Positions 1 through 64,000 of a stretch of DNA of 64,000 bases are shown in pieces (positions within the stretch are counted from its first letter, which is position 1; every line of letters begins with the position of its first letter). The DNA is from Fundidesulfovibrio putealis DSM 16056. GTDB taxonomy: Bacteria; Desulfobacterota; Desulfovibrionia; Desulfovibrionales; Desulfovibrionaceae. A program made the position numbers and the translations under genes. The notes below the pieces were generated by a model. That model worked only from the letters and a program-made list of their open reading frames with translations. It was not told the DNA's origin and made no database searches. The DNA lies in the NCBI RefSeq assembly GCF_000429325.1, contig NZ_AUBQ01000013.1:1-64000 (forward strand). Reading direction: 5' to 3'.

Positions 1-141
1 AGTTTCGGCTATCTCTCGGACCTGGGCCAGCTTTCTGCGGCCCATGAGGTGTGTCTTGGCTATCTGCCTGTCCGATTCGCCAAGGCGCATCCGGACAAGA
101 GCATGGCGATATTCAAACATCTCGAACCTCCGATTGGACAT
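1..141 (-). CDS. istA: IS21-family transposase IstA, N-terminal part (cut by window edge)
   Basis: Reading the minus strand from an ATG at 141 gives 47 codons open to the window edge. They contain the stretches MFEYRHALVRMRLGESDRQIAK and LMGRRKLAQVRE, here split only for display, which match the N-terminal helix-turn-helix region of IS21-family IstA transposases. IstA is the DDE transposase of these elements and works with the ATPase IstB. The gene starts just inside a tandem-repeat array (222-330) that looks like the element end, as expected for IS21. Only the N-terminal end is in the window, so whether the gene is intact is unknown. Confidence 0.75.
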   Translation of the reverse strand, partial: MSNRRFEMFEYRHALVRMRLGESDRQIAKTHLMGRRKLAQVREIAET

Positions 142-221
142 CCCGCGTACCTCCCGCTCGTGAATCCGGCGGAAATACGTGGCATCTCGAAGGTCCGAAA
201 CCCGGTTCGGCCAGGCTAGAC

Positions 222-343
222 TGGCTCCATTACCTGATCATCAAATGGCCCCATTGCGTGAGCACTGGGTGGCTCCATTAGGTGAACATCCGGTGGCTCC
301 ATTGGGTGAACATCGAATGGACCCATAGGGGCGGTCGCCGACA
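222..343. mobile_element. IS21-type terminal repeats and probable element end
   Basis: Five imperfect 24-bp units begin exactly at 222, 246, 270, 294 and 318, each opening TGGCTCCATT or a close variant and continuing GGTGAACATC in the best copies. IS21 elements carry several such repeats as transposase binding sites at their ends. The outermost unit runs into GGTCGCCGACA ending at 343, so the minus strand would start TGTCGGCGACC, agreeing with the TG...CA termini of the family. The partner end and target duplication lie outside the window. Confidence 0.7.
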
Positions 344-842
344 GTTCATTCCTCCATATCTCGCTCCTCTTGGAAGCTCCAGAGCCGGGGAAGCCCAATC
401 CCCCAGCTCCAGGGAAAAGCTCCAGGGCGGCCCTGTTATGTGGGAAATTGGGGGACAGGGGAGGCTGAGGGGTGCTGGGGCTTTTGGCCGAGAGGCAGAT
501 GGAATTTGGACGGTGCAGACACAGGGCCGGGCATATTCACCGGGAGCCCTTCGTCATCAACTGCCAGCATGCGTTTCACACCTGTACCGCCCCAGCACTT
601 CAGCTCTTTGCCTGCTTACACCCGTTGCGATCGAAACGAATGGAAGAAGCGGGAAACGAGGAGGCTGACGGGGAAATGGGGCTTTGTGCACAGGCAGGAA
701 CTGTACTTGACCAAAAGCGAACTACCCAGCTTCGTGCGCATCTATTCTTTATCAATCAACAAACACCACATGACAAATCGGGAAACCCTACCTATCTTCC
801 TTCCGAATATTACCTTAGCCTCCTACCCAGGGGGAGTTAAAC
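344..842. other. Gap with no convincing gene
   Basis: This interval joins the IS21 end to the zinc-ribbon gene. Overlapping reading frames of 120-170 codons exist on the plus strand, but none has a good ribosome-binding site, recognisable motif or domain-like composition. It may be decayed DNA next to the insertion sequence. Confidence 0.5.
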
Positions 843-1223
843 GTGCTGGTAGAATGCAGATGCGGAGAGCAAATCCGTTTACGAGACAAAGCATGCAGCT
901 GCTGCGGACAGTCGACATCCGTATGGAGACAGTACGAGAGGTATGTACATAAACTTGCTGGCGATGTAAGAACAATCAGCATTGCGGACTTCGTTTATTG
1001 CCTACTGTTTGGCCCGCTGTATTTCATGTCACTCAAGATGTGGAAACCAATGGCTGTCATGACAATTACCTTTGCAGGTTTCTTCATATCTTCAAGTTAC
1101 AACACCATGTTTCCATTAGTCGCCCCCATATATTTCGCGATCAATTGGATCGGCTATCCAGCGATGGCAATGCGCCTCAAGCGGCGGCACTATATAGCCC
1201 TAGGATATGAATCCAGATACTAA
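843..1223 (+). CDS. Small zinc-ribbon membrane protein, function unknown
   Basis: 126 residues from a GTG start preceded by the purine-rich ribosome-binding site GGGGGAG. The N-terminus has five cysteines (C5, C7, C18, C20, C21) forming a short zinc-ribbon-like knuckle. It is followed by two or three hydrophobic segments between about residues 47 and 110 and a basic tail (LKRRH). This resembles the general plan of small zinc-ribbon or DUF2628-like inner-membrane proteins, but I cannot name a family. Base composition is more AT-rich than most of the window, and the gene sits between an IS end and an orphan kinase, so horizontal acquisition is likely. Confidence 0.6.
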   Translation: MLVECRCGEQIRLRDKACSCCGQSTSVWRQYERYVHKLAGDVRTISIADFVYCLLFGPLYFMSLKMWKPMAVMTITFAGFFISSSYNTMFPLVAPIYFAINWIGYPAMAMRLKRRHYIALGYESRY

Positions 1224-1345
1224 TTGCGGTATTAATGTCCCCCAAACACCACAGGATCCTTCGCTCTCACCGATACCAGGGTACTGAAGCAACTCTTTCG
1301 TTTTGTGCAGGATCATAATCCTCTGACTGTGTCACCACTGACACT

Positions 1346-3367
1346 CTAAAATTTATCGGTGCGATTCGGCGAAATTGGCAAGCGGACAATAAACTTGGTG
1401 CCCTTGTCAGGCATAGACTCGACATTAATTGTGCCATTATGATTGTCAACAATAATGAAATAAGACACAGAAAGGCCGAGCCCCGTACCCTTTCCGACGG
1501 GTTTAGTAGTGAAAAACGGCTCGAAGACGTGCCTGCTGACGTCCTCGGCGATGCCAGACCCATTGTCTTCAATCTCAATGCACGCCCACTCACCGTCCGC
1601 AAACGTTTTTAATGAGATGACTGGAGAAGGAGTCCCGGCCATGGCCTGAGCTGCGTTGGTTAGGATGTTCATAACTACTTGCTGAATTTGCGCTTCAATA
1701 CATGAAACAAGTGGCAGGACGGGGTCATAATCTCGAACAGTCCGAATATGCCTGAAATCGTATTTCTTTTCCAAGTCGTAGTCCGTAGAACAAAGCTCTA
1801 AGGTCTTATCCAAAAGAGCGTTTATGCTTATCGGGACATGGCCTGATGTACTTTTGCGACTAAACTCAAGCATGCTTGAAACTATATGAGCGGCTCTTTC
1901 TCCAGCATGCTGTATGGACTCAAGCGCAGAAAAGATGCCGCGTTTCTCCATATAGCACTTGATCGAGTCAAATGAGCATCCGGCATGCGCTGCAGCACTT
2001 AAATTCCCTGGAATTTCAGCTGCAAGGCGACTCATCAACACCTGAACATTCTGCACAATTCCGCTTAAGGGATTATTTATCTCGTGCGCCATCCCGGCAG
2101 CTAATCCGCCAACGCTCATCATTTTTTCAGATTGAATTATCAAATCCTGCATCTTCTTGCGACCGGTGATGTCGAGATACAACGTTGCGACCGCCCTATG
2201 TCCTGTTTTGAAAACATATACCTCGAAGACTCCTGAAATATTTTTGTCCTGATATGGCGTCTCGAACGTCTGCATGCAGATTTTTCCAAGCGCAACCTCT
2301 CGATACATTTCCGGTATGTTAGTCCCATTGAGACCTGGGAAAGCGTCCTCAATGAACATGCCAATGAGCTTTGAATGCTCAATGTTAAGCAAACTGTCTG
2401 ACGCTGGGTTTGCAGCAACAAGGATCAATCGATCATTCTCATCTAATTGGTAGAAATGTATGCCCATCGGAGAAGATTCCACAATGCTTTTGAAACGCTC
2501 CTCAGACACACTCAATGCATGCTCAGCTAGCTTTCTCTCGGTGATATCACGAACGTTAACGAATACCCCACGGATATCTGGATTCTCCAGTTGGTTCGTC
2601 CCCCATGCTTCAAGATACACCCATGAGCCGTTCTTATGCTTATGTCTGTACTGAGTCCCCCCCATTCCATCCTTCAAAATTGTTGTAAACGTTGCCATAA
2701 CCCGCTCCTGATCATCTGGGTGAATCATTGTCTTGATGACAGGAATCCCTATCAGTTCTGACGGATTGTACCCCAGCATCCTCTCAACCGCATCACTGAC
2801 AAAAATTTGAATTCCTTCCGCATCAAGAATTGTTATCGAATCAAATGAGTACCGGACAATCTCCGAGAAACGCCGTTCTCTCGCCAGAATAGTCTCTTCA
2901 GTCAGCTTGTTTTCAGTTATATCCTCCACACTGACTAATGCGTACCGCATTCCGTCAATATAGAGTGGAGTAACGGCAAATTTCACCCATAAGACATCCT
3001 GGTCTCTGTCAGAGTAAAAACGGGATTCGCCGCGCAGACCTGCGGCCCCTCCCTCACCCTTCAGAATCGTTTCGATGGCGTTGCTCAACTCGCATTGCAG
3101 ACATTCAGGGGATTGACCGCACTCACTTTGATTCAAACTTCTGCTTCTACATGCAATGAGGTCGCAGAAGCAATTCGTGCATTCAGTCGGGTGGAACTTA
3201 AACAAATCTCGGGCAATGGAGTTGATAAACAGGAGGGTGCGATCTTGGCCAATGACGAACATGCTCATCGGCGAGGCTTCGAGAACTGTGCGCAGGCTGG
3301 TCTTGGCGTCCAACAACGCATCCACCTTCCGTTCGTCAGGACTTGAGTTGTTACGGTGCTTGGCCAT
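1346..3367 (-). CDS. Multi-PAS sensor histidine kinase, orphan
   Basis: About 673 residues from an ATG at 3367 that has a GAGG ribosome-binding site. A TTG at 3400 is a longer alternative. Three PAS domains lie in roughly the first 420 residues. The first carries a cysteine-rich insert (CTNCFCDLIAC followed by three more Cys), a pattern known in some deltaproteobacterial PAS domains. The kinase core shows the H-box AHEINNPLSG with the phosphorylated His, an N-box around NILTNAAQAM, and the G-boxes DNGSGIAED and GKGTGLGLS. No transmembrane segment is seen, so it is probably a cytoplasmic sensor. No response regulator is adjacent. The gene is AT-richer than core genes and lies in the putative island. 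Confidence 0.9.
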   Translation of the reverse strand: MAKHRNNSSPDERKVDALLDAKTSLRTVLEASPMSMFVIGQDRTLLFINSIARDLFKFHPTECTNCFCDLIACRSRSLNQSECGQSPECLQCELSNAIETILKGEGGAAGLRGESRFYSDRDQDVLWVKFAVTPLYIDGMRYALVSVEDITENKLTEETILARERRFSEIVRYSFDSITILDAEGIQIFVSDAVERMLGYNPSELIGIPVIKTMIHPDDQERVMATFTTILKDGMGGTQYRHKHKNGSWVYLEAWGTNQLENPDIRGVFVNVRDITERKLAEHALSVSEERFKSIVESSPMGIHFYQLDENDRLILVAANPASDSLLNIEHSKLIGMFIEDAFPGLNGTNIPEMYREVALGKICMQTFETPYQDKNISGVFEVYVFKTGHRAVATLYLDITGRKKMQDLIIQSEKMMSVGGLAAGMAHEINNPLSGIVQNVQVLMSRLAAEIPGNLSAAAHAGCSFDSIKCYMEKRGIFSALESIQHAGERAAHIVSSMLEFSRKSTSGHVPISINALLDKTLELCSTDYDLEKKYDFRHIRTVRDYDPVLPLVSCIEAQIQQVVMNILTNAAQAMAGTPSPVISLKTFADGEWACIEIEDNGSGIAEDVSRHVFEPFFTTKPVGKGTGLGLSVSYFIIVDNHNGTINVESMPDKGTKFIVRLPISPNRTDKF

Positions 3368-3896
3368 CGAAACCTCGCCAGGAATGATCCTCTTTTCCAA
3401 CTCTTAAGACACATGACGAGCCTGTACAAGGATTATACAAAGAGAGCCCCAGCAGACAAACTGCCCAGAGTAAATCCCTAATCCCCTGTGACTCACTGCA
3501 GCTGTCCCCGCGTCAAAACTTACGTCATCACTCATCCAGGTAGAAAATGATGCGCGACACCAACCCTGGTCATCCCTCGTCCTTCGACTTTCTCCATAGA
3601 TGCACCGGAGATGTCCGAATGTCCAAACCGACGCAGCCGCCCAGGATCAGTAAACACCCCAGGTGCCCGCAACCCTTTTATTTTTCCCAGAAAGGTCGCT
3701 TTCAAAATAGCTCAAGCTCAAGCCCCGTCAGCGCTTCATCATCCTTCGGAGCATTTGCGAATACCCAGGCCAGGAGCAGCAAAACCCAATACCCACCACC
3801 GCTTGAAAATCCACCAAGAGTCCCTTCGCCAAGGGCCTCATGCTCCGCTCCGTCTTCTCCAGGAGAAAACATCAATACCCAGCGAATAGACGCAGC

Positions 3897-3928
3897 AAAA
3901 GACAACCTCTTGAAAAACTTTCAAGAGG
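3897..3928 (-). terminator. Rho-independent terminator, minus strand
   Basis: A perfect 10-bp inverted repeat, CCTCTTGAAA / TTTCAAGAGG, with a 3-nt loop (3906-3928). On the minus strand it is followed by the T-rich TTGTCTTTT (3905-3897). It would end transcripts from the right, after the tRNA-Ala terminator. Confidence 0.6.
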
Positions 3929-4022
3929 CCTTCGTCTTCGATGATCAAACAGGGGTGATTGTGCTTCGCTGGATCAGCTCAGCCTGGGGGTGCCAACAAC
4001 TTTTGTTGGCGGATGTTGGCTA

Positions 4023-4064
4023 AGTAAAAATTTGAAGGGGTTACCCAGTTTCCTGGATAACCCC
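4023..4064 (-). terminator. Terminator downstream of tRNA-Ala
   Basis: GGGGTTA and CCAG pair with CTGG and TAACCCC around one mismatch and a 4-nt loop (4037-4064). On the minus strand the hairpin is followed by TTCAAATTTTTAC. It lies 10 nt past the tRNA 3' end. Confidence 0.75.
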
Positions 4065-4074
4065 TTGAAATAAG

Positions 4075-4150
<76 letters not shown>

Positions 4151-4285
4151 ACACGGGAGAACTGCTTTTGCCCGAGACTTTCGAATCCGTCAACAGCAAA
4201 TTTTCATTTTTTAAAAATTTCTTCATCCCCCCTTCCCTCGCGCAGGTCCCGCCTGATACATCCAGCCCGTCTGGAGGCTTCTAAC

Positions 4286-5281
4286 GTGCTAGCCCTGCTG
4301 CATCGACTTCTCATCAAAACCGTCTGGCTCGTCGTGGTGTTCCTGGGGATCACCCTGGTGAGCTTCTGGGTCATGCATCTGGCCCCCGGCAAACCCACCG
4401 ACCTCCAGACGGACCTGAACCCGCTCATCACCCCCGAGGCCGTGGCGCGCCTGGAAAAGCTCTACGGCCTGGACCAGCCCGTGCACATCCAATACTGGCT
4501 GTGGCTGAAACGCCTCTCCAAGCTGGACTTCGGCAACGCCCTCACCGGCGACCGCCGCCCCGTCTGGGACAAGATCAAGGAGCGACTGCCGCTTACCTTC
4601 GGCATGAACCTGGCCGCGCTTATCCTCACGCTCTCTTTGGCCATCCCAATAGGCGTCACGGCAGCGGCCAAACAGAACGGCTTCTTCGACCGGGCGTCCA
4701 CCGTGTTCGTGTTCGTGGGCTTTGCCATGCCCGGATTCTGGCTGGCGCTGTTGTTGATGCTGCTTTTCGGCATCGTCTGGCCCATTTTCCCCATCTCGGG
4801 CCTGACCTCGCCGGACCACGCCCTGATGCCCTGGTGGCGCCAGACCCTGGACCTGTGCGCGCATCTGGCCCTGCCCATGTTCATCTACGTGTTCGGCGGG
4901 CTTGCGGGCATGAGCCGTTACATGCGCTCCTCCATGCTGGAGGTGCTGCGCCAGGACTACATTCTCACCGCGCGCGCCAAGGGCCTGTCCGAACGCGTGG
5001 TCATCTACCGCCACGCCCTGCGAAACGCCCTGCTGCCGGTGATCACCCTGCTGGGCCTGTCCATCCCCGGCCTCATCGGCGGCTCGGTCATCATCGAGCA
5101 GATATTCTCCCTGCCGGGCCTGGGGCAGCTCTTCTACCAGGGCGTCATGTCGCGCGACTATCCGCTCATTATGGCCAACCTGGTGCTCGGCGCGGGCCTG
5201 ACCCTGGCCGGAAACATGCTGGCCGACGTGGGCTACTCCCTGGCCGACCCGCGCATCCGCTCCGGAGGCGGCAATGGCTGA
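4286..5281 (+). CDS. DppB/OppB-type ABC transporter permease
   Basis: 331 residues from a GTG at 4286 with CTGGAGG 8 nt upstream. An earlier in-frame ATG at 4109 would run through the tRNA and is unlikely. The protein has the N-terminal helix, the long periplasmic loop (residues about 35-95) and the five further helices typical of DppB/OppB. The cytoplasmic EAA loop is at about 219-252 ([19 protein letters not shown]). It would form half of the channel for di- or oligopeptides or nickel chelates. It overlaps the next permease gene by 8 bp. No binding protein or ATPase gene lies beside the pair, so the substrate cannot be assigned. Confidence 0.92.
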
Positions 5282-6107
5282 TTCCGGCCTGCGCCGCGCC
5301 CTGGCGCACCCCATGTTCGTGGCGGGCATGGGCCTTGTGGGGCTCATCTCCCTGGCGGCCATCTTCGCGCCGCTCATCACGCCCATTGACCCGACGGCCC
5401 TGGATGTGAACAACGTGCTCAGGGCCCCGAGCCTCGCCCATCCCTTCGGCACCGACGCCCTGGGGCGCGACGTGCTCTCGCGCATGCTCTACGGCGGGCG
5501 CGTGTCTTTGTGGGTTGGCTTTCTGGCCGTGGGCCTGTCCGTGGCGCTTGGGCTCTTCTTCGGCCTCGTTGCGGGCTACTTCGGCGGCCTGATCGACGAA
5601 GTGGTGATGCGCGGCGTGGACGTAATGCTCTGCTTCCCGTCGTTTTTCCTGATTCTGGCGGTGATCGCCTTTCTGGAGCCGTCGCTGACCAACATCATGA
5701 TAATAATCGGCCTGACCTCCTGGATGGGCGTGGCCCGACTCGTGCGCGCCGAGGCACTGACGCTCAAGCACCGCGACTTCGTGCGCGCTGCCAAGCTGGC
5801 CGGGGCCGGGAACCCGCGCATTCTGCTGCGACACATCCTGCCCAACGCCGCCGCGCCCGTGCTGGTGTCGGCGACGCTTGGCGTGGCGGGCGCGATACTG
5901 ACCGAATCGTCGCTGTCGTTCCTGGGGCTCGGGGTGCAGCCGCCCATGCCCTCCTGGGGCAACATGCTGCTGGAAGGCAAGGAAGTGCTTGAGATCGCCC
6001 CTTGGCTATCGCTCTTCCCAGGTATCGCCATCCTGCTGACCGTGCTGGGGTACAACCTGCTGGGCGAATCGCTGCGAGACATTCTGGACCCGAGGCTGAG
6101 GCAGTAA
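5274..6107 (+). CDS. DppC/OppC-type ABC transporter permease
   Basis: 277 residues; the ATG lies inside the end of the upstream permease gene after GGAGGCGGCA, so translation is probably coupled. The sequence has the DppC N-terminal segment, with [13 protein letters not shown] and [15 protein letters not shown] characteristic of the family. Six membrane helices are likely, with an EAA loop at about 163-197 ([14 protein letters not shown]). It should pair with the DppB-type protein as the second transmembrane subunit. The ATPases and the solute-binding protein must be encoded elsewhere, since recN follows after a 340-bp repeat-rich gap. Confidence 0.92.
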
Positions 6108-6125
6108 GAGAATAGTAAGAGATGA

Positions 6126-6187
6126 CCAGGGCTCTGCCCTGGACCCGCCAGGGGGATGATCCCCCTGGACCCTCAATGGGCTTCGCA
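6126..6187. repeat. Dispersed multi-hairpin repeat, copy 1
   Basis: It contains CCAGGGC-TCT-GCCCTGG, then CCCG, then the 10-bp-arm hairpin CCAGGGGGAT-G-ATCCCCCTGG, then ACCCTCAATGGGCTTCGCA. The same arrangement recurs at 31180, 31707, 46411 and 46617, in both orientations. Confidence 0.8.
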
Positions 6188-6207
6188 TTCTTGAGCGGGG
6201 GCGCTAG

Positions 6208-6319
6208 CTGGGGGTTGGGAATTGTAATGGGCGTGCCATGCGCGGCGGGCGACGAATCGTCTTCAAATCGATTCGAGTCCGCCGCGCATGGCACGAACGG
6301 GACAACTCCCAACCCCCAG
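6208..6319. repeat. 112-bp nested palindrome
   Basis: The outer arms CTGGGGGTTGGGAATTG (6208-6224) and CAACTCCCAACCCCCAG (6303-6319) match at 16 of 17 positions. The inner arms GTGCCATGCGCGGCGG (6233-6248) and CCGCCGCGCATGGCAC (6279-6294) match perfectly. A small GAATCG/CGATTC stem sits in the centre. It could extrude as a cruciform or fold in RNA. Confidence 0.9.
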
Positions 6320-6393
6320 CCCCCAATCGACGAAACGACATACTGTCGCGCTGGAATGCGAAGCTACTTAATAGTTTTTGAGAGGAGGTCCCG

Positions 6394-6423
6394 GAGGAGA
6401 ACTTTTTTCAAAAAGTTCTCCTC
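6394..6423. repeat. 30-bp inverted repeat before recN
   Basis: The arms GAGGAGAACTTTTT (6394-6407) and AAAAAGTTCTCCTC (6410-6423) are perfectly complementary with a 2-nt loop. It lies 10 nt upstream of the recN ribosome-binding site and could act as a terminator for upstream readthrough, or be another dispersed element. Confidence 0.75.
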
Positions 6424-6447
6424 TGGGCCGCCGGAGGCACTCCACTC

Positions 6448-8061
6448 GTGATAGAACTCTTGCGCATCAAGAACCTGGCCCTCATAGCCGACGTGGAGCT
6501 CGAATTCGCGCCGGGCCTGAACGTGCTGACCGGCGAGACAGGCGCGGGCAAGACCTTCGTGCTCAAAGCCCTGGAATTCCTCACCGGCGAGCGCCTCACC
6601 CCGGACATGGTCCGCCCCGGCGCGGAGAAGGCCCAGGTGGAGGCCCTGTTCGTGGACCAGGGGGAAGACCTGATCCTTAGGCGCGAGCTCTCGGCGCAGA
6701 CGGGCCGCGCCCGCCTGTACATCAACGACCAGCTGGCCACCCAGGACGCCGTGCGCGAACTGAAGCCGCGCCTCTTGCTTCACGCCAGCCAGCACGGCCA
6801 GCAGCAACTTCTGGCCCCGGCCTTCCAGGCCAGACTGCTCGATCACTTCCTGCCGGACGCGGGGCTCCTGGAAGAACGCAACGGGCTGGTGCGCGAGCTG
6901 ACCGGCCTGGAGCGCGACATCCAGTCTCTGCACGAGCGCCTCGCCCACCTGGAAGACCGGCGCGAAGTGCTGGAGTTGAAGCGCGCCGAAATCGACAAGG
7001 TTGCTCCCCTGGAAGGCGAGGAAGAGGCCCTCATGGAGCGCCAGCAGACGCTGCGAATCGCCCGCAAGGCGCGGGCCGCGCTGGACGCGTCCCTGGACAT
7101 GCTGCACGGCGAGGCGGGCATCCCGGCGGGCCTTGGCAGACTGGAGCGGGAACTGGCCGCGCTGGCCCAGACCTCGGAGAACTTCCAGGCTGACCTGGAG
7201 GTCGTACGCGAGGCGCGGCTCAGCCTGTCGGATCTGGCTGGACGCCTGCGCGGCGGGCTGCCGGGCCTGGAGGACGACCCCGAGGCCGTGGAATCGCGCC
7301 TGTGGGAGCTGGCGCAGCTCAAGCGCAAGCTCAAGCTGTCCATGCCCGAGGTGCTGGCCCTTGGCCGCGAGATCGAGGAGAACCTGAACTTTCTGGACAA
7401 CGCGGGCCTCGACTTCAAGCGCATGGACCGCCTCCGGGGCGAACTGCGCGCCCGGCTGGGCGTTGCGCTCGAGGCCCTGGACGCAGCTCGCAACGAAGCC
7501 GCTGTGGCGCTTGGCGCGCGCATCGAGGAAGAACTGCGGGGACTGGGCTTCTCGGAGCACGTGCGCGTGCTGTTCGAGTTCGTCCCCGTGGAGTTGTTCC
7601 CGGCGGACGAGGCCCATCCACCCCTGACAGAGCGCTCCGCCCGGCTGCTGTTCGCGCCGAACCCAGGCCAGCCGCCCCGCCCGCTGGACCGCATCGCCTC
7701 TGGCGGCGAGCTGTCGCGCTTTCTGCTGGCCCTTACCAGCCTGCGCGCCGGAAGCGACACGGCCACGCTGATCTTCGACGAGGTGGACGCGGGAATCGGC
7801 GGCATCACCCTGAACCGCGTGGGCGAGCGGTTGAAGCAGCTGGCCGCCAAACGCCAGATGCTGCTGATTACCCATTGGCCGCAGTTGGCCGCGCTGGCGG
7901 GCAGGCACTTCCTGGTGGCCAAGCACGTCAGCGACGGCCAGACCGAGACCACCGTGACCGGCCTGGATGGCCCGGGGCTGGCCGACGAACTCTCTCGTAT
8001 GGCCGGTGGCGGCGAACAAGGGCAGGCCTTGGCCGGAAAGCTTCTGGAAGCGCAGGGTTGA
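6448..8061 (+). CDS. recN: DNA repair ATPase RecN
   Basis: 537 residues from a GTG after GGAGG. The family length is about 550, so it is full size. RecN is an SMC-like ATPase that acts at double-strand breaks in recombinational repair. The Walker A motif GETGAGKT is at residues 29-36, a long coiled-coil region occupies about 150-360, the ABC signature SGGELSRF is near 418, and Walker [13 protein letters not shown] is near 441-452. The nucleotide-binding halves come together when the coiled coil folds back. The gene stands alone between a palindromic gap and a convergent gene. Confidence 0.96.
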
Positions 8062-8073
8062 TCGAGTAAGCCG

Positions 8074-8724
8074 CTACAACTCCTGCCTCCCTGCCGCCAG
8101 GGCGTACGCCTTGAGCGGTGCGATGTAGGCCTCCAGCGCCCTGACCGTGGCATGCCCCACGATGCCCACGCGCGAACGCATGGTCATGGGCAGGCTCCCG
8201 GCGATGAGCGCCGCCGCGCCTTCCAGCCTTACCGCCGCATCGCCCAGCCGCTTGGCCAGCCCCGCCTGGAGCGCCGGGCACTCCTGAAGCGCAGCCGAAC
8301 GCATCAGCGACAGGGTGTCCTGGCACTGCTCGTAGAGCACCCGCGCCAGCACCATGCCGTAGAACACGTGCAGATCGGCCTTGCCGTCCAGCACGTCGCG
8401 GCTCATGGGTTCGGCCATGGCGTCCAATTCCGGCATCACCCGCGCCAAAGCGTCTCGCCCCGGACGCAGCTGTTTCTCCAGGCTTTCCAGCGTGGCCGGA
8501 GTTTCAGAACCCGGCGGCCCCGGCTGGCCCTGCGCCCAGGCCGGGGAGAAGCCCCCCAGGCAAGCCAGCGCAAGGACCAAGCAAACCGCAATTCCGTTTT
8601 TTCCCATAAACCAGCCGCAGGACGCCATGCCCGTTGACTCTGGAGCCGACCGTCTTACGGCCCCTCGGACAGGAGCCGTCATCGTCCAAGCCATACCGTC
8701 CTGGCGCGCAATATCCGTCAACAT
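8074..8724 (-). CDS. Exported or membrane-anchored protein, function unknown
   Basis: 216 residues from an ATG at 8724 with the strong ribosome-binding site AAGGAGGGG 8 nt upstream. The hydrophobic stretch GIAVCLVLALACLGGF at about 44-60, followed by SPAWAQ, reads as a signal peptide with a cleavable Ala-X-Ala-like site. An internal ATG at 8607 (MGKNG) would give a conventional signal peptide and is the alternative start. The rest is alpha-helical and Leu/Ala-rich with no catalytic motif that I recognise. It is convergent with recN (12 bp apart) and divergent from the glycan cluster. Confidence 0.7.
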   Translation of the reverse strand: MLTDIARQDGMAWTMTAPVRGAVRRSAPESTGMASCGWFMGKNGIAVCLVLALACLGGFSPAWAQGQPGPPGSETPATLESLEKQLRPGRDALARVMPELDAMAEPMSRDVLDGKADLHVFYGMVLARVLYEQCQDTLSLMRSAALQECPALQAGLAKRLGDAAVRLEGAAALIAGSLPMTMRSRVGIVGHATVRALEAYIAPLKAYALAAGRQEL

Positions 8725-8787
8725 TGACTTCCCCCTCCTTCAGCCGTAAGGCCAAAGCCGGTTATCATCCCTTCTCCTGGAGACTCC

Positions 8788-10284
8788 ATGTTCGACCTCC
8801 TCGTGGCCGTGGGGATCAGCCTGGCCGGGTTCGCCCTGCAGGTCTGGCCCCGGCTCATAAACCGTTATTTCGGCATCGACACCTGGCGCTTCACCCTGCT
8901 GGCCCAGTACATCCGCGACAACAGGAAGCTCCCGGAAAGCCTCCCCCATAAGTACATCGTTCCGGGCTCCGTGGACAACCCTCCGCTGCTGCCCTGGCTG
9001 TGCTCGCTGTTTCCCAAGGACTGGCTGGACCGCAACCAGGGTCTCATCTCGCCCATGTTCGACGTATTGGGCAGCCTGACGGTCTACTTCATGGGCTACT
9101 CCGCCACCGGGCAGGCCGCCGGAGGCCACTTCGCCCAGATGGCGTATCTTCTCACGCCGGTCGTGCCGCTGGAAGCCTCCAACCTGTCGTTGCGCACCTT
9201 GGGCAGCCTCATCTTCACCTGGGCCATGCTCCTGGTGATGAGCTACGTGCTCCACCCGTCCTGGTGGACTTTCCTGCTGGGCGTGGGCGGCGTGATGCTC
9301 CTGTCCATGACCCACCGCATGGCCATGCAGGTGTTCTTCTTCACCCTGTTCTGGATGGCCATGGTCACGGGAGACGTGAACCACCTGCTGGTGTTCGCCG
9401 TGGGCGTCCTGGCGGCGGTGTTCGCCACCAAGGGCCTGTACCTGCGCTACCTGCGCGGGCACCTGCTCATGATCAGCTTCTGGATGTACAACATCCACAA
9501 CAGGCTGGCCCATCAGGTGCGCGGCAACCCCACCAAGGAGCGCAAGCACACCGACTTCGTCAGGCGCATCGAGCACCTGATCTGGACCATCCCGGTTGCG
9601 CCGTTTCTGGCCGTGAATCCCTGGATTCTCTACTCCTTCTGTGCGGTGTTCAGCGTGCTGCCCCAGGCGGGCGACCCCTGGATGAAGGCCTACGTGCTCT
9701 GGAGCGTGACGCTTTTTGGCCTGGGCATCCTGTTCAACCTGCCGCTGCTGCGCTTTCTGGGCGAGGGCCAGCGGTATCTGGAGTTCGGCACCTCGGCGGC
9801 CGCAGCCGTGGCCGGAGCCATGATCTTAAGGTTCCAGGGCAACCCGGAAGTGTGGGGCATCGTGCGCTATGTGCCCTGCATCATCGGCCTGGGGTGCCTC
9901 ATCCTGGTGCTGTTCTTTCAGCTGAAGCTGGTGGTGAAGAACCCCGACAAGTCCATCACCCCGGCACTTCGCGCGCTCATCGACCACCTGAACAGCCGCC
10001 CGAAGCCTGTGCGCCTGGCCTGCCTGCCCCACGGACTGGCGGACGCTGTCACCTACTTCCTGGACAACGGACAGGTGCTCCTCTCGGACAACTCCGTGGG
10101 CGTGTGGGAGCTGGTGGACTGGTTCCCGCTGATCACCAAGCCGCTGACCGAGATCGCCGAGAAGTACAACCTGAACGCCTTCCTGGTGAGCACCAACTTC
10201 GTCAAGCCCGAAGAGCTGGACCTGCCCGGCTACGAGATCACCTTCAGCCAGGACAACCTCATCCTGTTCGAGCGCGTGGGCTGA
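8788..10284 (+). CDS. Polytopic membrane protein of surface-glycan cluster
   Basis: 498 residues with about ten hydrophobic segments and a soluble C-terminal domain of about 90 residues (after residue 400). The first periplasmic loop has DTWRFTLLAQYIR and the segment VDNPPLLPWL, reminiscent of GT-C glycosyltransferases or glycan-associated membrane proteins, but without a clear catalytic acidic pair. No named family is certain. It precedes a GT4 glycosyltransferase (133 bp) and a giant GT-C protein on the same strand, so a role in building or exporting a surface polysaccharide or glycolipid is inferred from context. Confidence 0.75.
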   Translation: MFDLLVAVGISLAGFALQVWPRLINRYFGIDTWRFTLLAQYIRDNRKLPESLPHKYIVPGSVDNPPLLPWLCSLFPKDWLDRNQGLISPMFDVLGSLTVYFMGYSATGQAAGGHFAQMAYLLTPVVPLEASNLSLRTLGSLIFTWAMLLVMSYVLHPSWWTFLLGVGGVMLLSMTHRMAMQVFFFTLFWMAMVTGDVNHLLVFAVGVLAAVFATKGLYLRYLRGHLLMISFWMYNIHNRLAHQVRGNPTKERKHTDFVRRIEHLIWTIPVAPFLAVNPWILYSFCAVFSVLPQAGDPWMKAYVLWSVTLFGLGILFNLPLLRFLGEGQRYLEFGTSAAAAVAGAMILRFQGNPEVWGIVRYVPCIIGLGCLILVLFFQLKLVVKNPDKSITPALRALIDHLNSRPKPVRLACLPHGLADAVTYFLDNGQVLLSDNSVGVWELVDWFPLITKPLTEIAEKYNLNAFLVSTNFVKPEELDLPGYEITFSQDNLILFERVG

Positions 10285-10416
10285 ACCTAAGTGAATTCAA
10301 AGGCATATTTCGCGCGCTTGACCATTCAAACGGCAACGAATAGGTATTTCATCCATATGGCACTTATGATGGACACCGCACCCACCTGCATCACTCCGGT
10401 GCGCAACGGCTGACCC

Positions 10417-11706
10417 ATGGGATTCTTCCGCCGCAATGTGGGTTCCTCAGAGCCCGAAGGGTTCGATCTGGAACGCCATCCGCGCGTAGCCATCCTTGTG
10501 GAGACCACCATCCCCCCGGTCTCCAGGGCGAACCTTCGCATGTACTGGCTGGCCAAGGCACTCATCGCCGAAAAGAAGGCCATGGTGAACATGGTCGCGC
10601 CCAGCCAGGATCTCGCCTCGCGCCGCTCCTACTACACGGAGTGGATCTGGATGAACCAGTATCCGGGGTTCGGCAAAATGCTTTACGGGACGCTCAGGCT
10701 GCCCGTGCGCCTGTGGCATTTCCTGGCCTCCATTATCACCATCATCCTGTTGGAAATCATCTACCGCAAGCACAAGGCACGCGGCATCTGCGCCGTCCAC
10801 GCCTGGAACCCCCTGGCCGGGATGGCTGCGGTTATCGCCGGGAAGATCATCCGCAGGCCGGTCTTCGTGGACTTCACCGACTTTTACTCGGACATCGCCC
10901 GCACGGACATGCCGCTGTTGTCGAAACCTCTGGTCTGGCTTGAAAATCTGGTCTTGTCCCAGGCCCAACGGGTGTTCGTGGTCAGCGACGTGATGCGCGA
11001 GCATCTTATCACGGTCAAGAAACTTCCCCCCGAGAAGGTCGTCGTGGTGGCGGACGGAACAGACAGCCAAGTCTTTCGTCCAGGCCTGGACGGCGCGGCG
11101 GTCCGGAGCAAGCTGGGCGTGGCGCCCGAGGCCCCCATGCTGATCTTCCACGGCGACATCAAGCACGACGACGGCGTGGACGTGCTCATGCACGTACTGG
11201 CCGGAATCGTGAAGGCCCGCCCGGACACGAAGCTTCTCATACTGGGCGGCGGCGGACCGTACTTCGATTCAGTGATCCGCCCCCTGATCGCCTCCCTGGG
11301 TCTTGACGCCAACGTGCTGACCCCGGGCTGGATTCCCCACCAGGAAGTCCCGGCGTACATCAACGCCTGCGACATCGGCTGCATGACCTTGCGGGCCACC
11401 CTGAACCACGACAACTATCTGTCCTTCAAACTCTTCGAATACTGGGGCTGCGGCCTGCCCGTGGTGGTCACCAAGCTTAAGGCCATCGGCAAGATCGTCA
11501 AGGACGGGGAGAACGGGCTGGTCTGCCCCTCGGAAGACGTAGACGCCTACGTTGCGGCGTTCCTGCGCCTGATCGAGGACCGCGAGCTCGCCAAACGGCT
11601 GGGTTCTGCCGGACGCAAGCTGGTAGAAGAGGAGTTCGACTGGCGCCAGATCATGAAACGGGAGGTGGCCGAATATACCCCGGATATCCTCTCGCTCGCA
11701 AAGTGA
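10417..11706 (+). CDS. GT4-type glycosyltransferase
   Basis: 429 residues with a GT-B fold. The N-terminal acceptor domain includes a hydrophobic patch at about 100-115 that may anchor it to the inner leaflet. The C-terminal nucleotide-sugar domain shows PMLIFHGDIKHDDG, the LLILGGGGPYF turn and the region FEYWGCGLPVVVTK, where family members bind the donor, followed by GENGLVCPSEDVDAY. It probably transfers a sugar from an NDP-sugar to a lipid-linked acceptor in the cytoplasm. Its stop overlaps the start of the next gene (GTGA, 4 bp), so the two are translationally coupled. Confidence 0.88.
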   Translation: MGFFRRNVGSSEPEGFDLERHPRVAILVETTIPPVSRANLRMYWLAKALIAEKKAMVNMVAPSQDLASRRSYYTEWIWMNQYPGFGKMLYGTLRLPVRLWHFLASIITIILLEIIYRKHKARGICAVHAWNPLAGMAAVIAGKIIRRPVFVDFTDFYSDIARTDMPLLSKPLVWLENLVLSQAQRVFVVSDVMREHLITVKKLPPEKVVVVADGTDSQVFRPGLDGAAVRSKLGVAPEAPMLIFHGDIKHDDGVDVLMHVLAGIVKARPDTKLLILGGGGPYFDSVIRPLIASLGLDANVLTPGWIPHQEVPAYINACDIGCMTLRATLNHDNYLSFKLFEYWGCGLPVVVTKLKAIGKIVKDGENGLVCPSEDVDAYVAAFLRLIEDRELAKRLGSAGRKLVEEEFDWRQIMKREVAEYTPDILSLAK

Positions 11707-14700
11707 CCCAACCGAAACCCACCCCTATCCTGTGTCCGCAGCGTTGGTGGATCGTCCTGGCGACAGCCTTGGCCGTGACCGCCGCAGGCTACCTGCTGGC
11801 CTACGGAGACGCGCTCTGGGCGCCGGGGCACATTTCCCAGAACTGGGACCAATCATTCCCGCCCTTTCCTGAAGAGATCAGAACTTACGGGAGTATCTCC
11901 CATGCCACCTGGAGCAGCATCTTCGAGCTAGGTTCGCCCGGCCCGATGAACGGCCTGACCTTCTATTTCGACCTCCTCGTCCGCAACGGCCTGTCCTGGC
12001 TCGGGGGGGGAATCCTGGCCCGCTGGCTCAACCTGGCCTACATGCTGCTAGGAACCGCTGGGTTCTGGATGATCTCCCGGCGGCTCGGGCTCTCCGGGAT
12101 ATCCACGCTTGTGGTCTGCGCCCTCTCCCAGTTCAACCCCCGCACATATTCGATGGCCTTGAGCGGACATACCGAAGCGGGATTCGCATACGCACTGGCC
12201 CCGTGGATCATCACCCTCGCAGATGTGGCCGTAAAGGCCTCGAACCCTCGTCATTTCTTGGCCGCAGGGCTGTGCGCGGGCATGGTCCTGGCATTGGCTT
12301 GTTCCTCCCCCTTCGGCGTCACATCGGCGGGCCTGCTGCTGGCGCTCTACTGCGCGTCCGCCATGGCCAGCGCGCCCGGTTCCCCGTGGCGCTCCCTGGC
12401 TGTCCTAGCCATAGCTGGTGCGGTCATGATCGTGCTGCACATGCACTGGATATTGCCCACGGCCCTGGGCTCCGCCGGGGCCAACGCGTTCAAGCACAAC
12501 CAGAGTGTCGCTGAGATCCAGGCCGACTACGTCCACAAATATCGGGAGTATTCCATCCCGCCGCGCCAAGCCATGATCGGCCACACAGACAACCATGGCA
12601 TGGGCTCCGAGTACGCCTACCCGGTGGCTGCCCCCGCCGATCAATGGTGGAAGCCCTCGGCTTTCGCGATCTTGGCGCTTGGGCTGCTCGGCCTGCTCGG
12701 GCGCTCCCCCAACCCCACGCTCAAGTGGTTCGCGGCCTTATGCCTTCTGCTCGGCTTCGTGCTGCTCACAGGCACCCGGACACTGCCTGGACGCTTCCTG
12801 TACGAGGTGGTGCTGTATCAGGCCAAGGTATTGTTCTTCTTCATGGCCAGACCCACGCGCTGGCTGCTGGTCTACTATACCGGGTTCGCCTTGCTGGCCG
12901 GACTTGGTCTGGAAGCCGTGTTCCGCCGGAGCATCTGGACGACACACCGCTGGCCAGACCGACTGGCCGTGGCCTTCACAGCCGCAACGCTGGCGGTCTA
13001 CCTCTTTCCCTGGTGGTCTGGACAGCTGGCCGTGCCCAAGAACGAGACCACGCAGACCATGGCTATCACTCCCCAACCCCTCCGCCCGGAGGAACGCGCC
13101 CTGGCCGAGGCCCTGGCCCGCGACCCCGGCATATACCGTGTGGCGGTCTTCCCCACCATATCCAGCCCCACCGGGGACATCCCCGCGCCCCCCTCCTCGA
13201 GCCTCACGCGCAATTTTGGCATGATGGGCAAGGACTCGCTCGTAGGTCCGGCCTTCATCGGCAACCCCTACGGGCGGTACCTGCTGTCCGTGGCCCACCG
13301 GAGGGTGCCCTCCACCGACGAATACGGGCGGCTGCTCGGCCTGAGCGCGGTGCGCAGGGTGGTCTGGGACAAGGACGAGCCGTACCTGTCCTACCTGGAT
13401 TTCGGCTGGATGCCCCCGGCCAAACGAGGCTCGGAAACCCTGCCGGATCCGAAGGACGTCCTGCGCCCGTTTCTACAGGCTCAACGCGACCTGCCTCCCG
13501 ACAAGAGTTGGTCTTTCGGTCCCTTCGTGGTCCTGGACAACACTGACTATTTGCCACGAATCCGCGCCACGCAGTCCGCAGCGCTGGCAACCGGTGGGTT
13601 TCCGCTGCTCTCCAGCATGGCCCAGCTCGAGGCCAATCCCTTCGGACGCACCGCCCTGTTCTTCTCCACGGATCTGGACAAGTCCGATATCGACCGGCTG
13701 GGGAAGGCCCGTGGCGAGGTGTTGGTCCACAACGACTCATGGCCTGAACTTCTGCTGCCCTATCTTCCCGCCGGAAGCTGGCGGCCCGCACTCGAACCGG
13801 GCAAGGCCGCTCCGGACGGGTGGGAGCGCGTGTCCGACCGCTGGCACCAGGTACTCTGGTTCGAGGGGTCGCCCTTGAACACCGGGGCGCTGGTTTCCCG
13901 CGAGGCGTCCACGATATCTATCCCACTCGCCGGTTCGGGCCACTACCGCCTGTTGGCGCGCGTGGGCAACCTACCTGCGCAACATGGCCTAACGATAGCC
14001 CATAGCGGCACTACGCTGGCGACAACAGCCTCGACCGATCCTTTCGACAAGGGATGGCGCTGGCTTGATCTGGGAACCCGTATCATGGACGGAAATCCCG
14101 TGAGTATTCTGGCAAGGGGCAGGGGGGCAGTGGTGTCTGGCGTCTTGGCCGTGCCGGAGGGAGAATTCGTCGCCGCACGGAGGGCCTTGGAAAAGGCCTT
14201 CTCCATAAACGCGGGCACCGTGCTGGCCGAAGCGGAGGCCTGCGTGCTGCAGTCTCAGGGCGTGTATTCGGCAATCCGGGACATCGCCTTGCTGACACCC
14301 GTGCCCGGGGTGAACATGCAGACGGAGAACCTGCGGGCGGAAAACCTGGACGGCTCGGGGGCGGGCACCCTGGCCGCCGAGGGCGACCAGCCTGGGCAGG
14401 CTTCGTTCCGCCTGGATTTCTCCTACCCCGTCTCGGGATTCACCCTGACCAGCTACCCCCGCCTCTTTGGCGATCCCGACGGGAAAGCCTACGTTCGGGC
14501 CTCCTGGTCGGCTGACGGCAAGACATATCTGCCCCTGTACGAACTCACTGCGGCCACGGACGGAAAATGGGAAGACGTGTACGCCAGACGCAAGGAAGTC
14601 TCGATCCGCCAGCCGCTATCTTCCGTCTGGATTCGTTTCGACCTGCGCCAGGCCCAGCTGGGCTCTCTCGTGAATCCCCCCAACCAGCCCATGACCATCA

Positions 14701-15308
14701 CCGTCGCCCCTGCGAATTCCTATCCGGACGCGGCCTCCATGGGACAGGCCGTCATGCTGCCTGCTCGCTTCGCGCTGCGGCCCCTGGGCTCCGGCCCTCA
14801 CCGCGTCCGGGCGCGCCTGCTCACCCCACAGGGTCCCCTCTGGCAAGAGCTGGGCACCTTCGAGCCCGGTCCCCGGGGGCTGGTGGAATTGGACGTAGAT
14901 GCTCCCGGCAATACCGGCAACGCCGCCTGCGACCTGCTGGAAATGCGCGGACAACCGCAAGCCGAAGCGCCAGGACCGATGGTTTCCCCGGACTCCACAC
15001 GCCTGAGTGCCGCACGCTACAGCGTTCAAGGGAATCTGCCCGCCAACGGGTTGCTGCTTTTCAGCGAGGCCTATCATCCCTCCTGGCTGACAATATCCGC
15101 CAGCGAAACGATCAAGCCCCTCAAAGCCTACGGCTTCATGAACGCCTACCCGCTTCCAGACAACCCTCCGAACGGCCTGCTCCTGGAATTTTCGGCTGAG
15201 AAGTTCCGGAATCTGGGGCTTGCCATATCCATCGCAGGCTGGGGAGCGTTTGTCCTGCTTATCGTGGCTCTGCTCTGCTGGCCCAGGCGGTCAACAACGC
15301 TCCGATGA
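11703..15308 (+). CDS. Giant GT-C-like membrane protein with large extracytoplasmic domain
   Basis: 1201 residues starting at a GTG that overlaps the upstream stop. About twelve hydrophobic helices fill the first 450 residues. A long extracytoplasmic, beta-rich region follows, and a final helix near 1176-1195 ends in a short basic tail. Topology and features such as NWDQSFPP in the first loop and FNPRTYSMALSGHTEAGF resemble YfhO- and AftD-like GT-C enzymes that use polyprenyl-phosphate sugars on the outer face of the membrane. The C-terminal half may be carbohydrate-binding. Substrate is unknown. Confidence 0.8.
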   Translation: MTQPKPTPILCPQRWWIVLATALAVTAAGYLLAYGDALWAPGHISQNWDQSFPPFPEEIRTYGSISHATWSSIFELGSPGPMNGLTFYFDLLVRNGLSWLGGGILARWLNLAYMLLGTAGFWMISRRLGLSGISTLVVCALSQFNPRTYSMALSGHTEAGFAYALAPWIITLADVAVKASNPRHFLAAGLCAGMVLALACSSPFGVTSAGLLLALYCASAMASAPGSPWRSLAVLAIAGAVMIVLHMHWILPTALGSAGANAFKHNQSVAEIQADYVHKYREYSIPPRQAMIGHTDNHGMGSEYAYPVAAPADQWWKPSAFAILALGLLGLLGRSPNPTLKWFAALCLLLGFVLLTGTRTLPGRFLYEVVLYQAKVLFFFMARPTRWLLVYYTGFALLAGLGLEAVFRRSIWTTHRWPDRLAVAFTAATLAVYLFPWWSGQLAVPKNETTQTMAITPQPLRPEERALAEALARDPGIYRVAVFPTISSPTGDIPAPPSSSLTRNFGMMGKDSLVGPAFIGNPYGRYLLSVAHRRVPSTDEYGRLLGLSAVRRVVWDKDEPYLSYLDFGWMPPAKRGSETLPDPKDVLRPFLQAQRDLPPDKSWSFGPFVVLDNTDYLPRIRATQSAALATGGFPLLSSMAQLEANPFGRTALFFSTDLDKSDIDRLGKARGEVLVHNDSWPELLLPYLPAGSWRPALEPGKAAPDGWERVSDRWHQVLWFEGSPLNTGALVSREASTISIPLAGSGHYRLLARVGNLPAQHGLTIAHSGTTLATTASTDPFDKGWRWLDLGTRIMDGNPVSILARGRGAVVSGVLAVPEGEFVAARRALEKAFSINAGTVLAEAEACVLQSQGVYSAIRDIALLTPVPGVNMQTENLRAENLDGSGAGTLAAEGDQPGQASFRLDFSYPVSGFTLTSYPRLFGDPDGKAYVRASWSADGKTYLPLYELTAATDGKWEDVYARRKEVSIRQPLSSVWIRFDLRQAQLGSLVNPPNQPMTITVAPANSYPDAASMGQAVMLPARFALRPLGSGPHRVRARLLTPQGPLWQELGTFEPGPRGLVELDVDAPGNTGNAACDLLEMRGQPQAEAPGPMVSPDSTRLSAARYSVQGNLPANGLLLFSEAYHPSWLTISASETIKPLKAYGFMNAYPLPDNPPNGLLLEFSAEKFRNLGLAISIAGWGAFVLLIVALLCWPRRSTTLR

Positions 15309-15332
15309 TGCTCATATACGACATGCCCTCCC

Positions 15333-16811
15333 TCACAGGCGGGCCACCCCCAGAAACAGCGCATGCAGGCTCACGGCCAGGGTGACGAACGCGGCGCGCG
15401 CGCCAGGCCCGCCGCGCCCGAACACGGTCAGGGACATCTCGCCGCGCGGGCAGCGTTCCAGGCAGTCGCCGCAGAGCGAGCAGGACACGCCAGGGCGGCG
15501 CGCCGCCAGATCCTCCGGACGGAGCGCGTCGTAGCGGCAGGCCATGGAGCACGCGCCGCAGGACGTGCAGCCCTCGCGGATGCGCAGCCGCCAGGGCGAG
15601 AGCTTCCCCAAAATCCCCGCCGCCAGCCCCATGGGGCACCAGCCCGTGCAATGGGTCATCACCCCCGCGCGACGCGACACGATAATCATAATGCCCACTC
15701 CGGCCAGACCGAACCCGGCAGCCAATCCGGCGGCCCAGACCACGGGAACGCCCAGGCGTCCCATGAGCCAGGCCCCGCCCAGCACCAGCACGGCCAGCGC
15801 CGCACGCCCCCTGCGCACCCAGGCCGGAAGCGGGCCGGGGCGCTTCTTTGCGCCGGACATGGCCGAATCCCACGCGCCGATGTAGCACAGGTGGCTGCAC
15901 CAGCCAGGCCCCAGCAGGAGCACCGTGCTCCCGAACAGGATCAGCATGAAGAGGCCCTCGCCGCGAAAGAGCGGCCCTGCGGCGATGAGCGCCGGCACGG
16001 GCAGGTGCAGCGCCCCGGTCATGAGGAAGCGCTCGAAACCCACGAGCCCCAGGGCCAGCTGGGCGAAAAAGACGAACGAGAAGAGCCCCCAGATGCGCCG
16101 CCGCACAACGGGCGAGCGCCCCGGCGAAAGCATTGCCTGCACCACGAACCCGGCATAGAGCGCCAGAAGCGAGGCCTCCAGCCAGCCTGCGCCGGGCAGG
16201 AAGCGCTCGGCCAGCAGCATGGGCGTCGAGGCCTTCAGCTGCACGGCCCCCAGGGCGCACAGGGTCAAGGCCCAGGCGGCCAAGGCGGGGATGGTGGTGT
16301 CGCGCGCCAAGGCGGGTGGACGCTGGGTTATCTGTAAAGGCTTGAGGGGCGCGTCACGCCAGCCGGACAGGGCTTCTTCCGGCTGGCCGATGCCGGAGAC
16401 TCGGCCGGAGGGCTCGCCAGGTGTGCCCCCGACATCAGCGGGGCCGACTCCCCCGGCGGTTTCAGGGGCAGCCCCGCCCTTCGGGCGAGAGGCGAAATAC
16501 GGACGTTCCAGCGCCCAGGCCGCCAGGGCCGGAAGCATGGCCGCCACGGCAAGGATCACGGCCAGCCGCGTCCAGGGCATGCCCATGGCAAGGCGCATCT
16601 TGATGAAGAACACCATGCTGTTCAATGTGACCAGCACTCCGGCCAGCATGAGCGCCTGGCAGGCGCGGCGCACGAACTCGCGCCGCAGGGGCAGGAGCGC
16701 CAACGGGGCGAGCCAGGCCAGTGCCTCCGGCAACCCTTGCCAGCGGTGCAGGTGCGCTGCAGGAATCAGCCCCCCCAGGATCACCACCGTTATCAACGCA
16801 GCCTTTTTCAT
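15333..16811 (-). CDS. NapH/CcoG-like membrane polyferredoxin
   Basis: 492 residues with several N-terminal helices, a variable hydrophilic insert at about 100-170, further helices, and a C-terminal ferredoxin domain. Two [4Fe-4S] motifs, CTSCGACSMAC at 415-425 and CSLCGDCLERC at 444-454, are clear. Two additional cysteine pairs (WCSHLC near 306 and HCTGWCP near 387) match the extra Cys of the NapH/NosR-type family. Such proteins pass electrons from the membrane quinol or thiol pool to periplasmic or cluster-maturation partners. It is divergently transcribed from a CRP/FNR regulator with a TTGAT-type box between them, implying redox or nitrosative control. Confidence 0.85.
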   Translation of the reverse strand: MKKAALITVVILGGLIPAAHLHRWQGLPEALAWLAPLALLPLRREFVRRACQALMLAGVLVTLNSMVFFIKMRLAMGMPWTRLAVILAVAAMLPALAAWALERPYFASRPKGGAAPETAGGVGPADVGGTPGEPSGRVSGIGQPEEALSGWRDAPLKPLQITQRPPALARDTTIPALAAWALTLCALGAVQLKASTPMLLAERFLPGAGWLEASLLALYAGFVVQAMLSPGRSPVVRRRIWGLFSFVFFAQLALGLVGFERFLMTGALHLPVPALIAAGPLFRGEGLFMLILFGSTVLLLGPGWCSHLCYIGAWDSAMSGAKKRPGPLPAWVRRGRAALAVLVLGGAWLMGRLGVPVVWAAGLAAGFGLAGVGIMIIVSRRAGVMTHCTGWCPMGLAAGILGKLSPWRLRIREGCTSCGACSMACRYDALRPEDLAARRPGVSCSLCGDCLERCPRGEMSLTVFGRGGPGARAAFVTLAVSLHALFLGVARL

Positions 16812-16902
16812 GCCCTTCTCCCTGCCGATCCTGAAATGGACGGGTTATCCGTCCGACTCACGAGCCATCATCCCTGAAGCTATCGTATTCCCCTCATGGG
16901 GC

Positions 16903-16918
16903 TTTGATTTGCATCAAA
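16903..16918. promoter_or_regulatory. FNR/DNR-type operator
   Basis: TTTGATTTGCATCAAA contains the perfect palindrome TTGAT-N4-ATCAA, the consensus site of FNR/DNR-class regulators. It sits 19 bp before the ATG of the CRP/FNR-family gene and 92 bp before the divergent polyferredoxin gene, so it can govern both, with autoregulation likely. Confidence 0.8.
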
Positions 16919-16937
16919 AAGCGGCTAGCATGGCCCC

Positions 16938-17636
16938 ATGCATGTCAAGCCCAGCGCCACGCAGACTATTTTGGCAACGGTTCCGCTGTTTTCGAGCCTG
17001 AGCCGCGAACAGCTCACCACCCTGGAAAACAACTCGGCAGTCCTCAAGCTGGACAAGGGCCAGGTGGTGTTTTTTGAAGGCGCGGAGGCCAAGGGCCTGT
17101 ACGTGCTGCTTTCGGGCCAGGTGAAGATCTACAAGTCTTCTCCCGAGGGCAAGGAGCAGATCCTCCATGTGCTCCCCCCCGGCGAACCCTTCGCCGAGGT
17201 CCCCATGTTCACGGGCGGCAAGTTCCCGGCCAACGCCATGGCCATCCAGCCGAGCACCGTGCTCTACACCGAGAAATCCGTGCTCACCCGCCTGATGGAG
17301 CGCGACGCAGGGCTCGCCATGGCCATGCTGGCCGCCCTGTCCCAGCGGCTGCGCCAGATGGCCACCATGATCGGCCAGCTCACCCTGCGCGAGGTCCCAG
17401 CACGTCTGGCAGCCTACCTGCTGCACCAGGCATCGGAGAAGGAATCCGAAACCTTCGTGCTGGACATGAGCAAGGGCAACCTGGCGGGCTTTCTGGGCGC
17501 CACGCGCGAGGCCTTGTCCCGCGCCCTGGCCAAGCTTGAGGACCAGGGCTTCATCGTCATGGACAACCGCACCATCACCATCGCCGATCGCGACCGCCTG
17601 ACTGAACTGGCCGAGGGCGACAGCAAGTTGAAATAA
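16938..17636 (+). CDS. CRP/FNR-family transcription regulator, DNR/HcpR-like
   Basis: 232 residues: a cyclic-nucleotide-binding-like sensor fold at about 15-130, a dimerisation helix, and a winged helix from about 150. The recognition helix reads REALSR (190-195). The ExxSR pattern is the FNR type that contacts TTGAT half-sites, matching the box at 16903. The protein has no cysteine at all, so it cannot bind the FNR iron-sulfur cluster. Haem- or NO-sensing DNR or HcpR proteins also lack it. I infer a nitrosative or redox regulator of itself and of the divergent polyferredoxin; the ligand is not visible in the sequence. Confidence 0.88.
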   Translation: MHVKPSATQTILATVPLFSSLSREQLTTLENNSAVLKLDKGQVVFFEGAEAKGLYVLLSGQVKIYKSSPEGKEQILHVLPPGEPFAEVPMFTGGKFPANAMAIQPSTVLYTEKSVLTRLMERDAGLAMAMLAALSQRLRQMATMIGQLTLREVPARLAAYLLHQASEKESETFVLDMSKGNLAGFLGATREALSRALAKLEDQGFIVMDNRTITIADRDRLTELAEGDSKLK

Positions 17637-17649
17637 GGTCTCCACCAGC

Positions 17650-19917
17650 GTGAAAGCCCATTTCGGCGCCTCCCAGACCATCCTTTGGCCGGGGTTGACG
17701 TTCATCCTTGCCGTCGCGACCCTTCTCCGGTTCTACGAACTTGGCCTGCCCTCCCAATGGTATGACGAGATGAACCTCACGCTGACGGCCCTCAATCCGG
17801 CTCTCTTCATCGTCAAGCGTTCCCTGGTGATGGACACGCATCCTCCGACGTTCGCACTGCTCACGAAAGCAGCCCAGATCCTCGCCCACAACGACTTCGC
17901 CATGCGCGTTGTCCCGGCGCTGGCGGGCCTGGGCGGTGTCCTGGCGGTCTTCTTCCTGGGGAACTCCGCAGCCGGACCCGGCGCAGGGCTTTGGGCCGCC
18001 GCCCTGATGGCGCTCAACCCGAGCCACATCCTCTACAGCCGTGAAGTCCGGCCATACACGTTGTTTCTCCTGGCGTTCCTGTTCATGCTCCAGGCTTTTC
18101 ACCGCTACCTGGACCGGCAGGACCGCCGCAGTCTCCTTACGCTGAGCGCCGCCAACGCGATCCTGCTGCTCCTGCATTTCCTGTCCTTCCTGCTGGTGGC
18201 CGCCCAGGGCCTCATGGTTCTTGCCATGTTGGCGGCTTCGCGGGAAAAGAGGCTCCGAGCCTTTTTCGCCTACTGCGCCGCGACCGTTGTTGCCGCCCTG
18301 CCCGGAGCCGTCTTCATGCTGGCGCGGATGGGCAAGGAGGCCGCCTACGACAGCTCCCCGTGGGCCGTGATCTCCCGTTACGGGCTCAACGCGTGGCGCG
18401 TGCTGTTCGAGAATGTCCCACTCCCCTTGGCCATGCTCCTGCTTGCGGCGCTCGCGATCGGTCTCGCCGTGCTCTGGCGCGGCAACAGGCGGCTGGCCTG
18501 GATGTTTCTCGGATTCGCCGCCCTGCCCTGCGTGATCCTGTCCGTGGGCGGCTACAACAGCTACTTCGCCCCCTGGCATCTCAGCTTTCTGATGCCCCTG
18601 GCCGCCATATGCGCCGGGGCCGCGCTGGCCAGGGTTCCCCTTCTGCGTTCCCGCCCGGCGCCGGCGCTTTTCGCCGCCTGCGCCTGCGCCGCGATCTTCC
18701 TGCTGACGCCGCACCTCTTTTATCGTGTGCAGAGCAATCACGGAGTGTACAAACCGACTGCGGCAAGGCTCCTTCCACTTTTGCGCAACGGGGACACCTG
18801 GTACGCCTCCGACTTCTTCTCTGCCCGGGCTCTCAACTGGTACCTTTCGGATTCCGGCGTCCCCGACTTCCGGGAGCCCGGACAACTGCCCGGCAGCGAC
18901 GGAAAGAGCTTCCTGCTGCTGGACTTTTCCGAGTCCAGCAGATCGGGAACCCCTGAGGTCACCGGATTTTCAAGGCTCGGCAAACCCCGGCACTTCCAGG
19001 ATATCGAGGGAGCCCGGGTGTTCCGGTGGGATTTGCCAGCCCCGGTCCCCCTGTCCGTCTCGCCGGGCGGGGAGAACGCCCACCTCACCGCCGACCCCGA
19101 CGTCTTCCTGCGGCACGCCATGGGCGTTCGCCACATGACATTTCTGCCGCACGGCGGAAACGTCATGATCCCGCTGCACATCGGCGTTCCGGGCCGGTTC
19201 GAGGCCGTTTGGCGCAATAACTGGCAGCAGCCGCAGTTCCTGAGCTTCACGCTGGGTTTGCGCAACACTGGCGGAAGGGGGCTGGTGCGGGCTAGTCTCG
19301 TATTCGATTCGGAACCGCCGTTAACAGTGTTCGAAAGCGCCGCGCCCGACAACCGCCCCAGCGTGATGATAACCTACAGCAGGACGCAACCGTTCCGGGA
19401 ATGCATGGTGAAGCTCGAGTTCATCCAGAACGAACCCGCCGCAGGCATGGACATGTGCGACCTGTATCCCGTGGCCTTTAAGGAGCTTCTGGTTCTCCAG
19501 TACCCGCTTCCTCCCGACTTCGCATTCCCGGAGCGCTCCGAGGGCCTCGGCCCGGTGGAAGAAGTCGGCGGGTCTGCGTGCCGATGGGGCTTTGGCCCCT
19601 CCAGCACCTTCCGTTTTCATGCGCAGACACCCGGTCCTTTCCGCCTTCGATACTCCCTGTTCAATCCTCTGGAAGGCCAGGTCGTCCGCACCGCCGTCAA
19701 CGGCGAAACCGTCAACCGATACGGCGCCATTCCAGCGTTCCCTGGCATAATGTTCGCTGACAACGAGGTCGTCTTCCAGGCCCAGGCCGGTGAAAACACC
19801 GTGACTTTGCAGTACGCCCTTTTCAACCGGCTCACCCCGGACAGCACCTTCGCCCCACAGGACCACCGATCACTTGCCGTTCTGCTGCGCGAGGTGCGGA
19901 TCGAACCGATTCCGTAG
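17650..19917 (+). CDS. GT-C (PMT-like) glycosyltransferase with extracytoplasmic domain
   Basis: 755 residues from a GTG 13 bp after the regulator gene. The first loop carries the acidic pair of PMT-like enzymes (QWYDEMNLTL), and the characteristic SREVRPYTLFLL follows, as in GT39/GT83-type transferases that take sugars from dolichyl- or polyprenyl-phosphate. Ten to twelve helices fill the first 370 residues. The remaining half is extracytoplasmic and beta-rich. It resembles the protein at 38473-41277 in plan and motifs. Target is unknown: a surface glycan or a glycoprotein such as flagellin is possible. Confidence 0.85.
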   Translation: MKAHFGASQTILWPGLTFILAVATLLRFYELGLPSQWYDEMNLTLTALNPALFIVKRSLVMDTHPPTFALLTKAAQILAHNDFAMRVVPALAGLGGVLAVFFLGNSAAGPGAGLWAAALMALNPSHILYSREVRPYTLFLLAFLFMLQAFHRYLDRQDRRSLLTLSAANAILLLLHFLSFLLVAAQGLMVLAMLAASREKRLRAFFAYCAATVVAALPGAVFMLARMGKEAAYDSSPWAVISRYGLNAWRVLFENVPLPLAMLLLAALAIGLAVLWRGNRRLAWMFLGFAALPCVILSVGGYNSYFAPWHLSFLMPLAAICAGAALARVPLLRSRPAPALFAACACAAIFLLTPHLFYRVQSNHGVYKPTAARLLPLLRNGDTWYASDFFSARALNWYLSDSGVPDFREPGQLPGSDGKSFLLLDFSESSRSGTPEVTGFSRLGKPRHFQDIEGARVFRWDLPAPVPLSVSPGGENAHLTADPDVFLRHAMGVRHMTFLPHGGNVMIPLHIGVPGRFEAVWRNNWQQPQFLSFTLGLRNTGGRGLVRASLVFDSEPPLTVFESAAPDNRPSVMITYSRTQPFRECMVKLEFIQNEPAAGMDMCDLYPVAFKELLVLQYPLPPDFAFPERSEGLGPVEEVGGSACRWGFGPSSTFRFHAQTPGPFRLRYSLFNPLEGQVVRTAVNGETVNRYGAIPAFPGIMFADNEVVFQAQAGENTVTLQYALFNRLTPDSTFAPQDHRSLAVLLREVRIEPIP

Positions 19918-19948
19918 CTGGCCCGGTCCTTGCTTAAACGGGCGCATC

Positions 19949-20392
19949 ATGCCCAGACCGTTTCGCTTCAACCTGCAGAAGGTGCTCGACTACCGCGCCC
20001 AGCTGGAAGACCAGGCCAAGCAGGCCCTGGCCAAGGCCGAGCAGGCCCATCAGGCCGGACGCGCCCGCGTGGAGCACATTCAGTCCAGCCTGTCGGCCCA
20101 CCTGGAAGCCATGTCCCAGGGCGGGGCGAAAAGCGCGGCCGACATCTGGCTGGGCAGGAACTACGCCAAAAGACTGGCGGGGGACCTGTATCTGGCCCAG
20201 CAGGAGGAAGCGCGGCTGGCCCAGGACGTGATCCTGCGCCGCCAGGAATTGGTTGATCGGGCCAAGGAGCGCAAGCTTCTGGAAAAACTCAAAGAAACAC
20301 AGGCGGAACGCCATGCGCGAGATGAGAACCGAAAAGAGCAGGCCGAATTCGACGAGATGGCAACCCTTCGCTACCAGGTTCCGGCTGTCTAA
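19949..20392 (+). CDS. fliJ: Flagellar export chaperone FliJ
   Basis: 147 residues. The ATG at 19949 is chosen because the family motif (PFRFNLQKVLDYRAQLED) follows at once; an upstream ATG at 19874 would add an unrelated leader. The protein is almost entirely coiled coil. FliJ stirs the FliI ATPase ring and escorts chaperones of the flagellar type III export apparatus in the cytoplasm. It overlaps the downstream MotE-like gene by about 80 bp, an arrangement common for fliJ-motE pairs. fliI and fliH are not in the window. Confidence 0.85.
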   Translation: MPRPFRFNLQKVLDYRAQLEDQAKQALAKAEQAHQAGRARVEHIQSSLSAHLEAMSQGGAKSAADIWLGRNYAKRLAGDLYLAQQEEARLAQDVILRRQELVDRAKERKLLEKLKETQAERHARDENRKEQAEFDEMATLRYQVPAV

Positions 20393-21146
20393 AGTCGCCC
20401 TGGCCGTGGCCGTGCTGGCCGGGGCCAAGCTGGCGCTTCTGCTGGTGATGGGGTTCGGCTCGCCCTCGAAGCCGGGAGCTCCCGTACCGCAGGCGCAGGG
20501 GCAGACATCCGTGCAGATGCAGGCCCAGGCGACTGGGCAGACTTCTGCGCTCTCTTCGGCCCAGCAGGGCATCGCGCCCGCTGGCGTCCAGGCCCCGATT
20601 TCCGCCTCTTCCGAAAAAACGCCGGGCCAGACCCTGTCCCCGGCCCAGGCCGTTCAGGCCGTGCGCGCCGTCATCCTGGAGGAATCCCTGGCCATGGCCG
20701 CCCAGCAGGCCCCGGCCGCGGCGGCGGACAAGAAAGCCCCGCCCGCGCAGCCCGAGTCCGTGCTGTCCGTGCAGCAGCTGAAAGCCCGCGCCGAGGCCCT
20801 TGATCGCCAGGAGCAGGCCCTGAAGACCCTGGAGGCCGACCTCAATACCCGCCTGGCCAAGCTCCAGGCGTTGGAAACCCTTCTCAAGGGCATGCTGACC
20901 GAGGCCAAGTCCATCAAGGAAGAGAACATGCGTCACCTGATCGACGTGTACACCAACATGAAGGCCAAGCAGGCCGCGTCGGCCCTGGAAGCCCTGGATG
21001 AGAACATCGCCGTCAAGATTCTGTCGGGCATGAAGGGCAGGCAGGCGGGCGAGATCCTCTCCAACGTCAGCGCCAAGAAGGCCGCCAAGCTCTCCGAGGA
21101 CCTCACCAAGCTCCAGGCCGGGCCGAACCTGCCCGACAAGCCCTAG
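20313..21146 (+). CDS. MotE-like flagellar motor protein
   Basis: 277 residues from ATG 20313; ATG 20322 and an upstream start at 20253 are alternatives. One membrane helix (about 27-47) is followed by a Gln/Ala/Pro-rich linker (50-130), a coiled coil (about 145-205) and a C-terminal MgtE-N-like helical domain with LDENIAVKILSGMKGRQAGEIL. This is the architecture of MotE, the periplasmic chaperone that stabilises MotC in the flagellar motor. The neighbouring fliJ supports the assignment. Confidence 0.75.
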   Translation: MREMRTEKSRPNSTRWQPFATRFRLSKVALAVAVLAGAKLALLLVMGFGSPSKPGAPVPQAQGQTSVQMQAQATGQTSALSSAQQGIAPAGVQAPISASSEKTPGQTLSPAQAVQAVRAVILEESLAMAAQQAPAAAADKKAPPAQPESVLSVQQLKARAEALDRQEQALKTLEADLNTRLAKLQALETLLKGMLTEAKSIKEENMRHLIDVYTNMKAKQAASALEALDENIAVKILSGMKGRQAGEILSNVSAKKAAKLSEDLTKLQAGPNLPDKP

Positions 21147-21265
21147 CCGCACCGACCATTCATCAATCAGGGCCTCTCCGGGACGCGCAGGCGCGATCCG
21201 GGGAGGCCCTTCACGTTGTGCCGGGGTCTTCCCTCCCGGCGCGGCCCGGTGTAGAGGCCCTGCCC

Positions 21266-22126
21266 ATGAACGAGACCGTGCGCTTGAAACTGGTCCTGGC
21301 CTACCAGGGCACAGACTTTTCCGGCTGGCAGCTCCAGCCCGAGGGCTTCGGGCGCAGCGTCCAGGGCTGCGTGGAAGAGGCGCTGGCCCGCCTGGCCGGA
21401 ACCTTCGTGCGCCTCCAGGGAGCCTCGCGCACCGACGCCGGGGTCCACGCCCTGGCCCAGACCGCCCACGTGGACGTCCCGGCGGACCGCGTGCACCTGC
21501 CCTGGCGCAGGGCGCTGAACGCCATCCTGCCGCCCGACGTCACCGTGATCTCCGTGGAGCGGGCCGCACCGCGCTTCCACGCCCGCGCCTGCCCGGCCAT
21601 CAAGACCTACACCTACACCTTCTGGCACGAGAACGGCTTCCTGCTGCCCCAGCGCAGGGCCTTCGTCTGGCCAGTCGGCCCGCTTGATTTCGCGGCCATG
21701 GAGCACGCCGCCCGCGAGTTCGTGGGCACCCACGACTTCGCCGCCTTCCAGAACGCGGGCACGCCCGTCGTGTCCACCGTGCGCACGGTGGACGCCATCG
21801 TGCGGCGCGAGACCTGCCAGCCTTACGAGTCCGTGTGGGCCGTCACCGGCGGGGGGTTCCTCAAGCAGATGGTGCGCAACATCATGGGCTGCCTGGTGGA
21901 AGTGGGCAGGGGTAAAGCAAACGCCCAAACCGTCCGATCTCTTCTGGCGACGAAGGACAGAACCCTGGCCCCGCAGACCGCGCCCGCCAGGGGCCTGTGC
22001 CTGGAACGCATGGAGTTCTGCGACAGTGAGCGACAGCCCGGTGAAACCGGTCCTGAACGAGACCGCACTCACGACCGCCCAGGTGAAGAGGGACTGGGCG
22101 GCACGGGAGGTCTTGTCCCGCACTGA
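21266..22126 (+). CDS. truA: tRNA pseudouridine synthase A
   Basis: 286 residues from the ATG at 21266 (an upstream in-frame ATG at 21218 adds an unrelated leader). TruA converts uridines 38-40 of tRNA anticodon arms to pseudouridine. The catalytic Asp57 lies in GASRTDAGVHA, and FSGWQLQPEG and FLKQMVRNIMG are family signatures. After the usual end motif (GLCLERMEF) there is an unusual Arg/Gly-rich extension of about 35 residues. That extension overlaps the start of the next gene by 101 bp. Confidence 0.95.
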   Translation: MNETVRLKLVLAYQGTDFSGWQLQPEGFGRSVQGCVEEALARLAGTFVRLQGASRTDAGVHALAQTAHVDVPADRVHLPWRRALNAILPPDVTVISVERAAPRFHARACPAIKTYTYTFWHENGFLLPQRRAFVWPVGPLDFAAMEHAAREFVGTHDFAAFQNAGTPVVSTVRTVDAIVRRETCQPYESVWAVTGGGFLKQMVRNIMGCLVEVGRGKANAQTVRSLLATKDRTLAPQTAPARGLCLERMEFCDSERQPGETGPERDRTHDRPGEEGLGGTGGLVPH

Positions 22127-24107
22127 GGACGCCAAGGACCGCTCCCTGCGCCAGAACTGGTCCAACCAGACCATTCAGGGACTGGACCGCAAGCTCTCCG
22201 AATTCGAAAGCGCCCTCTCCTCCTTCGCCTGGCCCACCTCCCCGCCCCCCTGGGGCGAGTCCCGGCTGGTTACCGGCGCGCAGGACGCGCGCGGCAAAAT
22301 GAGCGGCACCGTCCGCGCCACGGACCAGTCCACGCCGGAAGTGAAGATCGTGTCCGGCGGCTTCAACGCCCTGGCCAGAACGGACATCGCCGCAGGAACC
22401 TACACCTTCGACCTGACCCTGGGCGGCGAGACCGAAACCCTGTCCGTGGACGTGGCCGCTGGAGACACCTGGGGAGACGTGCTCTCCGGGGTCAGGGACG
22501 CCGTGAACGACGCTCCCATCGCGGCGCGCGCCGACGTGGTCTACCAGAACGCCGCGTTCCAGCTGAACCCGGACATGGCCGGGACCGGCTCGGTGCTGAC
22601 ACTGTCGGTGAATCCCGACCGGAAGAGCCAGGATCTCCAGGTGGCGGACGTGTCCGGTTCGCTGCTGTCGTCGCTGCGGCTTGCGGCCACGCGCAACCCC
22701 ATAGGCCCGGCCAGCGAGCGGGAGTACACGGTCACCGGCCTGCAAAAGGCCCTTCCCACGTACTTCTCCTCCACCCCGGTGGACCCGCGCGCAGCCACCA
22801 CCCTGTCTACGGGCCGCCACGACCTGGCCTACACTGTAGGCTCCGGGGGCAACGCCGACCAGCCCGGAAGCTACATCTCGAAGGCCTACGACCCCACCCA
22901 GGCCACCACCGTGGCAGCCGGGACCTACACCTTCACCTCGGAGTACGACGGCGAGACCCGCTCGCACTCCGTGACCATCGGCTCCGGCTGGACCTGGGGC
23001 GACGTGCTGCGCACCGTGGGGGCCGAAGTGAACGCCCAGCCTGCCTGGGTGGTCACCGCCAGCCCCGCGATGAGCGCGCCCTCCACCACGTATTCCCAGC
23101 CCGGCGTCAGTGCGTCCGTGGACTACTGGCCCATTCCCACCGCGCAGCAGGGCGTCACCACCGACGGGCAGTCCCTCACGGTGCGCGCGGACAAGGCGGA
23201 CGGCTTCGCTTTGTCCGACACTTCCGGGGGGCTCCTCTCCGCCCTTGGCCTGACCACGCGCCTGGACGGCCCCCCCGTGTCCTTCAATGTGAGCTCGGGC
23301 GACACCTGGCGCGACGTGTACAACTCGGCGGCCACGGCCCTGAACGGCTCGCAGACGCATTTCTCTGCCCAGGTGGAGACCACGCGCATCCCCTCCACCG
23401 TGACGCCCGGCAAGGACCTCTGGCACGAAGGAGCCTATCTCTCCATCATCCAGAGCGGGCAGCGCATCGGGGAGCGGGTGAACCTGACAGACGGGCGCAC
23501 CGGGGCGCTGGCCACCATGGGGATCATCGGCAACCAGCGGCCAGGCCAGGACGGCAAGATATTGGTGAACGGCCGCGAGCAGGTCTCGGAGAACAACACC
23601 TTCAGCCAGGACCAGGGCCGGGTGCTCCTCACCCTGGAGGACAGCTTCGGCGAGGCCCTGCCGCTGTCTGTGACCTCCGGCATGGATCAGGTGCAGAAGA
23701 GCTGGTCGGCCATCACCGACGCCTGGAACGGGCTGGCCAAATACCTGCGCAACAACGCCGACCTGCTGGACCACGCGCTCGGTGCAAAGCTGGAGGCCCC
23801 CCTGGCCGCCCAGGCCGGGAACCTGCGCTGGCTGGGCGTCTCCAGCATGGGAAAGAGCGGACAGCTCTGGACCAACCTGGACACCTTCTGGAACTCCCTC
23901 TCCGCCGACGCGCAGCGCTCCCGCGCCACCCTGTGGGACAAGCCCGTCGGGCTGGTCCCGGCGTGGCAACAGGCCGTGGCGGACATCCGTGGAAACAGCC
24001 TGGACGGCTGGCTCAAGCCCGAATCCGCCTTCGATTCCCTGCGCCCGAACCTGACCAGCGAGTTCCAGCTGGAACAGAAGCACCGGCTGGTGAAGCTGCT
24101 CGGGTAG
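22026..24107 (+). CDS. Flagellin-hook-IN-repeat protein (FliD/hook-associated-like)
   Basis: 693 residues from a GTG at 22026 with GGAG 9 nt upstream, inside the end of truA. Three repeats of the flagellin hook IN type are visible. Each has a GTYTF-like strand followed by a GDTWGDVL helix and an AVN segment, near residues 120-165, 298-345 and 415-445. The C-terminal 150 residues are helical and Trp-rich. Hook IN motifs occur in FliD, FlgK and FlgL, so a flagellar cap or hook-associated role is likely, consistent with fliJ and the MotE-like gene upstream. Equivalence to FliD is not established. Confidence 0.75.
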   Translation: MSDSPVKPVLNETALTTAQVKRDWAAREVLSRTEDAKDRSLRQNWSNQTIQGLDRKLSEFESALSSFAWPTSPPPWGESRLVTGAQDARGKMSGTVRATDQSTPEVKIVSGGFNALARTDIAAGTYTFDLTLGGETETLSVDVAAGDTWGDVLSGVRDAVNDAPIAARADVVYQNAAFQLNPDMAGTGSVLTLSVNPDRKSQDLQVADVSGSLLSSLRLAATRNPIGPASEREYTVTGLQKALPTYFSSTPVDPRAATTLSTGRHDLAYTVGSGGNADQPGSYISKAYDPTQATTVAAGTYTFTSEYDGETRSHSVTIGSGWTWGDVLRTVGAEVNAQPAWVVTASPAMSAPSTTYSQPGVSASVDYWPIPTAQQGVTTDGQSLTVRADKADGFALSDTSGGLLSALGLTTRLDGPPVSFNVSSGDTWRDVYNSAATALNGSQTHFSAQVETTRIPSTVTPGKDLWHEGAYLSIIQSGQRIGERVNLTDGRTGALATMGIIGNQRPGQDGKILVNGREQVSENNTFSQDQGRVLLTLEDSFGEALPLSVTSGMDQVQKSWSAITDAWNGLAKYLRNNADLLDHALGAKLEAPLAAQAGNLRWLGVSSMGKSGQLWTNLDTFWNSLSADAQRSRATLWDKPVGLVPAWQQAVADIRGNSLDGWLKPESAFDSLRPNLTSEFQLEQKHRLVKLLG

Positions 24108-24164
24108 ACACGCTCCACGCATGGGAGTAGGTTCCCCGCGACTTCACGCCAACGGGAATCCATC

Positions 24165-25010
24165 ATGCAAATCATCACTTCTCCCCAAGAATTCCAGGCC
24201 CTATGCTGGTCCTGGCGCTGCCAGGGCCTAACCTCGGCCTTCGTCCCCACCATGGGCTACCTGCACGCGGGCCACGTCTCGCTGTTCGAGTGGGCCAGGG
24301 CCAACTCGCAGAAAGTCGCGGCCAGCATCTTCGTCAACCCCACGCAGTTTGGGCCGAACGAAGACCTGGACCGCTACCCGCGCGACCCCGAGGGCGACGC
24401 GGCCAAGGCCCGCGCCGCAGGCGTGGACGTGCTCTTCATGCCCGAACCCGGCGCGATGTATCCGCCCGGCTTCGCGACAACCGTCAGCGTGTCCGGCCTG
24501 ACCGAGGCGCTGTGCGGACGCTCCCGCCCCGGCCACTTCGCTGGCGTGACCGGCGTGGTCTCCAAGCTCCTGATGCTGGCCATCCCCACCACCGCCGTGT
24601 TCGGCTGCAAGGACTGGCAGCAGCTGGCCGTGATCCGGCGCATGGTGCGTGACCTGGACATCCCCGTGGCCATCGAGGGCCGCCCCATATTTCGCGAACC
24701 AGACGGGCTGGCCATAAGCTCGCGCAACGTCTACCTCTCCCCCAAGGAGCGCGCCCAGGCCCCGTCCATCCATCAGGGGCTCCTGCGGGCCAAGGCCCAG
24801 GTGGCTTCGGGCGAATCAGACGCGGCTAAAGTCCTGGCCGATCTGGCCGATTTCTATGGACAGTCCATGCCGGACGCCGTTGTGGACTATCTGGAATGCG
24901 TGCACCCCGAGACCATCGTGCCCCTTCAGAACGTTAGCGGGCCAGCGCTGCTGGCCGTGGCGGTCAAGTTTCCCGGCGCGCGCCTTATCGACAACATGCT
25001 TTTGCACTGA
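24165..25010 (+). CDS. panC: Pantothenate synthetase
   Basis: 281 residues, the normal size. PanC joins pantoate and beta-alanine with ATP in coenzyme A biosynthesis. The HIGH-like ATP motif PTMGYLHAGH is at 28-37, the KDWQQL region near 148, and the KMSKS-like ISSRNVYLS near 185-193. It follows the flagellar-type gene after 57 bp and precedes metK. No panB or panD is adjacent. Confidence 0.96.
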   Translation: MQIITSPQEFQALCWSWRCQGLTSAFVPTMGYLHAGHVSLFEWARANSQKVAASIFVNPTQFGPNEDLDRYPRDPEGDAAKARAAGVDVLFMPEPGAMYPPGFATTVSVSGLTEALCGRSRPGHFAGVTGVVSKLLMLAIPTTAVFGCKDWQQLAVIRRMVRDLDIPVAIEGRPIFREPDGLAISSRNVYLSPKERAQAPSIHQGLLRAKAQVASGESDAAKVLADLADFYGQSMPDAVVDYLECVHPETIVPLQNVSGPALLAVAVKFPGARLIDNMLLH

Positions 25011-25101
25011 GCCGTCACATCGCGGCAGAAGCCGCCACGCGTCTCTCAAGAAAGATATAGAAAAGACACCCGAAGCATTTGACAAGACTTTACGACTTGT
25101 G

Positions 25102-25140
25102 ACACATGGCCTAGCGGCCTTTTTGGGCCGCTCACTGTGT
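25102..25140. terminator. Hairpin between panC and metK
   Basis: The two-part stem ACACA/TGTGT and AGCGGCC/GGCCGCT surrounds a TTTTTG loop and is followed by TTTC. It may terminate panC transcription or form a metK leader structure. I see no match to SAM-I core motifs. Confidence 0.45.
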
Positions 25141-25196
25141 TTTCATCGCCGGTTCCTGACTGGAACGGGCGCATTTCTTCCCTGGGAGGAACCTTC

Positions 25197-26369
25197 ATGG
25201 TTGCTGCTTCTAAAGGCAAGTATCTCTTCACTTCCGAATCCGTCACCGAGGGCCACCCCGACAAGGTCGCGGACCAGATTTCCGACGCCGTCCTGGACGC
25301 CATTTTCAAGCAGGACCCCGAAGCCCGCGTGGCTTGCGAGACCCTGGTCACCACTGGTGTGGCCTTCATCGCCGGTGAAATCACCACCTCCGCCTTCGCC
25401 GATTTCGCCAGCATCGTGCGCGAAACCGTGAAGGAAGTGGGCTACAACAGCTCCCAGATGGGCTTTGACTGGGAGACCTGCGCGGTCATCTCCTCTGTGG
25501 ACAAGCAGTCCGCCGACATCGCCCAGGGCGTGGACCGCACCAAGCCCGAAGAGCAGGGCGCGGGCGACCAGGGCATGATGTTCGGGTTCGCGGTCAACGA
25601 GACCGACACCCTCATGCCCGCCCCCGTGTACTACGCCCACAAGCTTTCCCGCCGCCTGGCCTATGTGCGCAAGGAGAACATCCTCGACTTCCTGCGCCCC
25701 GACGGCAAGACCCAGGTCTGCGTCGAGTACCAGGAAGGCAGGCCCGTGCGCATCGACAACATCGTCGTCTCCTCCCAGCACAACGAGCACGTGGCCTACG
25801 ACGACCTGGTGGACGCCATCAAGGCCGAAGTCATCCACAAGGCCCTGCCCGAAAGCCTGCTGGACAAGAACACCAAGATCTACATCAACCCCACCGGACG
25901 CTTCGTCATCGGCGGCCCCCTGGGCGACTGCGGCCTGACCGGACGCAAGATCATCCAGGACACCTACGGCGGCATGGGCCACCACGGCGGCGGCGCCTTC
26001 TCCGGCAAGGACCCCTCCAAGGTTGACCGCTCCGCTGCCTACTTCGCCCGCTACGTGGCCAAGAACGTGGTCGCCTCCGGCGCCGCCCACCGCTGCGAAG
26101 TGCAGATCGCCTACGCCATCGGCGTGGCCGAGCCCGTCTCCGTGCTGGCAAGCTCCGGCGGAACCTCCGACTTCTCCGACGAAGTCCTGACCCAGGCCGT
26201 GCGCGAAGTGTTCGACATGCGCCCCTACTTCATCACCAAGCGCCTGGACCTCAAGCGCCCCATCTACGGGCTGACCTCCTGCTACGGCCACTTCGGCCGC
26301 GAGTTGCCCGAGTTCACCTGGGAAAAGACCGACGCCGTTGCCGACCTGCGCACCGCGCTGAAGATCTAG
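25197..26369 (+). CDS. metK: S-adenosylmethionine synthetase
   Basis: 390 residues from the ATG at 25197, which has GGGAGGA 7 nt upstream; a longer frame from 25137 lacks family similarity. MetK forms S-adenosylmethionine from ATP and methionine in the cytoplasm. Signature segments are [14 protein letters not shown] (18-31), the hexapeptide-like region [10 protein letters not shown] (about 122) and [19 protein letters not shown] near 263. A strong terminator follows. Confidence 0.97.
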
Positions 26370-26406
26370 CCTCAGGCCGCAAAGGCCACACGGCCAAGCA
26401 TTGCAA

Positions 26407-26438
26407 GCCGACGGGACGACAGTCCCGTCGGCTTTTTT
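26407..26438 (+). terminator. metK terminator
   Basis: GCCGACGGGAC pairs perfectly with GTCCCGTCGGC around a 3-4 nt loop and is followed directly by TTTTTT. Confidence 0.9.
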
Positions 26439-26725
26439 CGTTTCCTGAAGGGCTCGCGCGCCTCGCAGCCCCGGCCAAGAGACAGTTCCCGGATTTGCCC
26501 CCGGGCATGTCTCCGGTTTGCGGACACTGGCGCATCGGCCCGCGGCAGCAATTCCGGCCTCGACTCCTTCGTTCTCTTGGCATATACAGTGTTGGGGAAA
26601 AGTTGCATCATGAGCGCATCCACTGGCCATGCGGTCTGCAACGGCCCTCGCATTTGCCGTTCTTCACTGGCAGGACTGCGCAATACGTGTTCACATTGTT
26701 TCCCGATCTCGATCGACCTGTCACC

Positions 26726-28189
26726 ATGCATGAACACCCACACCATCCGCGCCGCAATCACACACGCTCGCTTTACGCATGCCTGCTGCCCCTGGCGTTG
26801 CTCTTCGCACTGACCTCTCTTGCGACCCGATCTTTCGCCGCAGACGTCGCGCTCACGGATCTTGAACGCTATTATGTCGAGACCAATGGAGAAATATTGC
26901 TTTGCGTCGATCCGGACTGGGTTCCCTTTGAATCCATAAATGAACGCGGAGAACACCAGGGCATTGCAGCTGACCTGCTGAAGCTCGTGTCCGAACGGAC
27001 CGGCCTCAGATTCAAGCTGGTGCAGACACAAACCTGGGAAGAGAGCCTGGACTATTCCAAGTCAGGCAAATGCCAGGCCCTGAGTTTCCTGAACGAGACG
27101 CCGAAACGCAAAGAATGGCTGGTGTTCAGCGAGCCCATTTTCACGGACGTCAACGTCTTCATTACCAGAGAAGAGCATCCCTTCATATCCGATCCCGGAG
27201 CGCTGACCGGCGAGACGCTCGTGTTGCCGAAGGGCACGGCCATGGAGGAGTTCATACGCAAGGACTACCCCAACCTCCGCATCATCACCGTCGATACGGA
27301 AGCGGAAGCGTTCCAAATGATCTCCGAGCGCAAAGCGAACATGACCATGCGTTCGCTCATCGTGGCCGCCTACACGATCAAGAAAGAGGGCTGGTTCAAC
27401 CTGAAAATTTCCGGGCAGCTTCCCGGCTACACAAACCGACTGCGCGTGGGACTGACAAAAGACAAGGCCAATCTTCTCGACATCATCAACAAGGGAATTC
27501 TCTCCATCAGCGGCCAGGATCGCGGCGCGATAATCGACAAGCACATCTCCATCAACGTTCAGACCGTCACCGACTACTCTTTACTCTACAAAGTTGCAGG
27601 CATCCTCTTGTTTGTCATCGCTGTCGCGGCCTTGTGGGTGCGCCAACTGAGAGCCCACAACAAAGAGCTCACGCTGATATCGCAGACTGATGCGCTGACC
27701 AATGTGTCGAACCGCTTGAAGTTGAACACCGTGCTCAGCTATGAGTTCGCGCGCGCCAAGCGCAAATGGCACCCGCTGTCCGTGCTCCTGATCGACCTGG
27801 ACCACTTCAAGAAAGTCAACGACGAGCTTGGCCATATTGCCGGGGACACCGTCCTGAAAGAGGTGAGCCGGATATTGGCGTCCCAGGTGCGCAGCATTGA
27901 TGTTGTCGGGCGGTGGGGTGGCGAGGAGTTCCTGATCATTTGTCCGGATACGGACACTCCAAGCGCCATGATCGTTGCCGAGCGAATCGTCCATGCAGTC
28001 AGCCAATTCACATTCACCTGCAACAGGTCGCAGACCATAAGCATTGGTGTCGCCTCGCTCTCCGAGAACGACACCCCGGACACCCTGCTGAACAGGGCGG
28101 ACGAGGCGCTTTACATTGCCAAGAGCGACGGCCGGAACTGCGCCCGCGCTGCGTTCACGTGCCTGGACTGCCTGAACCAGCCGCAGTAG
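26726..28189 (+). CDS. Membrane diguanylate cyclase with periplasmic SBP_bac_3 sensor
   Basis: 487 residues from ATG 26726 (an in-frame start at 26495 would place about 77 unrelated residues before the signal peptide). A signal sequence ends near LATRSFAAD. It is followed by a periplasmic amino-acid-binding-protein-like domain (about 45-285), one transmembrane helix (about 290-310) and a GGDEF domain. The active-site loop is WGGEEF near 395, with LIDLDHFKKVND about 40 residues earlier, so cyclase activity is expected. It probably converts extracellular solute sensing into c-di-GMP. No adjacent effector gene. Confidence 0.88.
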   Translation: MHEHPHHPRRNHTRSLYACLLPLALLFALTSLATRSFAADVALTDLERYYVETNGEILLCVDPDWVPFESINERGEHQGIAADLLKLVSERTGLRFKLVQTQTWEESLDYSKSGKCQALSFLNETPKRKEWLVFSEPIFTDVNVFITREEHPFISDPGALTGETLVLPKGTAMEEFIRKDYPNLRIITVDTEAEAFQMISERKANMTMRSLIVAAYTIKKEGWFNLKISGQLPGYTNRLRVGLTKDKANLLDIINKGILSISGQDRGAIIDKHISINVQTVTDYSLLYKVAGILLFVIAVAALWVRQLRAHNKELTLISQTDALTNVSNRLKLNTVLSYEFARAKRKWHPLSVLLIDLDHFKKVNDELGHIAGDTVLKEVSRILASQVRSIDVVGRWGGEEFLIICPDTDTPSAMIVAERIVHAVSQFTFTCNRSQTISIGVASLSENDTPDTLLNRADEALYIAKSDGRNCARAAFTCLDCLNQPQ

Positions 28190-28363
28190 GCTGCGTCGAT
28201 TCATGTCTTAGCGCGACGCCTTTCTTGTTGATACTCACAATTTGGACCATCAATGTTCTTCGGCTGTTTGACCTGACACGTTCGTTCTCCGCACGATCAC
28301 CCATAAGAACATCCGAACCGAGCCCTCGCACACCTGCTGCCTTTCCTGCCACTCACCAAACAC

Positions 28364-28395
28364 AAAAGCGCCCGCAGGGTCACCCCCACGGACGC
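28364..28395 (-). terminator. gpsA terminator
   Basis: On the minus strand GCGTCCGTGGGG pairs with CCCTGCGGGCGC through a few G-U pairs around a GTGA loop and is followed by TTTTGTG. Confidence 0.7.
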
Positions 28396-28438
28396 TCGAT
28401 TCCCCTCACTCTCTCAGCCCGTGCCGGACTTAACGGCC

Positions 28439-29431
28439 CTACTCGTCGCGCAGCGCCCTGGTCATCAGCTCGCGCACGGCCTGGGCAGGGTCCTTGCCTT
28501 CGTACAGCACGGCGTTGACCTGCTCGGTGATGGGCAGGTCCACCTTGAGCTTCTGGCTCAAGAGGTGCACGGCCTGGGTGGTCTTCACGCCTTCTGCCAC
28601 CATCTTCATCTCGGACAGGATGTCCATGAGCTTCTGGCCGCGCGCCAGGCGTTTGCCCACCTGACGGTTGCGCGACAGGTCGCCGGTGCAGGTCAGCACC
28701 AGGTCGCCCAGGCCCGAGAGCCCCATGAAGGTCTTGGGGTCAGCCCCCATCTTGGCCCCCAGGCGGCCCATCTCGGCAAGACCCCTGGTGATGAGCGCGG
28801 CCCTGGCGTTGGTGCCGAAGCCCAACTCGTCGGACACCCCCGCCGCGATGGCGATGATGTTCTTCACCGCGCCGCCAAGCTCCACGCCGCGCACGTCCTT
28901 GTTGGTGTAGACGCGGAAGGTGTCCGTGGCGAACAGCTCCTGCACTTCCTTGGACAGATCCTTGTCCTTGCAGCCCAGGCTCACGGCCGTTGGCATGCGC
29001 CGGATCACCTCGTAGGCGAAGCTCGGACCGGAGAGCACGCCGAAGCGGTGCTTCTTGCCGCCCATGGCCTCCTCGCACACTTCGGACATGGTCTTGCCGG
29101 TGTCCAGCTCGATGCCCTTGCTGGCGCACACGATGGCCGCGTTCTTGGGCAAAAGCTCGCGGATGTCGCCCAGAACCGGGCGCATGAACTGGCTGGGCAC
29201 GGCCATCAGGAACAACTGCTTGCCCGCGCAGGTCTGCTCCAGGTCGTTGGACGTCTTGAGGTTCGGCGACAGCTTCACGCCGGGCATGTACCAGGAGTTC
29301 TCGCCCTTGGACTTGAACTCCGCCAGCAGTTCCCGCTCGCGAAGCCAGATGGTGACGTCGACGCCTTTATGGGCCAGCAGGTCGGCCAGGGTGGTGCCCC
29401 AGCTGCCGCCGCCGATCACTGCTACTTTCAT
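28439..29431 (-). CDS. gpsA: Glycerol-3-phosphate dehydrogenase [NAD(P)+]
   Basis: 330 residues from the ATG at 29431, preceded by GGAGAA. GpsA reduces dihydroxyacetone phosphate to sn-glycerol-3-phosphate for phospholipid synthesis. The Rossmann motif GGGSWGTTLA is at 7-16, ASKGIE near 107, LSGPSFAYEV near 138, and the catalytic Lys is in GGAVKNIIAIAAG near 192. It is a single gene, divergent from ahbB. Confidence 0.95.
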   Translation of the reverse strand: MKVAVIGGGSWGTTLADLLAHKGVDVTIWLRERELLAEFKSKGENSWYMPGVKLSPNLKTSNDLEQTCAGKQLFLMAVPSQFMRPVLGDIRELLPKNAAIVCASKGIELDTGKTMSEVCEEAMGGKKHRFGVLSGPSFAYEVIRRMPTAVSLGCKDKDLSKEVQELFATDTFRVYTNKDVRGVELGGAVKNIIAIAAGVSDELGFGTNARAALITRGLAEMGRLGAKMGADPKTFMGLSGLGDLVLTCTGDLSRNRQVGKRLARGQKLMDILSEMKMVAEGVKTTQAVHLLSQKLKVDLPITEQVNAVLYEGKDPAQAVRELMTRALRDE

Positions 29432-29591
29432 GGGTTCTCCACGGATATCCGTCGATGTTGTTTTCGTGGCTTCACGCGCGCTCGCGCGTTTCGCCGCGAT
29501 TGCAACTAGCACATGAACCCGGTAGAGATAAAGGCGTTATCGGCGTGTCCCGCCGATGCCTGCGCTTCGCGCCAGACTTCAAGGAGCGGCA

Positions 29592-30071
29592 ATGACCAAA
29601 GCCAAAGAATTCACCGAGGCCCAGAAACGCGTCCTCTCGCTGGTCCAGGGCGACCTGCCCGACGGACCCGAACCCTTCGCCGAAATCGCCAAACAGGCCG
29701 GAGTGACCCAGGAGGAAGTGCTGGAGCTTCTCTCCGGCATGAAGGAACGCGGCGAGATCAGGCGCTTCGGAGCCACGCTTCGCCACCAGAAGGCCGGATA
29801 CGGCTGCAACGCCATGGTCGCCTGGTACGTGGACGACGCCGACATGGACCGCATCGGGGCCTTCATGGCCGCGCGCCCGGAAATATCCCACTGCTACCAC
29901 CGCGTGAACTGCATGGACTGGCCCTACAACCTCTACACCATGGTCCACGCCAAGAGCCGCGAGGAGTGCAGCGCCACCATCGCCGAGCTGGCCCGCCTCT
30001 CCGGAGTCGAGGAGCACGACGTGCTGGAGAGCCGCAAGGAATTCAAGAAAACCAGCATGCGGTACTTCTAG
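29592..30071 (+). CDS. ahbB: Siroheme decarboxylase subunit AhbB (NirG/H/L/D-like)
   Basis: 159 residues from ATG 29592 after AAGGAG. An AsnC/Lrp-like winged helix (about 1-60) is followed by an RAM-like domain with IRRFGATLRHQKAGY and CYHRVNCMDWPYNLYTM, the conserved core of siroheme decarboxylase subunits, and the C-terminal KKTSMRYF. AhbA-AhbB removes two carboxylates from siroheme in the siroheme-dependent haem pathway of sulfate reducers. The partner ahbA is not in the window. The gene ends 2 bp before the ClpX-like ATPase, so they are probably cotranscribed. Confidence 0.85.
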   Translation: MTKAKEFTEAQKRVLSLVQGDLPDGPEPFAEIAKQAGVTQEEVLELLSGMKERGEIRRFGATLRHQKAGYGCNAMVAWYVDDADMDRIGAFMAARPEISHCYHRVNCMDWPYNLYTMVHAKSREECSATIAELARLSGVEEHDVLESRKEFKKTSMRYF

Positions 30072-30073
30072 CC

Positions 30074-31177
30074 ATGCCCATCCTGCCCAAGGACATCCAC
30101 GCCTTCATGGCCCAGCGCGTGCTGGGCCAGCGCGACGTGCTGCGGCTCATTTCCGTGGCCGTGTACAAGCACGTCTCGGGCATCCGGGCAGGCAACATCC
30201 TCCTGGTGGGCAACTCCGGCACCGGCAAGACCACCATCATGAAGACCATCCACCGCTTCTACCACGAGCACGACGAGATGGCCCCCTTCAGGGTGATGGC
30301 CGTCCTGAACGCCAACATCCTGGCGGGCGAAGAGGGTGACATCCGCACCGCGCGCCTGTTCACCGCCCTGGAAGCAGCCGTCAAGAAGCAGCTCGGCGAA
30401 AACGTGGACCGCGAGACCATGCGCCAGGGGCTCCAGAACGCCACCGTCTGCCTGGACGAGGTGGACAAGATCTCCGCGCGCATCTCCGGCAAGCCAAACC
30501 CCATCGGCATTGCCCTCCAGCAGGCCCTCCTGACCATCCTGGAAGGCGAAACCATCATGGTGCCCGTCACGGTCACAGAAAACGGCCAGGAGGTCGCCAC
30601 GCACGTCCCCGTGGACACCGGGCGCATGCTCTTTGTGTGCGGCGGCGCGTTCGAGGAACTCTACGACCAGGTCTACAGCCTCATCATCAACCGCAAGGAC
30701 GACCGCCGCCTGAAGGAAACCACCGAGCTCCAGCGCACCCTCGAAGGCGAGGTGCGCGTCACCGCCGTCACCCGCTTCAAGCTGGTGGACTACATGCGCC
30801 TCTCGGACATGTTCGCCTACGGCATGCTGCCGCAGTTCCTGTCGCGCTTCACCTCCATGGCCATCCTGGACGACCTGGCCAAGGAAGACCTGGTGCAGAT
30901 ACTCATCGCCGCGCAGGACTCGCCCCTGCGACACTGCCGCGACTTCTTCGCCTCCATGGGCATTGAGCTGCGCGTCACCCAGGAGGCGCTGGAGATGATC
31001 GCCGAGCACGCCCTGCGCAACACCCGCATCGGAGCCAGGGCGCTGCGCGAGATATTCAGCCGGATTATGGCCGACGCCGAGTTCGACCCCTTCGGGCAGA
31101 AACGGCTCCAGAAGACCGAACAGGGCCATTCGCTGACCCTGGACCGGGCCATGGTGCTGGAACGCTTGAACAGGTGA
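30074..31177 (+). CDS. ClpX-like AAA+ ATPase lacking zinc domain and ClpP loop
   Basis: 367 residues, starting 2 bp after ahbB. Walker A GNSGTGKTT is at 46-54 and Walker B CLDEVDKIS near 126-134. The segments FVCGGAFEELYDQV and GMLPQFLSRF closely parallel ClpX. Two standard parts are absent: the N-terminal zinc-binding domain and the IGF loop that docks ClpP. The corresponding segment is charged (NRKDDRRLKETTELQR). It therefore looks like a ClpP-independent unfoldase or remodelling ATPase. Coupling to ahbB suggests, as inference only, a role in assembling or inserting tetrapyrrole cofactors. Confidence 0.85.
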   Translation: MPILPKDIHAFMAQRVLGQRDVLRLISVAVYKHVSGIRAGNILLVGNSGTGKTTIMKTIHRFYHEHDEMAPFRVMAVLNANILAGEEGDIRTARLFTALEAAVKKQLGENVDRETMRQGLQNATVCLDEVDKISARISGKPNPIGIALQQALLTILEGETIMVPVTVTENGQEVATHVPVDTGRMLFVCGGAFEELYDQVYSLIINRKDDRRLKETTELQRTLEGEVRVTAVTRFKLVDYMRLSDMFAYGMLPQFLSRFTSMAILDDLAKEDLVQILIAAQDSPLRHCRDFFASMGIELRVTQEALEMIAEHALRNTRIGARALREIFSRIMADAEFDPFGQKRLQKTEQGHSLTLDRAMVLERLNR

Positions 31178-31179
31178 TA

Positions 31180-31240
31180 CTGGGGCTTCGCCCCAGACCC
31201 CACCAGGGCTCCGCCCTGGACCCTCAGTTAGCTTTGCGGG
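31180..31240. repeat. Dispersed multi-hairpin repeat, copy 2
   Basis: TGGGGC-TTC-GCCCCA followed by CCAGGGC-TCC-GCCCTGG and ACCCTCAGTTAGCTTTGCGGG. It is the same family as 6126-6187 and the same orientation. Confidence 0.8.
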
Positions 31241-31323
31241 ATGTGCTGCTGACATGCAGAAATGCCCGCACCTTGCGATCAAAGTTTCAATGCCCCCAGA
31301 ACCCGTATGAAATTGGAGAGATC

Positions 31324-31611
31324 ATGTTTGTGATCGTGCTGGAGTATGCGAAGCCGCTGGAGGAAGTAGACCGGTGGCTTGAGGAACATCGGGAATTTTT
31401 GCGGGAGAACTACGCGCTCGGGCGCTTCATAGCTTCGGGTCCGTGCGTGCCCAGGACAGGCGGTGTGATCCTGGCTCGCGGATGCAGCAGATGCGAACTG
31501 GACGCGATCCTCGAGCGCGACCCATTCAAGCGCGAAGGTGTGGCCGCCTATAGCGTCATGGAGTTCGACGCCGTCATGACCGATCCGGCGTTCGCTCCCT
31601 TCGTAAAATAA
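31324..31611 (+). CDS. YciI-like protein
   Basis: 95 residues from the ATG at 31324 with GGAGAG upstream. The ferredoxin-like fold of YciI proteins is suggested by MFVIVLEYAKPLEEVDRWLE at the start and by the DPFKREGVAAY segment. The HREFL and GRFIASGPCVP segments also fit the family, although the conserved active-site His-Asp pair cannot be confirmed by eye. The function of most YciI proteins is unknown. The gene is flanked on both sides by copies of the dispersed hairpin repeat in opposite orientation. Confidence 0.75.
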   Translation: MFVIVLEYAKPLEEVDRWLEEHREFLRENYALGRFIASGPCVPRTGGVILARGCSRCELDAILERDPFKREGVAAYSVMEFDAVMTDPAFAPFVK

Positions 31612-31615
31612 CACC

Positions 31616-31646
31616 GGCTTATCCCAACTCTCCGCCGGGATAAGCC
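31616..31646. terminator. Hairpin after YciI-like gene
   Basis: GGCTTATCCC pairs perfectly with GGGATAAGCC over an 11-nt loop. The following sequence (GCTTTGGG) is only weakly T-rich, so terminator function is uncertain. Confidence 0.45.
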
Positions 31647-31706
31647 GCTTTGGGCGTTCCAGGCGGTTCACGCCCCCGCTCCTCCCAACTCAACCCGCCT
31701 GCGCAC

Positions 31707-31800
31707 GACGCGAAGCTTATAGCCGGGTCCAGGGGAGGCTTCTCCCCTGGCGGGTCAAGGGCAGAGCCCTTGCGGGGTCTGGGGCAGAGCCCCAGCCTCT
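31707..31800. repeat. Dispersed multi-hairpin repeat, copy 3 (inverted)
   Basis: Reverse orientation relative to copies 1 and 2. The order is GCGAAGCTTATAGCCGGGTC, a CCAGGGGA/TCCCCTGG hairpin, an AAGGGC-AGA-GCCCTT hairpin and a TGGGGC-AGA-GCCCCA hairpin. It is nearly identical in its first part to 46617-46715. Confidence 0.8.
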
Positions 31801-31809
31801 CCCCTCCGG

Positions 31810-33576
31810 TCAGGGCGCGACGCGGCTGGCCATGGACAGCGCCACGCGTCCGGTGACGGGCATCTTACCCATCTCGGCGAACGTCGTGGCCTGCCTGAGC
31901 ACCAGTTCGTCCTTGTCGGCCACCTGGAAGGTCTGTCCGATCTTGACCGGATACTTCCCGGCGAACAGCTGCACCATGCCTGCGGGGCCGTTGCCGCGCA
32001 CGTCCTTCAAGGTGTAGCGCCCAGGTGCGAGATGCATGTGCTTTCCAGGCGTCCAGGCCAGGGAGATTTCCCTGCCGTCGGCGGTGGCCAGGATCAGCGA
32101 CTGGACCTCGCGCGGATGCACGCGGATGGTGAACTTGGCGGCGGGTTCCTTGGGCGTCTCGCGCACAACTTCGCACAGGAACACGCCGTTGTCCTGCTGG
32201 GTCATGAAGCGCGGCAGGAAGCTCTTGGGATCCAGGATTATCTCCTGTCCGGCGTCCTGGCCGTCGTTCTTGCCCACGCGGGTGACGTAGCCCTTAAGGT
32301 TGAGGACTTCGTCCTTCTTGCTGCCCCGCACACCTTCCAACACCAGTTGATCGCCCTGCACGGCGTCGAGCACGTCGCCGGACTGCACGGTTTTCAGCTG
32401 TCCGCCCAGCCAGAAGACAAAAGCGGGCGGGCCGGATGTCTGGGCGGCGGGCCACGTGCCGGTCCACTCCAGGGTGGCCTTGCCGAGCGGGACGCCGTCG
32501 GCGCGCACGTCCAGGGTCTGGAACGGGGCCATGGGCAGGCGGGGGGCCTTGGCGAGGTTGAAGCCGGGGCGGTCCGAGGCGAAGACAGCCGTGACGGGGC
32601 TCATGGATTCGCTCCCGGCGGGGGCTTCGCAGCGCACGTCAAGCGGCGCTCCTGGCGAGACCTTGATGCGGGCCGGGGCGCTGGCGGTGGATTCGATCTC
32701 GCGTCCGTTGATCACCACCTTGAGGTTGCGTCCCGGATAGGTCTTCATATCTTCGGGTGCCAGACGCGGCGCTTCAAGCTCCACGCCGAACTGGCGCAGG
32801 AAGAGCACGGTGGCTTTCAACTGCTGGGCGGTCTTCCAGGAGAGGTCCGGAATGTTCTTGCTGACCTCCACGGCCACGGCGGGGATGCCCACGCTGGACA
32901 GGGCGTAGTAGGTCAGGGACTTGCGCTGCTCCAGGTATTTGGAGCGGTCGTTGAAGGTGTCCATGTTGAAGAGCTGGAAGGCGTAGTCCTTGGGCGCTAA
33001 GCCGTCGTTCAGCTTCACGAGCACCTGGCGCACCAGGCGTTCCAGCTGCACGGAGCGCTTGTACTCCGTGGTGTCGATGATGACGGACTGGCCGTAGCGC
33101 ATGGGGCCGCGCAGGTCGGACTTGCGCACGGGATCGTAGAAGCCGGAGCCTTCGTGCAGGTGCACCAGGGCCTGGCTCTGGGCCACCAGATAGCGGATGA
33201 CGCGGGCGAGGCGGTCCTCGTAGAATTCGTTGTAGTCTTTGTCGAAGCGGCGGTTCAGGTCCACGTTGATGGCGCGCTTGCGCTCATGGATGGAAGGGGG
33301 GTTGGCCCGGGGCACGATTATGACCGTGCCGCGCGTGACCTTGGCCCTGGTGAGCAGCTGGGCGGTGAGGAATCCGGCGGACTCGTCGCCCTGGATGCCG
33401 CCCTGCACCATGACCGTGGGGCCGGGCTTGTCGCCCCTCAGGAAGTGCACATCCAGGGAATACTGCGTGCCGGGGAAAAATGTGTGCATCTCCGCCCGGG
33501 CCTGGGCGCAGGGCAGGGCCAGCCACAGGGCGGCGGCCAGAACGCACGGGAAGAGCATGATCCGCAGGGACCGCAA
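31810..33576 (-). CDS. Csd4/Pgp1-like M99 metallocarboxypeptidase (cell-shape peptidoglycan trimming)
   Basis: About 588 residues from a TTG at 33576 that gives a classical signal peptide (MRSLRIMLFPCVLAAALWLA). An ATG at 33654 (overlapping the upstream gene by 56 bp) and an ATG at 33558 are alternatives. The catalytic domain has IQGDESAG, giving the Gln62-x-x-Glu65 zinc pair seen in Csd4 instead of the usual His-x-x-Glu. It also has INVDLNRRF for substrate binding, a His in LVHLHEG (139/141) and a late Glu in AVAVEVSKN. Csd4 trims peptidoglycan tripeptides to dipeptides in the periplasm and gives Helicobacter its helical shape. The C-terminal half is a run of beta-rich domains. Confidence 0.8.
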   Translation of the reverse strand: MRSLRIMLFPCVLAAALWLALPCAQARAEMHTFFPGTQYSLDVHFLRGDKPGPTVMVQGGIQGDESAGFLTAQLLTRAKVTRGTVIIVPRANPPSIHERKRAINVDLNRRFDKDYNEFYEDRLARVIRYLVAQSQALVHLHEGSGFYDPVRKSDLRGPMRYGQSVIIDTTEYKRSVQLERLVRQVLVKLNDGLAPKDYAFQLFNMDTFNDRSKYLEQRKSLTYYALSSVGIPAVAVEVSKNIPDLSWKTAQQLKATVLFLRQFGVELEAPRLAPEDMKTYPGRNLKVVINGREIESTASAPARIKVSPGAPLDVRCEAPAGSESMSPVTAVFASDRPGFNLAKAPRLPMAPFQTLDVRADGVPLGKATLEWTGTWPAAQTSGPPAFVFWLGGQLKTVQSGDVLDAVQGDQLVLEGVRGSKKDEVLNLKGYVTRVGKNDGQDAGQEIILDPKSFLPRFMTQQDNGVFLCEVVRETPKEPAAKFTIRVHPREVQSLILATADGREISLAWTPGKHMHLAPGRYTLKDVRGNGPAGMVQLFAGKYPVKIGQTFQVADKDELVLRQATTFAEMGKMPVTGRVALSMASRVAP

Positions 33577-33598
33577 CCGGGCAGCGCGGCCTGGGCGG

Positions 33599-34375
33599 TC
33601 AGGGAGTCTGGGCAAGCGGATACGTCTCGCTGAAGATGGTCTTTCCTGAAGCATTGGTGAGCACCAGCCTGACTGCGAAAATTGAGCCGGGTTCCAGGCC
33701 CTGGGGAATCGGGGCCAGGGCCGCGACCTGCTTGAAGCGCTGAATATTGAACCCCAGATCGTCCTTGCCGGTCTGCAAGGGGACCATGTTGCCCTCGCGG
33801 CTGACAGCCAGGAGCTGGCCGTTGCCCGAGAGCGCCTGGGGCATCAGGTTGGAGAGGTCGAATCCGTAGCTCAACCCCTTGGGCTCGACCTTGGCGCGGA
33901 AGTTCTCCACGCCCACCTGTCCCAGGTCCACCTTGCCCATCACGCCGGCCAGATCGAATCCGGCGGGGCGTTCAGCGGGGGCGCTGTTCTTGGCGGCTTC
34001 CTTGGGTGCATCCTTCGGGGCATCCTTGGCAGGCTTGCCCTGATTTTTCGTTGCGGTGGATTCCAGCCCCATCCCGGCCAGCAGCTGGGAGAGCTCGTTG
34101 GCGTCGGAGGTCTGGAGGAGTTTCTCGATGTTCTGGAGCCGCTCCAGCTTCAGGAGCGTGTCGGACAGGCGTTTCTCGACCTCGCGACGCTCATTCTGCA
34201 TCTCCTGGCCGCGCCGCCAGAACTCGTACGCGGCGAACAGGCCTCCGGCGGCGCACAGCGTCACGAACACCATGAGGTAGGTGACCGCGCGAATCCAGCC
34301 GGAGCGGATGCACAGGCGTTTGGCCGGTTCCTGATCGCGAAACCAGATGAGGTTGAGCTTGCCGGGGGGGGCCAT
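33599..34375 (-). CDS. Single-pass coiled-coil membrane protein of shape module
   Basis: 258 residues. A cytoplasmic basic N-terminus (RLCIRSGWIR) leads to one helix at about 30-50. A predicted coiled coil (about 55-95) follows, then a Lys/Ala/Pro-rich linker containing KPAKDAPKDAPKEAAK and a beta-type domain to the C-terminus. No family is recognised. Its ATG directly follows the stop of the L,D-transpeptidase-fold gene, and it is followed by the Csd4-like gene. A scaffold that localises the two enzymes in the periplasm is plausible, comparable in role but not in evident sequence to small Csd membrane proteins. Confidence 0.75.
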   Translation of the reverse strand: MAPPGKLNLIWFRDQEPAKRLCIRSGWIRAVTYLMVFVTLCAAGGLFAAYEFWRRGQEMQNERREVEKRLSDTLLKLERLQNIEKLLQTSDANELSQLLAGMGLESTATKNQGKPAKDAPKDAPKEAAKNSAPAERPAGFDLAGVMGKVDLGQVGVENFRAKVEPKGLSYGFDLSNLMPQALSGNGQLLAVSREGNMVPLQTGKDDLGFNIQRFKQVAALAPIPQGLEPGSIFAVRLVLTNASGKTIFSETYPLAQTP

Positions 34376-35671
34376 TTACATCTTGCTCCAGTCCTCGTCC
34401 AGGATGGCCCAGCCGTCGCCCACGGGGCCGAAGACCATCTTCTTTTTGCCCTTGTCGGCCACGCCGTCCTTGCTGGCGTACTCCTGGATGAATTCCACCA
34501 GCACGCCCTCCTGGGCCAGGGTGAACTTCATGTCGCGGATGGCGACCTTTTTGGGGGCCTTGTTGCCGTTCCAGATCTGCTGCTTGTGTTCGCGAATGGC
34601 GGTCGCGCCCTTGCGGTCGCCCTGGGTGGCGTTGGGACCGTAGAACTGCATGTACTCGGCCACCTTCCCCTTTTCCCAGGCCTGGCGCCAGGCCTCGACC
34701 ACCTTGGTCACGTCGCCGCGCACGCGGGCCAGGTACTTGCCTTCAAGACCCAGGGAGGTCTCGGCATACTCCACGCCCACGATCACGAAGCGGCCCTGCT
34801 CGTTACGCTGCCAGTAGAGACGCTTGACGCCCTCGCTGGCCAGCGTCGGGGAACGGTACAGCTGGCCGAAATAGGTGACCCAGTAGTCGGGTCCCTGCAC
34901 GGCGCGCACGTCGTCGATCAGCACGTGAATCCAGGGAAGCTTGGAGAAAAGCTGGCGCTTCTGGCTGCGGAAGGCGTCGAAGGGTTCGCCGGTAGCCACG
35001 GAGTACTTGGCTGCGTCATGAAAGGCGAAGAAGTCTTCGGACTTGCGCGACCAGGCCTTGGCCCACTCCAGGGTGGCGGCAACCACTTCCTGGGCCTCCT
35101 TGGCGGCAGCGGGGGCGTCCTTGGACCAGTGGACCTCGTTGGCGATGACCACGGGCAGCACGCGCTTGGTGAACTGGGGGTCCAGTTCCTTGATGTCGGG
35201 GTTGTTCAACGCCACGCAGCCCCGGCTTTCCATGGGGGTGATGGGCCTGCCCCGCCCATGGATCCAGATGCCCGAGCCTTTGCGGCCGTTGATCACGTCG
35301 ATGGGATTGGGGTAGTTCAGCGTGAAGGCCAGGTCGCCGTAGAGACCGTAATCCAGGCCGCCGTTGATGCGTTCGCGGATGAAATAGACGCCTTCGGGGG
35401 TCTTCAGGTCGCCCTCTTTCCATTTGGTGCCCGGCTCCTGCCCGGTGGTGCAGGGCAGCTGCTTGATGGGCTGCAAAGGGCTCTGCTGCTCGAAGAACCA
35501 GAAGGTCTGCGAGGACTTGTCCACGGCCAGGAACCTCTGGGGGCCGTAAGGGTCGGCCCGCAGGCTCACCGCCCAGCCTTCGCCGGCCAGGGAGGCGGTT
35601 GCCGAGGACAACAGCAGGAAGACGGCAGCGACGATACCGGAAACGGATGTGATGGCGTGGGACAGTGCCAC
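34376..35671 (-). CDS. Csd6/Pgp2-like L,D-transpeptidase-fold protein with NTF2-like domain
   Basis: 431 residues from a GTG at 35671 chosen for its strong AAGGAGG site 9 nt upstream; a TTG at 35716 is in frame. A signal peptide ends near ATASLAG. The YkuD/ErfK fold has catalytic His138 (GIWIHGRG) and Ser149-Arg-Gly-Cys152. The C-terminal 110 residues look like an NTF2-type pocket (VVEAWRQAWEKGKVAEYMQFY). This is the domain order of Csd6 and Pgp2, which act as L,D-carboxypeptidases on peptidoglycan tetrapeptides. The Csd4-like enzyme encoded two genes downstream would act next in the pathway. Confidence 0.85.
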   Translation of the reverse strand: MALSHAITSVSGIVAAVFLLLSSATASLAGEGWAVSLRADPYGPQRFLAVDKSSQTFWFFEQQSPLQPIKQLPCTTGQEPGTKWKEGDLKTPEGVYFIRERINGGLDYGLYGDLAFTLNYPNPIDVINGRKGSGIWIHGRGRPITPMESRGCVALNNPDIKELDPQFTKRVLPVVIANEVHWSKDAPAAAKEAQEVVAATLEWAKAWSRKSEDFFAFHDAAKYSVATGEPFDAFRSQKRQLFSKLPWIHVLIDDVRAVQGPDYWVTYFGQLYRSPTLASEGVKRLYWQRNEQGRFVIVGVEYAETSLGLEGKYLARVRGDVTKVVEAWRQAWEKGKVAEYMQFYGPNATQGDRKGATAIREHKQQIWNGNKAPKKVAIRDMKFTLAQEGVLVEFIQEYASKDGVADKGKKKMVFGPVGDGWAILDEDWSKM

Positions 35672-35722
35672 GGTCTGGCTCCTCCTTGAGTCGACGGTGG
35701 GCTTGAACGGGCTCAACTACCT

Positions 35723-36267
35723 TTAGCCTTTGGCCGCGACGAGATCGGCTCGGGTGAAGATGGCGTTGAGATCGTACCCGGCGGCTGCCAGGTTCTCGCG
35801 ACCGCCTTCCTGGCGGTCAAGCACGGCCAATACCGCCACGATGGTCAGTCCGGCGTCGCGCACGCGCTCGCAGGCCTTGAGGAGCGTGCCGCCCGTGGTG
35901 ACCACGTCCTCCAGCATGGCGACCTTGTCGCCGGGCTGGAAGTTGACGAGCCCTTCAAGAAACTGGTTGGTCCCGTGCCCCTTGGACTGCTTGCGCACGA
36001 TGAAACCGGGCAGGGGGCGCTTGCCAATGTAGGACATCACGGTGACGGCGCTCACCAGGGGGTCGGCCCCCAGGGTCATGCCGCCCACGCCCTGCACGTC
36101 CAGGCCGGAGAGCATGTCGCAGAAGATGTTGCCCAGCAGGTAGGACCCTTCAGGATGCAGGGCCGTGGGCTTGCAATCGAAATAATAGTCGCTCTTGCGA
36201 CCCGAGGTGAGGACGAAATCGCCTTCGCGATAGGACTTGTCGAGAATGATTCTGGCTAACCGCTGTT

Positions 36268-36271
<4 letters not shown>
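35723..36271 (-). CDS. pyrE: Orotate phosphoribosyltransferase
   Basis: 182 residues from a GTG that overlaps the purB stop by 4 bp. PyrE attaches orotate to PRPP in pyrimidine synthesis. The PRPP loop VAMLEDVVTTGGTLLKA is at about 118-134, and SGRKSDYYFDCKP near 23-35 is a family signature. It belongs to a minus-strand operon with purB and ends 51 bp before the shape module, which may be cotranscribed. Confidence 0.94.
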
Positions 36272-37563
<1,292 letters not shown>

Positions 37564-37699
37564 GTGTGCCGTGGGTTGCTAGTGGCTCCCCCCGGTCGGC
37601 AAGGGCCTTTCGGGAGTGCGCCGTTTGACGGGATGGCCGCGCGGCGGGCGGGGCCTGTAAACCAGCGAGGCAGCCGAAGCTGCCCCGCAGGATCAAAAA

Positions 37700-38026
37700 T
37701 CAGTTGGAACAGCCGCCCGATGCGCAGGTCGGCGCGCAAGGCTTGGCTTCGGGAGCGGCTTCGGCCTTGGCCTCGGCCTTGGGCGCGCATGACGCGCCAG
37801 CACCCGTTGAAGCGGGCGAAGCGGACGACCCTGACGAGTCCCCCGCAGGCTTGGAATACAGATCGGAATACCAGCCGCCGCCCTTCAGGACGAAAGACGA
37901 ACTGGAAATGAGACGCTCGGCCTTGCCGCCGCACACGGGGCAGGGTACCTGGCGCTCCGTGAAGTCCTTCTGCCATTCCTCGAAAGTCTGCTGACATTCC
38001 TGGCAGCGGTATTCGTAGATGGGCAT
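37700..38026 (-). CDS. FmdB-family zinc-ribbon protein
   Basis: 108 residues from the ATG at 38026, preceded by AAGGAGGA. The first 45 residues form the FmdB zinc ribbon (MPIYEYRCQECQ, then CPVCGGKAERL), with two CxxC knuckles. It is followed by the common GGGWYSDLY segment and a low-complexity Ala/Lys/Ser tail ending in a Cys pair. Members are putative small regulatory or metal-binding proteins without a firm function. It is upstream of purB-pyrE on the same strand. Confidence 0.88.
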   Translation of the reverse strand: MPIYEYRCQECQQTFEEWQKDFTERQVPCPVCGGKAERLISSSSFVLKGGGWYSDLYSKPAGDSSGSSASPASTGAGASCAPKAEAKAEAAPEAKPCAPTCASGGCSN

Positions 38027-38218
38027 GGCTTCCTCCTTGAACAAACTCGGCGCAATTCGTAACGGCGCAGGAATAAGACGCCGGAGCGCGGTTGTCAAAC
38101 AACTCTCACGGACGGCGGTATCTCGGCAGACCTGCGCTGAATGGCCACGACAGGCCACGGGACAAGACACGCGCGCCGATGCGGCGGACGTCCCGCCGTG
38201 CGCGGCGTGGGCCTGAAA

Positions 38219-38238
38219 CGTCCCGGCATTCCGGGACG
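38219..38238 (-). terminator. Hairpin after the 36-residue gene
   Basis: CGTCCCGG pairs perfectly with CCGGGACG around a 4-nt loop. On the minus strand it is followed by TTTC. It is a short candidate terminator. Confidence 0.5.
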
Positions 38239-38259
38239 CTCATGCAACAATCGGAAAGC

Positions 38260-38370
38260 TTAGGACTTCTTGGCGGCCTTGGCTTCGCGGATGCGCTCTT
38301 TCATGCGCTCCATGCGGCGTTTGCGGCGGCGGTCCAACTCTTTCTTGCGTTCGATCTTCTTGTGAGCCAT
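38260..38370 (-). CDS. 36-residue basic helical protein
   Basis: The minus strand from ATG 38370 encodes 36 residues beginning MAHKKIERKKELDRRRKRRM and ending AKAAKKS. The start has a strong AGGAGG site 8 nt upstream. About half of the residues are Lys or Arg, and a single amphipathic helix is likely. This suggests a nucleic-acid- or ribosome-binding micro-protein, but I cannot name a family. The gene is too short for most gene finders. Codon use and the ribosome-binding site argue that it is real. Confidence 0.7.
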   Translation of the reverse strand: MAHKKIERKKELDRRRKRRMERMKERIREAKAAKKS

Positions 38371-38472
38371 GGGTCGTTCCTCCTGGCGGTAATCGCTCGA
38401 AAAAAGTCACCTACGGATTTGGAAGCCCACTGTCCAGCTGTTTTTTCCCCGCAAACCTGTTACAGATGCTTC

Positions 38473-41277
38473 GTGTCACATTCACGCGCAAGAATCATAC
38501 TGCTCGCCATCGTCGTCTGTGTCGCCGCCGCCCTGCGGCTGGCCTGGCTGGAATCCATCCCCCTGTGGTGGGACGAGTTCGTCACCCTGGGCCGGGCGCG
38601 CCTTCCCCTGGGCGAGCTGTGGCAGAGCCTCTCCTTCCAGGGCCCCTCGGACTCCTCCCTTGATTCCTCCCCGCCGCTGCTGCACGCCATCGTGCATTAC
38701 GCGCTCGAACTGGGCAGCGCCACCGAGACCTGGGTCAAGCTGCCTAGCGCCGTTTTCGGAACGCTCACGGTGCTGGTGCTGTACCCGCTGGGCACACGCC
38801 TGTACCGGGGGCGCGCCGGGCTCTTCGCCTCGGCCCTGCTGGCCCTGTCGCTCTACCACATCCACTACAGCCGCGAGGCGCGGCCCTACTCGCTCTATCT
38901 GCTGCTTGGCGTCACGTCCCTGTGGCTTCTCTTGCGAGCGCTGGAAAAGAACCGCTTCCCGGACTGGGCCGCCTACGCCCTGGCAGCCGCAGCCACGCTC
39001 TATTCATCCTACCTGGGCGGGGCCAGCCTGGCCGCCCAGGCGGGCTACGTGCTGATGCTGGGGCTCGCCCGCCAGCTGCCCGCCAGGACGTTCCTGGCCG
39101 CCCTGGGCGCGTTCGCCGCCACTGCGCTGGCCTACGCCCCCTGGCTGCCGGGCCATCTGTTCCACATGCAGCTGATCGCCTCGCCCGGCGAGGGCATGGG
39201 CCTCAGTTTCGAGGTGCTGCGCCGGGCCATGCTGGAATACTCCGCCCAGGGCACCCTGTATCTGGCCTGCGCCGGTCTGGGGCTGGCCGTGGGCATCCCG
39301 CGAAACCCCAAAGGGACCGCCCTGCTGCTGCTCTGGACGTGCCTGTCTCTGGCGGCGGTGCTCTTGATGCGCACAGGCATCACGGACACCCCGCGCGCGC
39401 TGTTGAACTTCGTGCCCGGCCTGGCGCTCCTGGCCGGGGCCGGAATCGACATGCTGGTGCGCGGCGTCTCCCTGGCCCTCCCGGACCGCGCCGCCGCGCT
39501 CCTGGGCCTTGCTGCGGCAGTGGCCGTCAGCCTGCCGGGGCTGGCCGGGCCGGGCTCGCTGGCCGAGTACTACCGCCGCGACCAGCACTCCGTGCGAGAC
39601 GACCTGCTGGCAGTGGCCGAGGCAAAAACCAACATCGACGCCCTGGCCTTCCCGCGAAACCGCCATCTGAAAATGTTCACGCGCTGGTACCTGCCCGGCG
39701 TGTTCGACGACCTGAGCTCCAGCGACGCCGTACCCTACCGGCGGGTCCTGCTGCTGGCCGGGCAGGACTTCACGCCTCCGGGCCTTGGCAACCCGGAGAC
39801 CTTCGGAGATCTGTCCGGCTACCGCCTCGGCCTGGTGAACCTGAGTCCCCTGGACTGCGCCGGACCCTGGCGCGCGGACTTCTCCGGCATGGACTTCTAC
39901 CGCGAGGCCGAACGCTTTAACAACATCGGGCCGGACCTCTTCCAGAAAACCCTCAGCCTCTACAACCCGAACCGCCCCGGTCTGGCCCTGTGGCGGTTCA
40001 CGGCTCCCATCGGGGGCTTCAAGGCGGATGTGCCCTTGCGCTGCCGCCTGCGCCTGTCCCGCAGCAAGGCCACGCCCGCGCCGGACGCCTCGGCAATGAT
40101 ACTGGCCGGGAACGGACCTGACACCCTGACGGAGCTCGCCCGCGTCACCCAGGCCGATTTCCCGCCGGACGCCCTGGTTGGCGAAACGGAAATATCCCTG
40201 GCCATCCCCAACCCCGGCGACAGCGACCTGTTCCTGGCCGTGGCCCTGGAGCCCGGAACCGTCCACGGCAACCTGGAGCCCGTCTCCCTGGAGATCGACC
40301 TGCCCCCCGACGGCGCCGCCGCCCGGCATGTCCTTAAGGCCGAACGCATCAAGGCGCGGCTGAACATCGCCACCTGGACTCCCGGTCTGGTGCGCGCAGG
40401 CGACGACGCCCTCTACGCCTTCGCTCCGGACGACCCGGCCCTGGCGGACTTCCTGGCCGCGCACCCCGGCATCGCGCCCGTGGCAGAGCTGCCCGGATTC
40501 ATACTGTTCGACCCGGCCCTGGCCCGTCCGCTGCTGGACGTCCCCGGCCCTGAGTTCCTCTTCACCCCCGGCACGGTCCAGGGAGTCAGCGTGTCCGGCA
40601 GATTCGCCGGGCAGACCGTCGCCTTAGGAGACGCCGCCCTGCGCCTGCCCACCGCGCCAGACGGTTCGCTCCTGCGCCTCGCGCCTTCCGGGGCTGGCAG
40701 GCTGCGCACCGTGATGGACTTCACCGGCCCCGTCTCCTGGGACAGGCAGGTCTTCACGCAGTTCAACGTGGAGAAGTCCGCCTCGGAGCCGTACCTCAGC
40801 TGCAAGGGCGAGAACAGCTGCTTCGTCGTCTATGCGCTGGAGTCTCCGGCCCCCATCCGGGCCGTGCGCATGGTCTACTCGCCCGAAGCCTACGGCGAAC
40901 CCGGCCAGACCAACGGAGCGCGCCTGTCCCTGTCCACGGACGGCAATACCTACCGCGAGCTGGATTCCTTCAGCGTCTCCGGCTCGGAGCTCTGGGAGGG
41001 CGGCAAGCGCCGCGTGGCCTGGGTCACGCTGAAAGAGCCCGCCCAGCGCGTCTACCTGCGCCTGGAGCTCACCAGCGACAAGGCCCGCCTGCGGGCCGCG
41101 CCCGGCTCTCCCATGCGCCTGGACGCCTGGCTGGACCCCGTCCCTCTGCTGGCGGGCAAACTGCCGCTCGTCCTGCCTGCGAAGCCCCTGCGCGGCGCGA
41201 GCACCGGCGACCCCGTGTCGGTTTCGCTCTCCCCCGAACCTCTGCCCGACCTGGACCGACTCCTGGCCCCCCATTGA
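38473..41277 (+). CDS. Giant GT-C (PMT-like) glycosyltransferase
   Basis: 934 residues from a GTG at 38473; the longer open frame upstream would read through the antisense 36-residue gene. Motifs match PMT/GT83-type enzymes: WWDEFVTLGRARL with the catalytic acidic pair, and HYSREARPYSLYLL. About ten helices occupy the first 380 residues. The rest is a long extracytoplasmic region of beta-sandwich character. It shares this plan with the protein at 17650-19917. No terminal helix is evident. Substrate is unknown; sugars are probably taken from polyprenyl phosphate on the periplasmic side. Confidence 0.85.
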   Translation: MSHSRARIILLAIVVCVAAALRLAWLESIPLWWDEFVTLGRARLPLGELWQSLSFQGPSDSSLDSSPPLLHAIVHYALELGSATETWVKLPSAVFGTLTVLVLYPLGTRLYRGRAGLFASALLALSLYHIHYSREARPYSLYLLLGVTSLWLLLRALEKNRFPDWAAYALAAAATLYSSYLGGASLAAQAGYVLMLGLARQLPARTFLAALGAFAATALAYAPWLPGHLFHMQLIASPGEGMGLSFEVLRRAMLEYSAQGTLYLACAGLGLAVGIPRNPKGTALLLLWTCLSLAAVLLMRTGITDTPRALLNFVPGLALLAGAGIDMLVRGVSLALPDRAAALLGLAAAVAVSLPGLAGPGSLAEYYRRDQHSVRDDLLAVAEAKTNIDALAFPRNRHLKMFTRWYLPGVFDDLSSSDAVPYRRVLLLAGQDFTPPGLGNPETFGDLSGYRLGLVNLSPLDCAGPWRADFSGMDFYREAERFNNIGPDLFQKTLSLYNPNRPGLALWRFTAPIGGFKADVPLRCRLRLSRSKATPAPDASAMILAGNGPDTLTELARVTQADFPPDALVGETEISLAIPNPGDSDLFLAVALEPGTVHGNLEPVSLEIDLPPDGAAARHVLKAERIKARLNIATWTPGLVRAGDDALYAFAPDDPALADFLAAHPGIAPVAELPGFILFDPALARPLLDVPGPEFLFTPGTVQGVSVSGRFAGQTVALGDAALRLPTAPDGSLLRLAPSGAGRLRTVMDFTGPVSWDRQVFTQFNVEKSASEPYLSCKGENSCFVVYALESPAPIRAVRMVYSPEAYGEPGQTNGARLSLSTDGNTYRELDSFSVSGSELWEGGKRRVAWVTLKEPAQRVYLRLELTSDKARLRAAPGSPMRLDAWLDPVPLLAGKLPLVLPAKPLRGASTGDPVSVSLSPEPLPDLDRLLAPH

Positions 41278-41288
41278 GGCACCACGCC

Positions 41289-41690
41289 ATGCGCCCCCTC
41301 CTCCCATGCTTCGCCCTGATGGCCACCCTGCTCTGGACGCCCTTTCCCGCCAGCTCGCAGGAGACGCCTGACCAGACACCCGGCGACCTCTTCGCAGAGG
41401 GCTACCGGCACCTGACCGGCCAGGGCGTCCCCAAAGACGCCACCCGCGCCGCAGCCTCCTTCCTGGAGGCCGCCCGCATGGGCGAGCCCCAGGCGCAATT
41501 CCAGCTCGGCATCATGTTCATGGACGGACTCGCCGTGCCCCGCGACCTTCTGTGGGCCTGGTTCTGGCTCGACCGCGCCCACGACCACCCCGACCTTCCC
41601 GACGCAGCCCGGCAGCTGGCCCAGGGCAGGCTCGCGACGGCCACGCTCCTGCTGACCGCTGATCAGAAGAGGCGTCTGGGCATCAACTGA
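41289..41690 (+). CDS. Sel1-repeat exported protein
   Basis: 133 residues from ATG 41289; a TTG at 41274 is an alternative. A signal peptide ends near PASSQE. It is followed by two Sel1-like repeats (GDLFAEGYRHLTGQGVPKDA and the unit starting ARMGEPQAQFQLGIMFMDG), helical hairpins that mediate protein contacts. The gene lies 11 bp after the GT-C gene, so it is probably cotranscribed and could be a periplasmic partner of the transferase. Confidence 0.8.
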   Translation: MRPLLPCFALMATLLWTPFPASSQETPDQTPGDLFAEGYRHLTGQGVPKDATRAAASFLEAARMGEPQAQFQLGIMFMDGLAVPRDLLWAWFWLDRAHDHPDLPDAARQLAQGRLATATLLLTADQKRRLGIN

Positions 41691-41767
41691 GGAGAGTTGA
41701 GAGAGGGGAGGCAGGAAGTCGGGAGCGATGGCGCGCCGTGAGTAAGCGGCGGCTGCGGGATTCGATC

Positions 41768-41840
41768 ATTGAGGCCTAAGAAGGCCTCCGGCGGCCAAAG
41801 GGCTACGCCCTCTGGACACCCATTTCGCTTCGCGGGATAT
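41768..41840. repeat. Intergenic palindromic repeat of a second type
   Basis: GAGGCC-TAAGAA-GGCCTC, then CCGGCGGCC and AGGGC-TAC-GCCCT with CTGGACACCCATTTCGCTTCGCGGG. The GCCGCCGGAGGC core also appears at 6427-6438. It lies between the convergent Sel1 and porin genes. Confidence 0.5.
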
Positions 41841-41860
41841 GGCGGCATGCTGTCACGGGA

Positions 41861-43327
41861 TCAAAAACTATAGAGAAAACCTGCGGCGACCTTCCACGAG
41901 TCCTGCGCGGCGTTCACGAACCGCGCCCCCCAGATGCTCTTTTGCAGGCCGCCAGGGTGCGCGAACCCCGTCTCCACGATCAGCTTGAGCTGCGGGGTCA
42001 CCGCGTAGGCGTGATCGAAGTTCACGCCCATCAGGTACTCGTTCACGCTCAGGTTCTTGCCCATGGTCACCATATAACCGGGACCGTTCAGGGCCACGGA
42101 GCGCCGAAGCGGCGCGGGATCGTTTGTGCCGCGCATGTACACCGCCGTCAGGCGCGAGGAGAGGTCTTCCATCAGGGACATCCTGTCCAGGGTGACGCCG
42201 ATTCCCCAGGCCCCGATGGGGCTCGCATACACGCTGGTGGAGTTGTCGAAGGTCTGCCCGGTGCTGAACAGGTAGGAGCCGCCCGCGTTCCAGGTGCGCA
42301 CCAGGGCAGGCATGCGCTCTGACCCGTTGGCGATGTCCGCGTCCTCGCCTGTGGACCACCAGCCGAACACACGCGGCGTCACCCGGTCGAACCCCGTGTA
42401 CTCCAGGGCCATGTCCGCGAACAGGCCGCGCCGCTTATTCTTGCCCGCATCCCCCAGGCCCCCGCTTGCGCCTATCAGGTCGGCATAAAGAGCCACGTTC
42501 TGCACGGCCAGCTTTGAGGCCGCCCCGCCCCACAGGGTCGACGCCGTGTCCTGCCGGTAGCCCGGCCTGCCCGCGAAGTAGCCCAGGGAGTAGAGCTCCT
42601 GGCGGATGTAGCCCAGGTCCGGCGCGCCGTCCGGGCTGCCGACGTAGGGGTGCGCCCCTTGCGCGTTCATGGACAGGGCCAGCGCGGTCCAGGGCGTCAC
42701 GGAGAATGTCTCCGAGCTGAAGGGCAGGCTGAGGAACGCCATGTCCAGGATGTTGCGCGGGGATGCGGCCACGTCCTCCAGGGCGTTCACGTAGGAGAGC
42801 GGCCTGCCGTAGCCCAGGATCAGGTCGGCCCACTCGGCCAGGGGAATCTTCGCGGCCAAGGCCCCCAGCTCCGTGTCCATCACCACGCTGCCGTTGAAGG
42901 CCTCGGACTGCGGCAGGGTCACGGTCTGCTTCCCGGCGGTCACCTGCACGTCCGTGCCCGGCACCGTGAACTGGAGATACGCCTTGAACACCTGCACCGA
43001 CACAGCCGGGTTGTCCACGGTGAGGTAATCGTTTCCCCAGGGTGTGTTGTTCACCTGGAGCCACAGGGTGAACCCCAGGTTGTCCCCCTGGGTGACGTCC
43101 GTGCGCAGACGCAGCCGCTGCCACAGGGCGAAGGCGTCCTCGGTCTGCGTCCCGTCCGTGCTCCAGCCGATGAAATTGCGGTTCCTGAAGGACGCGCCGT
43201 ACACGTAGTGCTCGCCGGACATGCGCACCTGGGCCGGCTCGGCCCGGCCCTCGCCAGCCAGAAACAAAGCCAGGAACGCCAGCGCCAGCGCCTGGGCTCG
43301 TGCCAGAGTGTTGTGCCCTGTCATCAT
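41861..43327 (-). CDS. Desulfovibrio-type outer-membrane porin
   Basis: 488 residues from ATG 43327; starts further upstream lack a signal peptide directly after them. The signal peptide ends GEGRAEP. The mature protein consists of alternating amphipathic strands with aromatic girdles and ends in the Phe-terminal strand VAAGFLYSF, as required for insertion by BAM. Segments such as SGEHYVYGASFRNRNF and LWQRLRLRTDV are typical of the homotrimeric porins abundant in Desulfovibrio outer membranes. It probably allows passive solute entry. Confidence 0.88.
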   Translation of the reverse strand: MMTGHNTLARAQALALAFLALFLAGEGRAEPAQVRMSGEHYVYGASFRNRNFIGWSTDGTQTEDAFALWQRLRLRTDVTQGDNLGFTLWLQVNNTPWGNDYLTVDNPAVSVQVFKAYLQFTVPGTDVQVTAGKQTVTLPQSEAFNGSVVMDTELGALAAKIPLAEWADLILGYGRPLSYVNALEDVAASPRNILDMAFLSLPFSSETFSVTPWTALALSMNAQGAHPYVGSPDGAPDLGYIRQELYSLGYFAGRPGYRQDTASTLWGGAASKLAVQNVALYADLIGASGGLGDAGKNKRRGLFADMALEYTGFDRVTPRVFGWWSTGEDADIANGSERMPALVRTWNAGGSYLFSTGQTFDNSTSVYASPIGAWGIGVTLDRMSLMEDLSSRLTAVYMRGTNDPAPLRRSVALNGPGYMVTMGKNLSVNEYLMGVNFDHAYAVTPQLKLIVETGFAHPGGLQKSIWGARFVNAAQDSWKVAAGFLYSF

Positions 43328-43676
43328 GTTGCGTCCATGCCCGATTGCATCATGAATCCACACTACGGGCATACCCCTTTGCAGGTCCAGCAGGCACGCC
43401 CGCAGGTTATCGCCGAAAAAATGGCGGACAAGATGACCTGAGCATGCTATGTCCTCGACAATTCCTTGTGCAATCATGCCCTGACCCATGCCGGGCGGGC
43501 CTTCCAGCCGCTCCGCCGGGATTGACGGTGTTCCCTGCTCAGGAAATTTCAGTAATCGGGAGAAAAATCATCTTTTTTATCCCGCGCGTGATTCAGGTCA
43601 CATCTGGTTGTCCGGAAGCGGCCTATTGATGTTGCCAGACGAGGCAATCAGACAACAACCCTTACGGAGGACGACT
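43328..43676. other. Divergent porin/hcp intergenic region
   Basis: No gene. It must hold the promoters of both neighbours. The only clear signal is the GTGA-N6-TCAC palindrome at 43588-43601. Confidence 0.6.
43588..43601. promoter_or_regulatory. CRP/FNR-superfamily operator candidate upstream of hcp
   Basis: GTGATTCAGGTCAC is a perfect GTGA-N6-TCAC palindrome 75 bp before the hcp ATG. This is the half-site type used by CRP-like regulators; HcpR regulators of the same superfamily control hcp in many anaerobes. It differs from the TTGAT box at 16903. Confidence 0.55.
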
Positions 43677-45317
43677 ATGAATATGTTCTGTTATCAGTGT
43701 GAGCAGACCAGCCACGGCAAGGGCTGCGACAAGATTGGCGTGTGCAGCAAGGACGAGACCACCTCCAACCTTCAGGACCTCCTGGTTTACGCGCTGCGGG
43801 GCCTCTCCCTGGTGGCCGAGGAAGGCCGCAAGGTCGGCGTGGTTGACGTAAACGCAGACCGCCACGTGCCCGCCATGCTCTTCTCCACCCTGACCAACGT
43901 GAACTTCGATCCCGCCCGCTTCCAGGCCTGGATCAAGCAGACCGTCCAGCTGCGCGACGCCCTGGCCGCCAAGGTCAAGGCCGCTGGTGGAACCATCCCC
44001 GGCCACGCCACCGTCACCTTCACTCCCGCCGCCGACCTGGCCGGACTGATCGCCCAGGCCTCCGAAGGCAAGGGCGGCATGAAGGACAATCCCGACACCG
44101 ATCCGGACATCGTGTCGCTCCAGCACATGGTGCTGTTCGGCCTGAAGGGCGTCGCCGCCTACGCCGACCATGCCCGCATCCTCGGCGTCGAGAACAAGGA
44201 AATTTACGACTACATCCACGAGGCCATGGCCGCCGCCACCAAGCCGGGCCTGGGCATGGACTACTGGTTCAACTCCTGCATCCGCTGCGGCCAGGTCAAC
44301 CTGCTGGCCATGGAAGCGCTGGACAAGGGCAACACCGACACCTACGGCCACCCCAAGCCCACCGGCGTGCCGCTGGGACAGATCAAGGGCAAGGCCATCC
44401 TGATCACCGGCCACGACCTGAAGGACCTGGAAGAGCTCCTGAAGCAGACCGTGGGCAAGGGCATCAACGTGTACACACACGGCGAGATGCTGCCCACCCA
44501 CGGCTACCCCAAGCTGAAGGAGACCTACCCGCACCTCTACGGCCACTACGGCACCGCCTGGCAGAACCAGCAGAAAGAGTTCGCCGCCTTCCCCGGCGCG
44601 GTCCTCTTCACCACCAACTGCCTGATGAAGCCCGCCCAGTCCTACGCGGACAACGTCTTCACCCACGGCCTGGTCGGCTTCCCCGGCATCAAGCACGTTG
44701 AAGGCTACGACTTCTCCGCCGTGATCGAACACGCCCTGAAGATGCCCGGCTTCACAGCCGACGCCCCCGGCAAGCAGGTGCTCACCGGCTTTGGCCGCAA
44801 CGCGGTGCTGGGCGTCGCCGACAAGGTCATCGACGCCGTGAAGTCCGGCGCCATCCGCCACTTCTTCCTGGTGGCAGGCTGCGACGGCGCCAAGCCCGGC
44901 CGCAACTACTACACCGAGTTCGTCGAAAAGCTGCCCCAGGACACCGTGGTCCTGACCCTGGCTTGCGGCAAGTTCCGCTTCTTCGACAAGGACCTGGGCA
45001 ACATCGGCGGCATCCCGAGGCTCCTGGACATCGGCCAGTGCAACGACGCCTACTCCGCCATCCAGATCGCCGTGGCCCTGGCCGGAGCCTTCAAGTGCGA
45101 CGTGAACGAGCTGCCCCTGTCCATGATCCTGTCCTGGTACGAGCAGAAGGCCGTGGCCATTCTGCTGACCCTGGTGGCGCTCGGCATCAAGAACGTGCGC
45201 CTGGGACCCAGCCTGCCCGCCTTCATCACCCCCAACGTGCTGAAGGTGCTGGTGGACAAGCTGAACATCATGCCCATCACCACCCCGGACGAGGACATCA
45301 AGGCCATCCTGGGCTAG
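43677..45317 (+). CDS. hcp: Hybrid-cluster protein, class I
   Basis: 546 residues from ATG 43677 after ACGGAGG. The N-terminal cysteines follow C-x2-C-x8-C-x5-C (C5, C8, C17, C23), the class-I arrangement for a [4Fe-4S] cluster in Desulfovibrio. Hybrid 4Fe-2S-2O cluster ligands are visible in FTTNCLM, VAGCDGAKPGRNYY, LACGKFRF and GQCNDAYSA, plus the Glu of WYEQKAVAIL. Hcp reduces hydroxylamine and nitric oxide and protects against nitrosative stress in the cytoplasm. It stands alone with its own terminator; no hcr reductase gene is adjacent. Confidence 0.97.
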   Translation: MNMFCYQCEQTSHGKGCDKIGVCSKDETTSNLQDLLVYALRGLSLVAEEGRKVGVVDVNADRHVPAMLFSTLTNVNFDPARFQAWIKQTVQLRDALAAKVKAAGGTIPGHATVTFTPAADLAGLIAQASEGKGGMKDNPDTDPDIVSLQHMVLFGLKGVAAYADHARILGVENKEIYDYIHEAMAAATKPGLGMDYWFNSCIRCGQVNLLAMEALDKGNTDTYGHPKPTGVPLGQIKGKAILITGHDLKDLEELLKQTVGKGINVYTHGEMLPTHGYPKLKETYPHLYGHYGTAWQNQQKEFAAFPGAVLFTTNCLMKPAQSYADNVFTHGLVGFPGIKHVEGYDFSAVIEHALKMPGFTADAPGKQVLTGFGRNAVLGVADKVIDAVKSGAIRHFFLVAGCDGAKPGRNYYTEFVEKLPQDTVVLTLACGKFRFFDKDLGNIGGIPRLLDIGQCNDAYSAIQIAVALAGAFKCDVNELPLSMILSWYEQKAVAILLTLVALGIKNVRLGPSLPAFITPNVLKVLVDKLNIMPITTPDEDIKAILG

Positions 45318-45632
45318 TTGACAGATAGTTTCCCATCCTCCACCACCAACCACCCGCAAACCGGAAACGGCCGACGCGAAAGCGTCGGCCGTTTTCGCGT
45401 CTGCACGGATTGCACCTATTCTTGTAAATGGATCGAGGAAACAGCAAGCGGTACAAAACTCAGAAATGGCGGCTACACGCCAACACTGAATGTCAATTGC
45501 TTATACCAGTTTATTGACGTATATATTTAATTTGACAGGAATATCCTTTCTTGCAATGCCAGTCCATCGGATTATGGCATTCGCCACCGCCTCTCGACTC
45601 ACCTCTTTTCACTAACGCAAGGAGGTACCACC
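45318..45632. other. AT-rich gap between hcp and unknown membrane protein
   Basis: Apart from the hcp terminator, nothing coding is seen. The sequence from about 45400 to 45600 is markedly AT-richer than its surroundings (for example TATATATTTAATTTGACAGG) and probably holds the promoter of the next gene. Confidence 0.6.
45367..45395 (+). terminator. hcp terminator
   Basis: ACGGCCGACGC-GAAA-GCGTCGGCCGT, an 11-bp perfect stem with a GNRA-type loop, followed by TTTCG. Confidence 0.85.
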
Positions 45633-46394
45633 ATGAGACGGTCTTTTCTTCTGTTCGTCCTGATTTCACTGCTCCTCACCCTGACTCTCCCCGCACGCGC
45701 AGCTGACCAGCCATCAGCTGCACCTGGCCCAACAATTGTGCCAGTTATCATGCAACTCGCCATTCCCCCACCTCAGGATGCGAAACAGTCGGGCATACCC
45801 CACGAGCCCATGCCTGAAGAGCTTCTCTATGGTGTCCTTTCTGTTGGATACGCATTGGTTGGTTTCGCTGTTCTTTTCATATTCCTGAAACTGCGCTCCG
45901 ATCAGCAGTGGTCCTTAGGACGCGCACTTTCAGAAAACACGGTAATGGAACAACAAGACGATGAAGCCCAATGCAAGAAGAAACTGGTTTATATCGATCT
46001 GCCGAGTTCCAGCAGACTCATCGCTTTCCTGGGCATGATCGTACTCCTTTCGATTTTTCTGGCATTGGGAACGGTGATGGTCTGGACGCTGGGCAGGACA
46101 GGAAAAATCACGTCAATGGGCGACGCCCAAGGTTTCCTGTGGGCGGGGCTTAGCATGTTCGCCCCGTATCTGATCAGCCAAAGCAAGGATGCACTCAAGG
46201 CGTTCGGGTGTGATCCCGCCGTGACTCCACCGACCACGGGAAAAGCACACCAGCCAGACGGGACTCGCTCGACCCCAGCCCCCAATGCAAGCCCAGCACC
46301 GAAGCCATCACCCGGTCCTTCCCCTGTCATGGTCCCGGCCCCATACACCCCCCCTGCACACAGCGGAGGCAGTGGACAAAGCCAGAATGGCTAA
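45633..46394 (+). CDS. Exported membrane protein, function unknown
   Basis: 253 residues with the very strong ribosome-binding site AAGGAGG 7 nt before the ATG. A signal peptide (1-23, ending PARAAD) is followed by two clear helices (about 67-88 and 132-155). A further weakly hydrophobic stretch (FLWAGLSMFAPYLI) comes next, and then a Pro/Ser/Ala-rich tail from about 200 (PAPNASPAPKPSPGPSPVM). I recognise no family. It is a monocistronic gene between two strong terminators, with AT-rich upstream DNA unlike its neighbours, consistent with recent acquisition. Confidence 0.7.
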   Translation: MRRSFLLFVLISLLLTLTLPARAADQPSAAPGPTIVPVIMQLAIPPPQDAKQSGIPHEPMPEELLYGVLSVGYALVGFAVLFIFLKLRSDQQWSLGRALSENTVMEQQDDEAQCKKKLVYIDLPSSSRLIAFLGMIVLLSIFLALGTVMVWTLGRTGKITSMGDAQGFLWAGLSMFAPYLISQSKDALKAFGCDPAVTPPTTGKAHQPDGTRSTPAPNASPAPKPSPGPSPVMVPAPYTPPAHSGGSGQSQNG

Positions 46395-46410
46395 GCCTGG
46401 GTAGGCAACG

Positions 46411-46475
46411 TGCCGGGCTCTGCCCGGACCCGCCAGGAGGATGATCCCCCTGGGCCCTCAGTGGGCTTCGCAGGC
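46411..46475. repeat. Dispersed multi-hairpin repeat, copy 4
   Basis: CCGGGC-TCT-GCCCGG, ACCCG, CCAGGAGGATGATCCCCCTGG and GCCCTCAGTGGGCTTCGCAGG. It closely matches copy 1 (6126-6187) in order and spacing. Confidence 0.8.
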
Positions 46476-46507
46476 AACACCGTCACTTTTCAGATTTCTC
46501 GCAAGAA

Positions 46508-46550
46508 AGCCCAGAAACGCGCAAAGCCGCGTTTCTGGGCTGTTATTTCT
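46508..46550. terminator. Strong bidirectional terminator
   Basis: AGCCCAGAAACGCG pairs perfectly with CGCGTTTCTGGGCT around a 6-nt loop. The plus strand continues GTTATTTCTT and the minus strand TTTCTTGC, so it can end transcripts in both directions. Confidence 0.85.
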
Positions 46551-46616
46551 TATGATCGACAAGGGCTAGAACTGAGACAGGCGGGTCAGCCCCCTGCCCC
46601 AAATACACAACACTCC

Positions 46617-46715
46617 CGCGCACGACGCGAAGCTAAGAGCCGGGTCCAGGGGAGGCTTCTCCCCTGGCGGGTGCAGGGCGGAGCCCGCCGGGTCTGGGCG
46701 GAGCCCAGCCTCTCT
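46617..46715. repeat. Dispersed multi-hairpin repeat, copy 5 (inverted)
   Basis: The order is CGCACGACGCGAAGC, AGCCGGGTCCAGGGGAGG, CTTCTCCCCTGGCGGGT, then GGGC-GGA-GCCC hairpins. Its first 60 bp are almost identical to copy 3 (31707-31800). Confidence 0.8.
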
Positions 46716-46759
46716 CTCACCTGCTTTTCAACCTAACCCAGGAAAACCATTATACTTTA

Positions 46760-46789
46760 TTATTGAAAACATGTTCATGCTTTCAATAA
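46760..46789 (-). terminator. liv operon terminator candidate
   Basis: TTATTGAAA pairs with TTTCAATAA around a 12-nt loop, 8 bp beyond the livF stop. The minus strand continues TAAAGTATAATGG. It is AT-rich and only moderately convincing. Confidence 0.5.
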
Positions 46790-46797
46790 CGAGGGTG

Positions 46798-47491
<694 letters not shown>

Positions 47492-47499
<8 letters not shown>

Positions 47500-48307
47500 G
47501 GGACACCTCCGGCTTGACCATCGCCGTCTCGGGCGACTCGCCCAGGTAGGCCTCCACCACGGCGGGGTTGGCCTGCACCTCTTCGGGGCTGCCCACAGCC
47601 AGAAGCTCGCCGAAGTTGAGCACCGCGACGTTCTTGCACAGGCCCATGACCATGGGCACGTTGTGTTCGATGAACAGCACCGTGAGCTCGAAGCGGTCGC
47701 GGATGTCGCGGATGAAGCGGGCAAGGTCCTGCTTCTCGGAGGGGTTCATGCCTGCGGCGGGTTCGTCCAGAAGCAGCAGCTTGGGGGACAGGGCCAGGGC
47801 GCGGGCGATCTCCAGGCGGCGGCGCGCGCCGTAGGGCAGGCTGGCCGCTGGCGCATCCGCACGGTCGGAGAGGCCGACGAGGTCCACCAGGGAGCGGGCG
47901 CGCTCCAGGGCGTCGCGCTCGTGCTCGCGGGCGGCCTTGGTGCCGAAGACGCCAGCCCAGAGGCCTGCGCCGTCCTGGGACGTGCCCAGGGCGTGACGCG
48001 GGATGCGCACGTTGTCCAGCACGCTCATGCCGCCGAAAAGCCGGATATTCTGGAAGGTGCGGGCCATGCCCAGACGCGCGATGACGTCCGGGTCCATGCC
48101 GGTGATGTCGCGGCCCATGAAGCGCACCGTGCCGGAGCTTGGGCGCGTAAGCCCGGTGAGCATGTTGAACAGGGTGGTCTTGCCCGCGCCGTTGGGGCCG
48201 ATCAGGCCGAAGATTTCGCCCTCGGCCACCTCGAACCCGACGCCCATGACGGCCATCAGGCCGCCGAAACTCTTGGAGAGGTTCTCCACGGAGAGGACGG
48301 CGCTCAT
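47492..48307 (-). CDS. livG: Branched-chain amino-acid ABC transporter ATPase LivG
   Basis: 271 residues from ATG 48307. Walker A is GPNGAGKTT (37-45), the LivG-type signature segment LPYGARRRLEIARAL is near 160, Walker B LLLLDEPAAGMNP follows, and the H-loop is VLFIEHNVPMVMG. The start overlaps the livM stop (ATGA). It forms the heterodimeric ATPase with LivF. Confidence 0.95.
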
Positions 48308-49176
48308 GATTTTCTCCGGGAGAAGAGGCCCACGATGCCTTGGGGCATGTACACGCAGGCCAGCACCAGCACCAGACCGTTCAATATCATGCGCGAATCC
48401 TTGAGCGGGCGCAGGAGCTCGGGCAGGCTCACCAGCAGGGCCGCGCCGAGAAGCGCCCCCCACTTGGAGCGCGCGCCGCCGATGAGCACGTAGGCCAGAC
48501 AGGCCACGCCCGCGTCGAATGTTCCCTGGCGGGTGTTCCAGGTGTTCAGGAAGGGGGCGCTCATGGCTCCGACCACTCCGGCCAGGGCGCAGCCGATGAC
48601 GAAGGCCTGCACCTTGCGCCAGGTGACGTTCACGCCCATGGCCCTGGCGGCCAGCTCGTCCTCGCGGATGGAGAAGAACAGGCGGCCCGTGCCGGTGGCC
48701 TCCAAGCGTTTGAGGAAAAGAAGCGTCAGCACCAGGAGCGGCCCGAAGAACCAGATGTAGGCCAGACGGCTCTCGAAGGCCTGGGGGATGCCGAAAATGC
48801 CCACGGCTCCGCCCGCGATAGGCATGTTCAGCACCAGGACGCCGAAGACTTGCACGAAGGCGATGGTTGCCAGGGCCAGATAGATGCCGCGCAGGCGAAG
48901 CGCCGGGAATCCGAGCCCAAGCCCCAGGAGGATGGAGATGAGCCCGGCCACCAGCCATTCCAGCGGGAAGATGAAGAAGCCCAGGGTTTCGCGCAGGGGA
49001 GCCAGGGCCGGATGCGTGCCCATGATGGCCGCCACGTAGCCGCCCAGGGCGTAAAACCCTATGCTGGCCAGGGACAGCTGCCCGGCCATGAGCGGGAAAT
49101 ACAGGCTCAGGCCCAGCAGCGCCTGCTGGATGATGGTCACGAAAAGAAAGCCGTAGCGCGAGATGAAATCTTCCAC
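48304..49176 (-). CDS. livM: Branched-chain amino-acid ABC transporter permease LivM
   Basis: 290 residues from a GTG at 49176 with AGAAGG 7 nt upstream; the open frame extends much further upstream but without similarity and through livH. About eight to ten helices are present. The segments GQLSLASIGFYALGGYVAA and LRGIYLALATIAF are conserved in LivM, and GVNVTWRKVQAFVIG is the EAA-like coupling loop. It makes the channel with LivH in the inner membrane. Confidence 0.93.
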   Translation of the reverse strand: MEDFISRYGFLFVTIIQQALLGLSLYFPLMAGQLSLASIGFYALGGYVAAIMGTHPALAPLRETLGFFIFPLEWLVAGLISILLGLGLGFPALRLRGIYLALATIAFVQVFGVLVLNMPIAGGAVGIFGIPQAFESRLAYIWFFGPLLVLTLLFLKRLEATGTGRLFFSIREDELAARAMGVNVTWRKVQAFVIGCALAGVVGAMSAPFLNTWNTRQGTFDAGVACLAYVLIGGARSKWGALLGAALLVSLPELLRPLKDSRMILNGLVLVLACVYMPQGIVGLFSRRKS

Positions 49177-49178
49177 GG

Positions 49179-50129
<951 letters not shown>

Positions 50130-50249
50130 GGTACCAGGGTCTGCTTGAGTATCACGTTTGGGCCGGAAGGCCGGGAGCGGTGTCGGACCCGCCCGCGAAG
50201 CCGCCCGGACGGGCGAAAAGCCGGAAATGCCAGGGACGCGTTACAAATA

Positions 50250-50271
50250 GGGGGAGGCTTGCGCCTCCCCC
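50250..50271 (-). terminator. livK-livH attenuator hairpin
   Basis: GGGGGAGGC-TTGC-GCCTCCCCC is a 9-bp perfect stem 12 bp after the livK stop. On the minus strand it is followed by TATTTG, too short for full termination. Partial termination would allow more LivK than LivHMGF. Confidence 0.55.
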
Positions 50272-50282
50272 GGATGCTGTCG

Positions 50283-51452
<1,170 letters not shown>

Positions 51453-51521
51453 GCTCTCCTCCGGGCTGATGGATGTGTTCGAATCCAGACAAATTCCTCT
51501 CAGCGAGGCTGTCTTGTCAAG

Positions 51522-52898
51522 CTATATCACCACGATCATATGCAGATCGCACACGTTGGTCATGGTGGGGCCGGTCTTGTACAGGCCGCCCAGGGCCTCG
51601 AAAAAGTGGTAGGAGTCGTTCTCGGCCAGGGCTTTCCCCATGGACAGGCCCATTTTCCGGGCTTTTTCCAACAATTGCGGCGTTGCGAAGGCTCCTGCGG
51701 CGTCCGTGGGGCCGTCCGAGCCGTCTGTCGAGGCGGACAGGTAATAGATGTTTTTGCCCGAGTCGGCGTCCTTGTCCATCTCGGCCAGGAAGGCCAGAGC
51801 CATCTCCTGGTTGCGCCCGCCCTTGCCCTCTCCGGCCAGGGTCACCACGGTCTCGCCGCCCAGCAGCACGCAGGCGGGTTTGGCCACCAGCATGCCGGAC
51901 TTGCGCACGTCCTTGGCGATGCCCGCCTGGAACTTGGCGGCCTCGCGGGCCTCGCCGGTCAGCAGGCAGGTCAGGGGGGCCACGTTGTAGCCGAGCTCGC
52001 GAGCCTTGTCGCAGGCTGCCATCAGCGCGGCCTGGTTGGTGCCGATGAGGATGTTGTCGGCCAGGGCCAGCACAGGGTCGCCGGGCTTCACCGTCTCCTC
52101 CACCGCACCCTGTTCGCCCAGGGTCAAAACCTTGAGCACGTTGGGGGGCAGCTTGTCCGCGATGCCGTATTTGCGAACGATGCCCATGGCCTCGGCGAAG
52201 GTGCCCTCGTCGGCGCTGGTGACGCCTGAGGCGATGGTCTGGAGGCAGTCGCCCACCACGTCGGACAGGATGAAGTTGAGGCTCCTGGCCGGGGCCATGA
52301 GCTTGAGGAAACGCCCGCCCTTGAGCATGGACAGGTGCTTGCGCAGGCAGTTGATCTCGCGGATGTCGGCCCCGCAGGCCAAGAGGGCCTTGGTGGTCTC
52401 CTGCTTGTCGGAAAGGGTCAGCACGATGGTCTCGCCGTTTACCACGTAGCGAAGCGGCGCAGGCATGAGCGCCGAGCCGCCCCCGGAGATGCAGGTGATG
52501 ACCAGGGTCTTGTCGTCGGCGCCGCGGGCCAGCTCGGCCAGCCGGAGCGCGCCGTCCACGCCGTTCTGGTCCGGCACGGGATGCCCGGACTCCACCTGCT
52601 CGATGCGCGTGAGCGTGTCCGTGTGGCCGTACTTCACCACCACCAGCCCAGCCGTTATCCTCCCGCCCAGGAGTTCCTCGAAGGCCCTGGCCATGCGGGC
52701 CGAAGCCTTGCCGCCGCCCAGCACCAGGATGCGCGAAAACGGCGTCAGGTCCACCCGGCGCACCTCGCCCTCCATGTCCACCACCAGCACGTCGCCCTCC
52801 AGGCGGACGTGGTTGGTGATCATCTTGTAGGGGTCGATGCGGTGAAGCGCTGCGGTGAAGATCGTCTCCAGATCCTTGGCGGGGTCACTGGTGGGCAT
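51522..52898 (-). CDS. Glycerate 2-kinase (GckA/MOFRL family)
   Basis: 458 residues. The N-terminal domain has LVLGGGKASARMARAFEE and VVKYGHTDT, and the middle has ISGGGSALMPAP. The C-terminal MOFRL-type domain has GGETVVTLAGEGKGGRNQEM and STDGSDGPTDAAGA. These are the conserved features of class-II D-glycerate 2-kinases, which make 2-phosphoglycerate in the cytoplasm for serine, glycerate or hydroxypyruvate assimilation. The start overlaps the end of the upstream PAS-GGDEF-EAL gene by 14 bp, so the two may be co-translated. Confidence 0.92.
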   Translation of the reverse strand: MPTSDPAKDLETIFTAALHRIDPYKMITNHVRLEGDVLVVDMEGEVRRVDLTPFSRILVLGGGKASARMARAFEELLGGRITAGLVVVKYGHTDTLTRIEQVESGHPVPDQNGVDGALRLAELARGADDKTLVITCISGGGSALMPAPLRYVVNGETIVLTLSDKQETTKALLACGADIREINCLRKHLSMLKGGRFLKLMAPARSLNFILSDVVGDCLQTIASGVTSADEGTFAEAMGIVRKYGIADKLPPNVLKVLTLGEQGAVEETVKPGDPVLALADNILIGTNQAALMAACDKARELGYNVAPLTCLLTGEAREAAKFQAGIAKDVRKSGMLVAKPACVLLGGETVVTLAGEGKGGRNQEMALAFLAEMDKDADSGKNIYYLSASTDGSDGPTDAAGAFATPQLLEKARKMGLSMGKALAENDSYHFFEALGGLYKTGPTMTNVCDLHMIVVI

Positions 52899-55293
52899 GT
52901 TCTCTCCTTGGGGATTCGAAGTATGTGGATTCCACGTCCTGCGCAGTCATCGGACGCGCGAACAGATACCCCTGGCCCATCTCGCAACCGATCTCCTGCA
53001 GGATGGCGCGCTGGCCCAGGGTCTCGATGCCTTCGGCCACCACGGAGAGGCCCAGCCCGTGGGCCAGCCCGATGATGGCCCTGGCGATTTCCAGTGTGTC
53101 CGCGCGGGTTTCCAGATGCCTGACGAAGGCTATGTCCAGTTTGAGGTCATCGATGGGCAGCCTGTTCAGGTAGGCCATGGACGAGTACCCTGTTCCGAAA
53201 TCGTCGATGCAGAAGCGCACGCCCACGGCCCGGAGCTGTTCGAGCTTGCGGATCATGGGAGCGCCGCCGGTCAAAAGCGAGGTCTCGGTGATCTCGAACT
53301 TCACCGAAGCCGAAGGCAGTCCGTTCTCCGCCAGCGTCTCCAGCACAAAACGGGTGAAATCCTGGTCCGGGATGTGCCGGGCCGACAGGTTCACCGAGAG
53401 CGTGAGCCCTGCCGCGTGCGGATAGCTGGCGCGCCACCCGGCGAAGGTGCGCAGGGCCTCGCGCATGATCCACTGCTCCAAGGGCACGATCTTGCCGGTC
53501 TCCTCGGCCAGGGGGATGAACTCCATTGGGGACACCGGTCCCAGCTCAGGATGGTTCCAGCGGACCAGGGTCTCGAAGCCGACCAGATCGCCGCCGCCCA
53601 GGCTCATGATGGGCTGGTAGACCAGATGGTAGTCGCCGTTTGCCAGAGAGCTCTCCAGGTCCCCTTCCAGCTGGAGGATGCGCTCGGTCTGGCGCAGGAT
53701 GCTGGGCGAGAACACCCGGAAGCGGTTGCGCCCACGCTCGCGCGCCCTGCGCATGGCCAGATCCGCCTGGCGCACCAGCTCCTCGGCGCAGCTGTGCGTG
53801 GCCAGTCCCATGGCCAGGCCTATGCTGCTCCCCAGGCGCACCTCGCGCCCGCCAGCCGGGATGGGGAGCTTCAGGGCCTCCTGGATGCGCCTCATGACCT
53901 TGATCACGGTACGGAAGGTCTCGAAATCCTCCAGCAGCACCAGGAACTCGTCCCCGCCGAAACGCCCCACGGTGTCCAGGGTGCGCACGCAGTTCTGGAT
54001 GCGCACGGCGCTCTCGCGCAGCACGTCGTCCCCGGCCTGATGGCCCAGGCTGTCGTTCACGGTCTTGAAGCGCTCCAGGTCGATGAAGAGCAGGCAGTAG
54101 CGGTAGTCGTCGCGCCGTTTGCGCCGTTCCAGGGCGCGCCCCAGGCGCTCCATGAGCAGTGTGCGGTTGGCGGTGCCGGTCAGGGCGTCGGTCAGGGCCA
54201 GATGCTCCACCTGCGACTCCAGGCGGTTGCGCTCGGAAATGTCCTCGAAGAACACGGCCACCTCGCCCGGCGCGGTGCGGAAGGCCCTGATGCGGAAAGC
54301 CCCGGAGATGTGCCTGTCCTTGTACAGGAACTGCTCGGCCTCCCAGGTCTGGCCTGTACGGCAGACCTCGCGGAACCGCTCGGGGATCTCCGTGCCTGCC
54401 AGGGAGGGGAAAGCGTCGTCGATGGTTTTTCCGATGAAGCGGGTGTTGTCCAGGTCAAGGATCGCGTCCGCTGCCGCGTTGGCCCGCACAAAGATGAGGG
54501 TGCCGTCCTGCTCCATGCGATAGAGCTGCATGCCAAGCGGCGACGACTCCACGATGGCCCTGAAGCGGGCGGAATCCTCGTGGGAGGCCTCCTCGGCCAG
54601 CTTGCGCGAGGTGACGTCCCGGCCAACCGCGATGATCTCGTGCACCAGCCCCTGCGGGTCCACAGCTGCGGTGTCGTGCCAGGAGTACCAGCGCCAGCCC
54701 TGGGCGGTCAGTACCCGGTTCTCCATGGTGGCGATATGGGGAGGGCGCGCCAGGGCGCTCAGGAACCTGTCCGTGGCCGCGCGGTCGTCCTCGTGGACCA
54801 CGGGCATGAAGGCCGAGCCCAGGAGCTCGGCCTCGGATTTGCCGAAGGCCCGGCAATAAGACGGGCTGACCGACAGGAAACGGCCTACACGGTCCAGCTT
54901 GATGATGAGGTCGGTCTGGTTCTCGGTCACGAGACGGTAGCGGGCTTCGTTGTCGCGCAGGGCTTCGCGGGCGGCCCGAAGCTCCTGAAGGCTCGGGGCC
55001 ATGCGCCTGACGCCCAGGATGAGAAGAATGACTCCCGCAGTCGGAACCGCCAGGAGCAGCAGGACCTGAAGCGGGTCGGAAAAATCGAAGATGTCGCGGT
55101 GAGCCGCCTGACCGCCAAGCCCCCGGGAAGAGACCCCCATCCACAGGGAATGCAGCCACGCGCCCTGCCCGGCTGCCACCAGCGCCAGCCCCGACGCGAG
55201 CTGCCCCGCCCCCGCGATGGAGCGCAGGCCGCGTTGCATCCCGCCCAGCACGACCACGGCAAGGATGAGCGCCAAGACCAGCGCGACGAGCAC
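52885..55293 (-). CDS. PAS-PAS-GGDEF-EAL c-di-GMP signalling protein
   Basis: 802 residues from a GTG at 55293; the nearest good ribosome-binding site is about 19 nt upstream, so the start is uncertain. Two N-terminal helices (about 2-22 and 78-94) flank a short loop. PAS domains lie at about 108-230 and 240-360. The GGDEF domain has RFGGDEF near 455 and looks active. In the EAL domain the motif is ETL, but the metal and catalytic residues remain (NLSARH, EITETSLL, DDFGTGYSS, AEGIET). It may both make and degrade c-di-GMP. Its second PAS closely resembles the third PAS of the kinase at 1346-3367. Confidence 0.9.
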   Translation of the reverse strand: MLVALVLALILAVVVLGGMQRGLRSIAGAGQLASGLALVAAGQGAWLHSLWMGVSSRGLGGQAAHRDIFDFSDPLQVLLLLAVPTAGVILLILGVRRMAPSLQELRAAREALRDNEARYRLVTENQTDLIIKLDRVGRFLSVSPSYCRAFGKSEAELLGSAFMPVVHEDDRAATDRFLSALARPPHIATMENRVLTAQGWRWYSWHDTAAVDPQGLVHEIIAVGRDVTSRKLAEEASHEDSARFRAIVESSPLGMQLYRMEQDGTLIFVRANAAADAILDLDNTRFIGKTIDDAFPSLAGTEIPERFREVCRTGQTWEAEQFLYKDRHISGAFRIRAFRTAPGEVAVFFEDISERNRLESQVEHLALTDALTGTANRTLLMERLGRALERRKRRDDYRYCLLFIDLERFKTVNDSLGHQAGDDVLRESAVRIQNCVRTLDTVGRFGGDEFLVLLEDFETFRTVIKVMRRIQEALKLPIPAGGREVRLGSSIGLAMGLATHSCAEELVRQADLAMRRARERGRNRFRVFSPSILRQTERILQLEGDLESSLANGDYHLVYQPIMSLGGGDLVGFETLVRWNHPELGPVSPMEFIPLAEETGKIVPLEQWIMREALRTFAGWRASYPHAAGLTLSVNLSARHIPDQDFTRFVLETLAENGLPSASVKFEITETSLLTGGAPMIRKLEQLRAVGVRFCIDDFGTGYSSMAYLNRLPIDDLKLDIAFVRHLETRADTLEIARAIIGLAHGLGLSVVAEGIETLGQRAILQEIGCEMGQGYLFARPMTAQDVESTYFESPRREHAHQ

Positions 55294-55523
55294 GGAAAGG
55301 GCTATGGCAGAACCTCCGCGAAAAGCTCAGCTCTTGTAGCCGCAGGGCCCGCGCAGGGCAAGCGGTTGGGGCTACGCCGGGACATGCCAGATCCCGCCAT
55401 ATCTCGCCGGTCAAGACATGCCCTCCGGGTTGGATCGCATCGGGCTGTGCCTGCCTATGCCTGCCATGTGGGGCATGCCGATAGTGCCGTGTGCGGACAT
55501 GCGGCAAATCCCCCGCCAGACGC

Positions 55524-55553
55524 AAAAAGGCCACGGAGCGGTGCTCCGTGGCC
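55524..55553 (-). terminator. nhc operon terminator
   Basis: GGCCACGGAGC pairs perfectly with GCTCCGTGGCC around a 3-nt loop. On the minus strand the stem runs into TTTTT. It lies 35 bp after the nhcD stop. Confidence 0.9.
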
Positions 55554-55587
55554 TTTGCAGTCGTAAGGCGGTCCGGCGGGCCGGGGC

Positions 55588-55728
55588 CTAATGGTGGTTG
55601 TCGTCCTTGGGCTCTTTGCCGGTCAGGAAGATCCACCAGCCCAGGGCGGCGCCCAGGGTGACGGCCATCAGGATGTAGGCCACCCCTTTGGTGTAGACCA
55701 TGAAGTCGTGATAGACGTGGAATTCCAT
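55588..55728 (-). CDS. nhcD: Small HmcD/NhcD-like membrane protein
   Basis: 46 residues from ATG 55728 after GAGGAG, starting MEFHVYHDFMVYTKGVAYIL. One membrane helix (about 14-35) ends in LTGKEPKDDNHH. Size, topology and position as last gene after the NrfD-like subunit match HmcD/NhcD of the Hmc and nine-haem cytochrome complexes. Its role there is structural or unknown. The gene is 16 bp after nhcC. Confidence 0.75.
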   Translation of the reverse strand: MEFHVYHDFMVYTKGVAYILMAVTLGAALGWWIFLTGKEPKDDNHH

Positions 55729-55744
55729 GTCCTATTCTCCTCTC

Positions 55745-56986
55745 TTAATGGTGGCCCTTGTAGGCCGGGTGGTCGGAGAAGATCGCCATGTACTTGGAGA
55801 TGAAGCGGAAGCACAGGATGATCAGGGTGACCACGAAAACCGAGACAATGATTTCCTGGAGCGAGGGCGTGTACCGTGCCGACTCGGGCAGGTGCACGTT
55901 GAAGCCGAACCAGGAGACGTTGAAGCGGTTGAACACGATGCCGAGCACCGCCAGGGTGGCGGCCACCTTGATGGTGCCGGTGTGCTTGTTGCGGTAGCCC
56001 ACTGCGTACAGGAAGGCGGGCAGCAGCACGAAGCCGAACATCTCGGTGAGCCACATCAGGCCGTACTTCCCGTGGAAGATGTAGCCCCACTTGTCTTCGC
56101 CGGCGATGGCCATGATCTTCATGGCGAAGTAGCCCAGCATGACGATGGAGCAGGCCTTGGCGAAGGAGAACAGGATACCATCGTGGTCACGATTGTATTC
56201 CGGGCTCATGCGGCTGTGCAGGTAGTGATGCGAGATGGTTCCCTCGAAGATGACCATGGACATGCCCGCGAACATCGAGGACACGAAGAACTGCAAGGGC
56301 AGCTGGTAGGTGTACCAGAGCGGGTGCATCTTGTGCGGCGCGATGAGGTAGAGCATGCCGAGCGAGGACTGGTGCATGGTGGAGAGCACCACGCCCATCA
56401 CGGTCAGGGGAATCGTGCACTTGTGGATGATGTGGCTGATCTTCTGCCAACCCACCCAGTCGGTGAAGTTGGGCATCCATTCGATCATCAGCACCGTGAC
56501 GTACAGCATGACGCACAGGCCGACTTCGAAGAGGACCGAGCTTGTGCCCGGCGACCAGAACACGGGGTAAGGCAGGCGCCAGGGCTGGCCCACGTCGTAC
56601 AGCAGGGCGTACACGACGAAGGCGTAGCCGAGAAACGCGGTCAGGATCGCAGGCTTGATGGCCGTGCGGAATCCCTTGATGTTGAAGATCAGGCCAGCTG
56701 CCGTGGTGGTGTAGCCACCGGCGGCCAGGGCGACGCCGCAGAGCAGGTCGAAGCTGATCCAGATGCCCCAGGGGTTGTTGTCGTCCAGGTTGGTGGTAGC
56801 CGCCAGTCCGCCCACCAGGAAGCGGTTGATGGTGACGACCACGCCCACCACGAAGATGAGCGACAGGATCGGGTGTTCCTTGGCGAACTGCAGATAGGTC
56901 TTGGGGCTCATAAGGCTTTTGATTACGCCCCAGGCCTCCGTAGGAGGCAGAATGACCGGCTGAGCGCCGTGATCGTGATTGCTCAT
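55745..56986 (-). CDS. nhcC: NrfD/HmcC-like integral membrane subunit
   Basis: 413 residues from ATG 56986 after AAGGAGG. It has about ten transmembrane helices and belongs to the NrfD/PsrC/HmcC family, which anchors periplasmic iron-sulfur and cytochrome subunits and interacts with menaquinone. Features include LIFVVGVVVTINRFLVGG, LYDVGQPWRLPYPVFWSP and HPLWYTYQLPLQFFVSSM. It forms a four-gene operon with the nine-haem cytochrome and the four-cluster ferredoxin. It would connect the cytochrome c3 pool with the quinone pool. Confidence 0.9.
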   Translation of the reverse strand: MSNHDHGAQPVILPPTEAWGVIKSLMSPKTYLQFAKEHPILSLIFVVGVVVTINRFLVGGLAATTNLDDNNPWGIWISFDLLCGVALAAGGYTTTAAGLIFNIKGFRTAIKPAILTAFLGYAFVVYALLYDVGQPWRLPYPVFWSPGTSSVLFEVGLCVMLYVTVLMIEWMPNFTDWVGWQKISHIIHKCTIPLTVMGVVLSTMHQSSLGMLYLIAPHKMHPLWYTYQLPLQFFVSSMFAGMSMVIFEGTISHHYLHSRMSPEYNRDHDGILFSFAKACSIVMLGYFAMKIMAIAGEDKWGYIFHGKYGLMWLTEMFGFVLLPAFLYAVGYRNKHTGTIKVAATLAVLGIVFNRFNVSWFGFNVHLPESARYTPSLQEIIVSVFVVTLIILCFRFISKYMAIFSDHPAYKGHH

Positions 56987-56997
56987 GGTCGGCCTCC

Positions 56998-57969
56998 TTA
57001 TTTCCCGGCCTTGGCGCGCTCATGAGCGATCGCCTCGGCAACGGCTTTTTGTTTCTCGTCCTCGGCCCTCTTGTCCTTCCACTTGGTGATCTGCCAGATG
57101 CCGCCCAGGAGAACGGGCCAGAGGCACGCGACCAGGGGGACCAGTCCCAGCGCGGAGCTGGTCAGCTGGGGAGCAGGGGTGGTTCCCAGATCCTCGCGCA
57201 GGCCGATCTGGGCGAAGGGCACGTTGGAGATGTACATCCAGTTGGTGCCGCCCATCTCGCGCTCGCCGTACACGTGGGGCAGGTACTTGCCCGGCACGTT
57301 GCCGATGCGCTTCCAGGCTTCCTTCAGGAGGTCGGTGCGCTTGCCCCAGGTCAGGGCCTCCATGGGGCAGGCCGACACGCAGGCGGGCAGCTTGGCGACG
57401 CCGGACTTAATGTGCGGGTGGCACATGTGGCACTTCTGCACGTAGGGGACGAGCTTCTTGTATTCGTAGGTGGGAACGTCCCAGGGACAGGCGACCATGC
57501 AGTAGCGGCAGCCGACGCACACGCTGCCGTTGTAGGTGACGCCGCCCTCGGGCTGCTTGGTGAAGGCCTTGACGAAGCAGGCCGACGCGCAGGCGGGCTC
57601 CTTGCAGTGCATGCACTGCATCTTCTTGAAGACCGGCTCCTTGCCGCCCAGAGCCTGGGGCTCGTACTTGTTCACCAGGGTGTACATGGTGGCGTCGGTA
57701 CGATTGGTGGCGTTCATGCCTTTGAGGTCCTCGAACACCTTGGCGTCCTTCTGGGGAAGGGTGGTCCAGGGTTCGGTGACGTTCTTGGAGTTGATCGTGT
57801 TGCATCCCATTTCGCACTGGCGGCAGCCGATGCAACGGCTGGCGTCAAAAAGGACGCCGTAGGAGTTGGGGTATCCCTCGAAGGAGTGCCCGGCAGCGGC
57901 GTTGGCCGTGCCAGCCACGGCCGTGGCGGTCGCCGCGCCTGCAAGCCCCAGGAAGTGTCTGCGGTTCAT
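56998..57969 (-). CDS. nhcB: Tat-exported ferredoxin-like subunit with four [4Fe-4S] clusters
   Basis: 323 residues from ATG 57969. The N-terminus [10 protein letters not shown] is a twin-arginine signal. Four cysteine groups, [35 protein letters not shown] and CHMCHPH with CVSAC, match the DsrO/HmcB/NrfC type of periplasmic electron-transfer subunit. A C-terminal helix near residue 280 ([18 protein letters not shown]) ties it to the membrane. It should pass electrons between the nine-haem cytochrome and the NrfD-like subunit. Confidence 0.92.
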
Positions 57970-57978
57970 AGCTACCTC

Positions 57979-58833
57979 TTATTTCTTGGGCGCGTGGCAG
58001 CCCTTGCAGTCCGTGGCCGGGACCGGCTCGACGCCCATGGCCTTGTGACACTGAATGCACTGAATGTGATAAGCGGCCATCAGACCGGGGCGCTTCGGGT
58101 CGTCCTGGGAGAAGGACTTGCCGTGGCAGGTGCCGCACTTGGGCGGAGCCATGCCAGCCGGGGTGTAGTGATGGCAGCCCTGGCACAGCGTGTCGGGCTG
58201 GGTGTGGAAAGCCTTGGCCAGATCGCCCTTGGCGGCGTCCTTGAGGTAATCCATGTGCGCGGAGTGGTTGAAGGAAACGGCTGCGTACTGCTTGGAGATC
58301 GCGCCGATTTCAACCACGTCGGGCTGGGCAGGCTTGGCGGCGGGAGCCGGGGCGGCCTTGGGGTCCTTGTGGCAGGCCACGCAGGAAGCGTCCTTGGGAC
58401 CGGCCGCGATGTTGCGGTGGCAGCCCGCACACTGCTTCTTCTGGGTTTCCTTGAAGTGGCAGCCCACGCAGCTGGCCTTGGACTGGGCTGCGTGCATGGC
58501 CTGGGAAAGCTGAACGTTGCCGCCGTCAGGGGAACCCTGGCTGGTATGGCAGCTGGAACAGGAGGTCTGGTCGCCGGTATGGTGGCAGGTGTCGCAGTTG
58601 GAAACTGCGGCCTCATGCTTTTGATGGTTGAACTGCGCCTTGGACAGGGGTCCCTGTCCGGGCTTTCCGCCGATGGCGGTACCACTCATGAGGATCTGCG
58701 GCGACTGCGCCTTGGCCTGATCCCCGAAGCCCACGCCGAAACCGGCCACCAAAGCCGCCGTCAGCGAGAGCGTCAGAGTCAGGAAACAGACCCTGCCCCA
58801 TCGTGATCTGGAAACACGTTTCACCATACGCAT
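57979..58833 (-). CDS. nhcA: Nine-haem cytochrome c
   Basis: 284 residues from ATG 58833 with AAGGA upstream; an ATG at 58827 and a frame from 58872 are alternatives. A signal peptide ends near DQAKAQ. Exactly nine CxxCH haem-binding motifs are present (CDTCH, CSSCH, CVGCH, CAGCH, CVACH, CQGCH, CGTCH, CIQCH, CKGCH). The gap between the fifth and sixth is filled by an Ala/Pro linker. Count and size match NhcA of Desulfovibrio desulfuricans ATCC 27774, a periplasmic partner of hydrogenase and cytochrome c3. It heads nhcABCD. Confidence 0.94.
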   Translation of the reverse strand: MRMVKRVSRSRWGRVCFLTLTLSLTAALVAGFGVGFGDQAKAQSPQILMSGTAIGGKPGQGPLSKAQFNHQKHEAAVSNCDTCHHTGDQTSCSSCHTSQGSPDGGNVQLSQAMHAAQSKASCVGCHFKETQKKQCAGCHRNIAAGPKDASCVACHKDPKAAPAPAAKPAQPDVVEIGAISKQYAAVSFNHSAHMDYLKDAAKGDLAKAFHTQPDTLCQGCHHYTPAGMAPPKCGTCHGKSFSQDDPKRPGLMAAYHIQCIQCHKAMGVEPVPATDCKGCHAPKK

Positions 58834-59537
58834 CCCGTCCTTGCCTCTAGGGTTGAACGCCTGAAACCACACCGTCGGAGACCCACCCCTCCGATCAGCG
58901 CAGGTGCTGTAATAAACAGCTAGCCTGAAACGATTTTGACCCTCGGACTAGACTACAGACAAGAGCTTCGTCAAGCAGTTCGTGAAAGAAGGGACATGCC
59001 GGAAGAGAGACGCGCGCATGGCCCCACGCCAGCAGGTTTAACGCCCGTCTGGATTATCCGGGAAATACCCCTCTTTTCAGGCGGGATTTTTTTCTTTAAC
59101 GCCCGCAATTGCATACCATTTTAGTATGGTTATTCTGGCTCGCCCCCTGCCACGCCCGCGCCCAGCGCCCCGTCGGAAAAGGGTTGCCTTGCCCGCGCGA
59201 TAGCTTTCGTCATACCTCTTTACCTCGGTTTTCCAGGATGTTGCCGGGAATCAGCTCGATTGCGCTTTGAGCGGGCATCTCTCGGACGCCCCCAGGCGAA
59301 GCGCTTACCCCTCCCAGATCAGGTCCGACGCAGGCGATTGCGCCACGCGGGTACTGGCGCGTCTGCCTCGCGACCCTCATCCGGGCGTCGCATTCCCCCG
59401 ATCTTCCCCGCAATCTTCGACGCTTGCAGCCTTCTCTCATCCGGATTGTGCAGCCCGTTGTCCGGGTGCGCCCAGCCCCTTCTCATTTGAACGCCGTTCA
59501 AAACACTCCCTGATTGTTCACATCTGGAACAAGCCAA
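58834..59537. other. Gap between tmcA terminator and nhcA
   Basis: No convincing gene on either strand. The nhc promoter must lie here. The only structured element I see is a partial palindrome at 59113-59130 (ATACCATTTTAGTATGGT) with an ACCAT/ATGGT inverted repeat, a possible regulator site, about 280 bp before nhcA. Confidence 0.5.
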
Positions 59538-59583
59538 CAAAAAACCCCGGCCCCAGGAGCCTTTCGGCTCCCGGAAACCGGGG
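59538..59583 (-). terminator. tmc operon terminator
   Basis: The outer CCGGGG/CCCCGG and inner GGGAGCC/GGCTCC stems form a long interrupted hairpin. On the minus strand it is followed by TTTTTTG. It lies 32 bp past the cytochrome c3 stop. Confidence 0.85.
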
Positions 59584-59615
59584 CGGCGGGGTGGGGACTC
59601 CCGACCAACTCTGAG

Positions 59616-60029
59616 TTACTTCACCGTATGGCATCCAGCGCAGGAGCGCGGGCCGTAGGAGAGGTTCTTTTCCTTGGGCATCTTCTCGTGGCAACCCCAG
59701 CACTGCTTGTGGAAGGCGTCCTGCAGGCCGATCTTGCTGGTGGCCTTGGGACCGGAGTGGCAGGCCGCGCAGGAGGTCTCGTCGCCCGCCTCCCACACGT
59801 TCTTCTTGTCCTTGTCGTACTTGTGGTGACAGGTCTTGCAGTCCTCGAAGCCGTAGCCCTTGGCGGCCACGGACGCGGTGTGCTTGCCGTGAGTGAACAT
59901 CACGGGGCTGCGCTGTGCGTTTTTGTCGCCCTTGAGGGTCATCTTGTCATCCTGGGCATGGCCCACAAGGACGAACGAGCAGAGCATGATGGCCGCGAAC
60001 ACGGCGGCGAGTGTGTGAATGCGGCGCAT
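59616..60029 (-). CDS. tmcA: Tetrahaem cytochrome c3, TmcA-like
   Basis: 137 residues. A signal peptide ends VGHAQD. Four CxxCH motifs (CKTCH, CAACH, CWGCH, CAGCH) and upstream axial histidines (FTHGKHT) identify a class-III cytochrome c3. Its place beside an HdrD-like protein and a b-type cytochrome points to the type II (acidic) c3 of the Tmc complex, which takes electrons from periplasmic hydrogen oxidation. Its ATG overlaps the tmcB stop by one base (TAATG). Here it is last in the operon, whereas in Desulfovibrio vulgaris tmcA comes first. Confidence 0.88.
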   Translation of the reverse strand: MRRIHTLAAVFAAIMLCSFVLVGHAQDDKMTLKGDKNAQRSPVMFTHGKHTASVAAKGYGFEDCKTCHHKYDKDKKNVWEAGDETSCAACHSGPKATSKIGLQDAFHKQCWGCHEKMPKEKNLSYGPRSCAGCHTVK

Positions 60030-61324
60030 TATTCGTCCTCCTCTCCTTCGGGCTTCATGTGGGGCGGGAGTTCCATGAGTTCGCAGATGAGTTCCTTGAA
60101 GCTCATGACCTTGATGCCCAGGTCATATTCCTTGTTCAGGTCGTTGATCTGGTCGGTGCAGTTGTGGCAGGGCACCAGCACGAACTTGGCCCCTGTCTTC
60201 TGGATCTGCTCGGCCTTGACCTTGCCTGCGATCATGCGGGTCTTCTTGTAGTCCGCGCCCATGGGGATGAATCCGCCGCCGCCGCAGCAGCAGTGGCTCC
60301 ATTCGCGGTGGGGCTCCATGGGAACGTACTTCTCGCACAACATTTCCATGAGTTCATCGCCGAGCTCGCCCAGGTCGCCGGAGCGCGACAGGTTGCAGGG
60401 GTGCTGGTAGGTGATCACGTCGTGGAACTTGTGCTTCAGCTTGATCTTGCCTTCCTTCATGTAGCTGTGGAACAGGGCCACGGCGTGGGTGACTTCCACG
60501 GGGGGCTGACCGTTCGGCTGCTTGGTCCAGTAGGGGCCTTCGTACTTGGCGGCGCGGTAGGCGTGGCCGCACTCGGTGATGCAGATCTTCTTGGCGTTCA
60601 GCTTCTTGGCCGCGTCGTACACCGACTGGGCCACCATGCCGGCCACCTGGAGGTTGCCGGAGAACATGGACAGGTTCGTGGCCTCCCAGCCGTGGCTGGG
60701 CATGGTCCAGTTCTCGCCGGCCGCATGCATGACCATGGCGGCTTCCTGGATGTCCTGCGGATAGTATTTGGGCTCGCGGGAGTTCACCACGAACATGATG
60801 TCGGTGTCTTCCTTGTCGATGGGGATTTCCAGGCCGTTCAGGCGGTCCTGGCCTTCCTCGGCCATCCACTCGCAGGTCTCGACGAATTCCTCGTCGGGGA
60901 TGGACATCTGGTTGCCGAATTCGACGTAGCTCTGGTCGATGGTCATCAGGCGATCAGGGCACACGTTCTGGGTGCGCATGCACTGGCGGGCGACGTTGAT
61001 CATGACCGCGATCTCGATGCCGAAGGGGCAGTACTGGGAGCAGCGGCGGCACATGGTGCACTTGGCCCAGGCGATCTCCTTCATCTCTTCGAGCTGCTCG
61101 CGGGTGACCTTGCCCTTGTTCTTGATCAGTTCGCCCAGGGTCTTGCGGGCCTTGTACTGGGGCATGAACTCGGGGTTGTCGTCGTTGGCCATGTAGAAGA
61201 AGCAGGACTCCGAACACAGGCCGCAGGAGGTGCAGGTCTTGAGCCAGGCGCGCAGACGTGCGGTGTCGTTGCGCTCGATGACCGCCATGATCTCTTCGGC
61301 GTTGACAGGCATTTGATCTGACAT
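60029..61324 (-). CDS. tmcB: HdrD-like iron-sulfur protein, TmcB/HmcF-like
   Basis: 431 residues. Two ferredoxin motifs, CTSCGLCSESC (31-41) and CTMCRRCSQYC (89-99), are followed by two CCG domains. The first carries ECGHAYR and the second has HPCNLSRSG, SHCCCGGGG and PCHNC, as in the catalytic subunit HdrD of heterodisulfide reductases. In Tmc and Hmc complexes this cytoplasmic-side subunit binds a special [4Fe-4S] centre and may reduce a thiol-disulfide or DsrC-like partner. It lies between the cytochrome b and cytochrome c3 genes. Confidence 0.92.
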   Translation of the reverse strand: MSDQMPVNAEEIMAVIERNDTARLRAWLKTCTSCGLCSESCFFYMANDDNPEFMPQYKARKTLGELIKNKGKVTREQLEEMKEIAWAKCTMCRRCSQYCPFGIEIAVMINVARQCMRTQNVCPDRLMTIDQSYVEFGNQMSIPDEEFVETCEWMAEEGQDRLNGLEIPIDKEDTDIMFVVNSREPKYYPQDIQEAAMVMHAAGENWTMPSHGWEATNLSMFSGNLQVAGMVAQSVYDAAKKLNAKKICITECGHAYRAAKYEGPYWTKQPNGQPPVEVTHAVALFHSYMKEGKIKLKHKFHDVITYQHPCNLSRSGDLGELGDELMEMLCEKYVPMEPHREWSHCCCGGGGFIPMGADYKKTRMIAGKVKAEQIQKTGAKFVLVPCHNCTDQINDLNKEYDLGIKVMSFKELICELMELPPHMKPEGEEDE

Positions 61325-61334
61325 GTTGAGCCTC

Positions 61335-61985
61335 CTACCAGGTCTTGGTGCCGCGGCGGGCGAACTCGCTGCCGATGAAGGCGCGGGTCATGAAGAACAG
61401 GAACGCATGGGCCAGCTTGGTGAACGGGACGCAGATGAGCATCAGGCATCCCGAAAGCGCATGCAGCATGAGCATGGTGTCAGGGTCGAGCAGCATCTTG
61501 TGGTAGCACAGAAACCCGGTCAGGAAGGGCAGGAAGGTGATGGCCCAGACAACGAAGTCCTTGGGCTCGGTGACGATGCGCACCTGGGGCAGCACGAAGC
61601 GGCGCACCAGCAGGAACAGGGCGGCTGCCAGGAACACCATGGTCATGGCGTCGATCACCGAGTCGGACAGGCTGGGCCAGCCGATTCCAAGATTGAACTT
61701 CAGGGTGGTTGCGTGCCCCAGGGCCAGGAGCGGAGCCACGATCAGGCAGACGTGAAAGGCGAAGGTGCCCACGGTCAGGCCGGGATGCTCGCGCCAGCTG
61801 CGCGAACCGAAAGGCATGAGCCAGGCCCATACCGAACCCGCTGCCGCCGAGGCGTTGTAGTGGTTGTAGAAGACCTTGTCCGTGCGTTTGGACATCTTGT
61901 ACAGCGAGGCGATCTGCCAGATGCTGCCCAAGACGAACACGGCGAAGGCAATCCATACCAATGGACCGTTCACGAATGCGTACAT
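61335..61985 (-). CDS. tmcC: b-type cytochrome membrane subunit, TmcC/HmcE-like
   Basis: 216 residues from ATG 61985 with AAAGGAGA upstream; an earlier ATG at 62051 adds a leader without similarity. About five transmembrane helices contain several histidines suited to haem b (for example FHVCLIVAPLLALGH and MLHALSGCLML). This is the DsrM/TmcC/HmcE/NarI-like fold that carries electrons across the membrane to the HdrD-like subunit. It is the first gene of the operon, 10 bp before tmcB. Confidence 0.9.
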   Translation of the reverse strand: MYAFVNGPLVWIAFAVFVLGSIWQIASLYKMSKRTDKVFYNHYNASAAAGSVWAWLMPFGSRSWREHPGLTVGTFAFHVCLIVAPLLALGHATTLKFNLGIGWPSLSDSVIDAMTMVFLAAALFLLVRRFVLPQVRIVTEPKDFVVWAITFLPFLTGFLCYHKMLLDPDTMLMLHALSGCLMLICVPFTKLAHAFLFFMTRAFIGSEFARRGTKTW

Positions 61986-62598
61986 GGCGTCTCCTTTGAA
62001 AGTGATGGGCCAAAGTCCCCTGCCGGACGCCATGCGGCAACCGGCCACCAACAGTGTTCCACCCGCCTGGGCGGTTCATGCACGATCCATATGATGAAGG
62101 GGGGATGGCGAACCTGGCGCGCATCCAGGCCAGACAGCCTGAAATGACGCCGGACGCATGCACGCGGACAGCCTGAACGAGAAGACGCACCGAGAGCGCC
62201 CCCGCAGGCCGTACGGTCTGCCGGTGCGCAGGACACTTGATCAACGTAGCATGAGCCGGAAGCTGCACGGCCACGGACTGCGCCGCCACGCAACACCACC
62301 AGCCCGCGCACTGTTTGGCGTCCTGCGCGGACTCGAACCCCCCACCCCATCAACCGCCTGCACCTGCCGGGAATTCAAATTGGCGTCCGGCCTATGCACT
62401 GCGACCCGATTCCACTCCGTTTCGCGGATGCTGCTGTCCTGATGCAGGCATGCAACAGTCCTGTGCGCAGAGCGGAATTCAGGTATATGCGACCTACGCC
62501 TGCGTGAACACTCTGTCAACACCCTTATTTCTCTACCTTCAGGGAATGGATGCATAAATACCTTTACGTAATCACCCTACCACAAAAGGAGGAATTGC

Positions 62599-62964
62599 AT
62601 GGGGGCTCCACCGGAGCAAACATCAATTTGTGAACTTTCGTACAATGGTGTACTTTCAAAGCTCGACCGAAAGAGTCCGGAAGAGTTCCAAGAGGAGAAT
62701 TCCTACGGCATGGGAGACGATCTGAAGTGTGCAGAGCCCTGTCGTGCGGGTGGAGACGCCGGACAACGGACGCCTCGGCCCGGACGGGCTATGACGGGAA
62801 AGCGCCTGGAAAGGGTGAGGGGGCCTGCGAGCCTTCGCCATACCCGTGACAGGCTCCGGGGCCAAGCGCAGACGCCTGCGCCACGCAGGGCGGGCCGAAA
62901 GCTTCCACGAACCCGAGGCCAGCGCATCGGACTCGCGTCAGGCTCATGCCGGACGGGGAGTTGA
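62599..62964 (+). CDS. Doubtful small protein
   Basis: The start is excellent (AAAGGAGGAATTGC before ATG), and the first 45 residues have ordinary composition (KLDRKSPEEFQEENSYGMGD). The rest of the 121 codons is Arg/Pro-rich and looks like non-coding GC-rich DNA. Either a truncated or frameshifted small gene or a chance frame; no family is recognised. Confidence 0.3.
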   Translation: MGAPPEQTSICELSYNGVLSKLDRKSPEEFQEENSYGMGDDLKCAEPCRAGGDAGQRTPRPGRAMTGKRLERVRGPASLRHTRDRLRGQAQTPAPRRAGRKLPRTRGQRIGLASGSCRTGS

Positions 62965-62975
62965 TACTGGGCAGG

Positions 62976-63006
62976 AAAATGCCGACGGGCCGAAAGGCCC
63001 GCCGAC
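62976..63006 (-). terminator. rrf2 terminator
   Basis: On the minus strand GGGCC-TTTC-GGCCC, extended by partly paired GTCGGC flanks, is followed by ATTTTCC. It lies about 40 bp after the rrf2 stop. Confidence 0.7.
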
Positions 63007-63046
63007 GAATATCAGAGCGTGAGGACGGACAGCCGTCCCAAGGGGA

Positions 63047-63520
63047 TCAGTTGGTTTCGGCCAGCTCCCGCTCGGGAGCCTTCCCGCCCTCGCAGGCGGC
63101 CAGGGCGTCCTCGGCGGTGCTGGATTTCAGCAGCTCTTCCAGGCTCATGGCGTCCAGGCGTTCCAGCAGGGCCTTGCTGACCTCCTGCCACAGCCTGCTG
63201 GTGACGCAGGTCTTCAGGCGCGGGCAGCTGGTGCGCTCGGTCCAGCAGGTGACCAGATTCAGATCGCCCTCCAGGGCGCGCACGATCTCGCCCATGGAGA
63301 TGTCCGCAGGCGGCTTGGCCAGCAAGTGCCCCCCCTTGGAACCGCGCATGCTGCGGATGAGACCGGCCTTCTTCAATATACGGGAGAGCTTCTCCAGATA
63401 TTTCACGGAAATGCCCTGACGACTGGCGATTTCGCTGACCCGTACAGGGCCGTTGCCGCCGTTCTGGGCCAGATCGAGAAGCATCCTGGTTCCATAGCGG
63501 CTGCGTGTGGTTAATTTCAT
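63047..63520 (-). CDS. Rrf2-family transcription regulator
   Basis: 157 residues from ATG 63520 after AAGGA. The winged helix has KLTTRSRYGTRMLLDLA and GISVKYLEKLSRILKKAGL, the recognition region of Rrf2/IscR proteins. Three cysteines (C92, C99, C105) are placed as in cluster-binding members such as IscR, so it probably senses iron-sulfur status, oxygen or nitric oxide. In Desulfovibrio vulgaris Rrf2 is encoded at the end of and represses the hmc operon. Here the gene lies upstream of tmc and nhc with its own terminator, and control of those operons is inferred. Confidence 0.9.
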   Translation of the reverse strand: MKLTTRSRYGTRMLLDLAQNGGNGPVRVSEIASRQGISVKYLEKLSRILKKAGLIRSMRGSKGGHLLAKPPADISMGEIVRALEGDLNLVTCWTERTSCPRLKTCVTSRLWQEVSKALLERLDAMSLEELLKSSTAEDALAACEGGKAPERELAETN

Positions 63521-63618
63521 CTGGTCGTCCTTCTGGGTTACTGGTCCGGGCTTCTTTGCTCAAGCCTTGCAGCAACCCTTAGCCCGTGTCCACGGCCCTG
63601 ACAAGCCGGGAATGACGC

Positions 63619-64000
63619 CTAGAGCCACTTCACGGGACAACGCACCACTTTTTGGGCCTTGTTGCGGTAGAGCAGGTAGCCGTTGTCGCGCCCAAACAGA
63701 TACAGGTCGCGGGTTATGGCCACGTCCGCAGTGCAATACTTCGTGATTTCATCGATGCGGCCCTGCTTCCACCATTCCAGGGCCTGCAGCCCGTCGGCGG
63801 TCTTGGCCGCATTGAGCGTGGCGCTGCCCAGGCTGTCGAGCGAAAGGCGCACCCCCAGGCGGGCCTTGATGTGGTCCAGCATGTCAAGCGTGGGCAGGGT
63901 CGAGAAATCGAACGTCGTGTAGCCGCGCAGCACCTCGTAGTCGAAGCGCAGCGAATTGAAGCCCACCACCAGATCGGCCTGCGCCAGCGCCTGGATCAGC
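63619..64000 (-). CDS. Predicted RNase H-fold 3'-5' exonuclease, C-terminal part
   Basis: 127 codons up to the window edge, which cuts the N-terminus. LVVGFNSLRFDYEVLRGY, then LDMLDHIKARLG and YCTADVAITRDLYLFG, fit the middle and last acidic motifs of DEDD-type exonuclease or RNase H-like domains (FN..FD and YC..D). Such domains occur alone or fused to helicases. The substrate is unknown. It lies about 100 bp upstream of rrf2 on the same strand. Confidence 0.65.
   Translation of the reverse strand, partial: LIQALAQADLVVGFNSLRFDYEVLRGYTTFDFSTLPTLDMLDHIKARLGVRLSLDSLGSATLNAAKTADGLQALEWWKQGRIDEITKYCTADVAITRDLYLFGRDNGYLLYRNKAQKVVRCPVKWL

Follow-up and report, generated by a model that had tools for sequence, protein, structure and literature searches.

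The locus considered here raises the question of what three adjoining genes, two of them encoding likely cell wall enzymes, do together, and what is contributed by the unfamiliar gene between them. They lie in a 64,000 nt stretch of the Fundidesulfovibrio putealis DSM 16056 genome (the window), and its ORF frames confirm that they are contiguous on the minus strand, as had been predicted originally; they lie 3′ of purB-pyrE. LDT (34376..35671, minus strand) encodes an LD-carboxypeptidase-like protein of the YkuD type that carries two NTF2-like domains and was judged by eye to be exported; MID (33599..34375, minus), the middle gene, encodes a single-pass membrane protein of 258 aa; and M99 (31810..33654, minus) encodes a Csd4/Pgp1-like carboxypeptidase, predicted to be exported, with a longer C-terminal beta region. 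A pyrE-like phosphoribosyltransferase gene (35723..36271, minus) is directly upstream of LDT and is preceded by purB (adenylosuccinate lyase; 36268..37563, minus), both conserved neighbours by Pfam and gene order. A terminator-like stem of 14 pairs with a T-rich tail is found 3′ of M99 (31615..31647, minus), the region having five such sites, which is not above shuffled sequence (mean 6.0). A bactofilin gene of the same genome is located outside the window (G000:C28).

The longest LDT frame is 34376–35716, but the likely start is a GTG at 35671, with AAGGAGG ahead of it, in agreement with the original coordinate. Pfam reports YkuD (1.8e-16) and the NTF2-like Cds6_C family (2.1e-24, in two stretches), so that at the level of Pfam domains the protein has the layout of Csd6, Pgp2 and Bd1075, i.e., YkuD followed by NTF2-like. 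The catalytic domain with its HG...SRGC motif covers 35165..35536 (minus; residues 61–184), and the NTF2-like domains 34781..35083 (minus; E 3.4e-10) and 34394..34711 (minus; E 6.6e-13); a C-terminal NTF2-like domain had been expected, and there are two rather than one. In an alignment of 27 rows, H153, G154, G166 and C167 are invariant, so the HG and GC of the motif held up while SR varies. The active-site His-Gly and Cys are present, and two residues past the Cys there is no Arg, the position being Ala (A169) in at least 90% of rows. Csd6, Pgp2 and YafK have Ala here, and most LD-transpeptidases have Arg (PMC8938487).

Among solved structures, the best sequence match of LDT is Bd1075 (7o21; 4e-32), followed by Csd6 (9e-26) and Pgp2 (3e-21), and profile comparison gave the same leader (1.8e-53, 5.5e-38 and 2.6e-37, respectively). 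The closest solved relative is Bd1075 rather than the originally proposed Csd6 or Pgp2. These comparisons support LDT as a putative Csd6/Pgp2/Bd1075-type enzyme. It might instead be a genuine LD-transpeptidase, or a DpaA-like amidase that detaches an outer-membrane lipoprotein from the peptidoglycan, given that YafK-like enzymes also carry Ala past the Cys motif (PMC8938487) and that a DpaA/YafK model matches weakly (1.2e-5, far below cut-off). This is improbable, as the matches to Bd1075, Csd6 and Pgp2 are much stronger and extend into the NTF2-like domain, and the neighbouring M99 would be the next enzyme of a trimming path.

The M99 frame was counted from its first ATG; an alternative internal ATG near 33558 also precedes a signal-peptide-like stretch (by eye). 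The protein matches Pfam Peptidase_M99 at 8e-24 (85 bits, cut-off 27), and its catalytic domain spans 32773..33423 (minus; Q88, E91, H167 and E263). The atypical Gln zinc ligand, noted originally within IQGDE (residues 87–91), was confirmed: this motif, the His ligand at 167 and Glu 263 are kept in 36/36 close rows, some of these being duplicates and one the window protein itself. From the alignment to Csd4, Q88, E91 and H167 are presumably the zinc ligands and E263 the catalytic residue. Comparison of the predicted structure with Csd4, as first suggested, gave Csd4 as the nearest PDB fold, the five best Foldseek matches all being Csd4 (3.0e-24 to 1.1e-22), and the model superposes poorly on it as a single body (rmsd 16.8 over 481 columns, TM 0.40 by query and 0.57 by target). 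Sequence, active-site residues and the nearest fold of the model together support M99 as a probable Csd4/Pgp1-like carboxypeptidase.

In a tree of M99 proteins, those of the cassette are set apart from M99 proteins sited elsewhere in 11 Desulfovibrionaceae genomes (100/99; long branches flagged). The two types show zero overlap in genomes (hypergeometric 0.0007, a figure that ignores descent). Outside the overlap set, a Desulfocurvus sp. (L093) has two M99 genes (3.0e-35 and 2.6e-22).

The MID protein of the window reaches no cut-off in Pfam or NCBIfam, and no Pfam family is common to more than 2/41 or more than 3/31 of its aligned relatives. The original view that the gene is undescribed stands to this extent, although a distant relative, DUF6776, was found. 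The model divides the protein into an N-terminal beta hairpin (residues 6–24; 34304..34360, minus), presumably cytoplasmic; a membrane segment with coiled coil (residues 25–101; 34073..34303, minus); and an Ig-like beta sandwich (residues ~150–256; 33608..33928, minus), presumably periplasmic. No PDB fold matched the model at E ≤ 0.001.

The hairpin region matches the N-terminus of M23 peptidases (1.2e-13 by Hhalign, whose values are single comparisons). Among further matches, 7/10 scanned proteins are M23. The M23 set compared with MID had itself been selected for matching MID, and seven of its ten members were checked with Pfam. These peptidases are Csd1-like in kind. MID itself was rejected as an M23 peptidase, as Pfam finds no catalytic domain and its C-terminal part scores only 0.75 against the M23 alignment.

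The Ig-like domain and the C-terminal domain of DUF6776 are related (2e-7, against 0.043 for the best of 20 shuffles; one reversed control was also run), and profile-profile comparison with DUF6776 (PF20567) extends over 203 columns (7.8e-12), indicating remote homology. MID is not a plain DUF6776 member, being below the Pfam cut-off: none of the 59 near genomes has a protein above it, no MID comes near it, and 2/31 MID members match weakly (best 0.0089). DUF6776 was present in 11/18 searched genomes with Beta- or Gammaproteobacteria names, and in 9/10 loci (a fragment, L270, left out) the next gene after it encodes a bactofilin. No function for DUF6776 was found stated in the accessible parts of the literature. 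Tentatively, MID and DUF6776 could both belong to a single inner-membrane adaptor family, as yet undescribed and split into two branches, that couples a cytoplasmic cytoskeleton (bactofilin or RodZ/MreB) with wall-trimming enzymes of the periplasm; MID would then direct the LD-carboxypeptidase to the side of the cell that is to be trimmed.

Profile search (E < 1e-10) found MID in 44/59 near genomes, from a list of 46 in which G039 and G057 were set aside as weak coiled-coil matches, and single-sequence search found it in 42/59. LDT adjoins MID in 38 of the 44, and LDT-MID-M99 is contiguous in 22/59, own genome included; identical sequences occur among these genomes and among the named loci below, so counts are not independent. 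M99 was not found in 10/44 MID-bearing near genomes; M99 split into two frames, as in G056 and L221, was counted as present. A purB or pyrE gene was counted in 40/41 cases, leaving out seven paralogue regions (L049, L058, L070 and L076–L079).

Conservation extends beyond these genomes. Forty further regions of the phylum, chosen mostly from the better-scoring matches (114/297 genomes matched, many via the N-terminal part only), are spread over 38 genomes, of which three belong to the same family as the window; LDT occurs with MID in 30, LDT-MID-M99 in 22 (MID as a fused domain in two), and ten show no LDT. The trio was also seen in single KSB1 and Latescibacterota loci. The similarity of LDT and M99 to known enzymes, the nearest PDB fold of M99 and the conserved gene order are far beyond chance.

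MID could instead have its own job, e.g., as an adaptor for the cytoskeleton or for elongation, and merely be co-transcribed with the enzymes behind purB-pyrE. All five f5/g33 genomes (5/5) carry MID by purB-pyrE with LDT absent from that site and LDT-like genes elsewhere, and M99 was not found in any of them. In three f5 genomes (G038, G047 and G051) a MID-type Ig-like domain lies behind a RodZ-type HTH_25, and the M23-type N-terminus would also fit such a role. A reading of MID as RodZ was rejected: Pfam finds no HTH in the MID of the window, and where a MID-type domain does occur with HTH_25, the protein is a second copy next to an ordinary HTH_25 protein. Against a separate job, the slot between LDT and M99 is kept in loci (e.g., L209, L213, L222 and L230) without purB and pyrE being found upstream, and the MID domain is naturally fused to LDT, by M99, in three related genomes (G147, G230 and G074), making an independent role rather unlikely. 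The fusions may represent one event, since the M99 proteins of these genomes form one clade. Natural fusion and conserved order strengthen the reading of MID as a scaffold, for which it is a plausible candidate from sequence.

The named loci, i.e., the best 80 of at least 575 by LDT similarity, include 18 (L080–L095, L106 and L159) labelled Desulfovibrionales from names and identity. Among the other 62, LDT adjoins M99 without MID in 12, as it does in G041 and G057 (f3) of the near genomes, so LDT and M99 can do without MID. M99 was not found in 5 of the 18 named genomes searched for it, including Pseudobacteriovorax and Marinobacterium jannaschii. Names among the listed LDT loci include Denitrovibrio, Thermodesulfovibrio, Mucispirillum and Desulfocurvus, a hint of curvature only. 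In some lineages one part has been lost while others are kept, which counts against a curvature module, and in 35 of the 62 (four of which end within 1.5 kb) neither MID nor M99 is near LDT. This would suit a pair of general enzymes for wall trimming or recycling that has no particular part in curvature, its order kept because the steps are sequential, and so would the occurrence of Pgp2 orthologues in helical, rod-shaped, vibrioid and coccoid species alike (PMC5335918). However, the YkuD-NTF2 enzymes Bd1075 (PMC8938487), Csd6 (PMC3844677) and Pgp2 (PMC12454360) act in shape, as do the M99 enzymes Csd4 (PMC3844677) and Pgp1 (PMC12454360), and the conservation of Pgp1 is reported to be highest among epsilon- and delta-proteobacteria of helical or vibrioid shape (PMC5335918), leaving a general pair a doubtful explanation.

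The preferred reading, with a probability of roughly one half, is a module that trims tetra- to tri- to dipeptides and most likely bends the cell, in which a membrane-anchored MID binds LDT. LDT, as an LD-carboxypeptidase, would remove the terminal D-Ala from tetrapeptides, as Csd6 and Pgp2 do, and M99, as a DL-carboxypeptidase, would take the next residue off the resulting tripeptides, in the manner of Csd4 and Pgp1. MID would sit in the inner membrane, with its M23-type hairpin in the cytoplasm, then the membrane segment and coiled coil, and the Ig-like domain in the periplasm, where it may bind LDT or its NTF2 domains and confine trimming to chosen wall sites, the likeliest outcome being cell curvature. 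This reading draws on homology, conserved active sites, the nearest fold of M99, gene order, the kinship of individual domains and the LDT-MID fusions that occur naturally, from which the two activities, the topology of MID, its contact with LDT and the role in curvature are inferred. A role in curvature is probable because homologues act in this way.

Conservation of Pgp1/M99 in vibrioid delta-proteobacteria has already been published (PMC5335918), and the new part is MID; neither it, which has no name to search by, nor the cassette was found described in the literature. The one-sided placement of shape enzymes is an open problem: the Bd1075 authors state that they know of no mechanism by which an enzyme would be targeted asymmetrically to a single lateral wall, and their paper points to the NTF2 domain (PMC8938487). 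MID may tell the trimming enzymes where to cut. Encoded, in three phyla going by record names, between the two enzymes, fused to LDT in some genomes and kin to a bactofilin-linked family, it offers a specific candidate open to deletion and tagging.

Compared with known systems, M99 shares the Gln zinc site and conserved Glu of Csd4 (H. pylori) and Pgp1 (C. jejuni) and, on the model, has Csd4 as its nearest PDB fold, but has 614 aa against 437 in the Csd4 construct, with poor whole-chain superposition. LDT resembles Csd6 (H. pylori) and Pgp2 (C. jejuni) in its YkuD and NTF2-like domains and the Ala past the Cys motif, and differs in its second NTF2-like domain and linked M99 gene; its similarity to them is below that to Bd1075, the LD-carboxypeptidase that curves the Bdellovibrio bacteriovorus cell. 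From Bd1075, which shares the YkuD and NTF2-like domains, LDT differs in having two of the latter, Ala rather than Val two residues past the catalytic Cys, and MID and M99 genes alongside. MID starts like those M23 peptidases whose N-terminus carries a membrane hairpin, having the same hairpin, membrane segment and coiled-coil start, but its Ig-like domain occupies the place of the peptidase. With DUF6776 it shares a membrane segment, coiled coil and C-terminal beta domain; DUF6776 has a bactofilin gene as its neighbour, whereas MID is found with LDT and M99.

Five minus-strand frames follow one another in the window with almost no spacing. These are purB (36268-37563) and, between it and LDT, a pyrE-like gene (35723-36271), both 5′ of the trio, and then the open frames of LDT (34376 to 35671 or 35716), a YkuD LD-carboxypeptidase-like protein with two NTF2-like domains, MID (33599-34375), a 258-aa single-pass membrane protein, and M99 (31810-33654), a Csd4/Pgp1-like carboxypeptidase. 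Judged from the sequence, LDT most likely starts at the GTG at 35671, which lies just after AAGGAGG and fits the coordinate implied by the original prediction. A terminator-like stem of 14 pairs (31647-31615, minus strand) is found 3′ of M99, and the region is no richer in terminator-like sites than shuffled sequence. The plus strand carries a NirDL-like siroheme decarboxylase/AsnC-type protein (29556-30071), followed by a frame to 31177 in which a Walker-A-like GNSGTGKTT was seen by eye.

M99 matches Peptidase_M99 (8e-24) and Csd4 (8e-19), and its residues Q88, E91, H167 and E263 are retained in 36 of 36 close rows, identical copies among them. In 61 rows from other M99 groups, again with identical copies, Q88 is conserved in 59 (the other two have H), E91 and H167 in all 61, and E263 in 60, with one gap. 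The five best PDB matches of the predicted structure (mean pLDDT 85.3) are all Csd4 (3.0e-24 to 1.1e-22); taken as single rigid bodies, the whole chains of the model and Csd4 fail to superpose (rmsd 16.8; TM 0.40 by query and 0.57 by target). The proposed Csd4-like enzyme with an atypical Gln ligand, Q88, was thus borne out. LDT, which had been described as Csd6-like, does show a YkuD match (E 1.8e-16) and NTF2-like Cds6_C matches, but the latter form two stretches, and its closest solved sequence relative is Bd1075 (4e-32), ahead of Csd6 (9e-26) and Pgp2 (3e-21). Profile searches gave 1.8e-53, 5.5e-38 and 2.6e-37, respectively. At loci with Beta- or Gammaproteobacteria record names (L116, L117, L122, L125, L131, L138, L139, L142, L143 and others), a separate protein precedes the LDT relative, and its match to the LDT profile is confined to the second NTF2-like part.

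As a pair, LDT and M99 very likely trim stem peptides from tetra- to tri- to dipeptides. In H. pylori the Csd6 step precedes the Csd4 step, and losing either gives straight cells, according to PMC3844677. PMC5335918 describes conservation of Pgp1 as greatest among epsilon- and delta-proteobacteria of helical and vibrioid shape, and Pgp2 as widespread across cell shapes. A role of the trio in curvature would follow solely from such homologues.

Among 59 near genomes, the window genome included, MID is present at E < 1e-10 in 44, and purB and/or pyrE were seen at 40 of the 41 fetched main MID loci. LDT adjoins MID in 38 of the 44, and LDT-MID-M99 are contiguous in 22 of the 59. Two f3 genomes (G041 and G057) have purB-pyrE-LDT-M99 without MID. 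In five f5/g33 genomes MID follows purB and pyrE, with no LDT at the locus, no M99 found, and LDT-like genes elsewhere. These loci (L065, L067, L069, L072, L074) show a frame-sized gap between pyrE and MID, where LDT sits in other genomes; in one, the gap holds a 200-aa frame (L067:5271-5870) that has no Pfam family and, by eye, starts like a lipoprotein.

M99 was detected in 37 of the 59 near genomes, own counted, and was not detected in 10 of the 44 MID genomes. A divergent trio form occurs in 26 genomes, 22 of which have it contiguous with LDT and MID. In 11 Desulfovibrionaceae (G007, G009, G014, G015, G016, G019, G020, G022, G024, G026, G030; L160-L170), a canonical form (4.7e-77 to 6.3e-88), closer to Csd4, lies at another place in the genome. 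None of the 59 had both forms over the cut-off. A tree built from 108 M99 rows, 85 of them different, places the canonical 11 in a single clade (support 100/99) separate from the trio clade, with long branches flagged. One M99 may have been replaced by another doing the same job.

Three genomes (G147, G074 and G230, the last with a sequence identical to L129) encode LDT followed in one frame by the MID sandwich, the Ig-like domain at the MID C-terminus, with M99 alongside. Their M99 proteins form a single clade, so these fusions may represent a single event. Because of the conserved gene order and the fusions, MID is likely a partner of LDT. Three f5 genomes carry a second RodZ-type HTH_25 protein ending in the MID sandwich.

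A wider scan of species genomes with the LDT alignment retained the best 80 of 575 loci. MID adjoins LDT in 15 of the 18 Desulfovibrionales loci among these 80, followed by M99 in 11. At the other 62, MID adjoins LDT in 15 (once as a fused domain only), 12 of these with M99; LDT is followed directly by M99, without MID, in 12; and neither lies by LDT in 35, four of which are cut off within 1.5 kb. Record names with MID in the slot are Desulfobacterota, Deltaproteobacteria, KSB1 (L110), Latescibacterota (L113), an unplaced bacterium (L118) and, without M99, Oligoflexia (L156). Those of the LDT-M99 pairs without MID include Denitrovibrio, Mucispirillum, Thermodesulfovibrio, Neomarinimicrobiota and Balneatrix. 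Several names in the two groups hint at curved cells. Searches of 18 named genomes found M99 in 13, and missed it in two Mailhella, Pseudobacteriovorax, Marinobacterium jannaschii and a Desulfobacteraceae MAG. In 40 phylum regions around MID matches, LDT adjoins in 30, with M99 as well in 22, two of them having MID as a fused domain only.

The window MID reached no Pfam or NCBIfam cut-off, in keeping with the suggestion that the middle gene was undescribed, and at E <= 1 no Pfam family was common to more than 2 of 41 or 3 of 31 aligned relatives. Neither MID nor the cassette was found in searches of open-licence papers. The MID model (mean pLDDT 83.9) shows a beta hairpin at the N-terminus and then a helix, roughly 65 residues long, that contains the membrane segment; a poorly predicted linker and the sandwich come next. 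The hairpin would be cytoplasmic and the sandwich periplasmic. Foldseek returned generic sandwiches only, none at E <= 0.001. By hhalign, the N-terminal part matches M23 peptidases (1.2e-13), in a comparison set assembled through its own match to MID; 7 of 10 scanned proteins of this set are M23, the others being a porin and the MID-like L258 and L244. An 1842-codon open frame, which may exceed the gene, also ends in a MID-type sandwich (L079:979-6504) and has no Pfam family.

Comparison of the MID sandwich with the C-terminal domain of DUF6776 gives a match at 2e-7 (controls: best of 20 column shuffles 0.043, reversed 0.18, LDT alignment 0.013, M99 alignment 0.041), and the full profiles match at 7.8e-12 and 2.2e-10. 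DUF6776 was found in 11 of 18 genomes with Beta- or Gammaproteobacteria names that were searched for it, and a bactofilin gene (Pfam 3e-29 to 5e-24) comes next after it in 9 of 10 loci inspected; L264 has no bactofilin among the listed frames of at least 95 codons after the DUF6776 gene. The window genome has a single bactofilin match (G000:C28:714116-714403, L175), which by eye lies after a RodA-like frame and before ATP-synthase-like frames. A role for MID in placing wall trimming is plausible because of its M23-like N-terminus and a sandwich in common with DUF6776, a family whose gene is linked to bactofilin.
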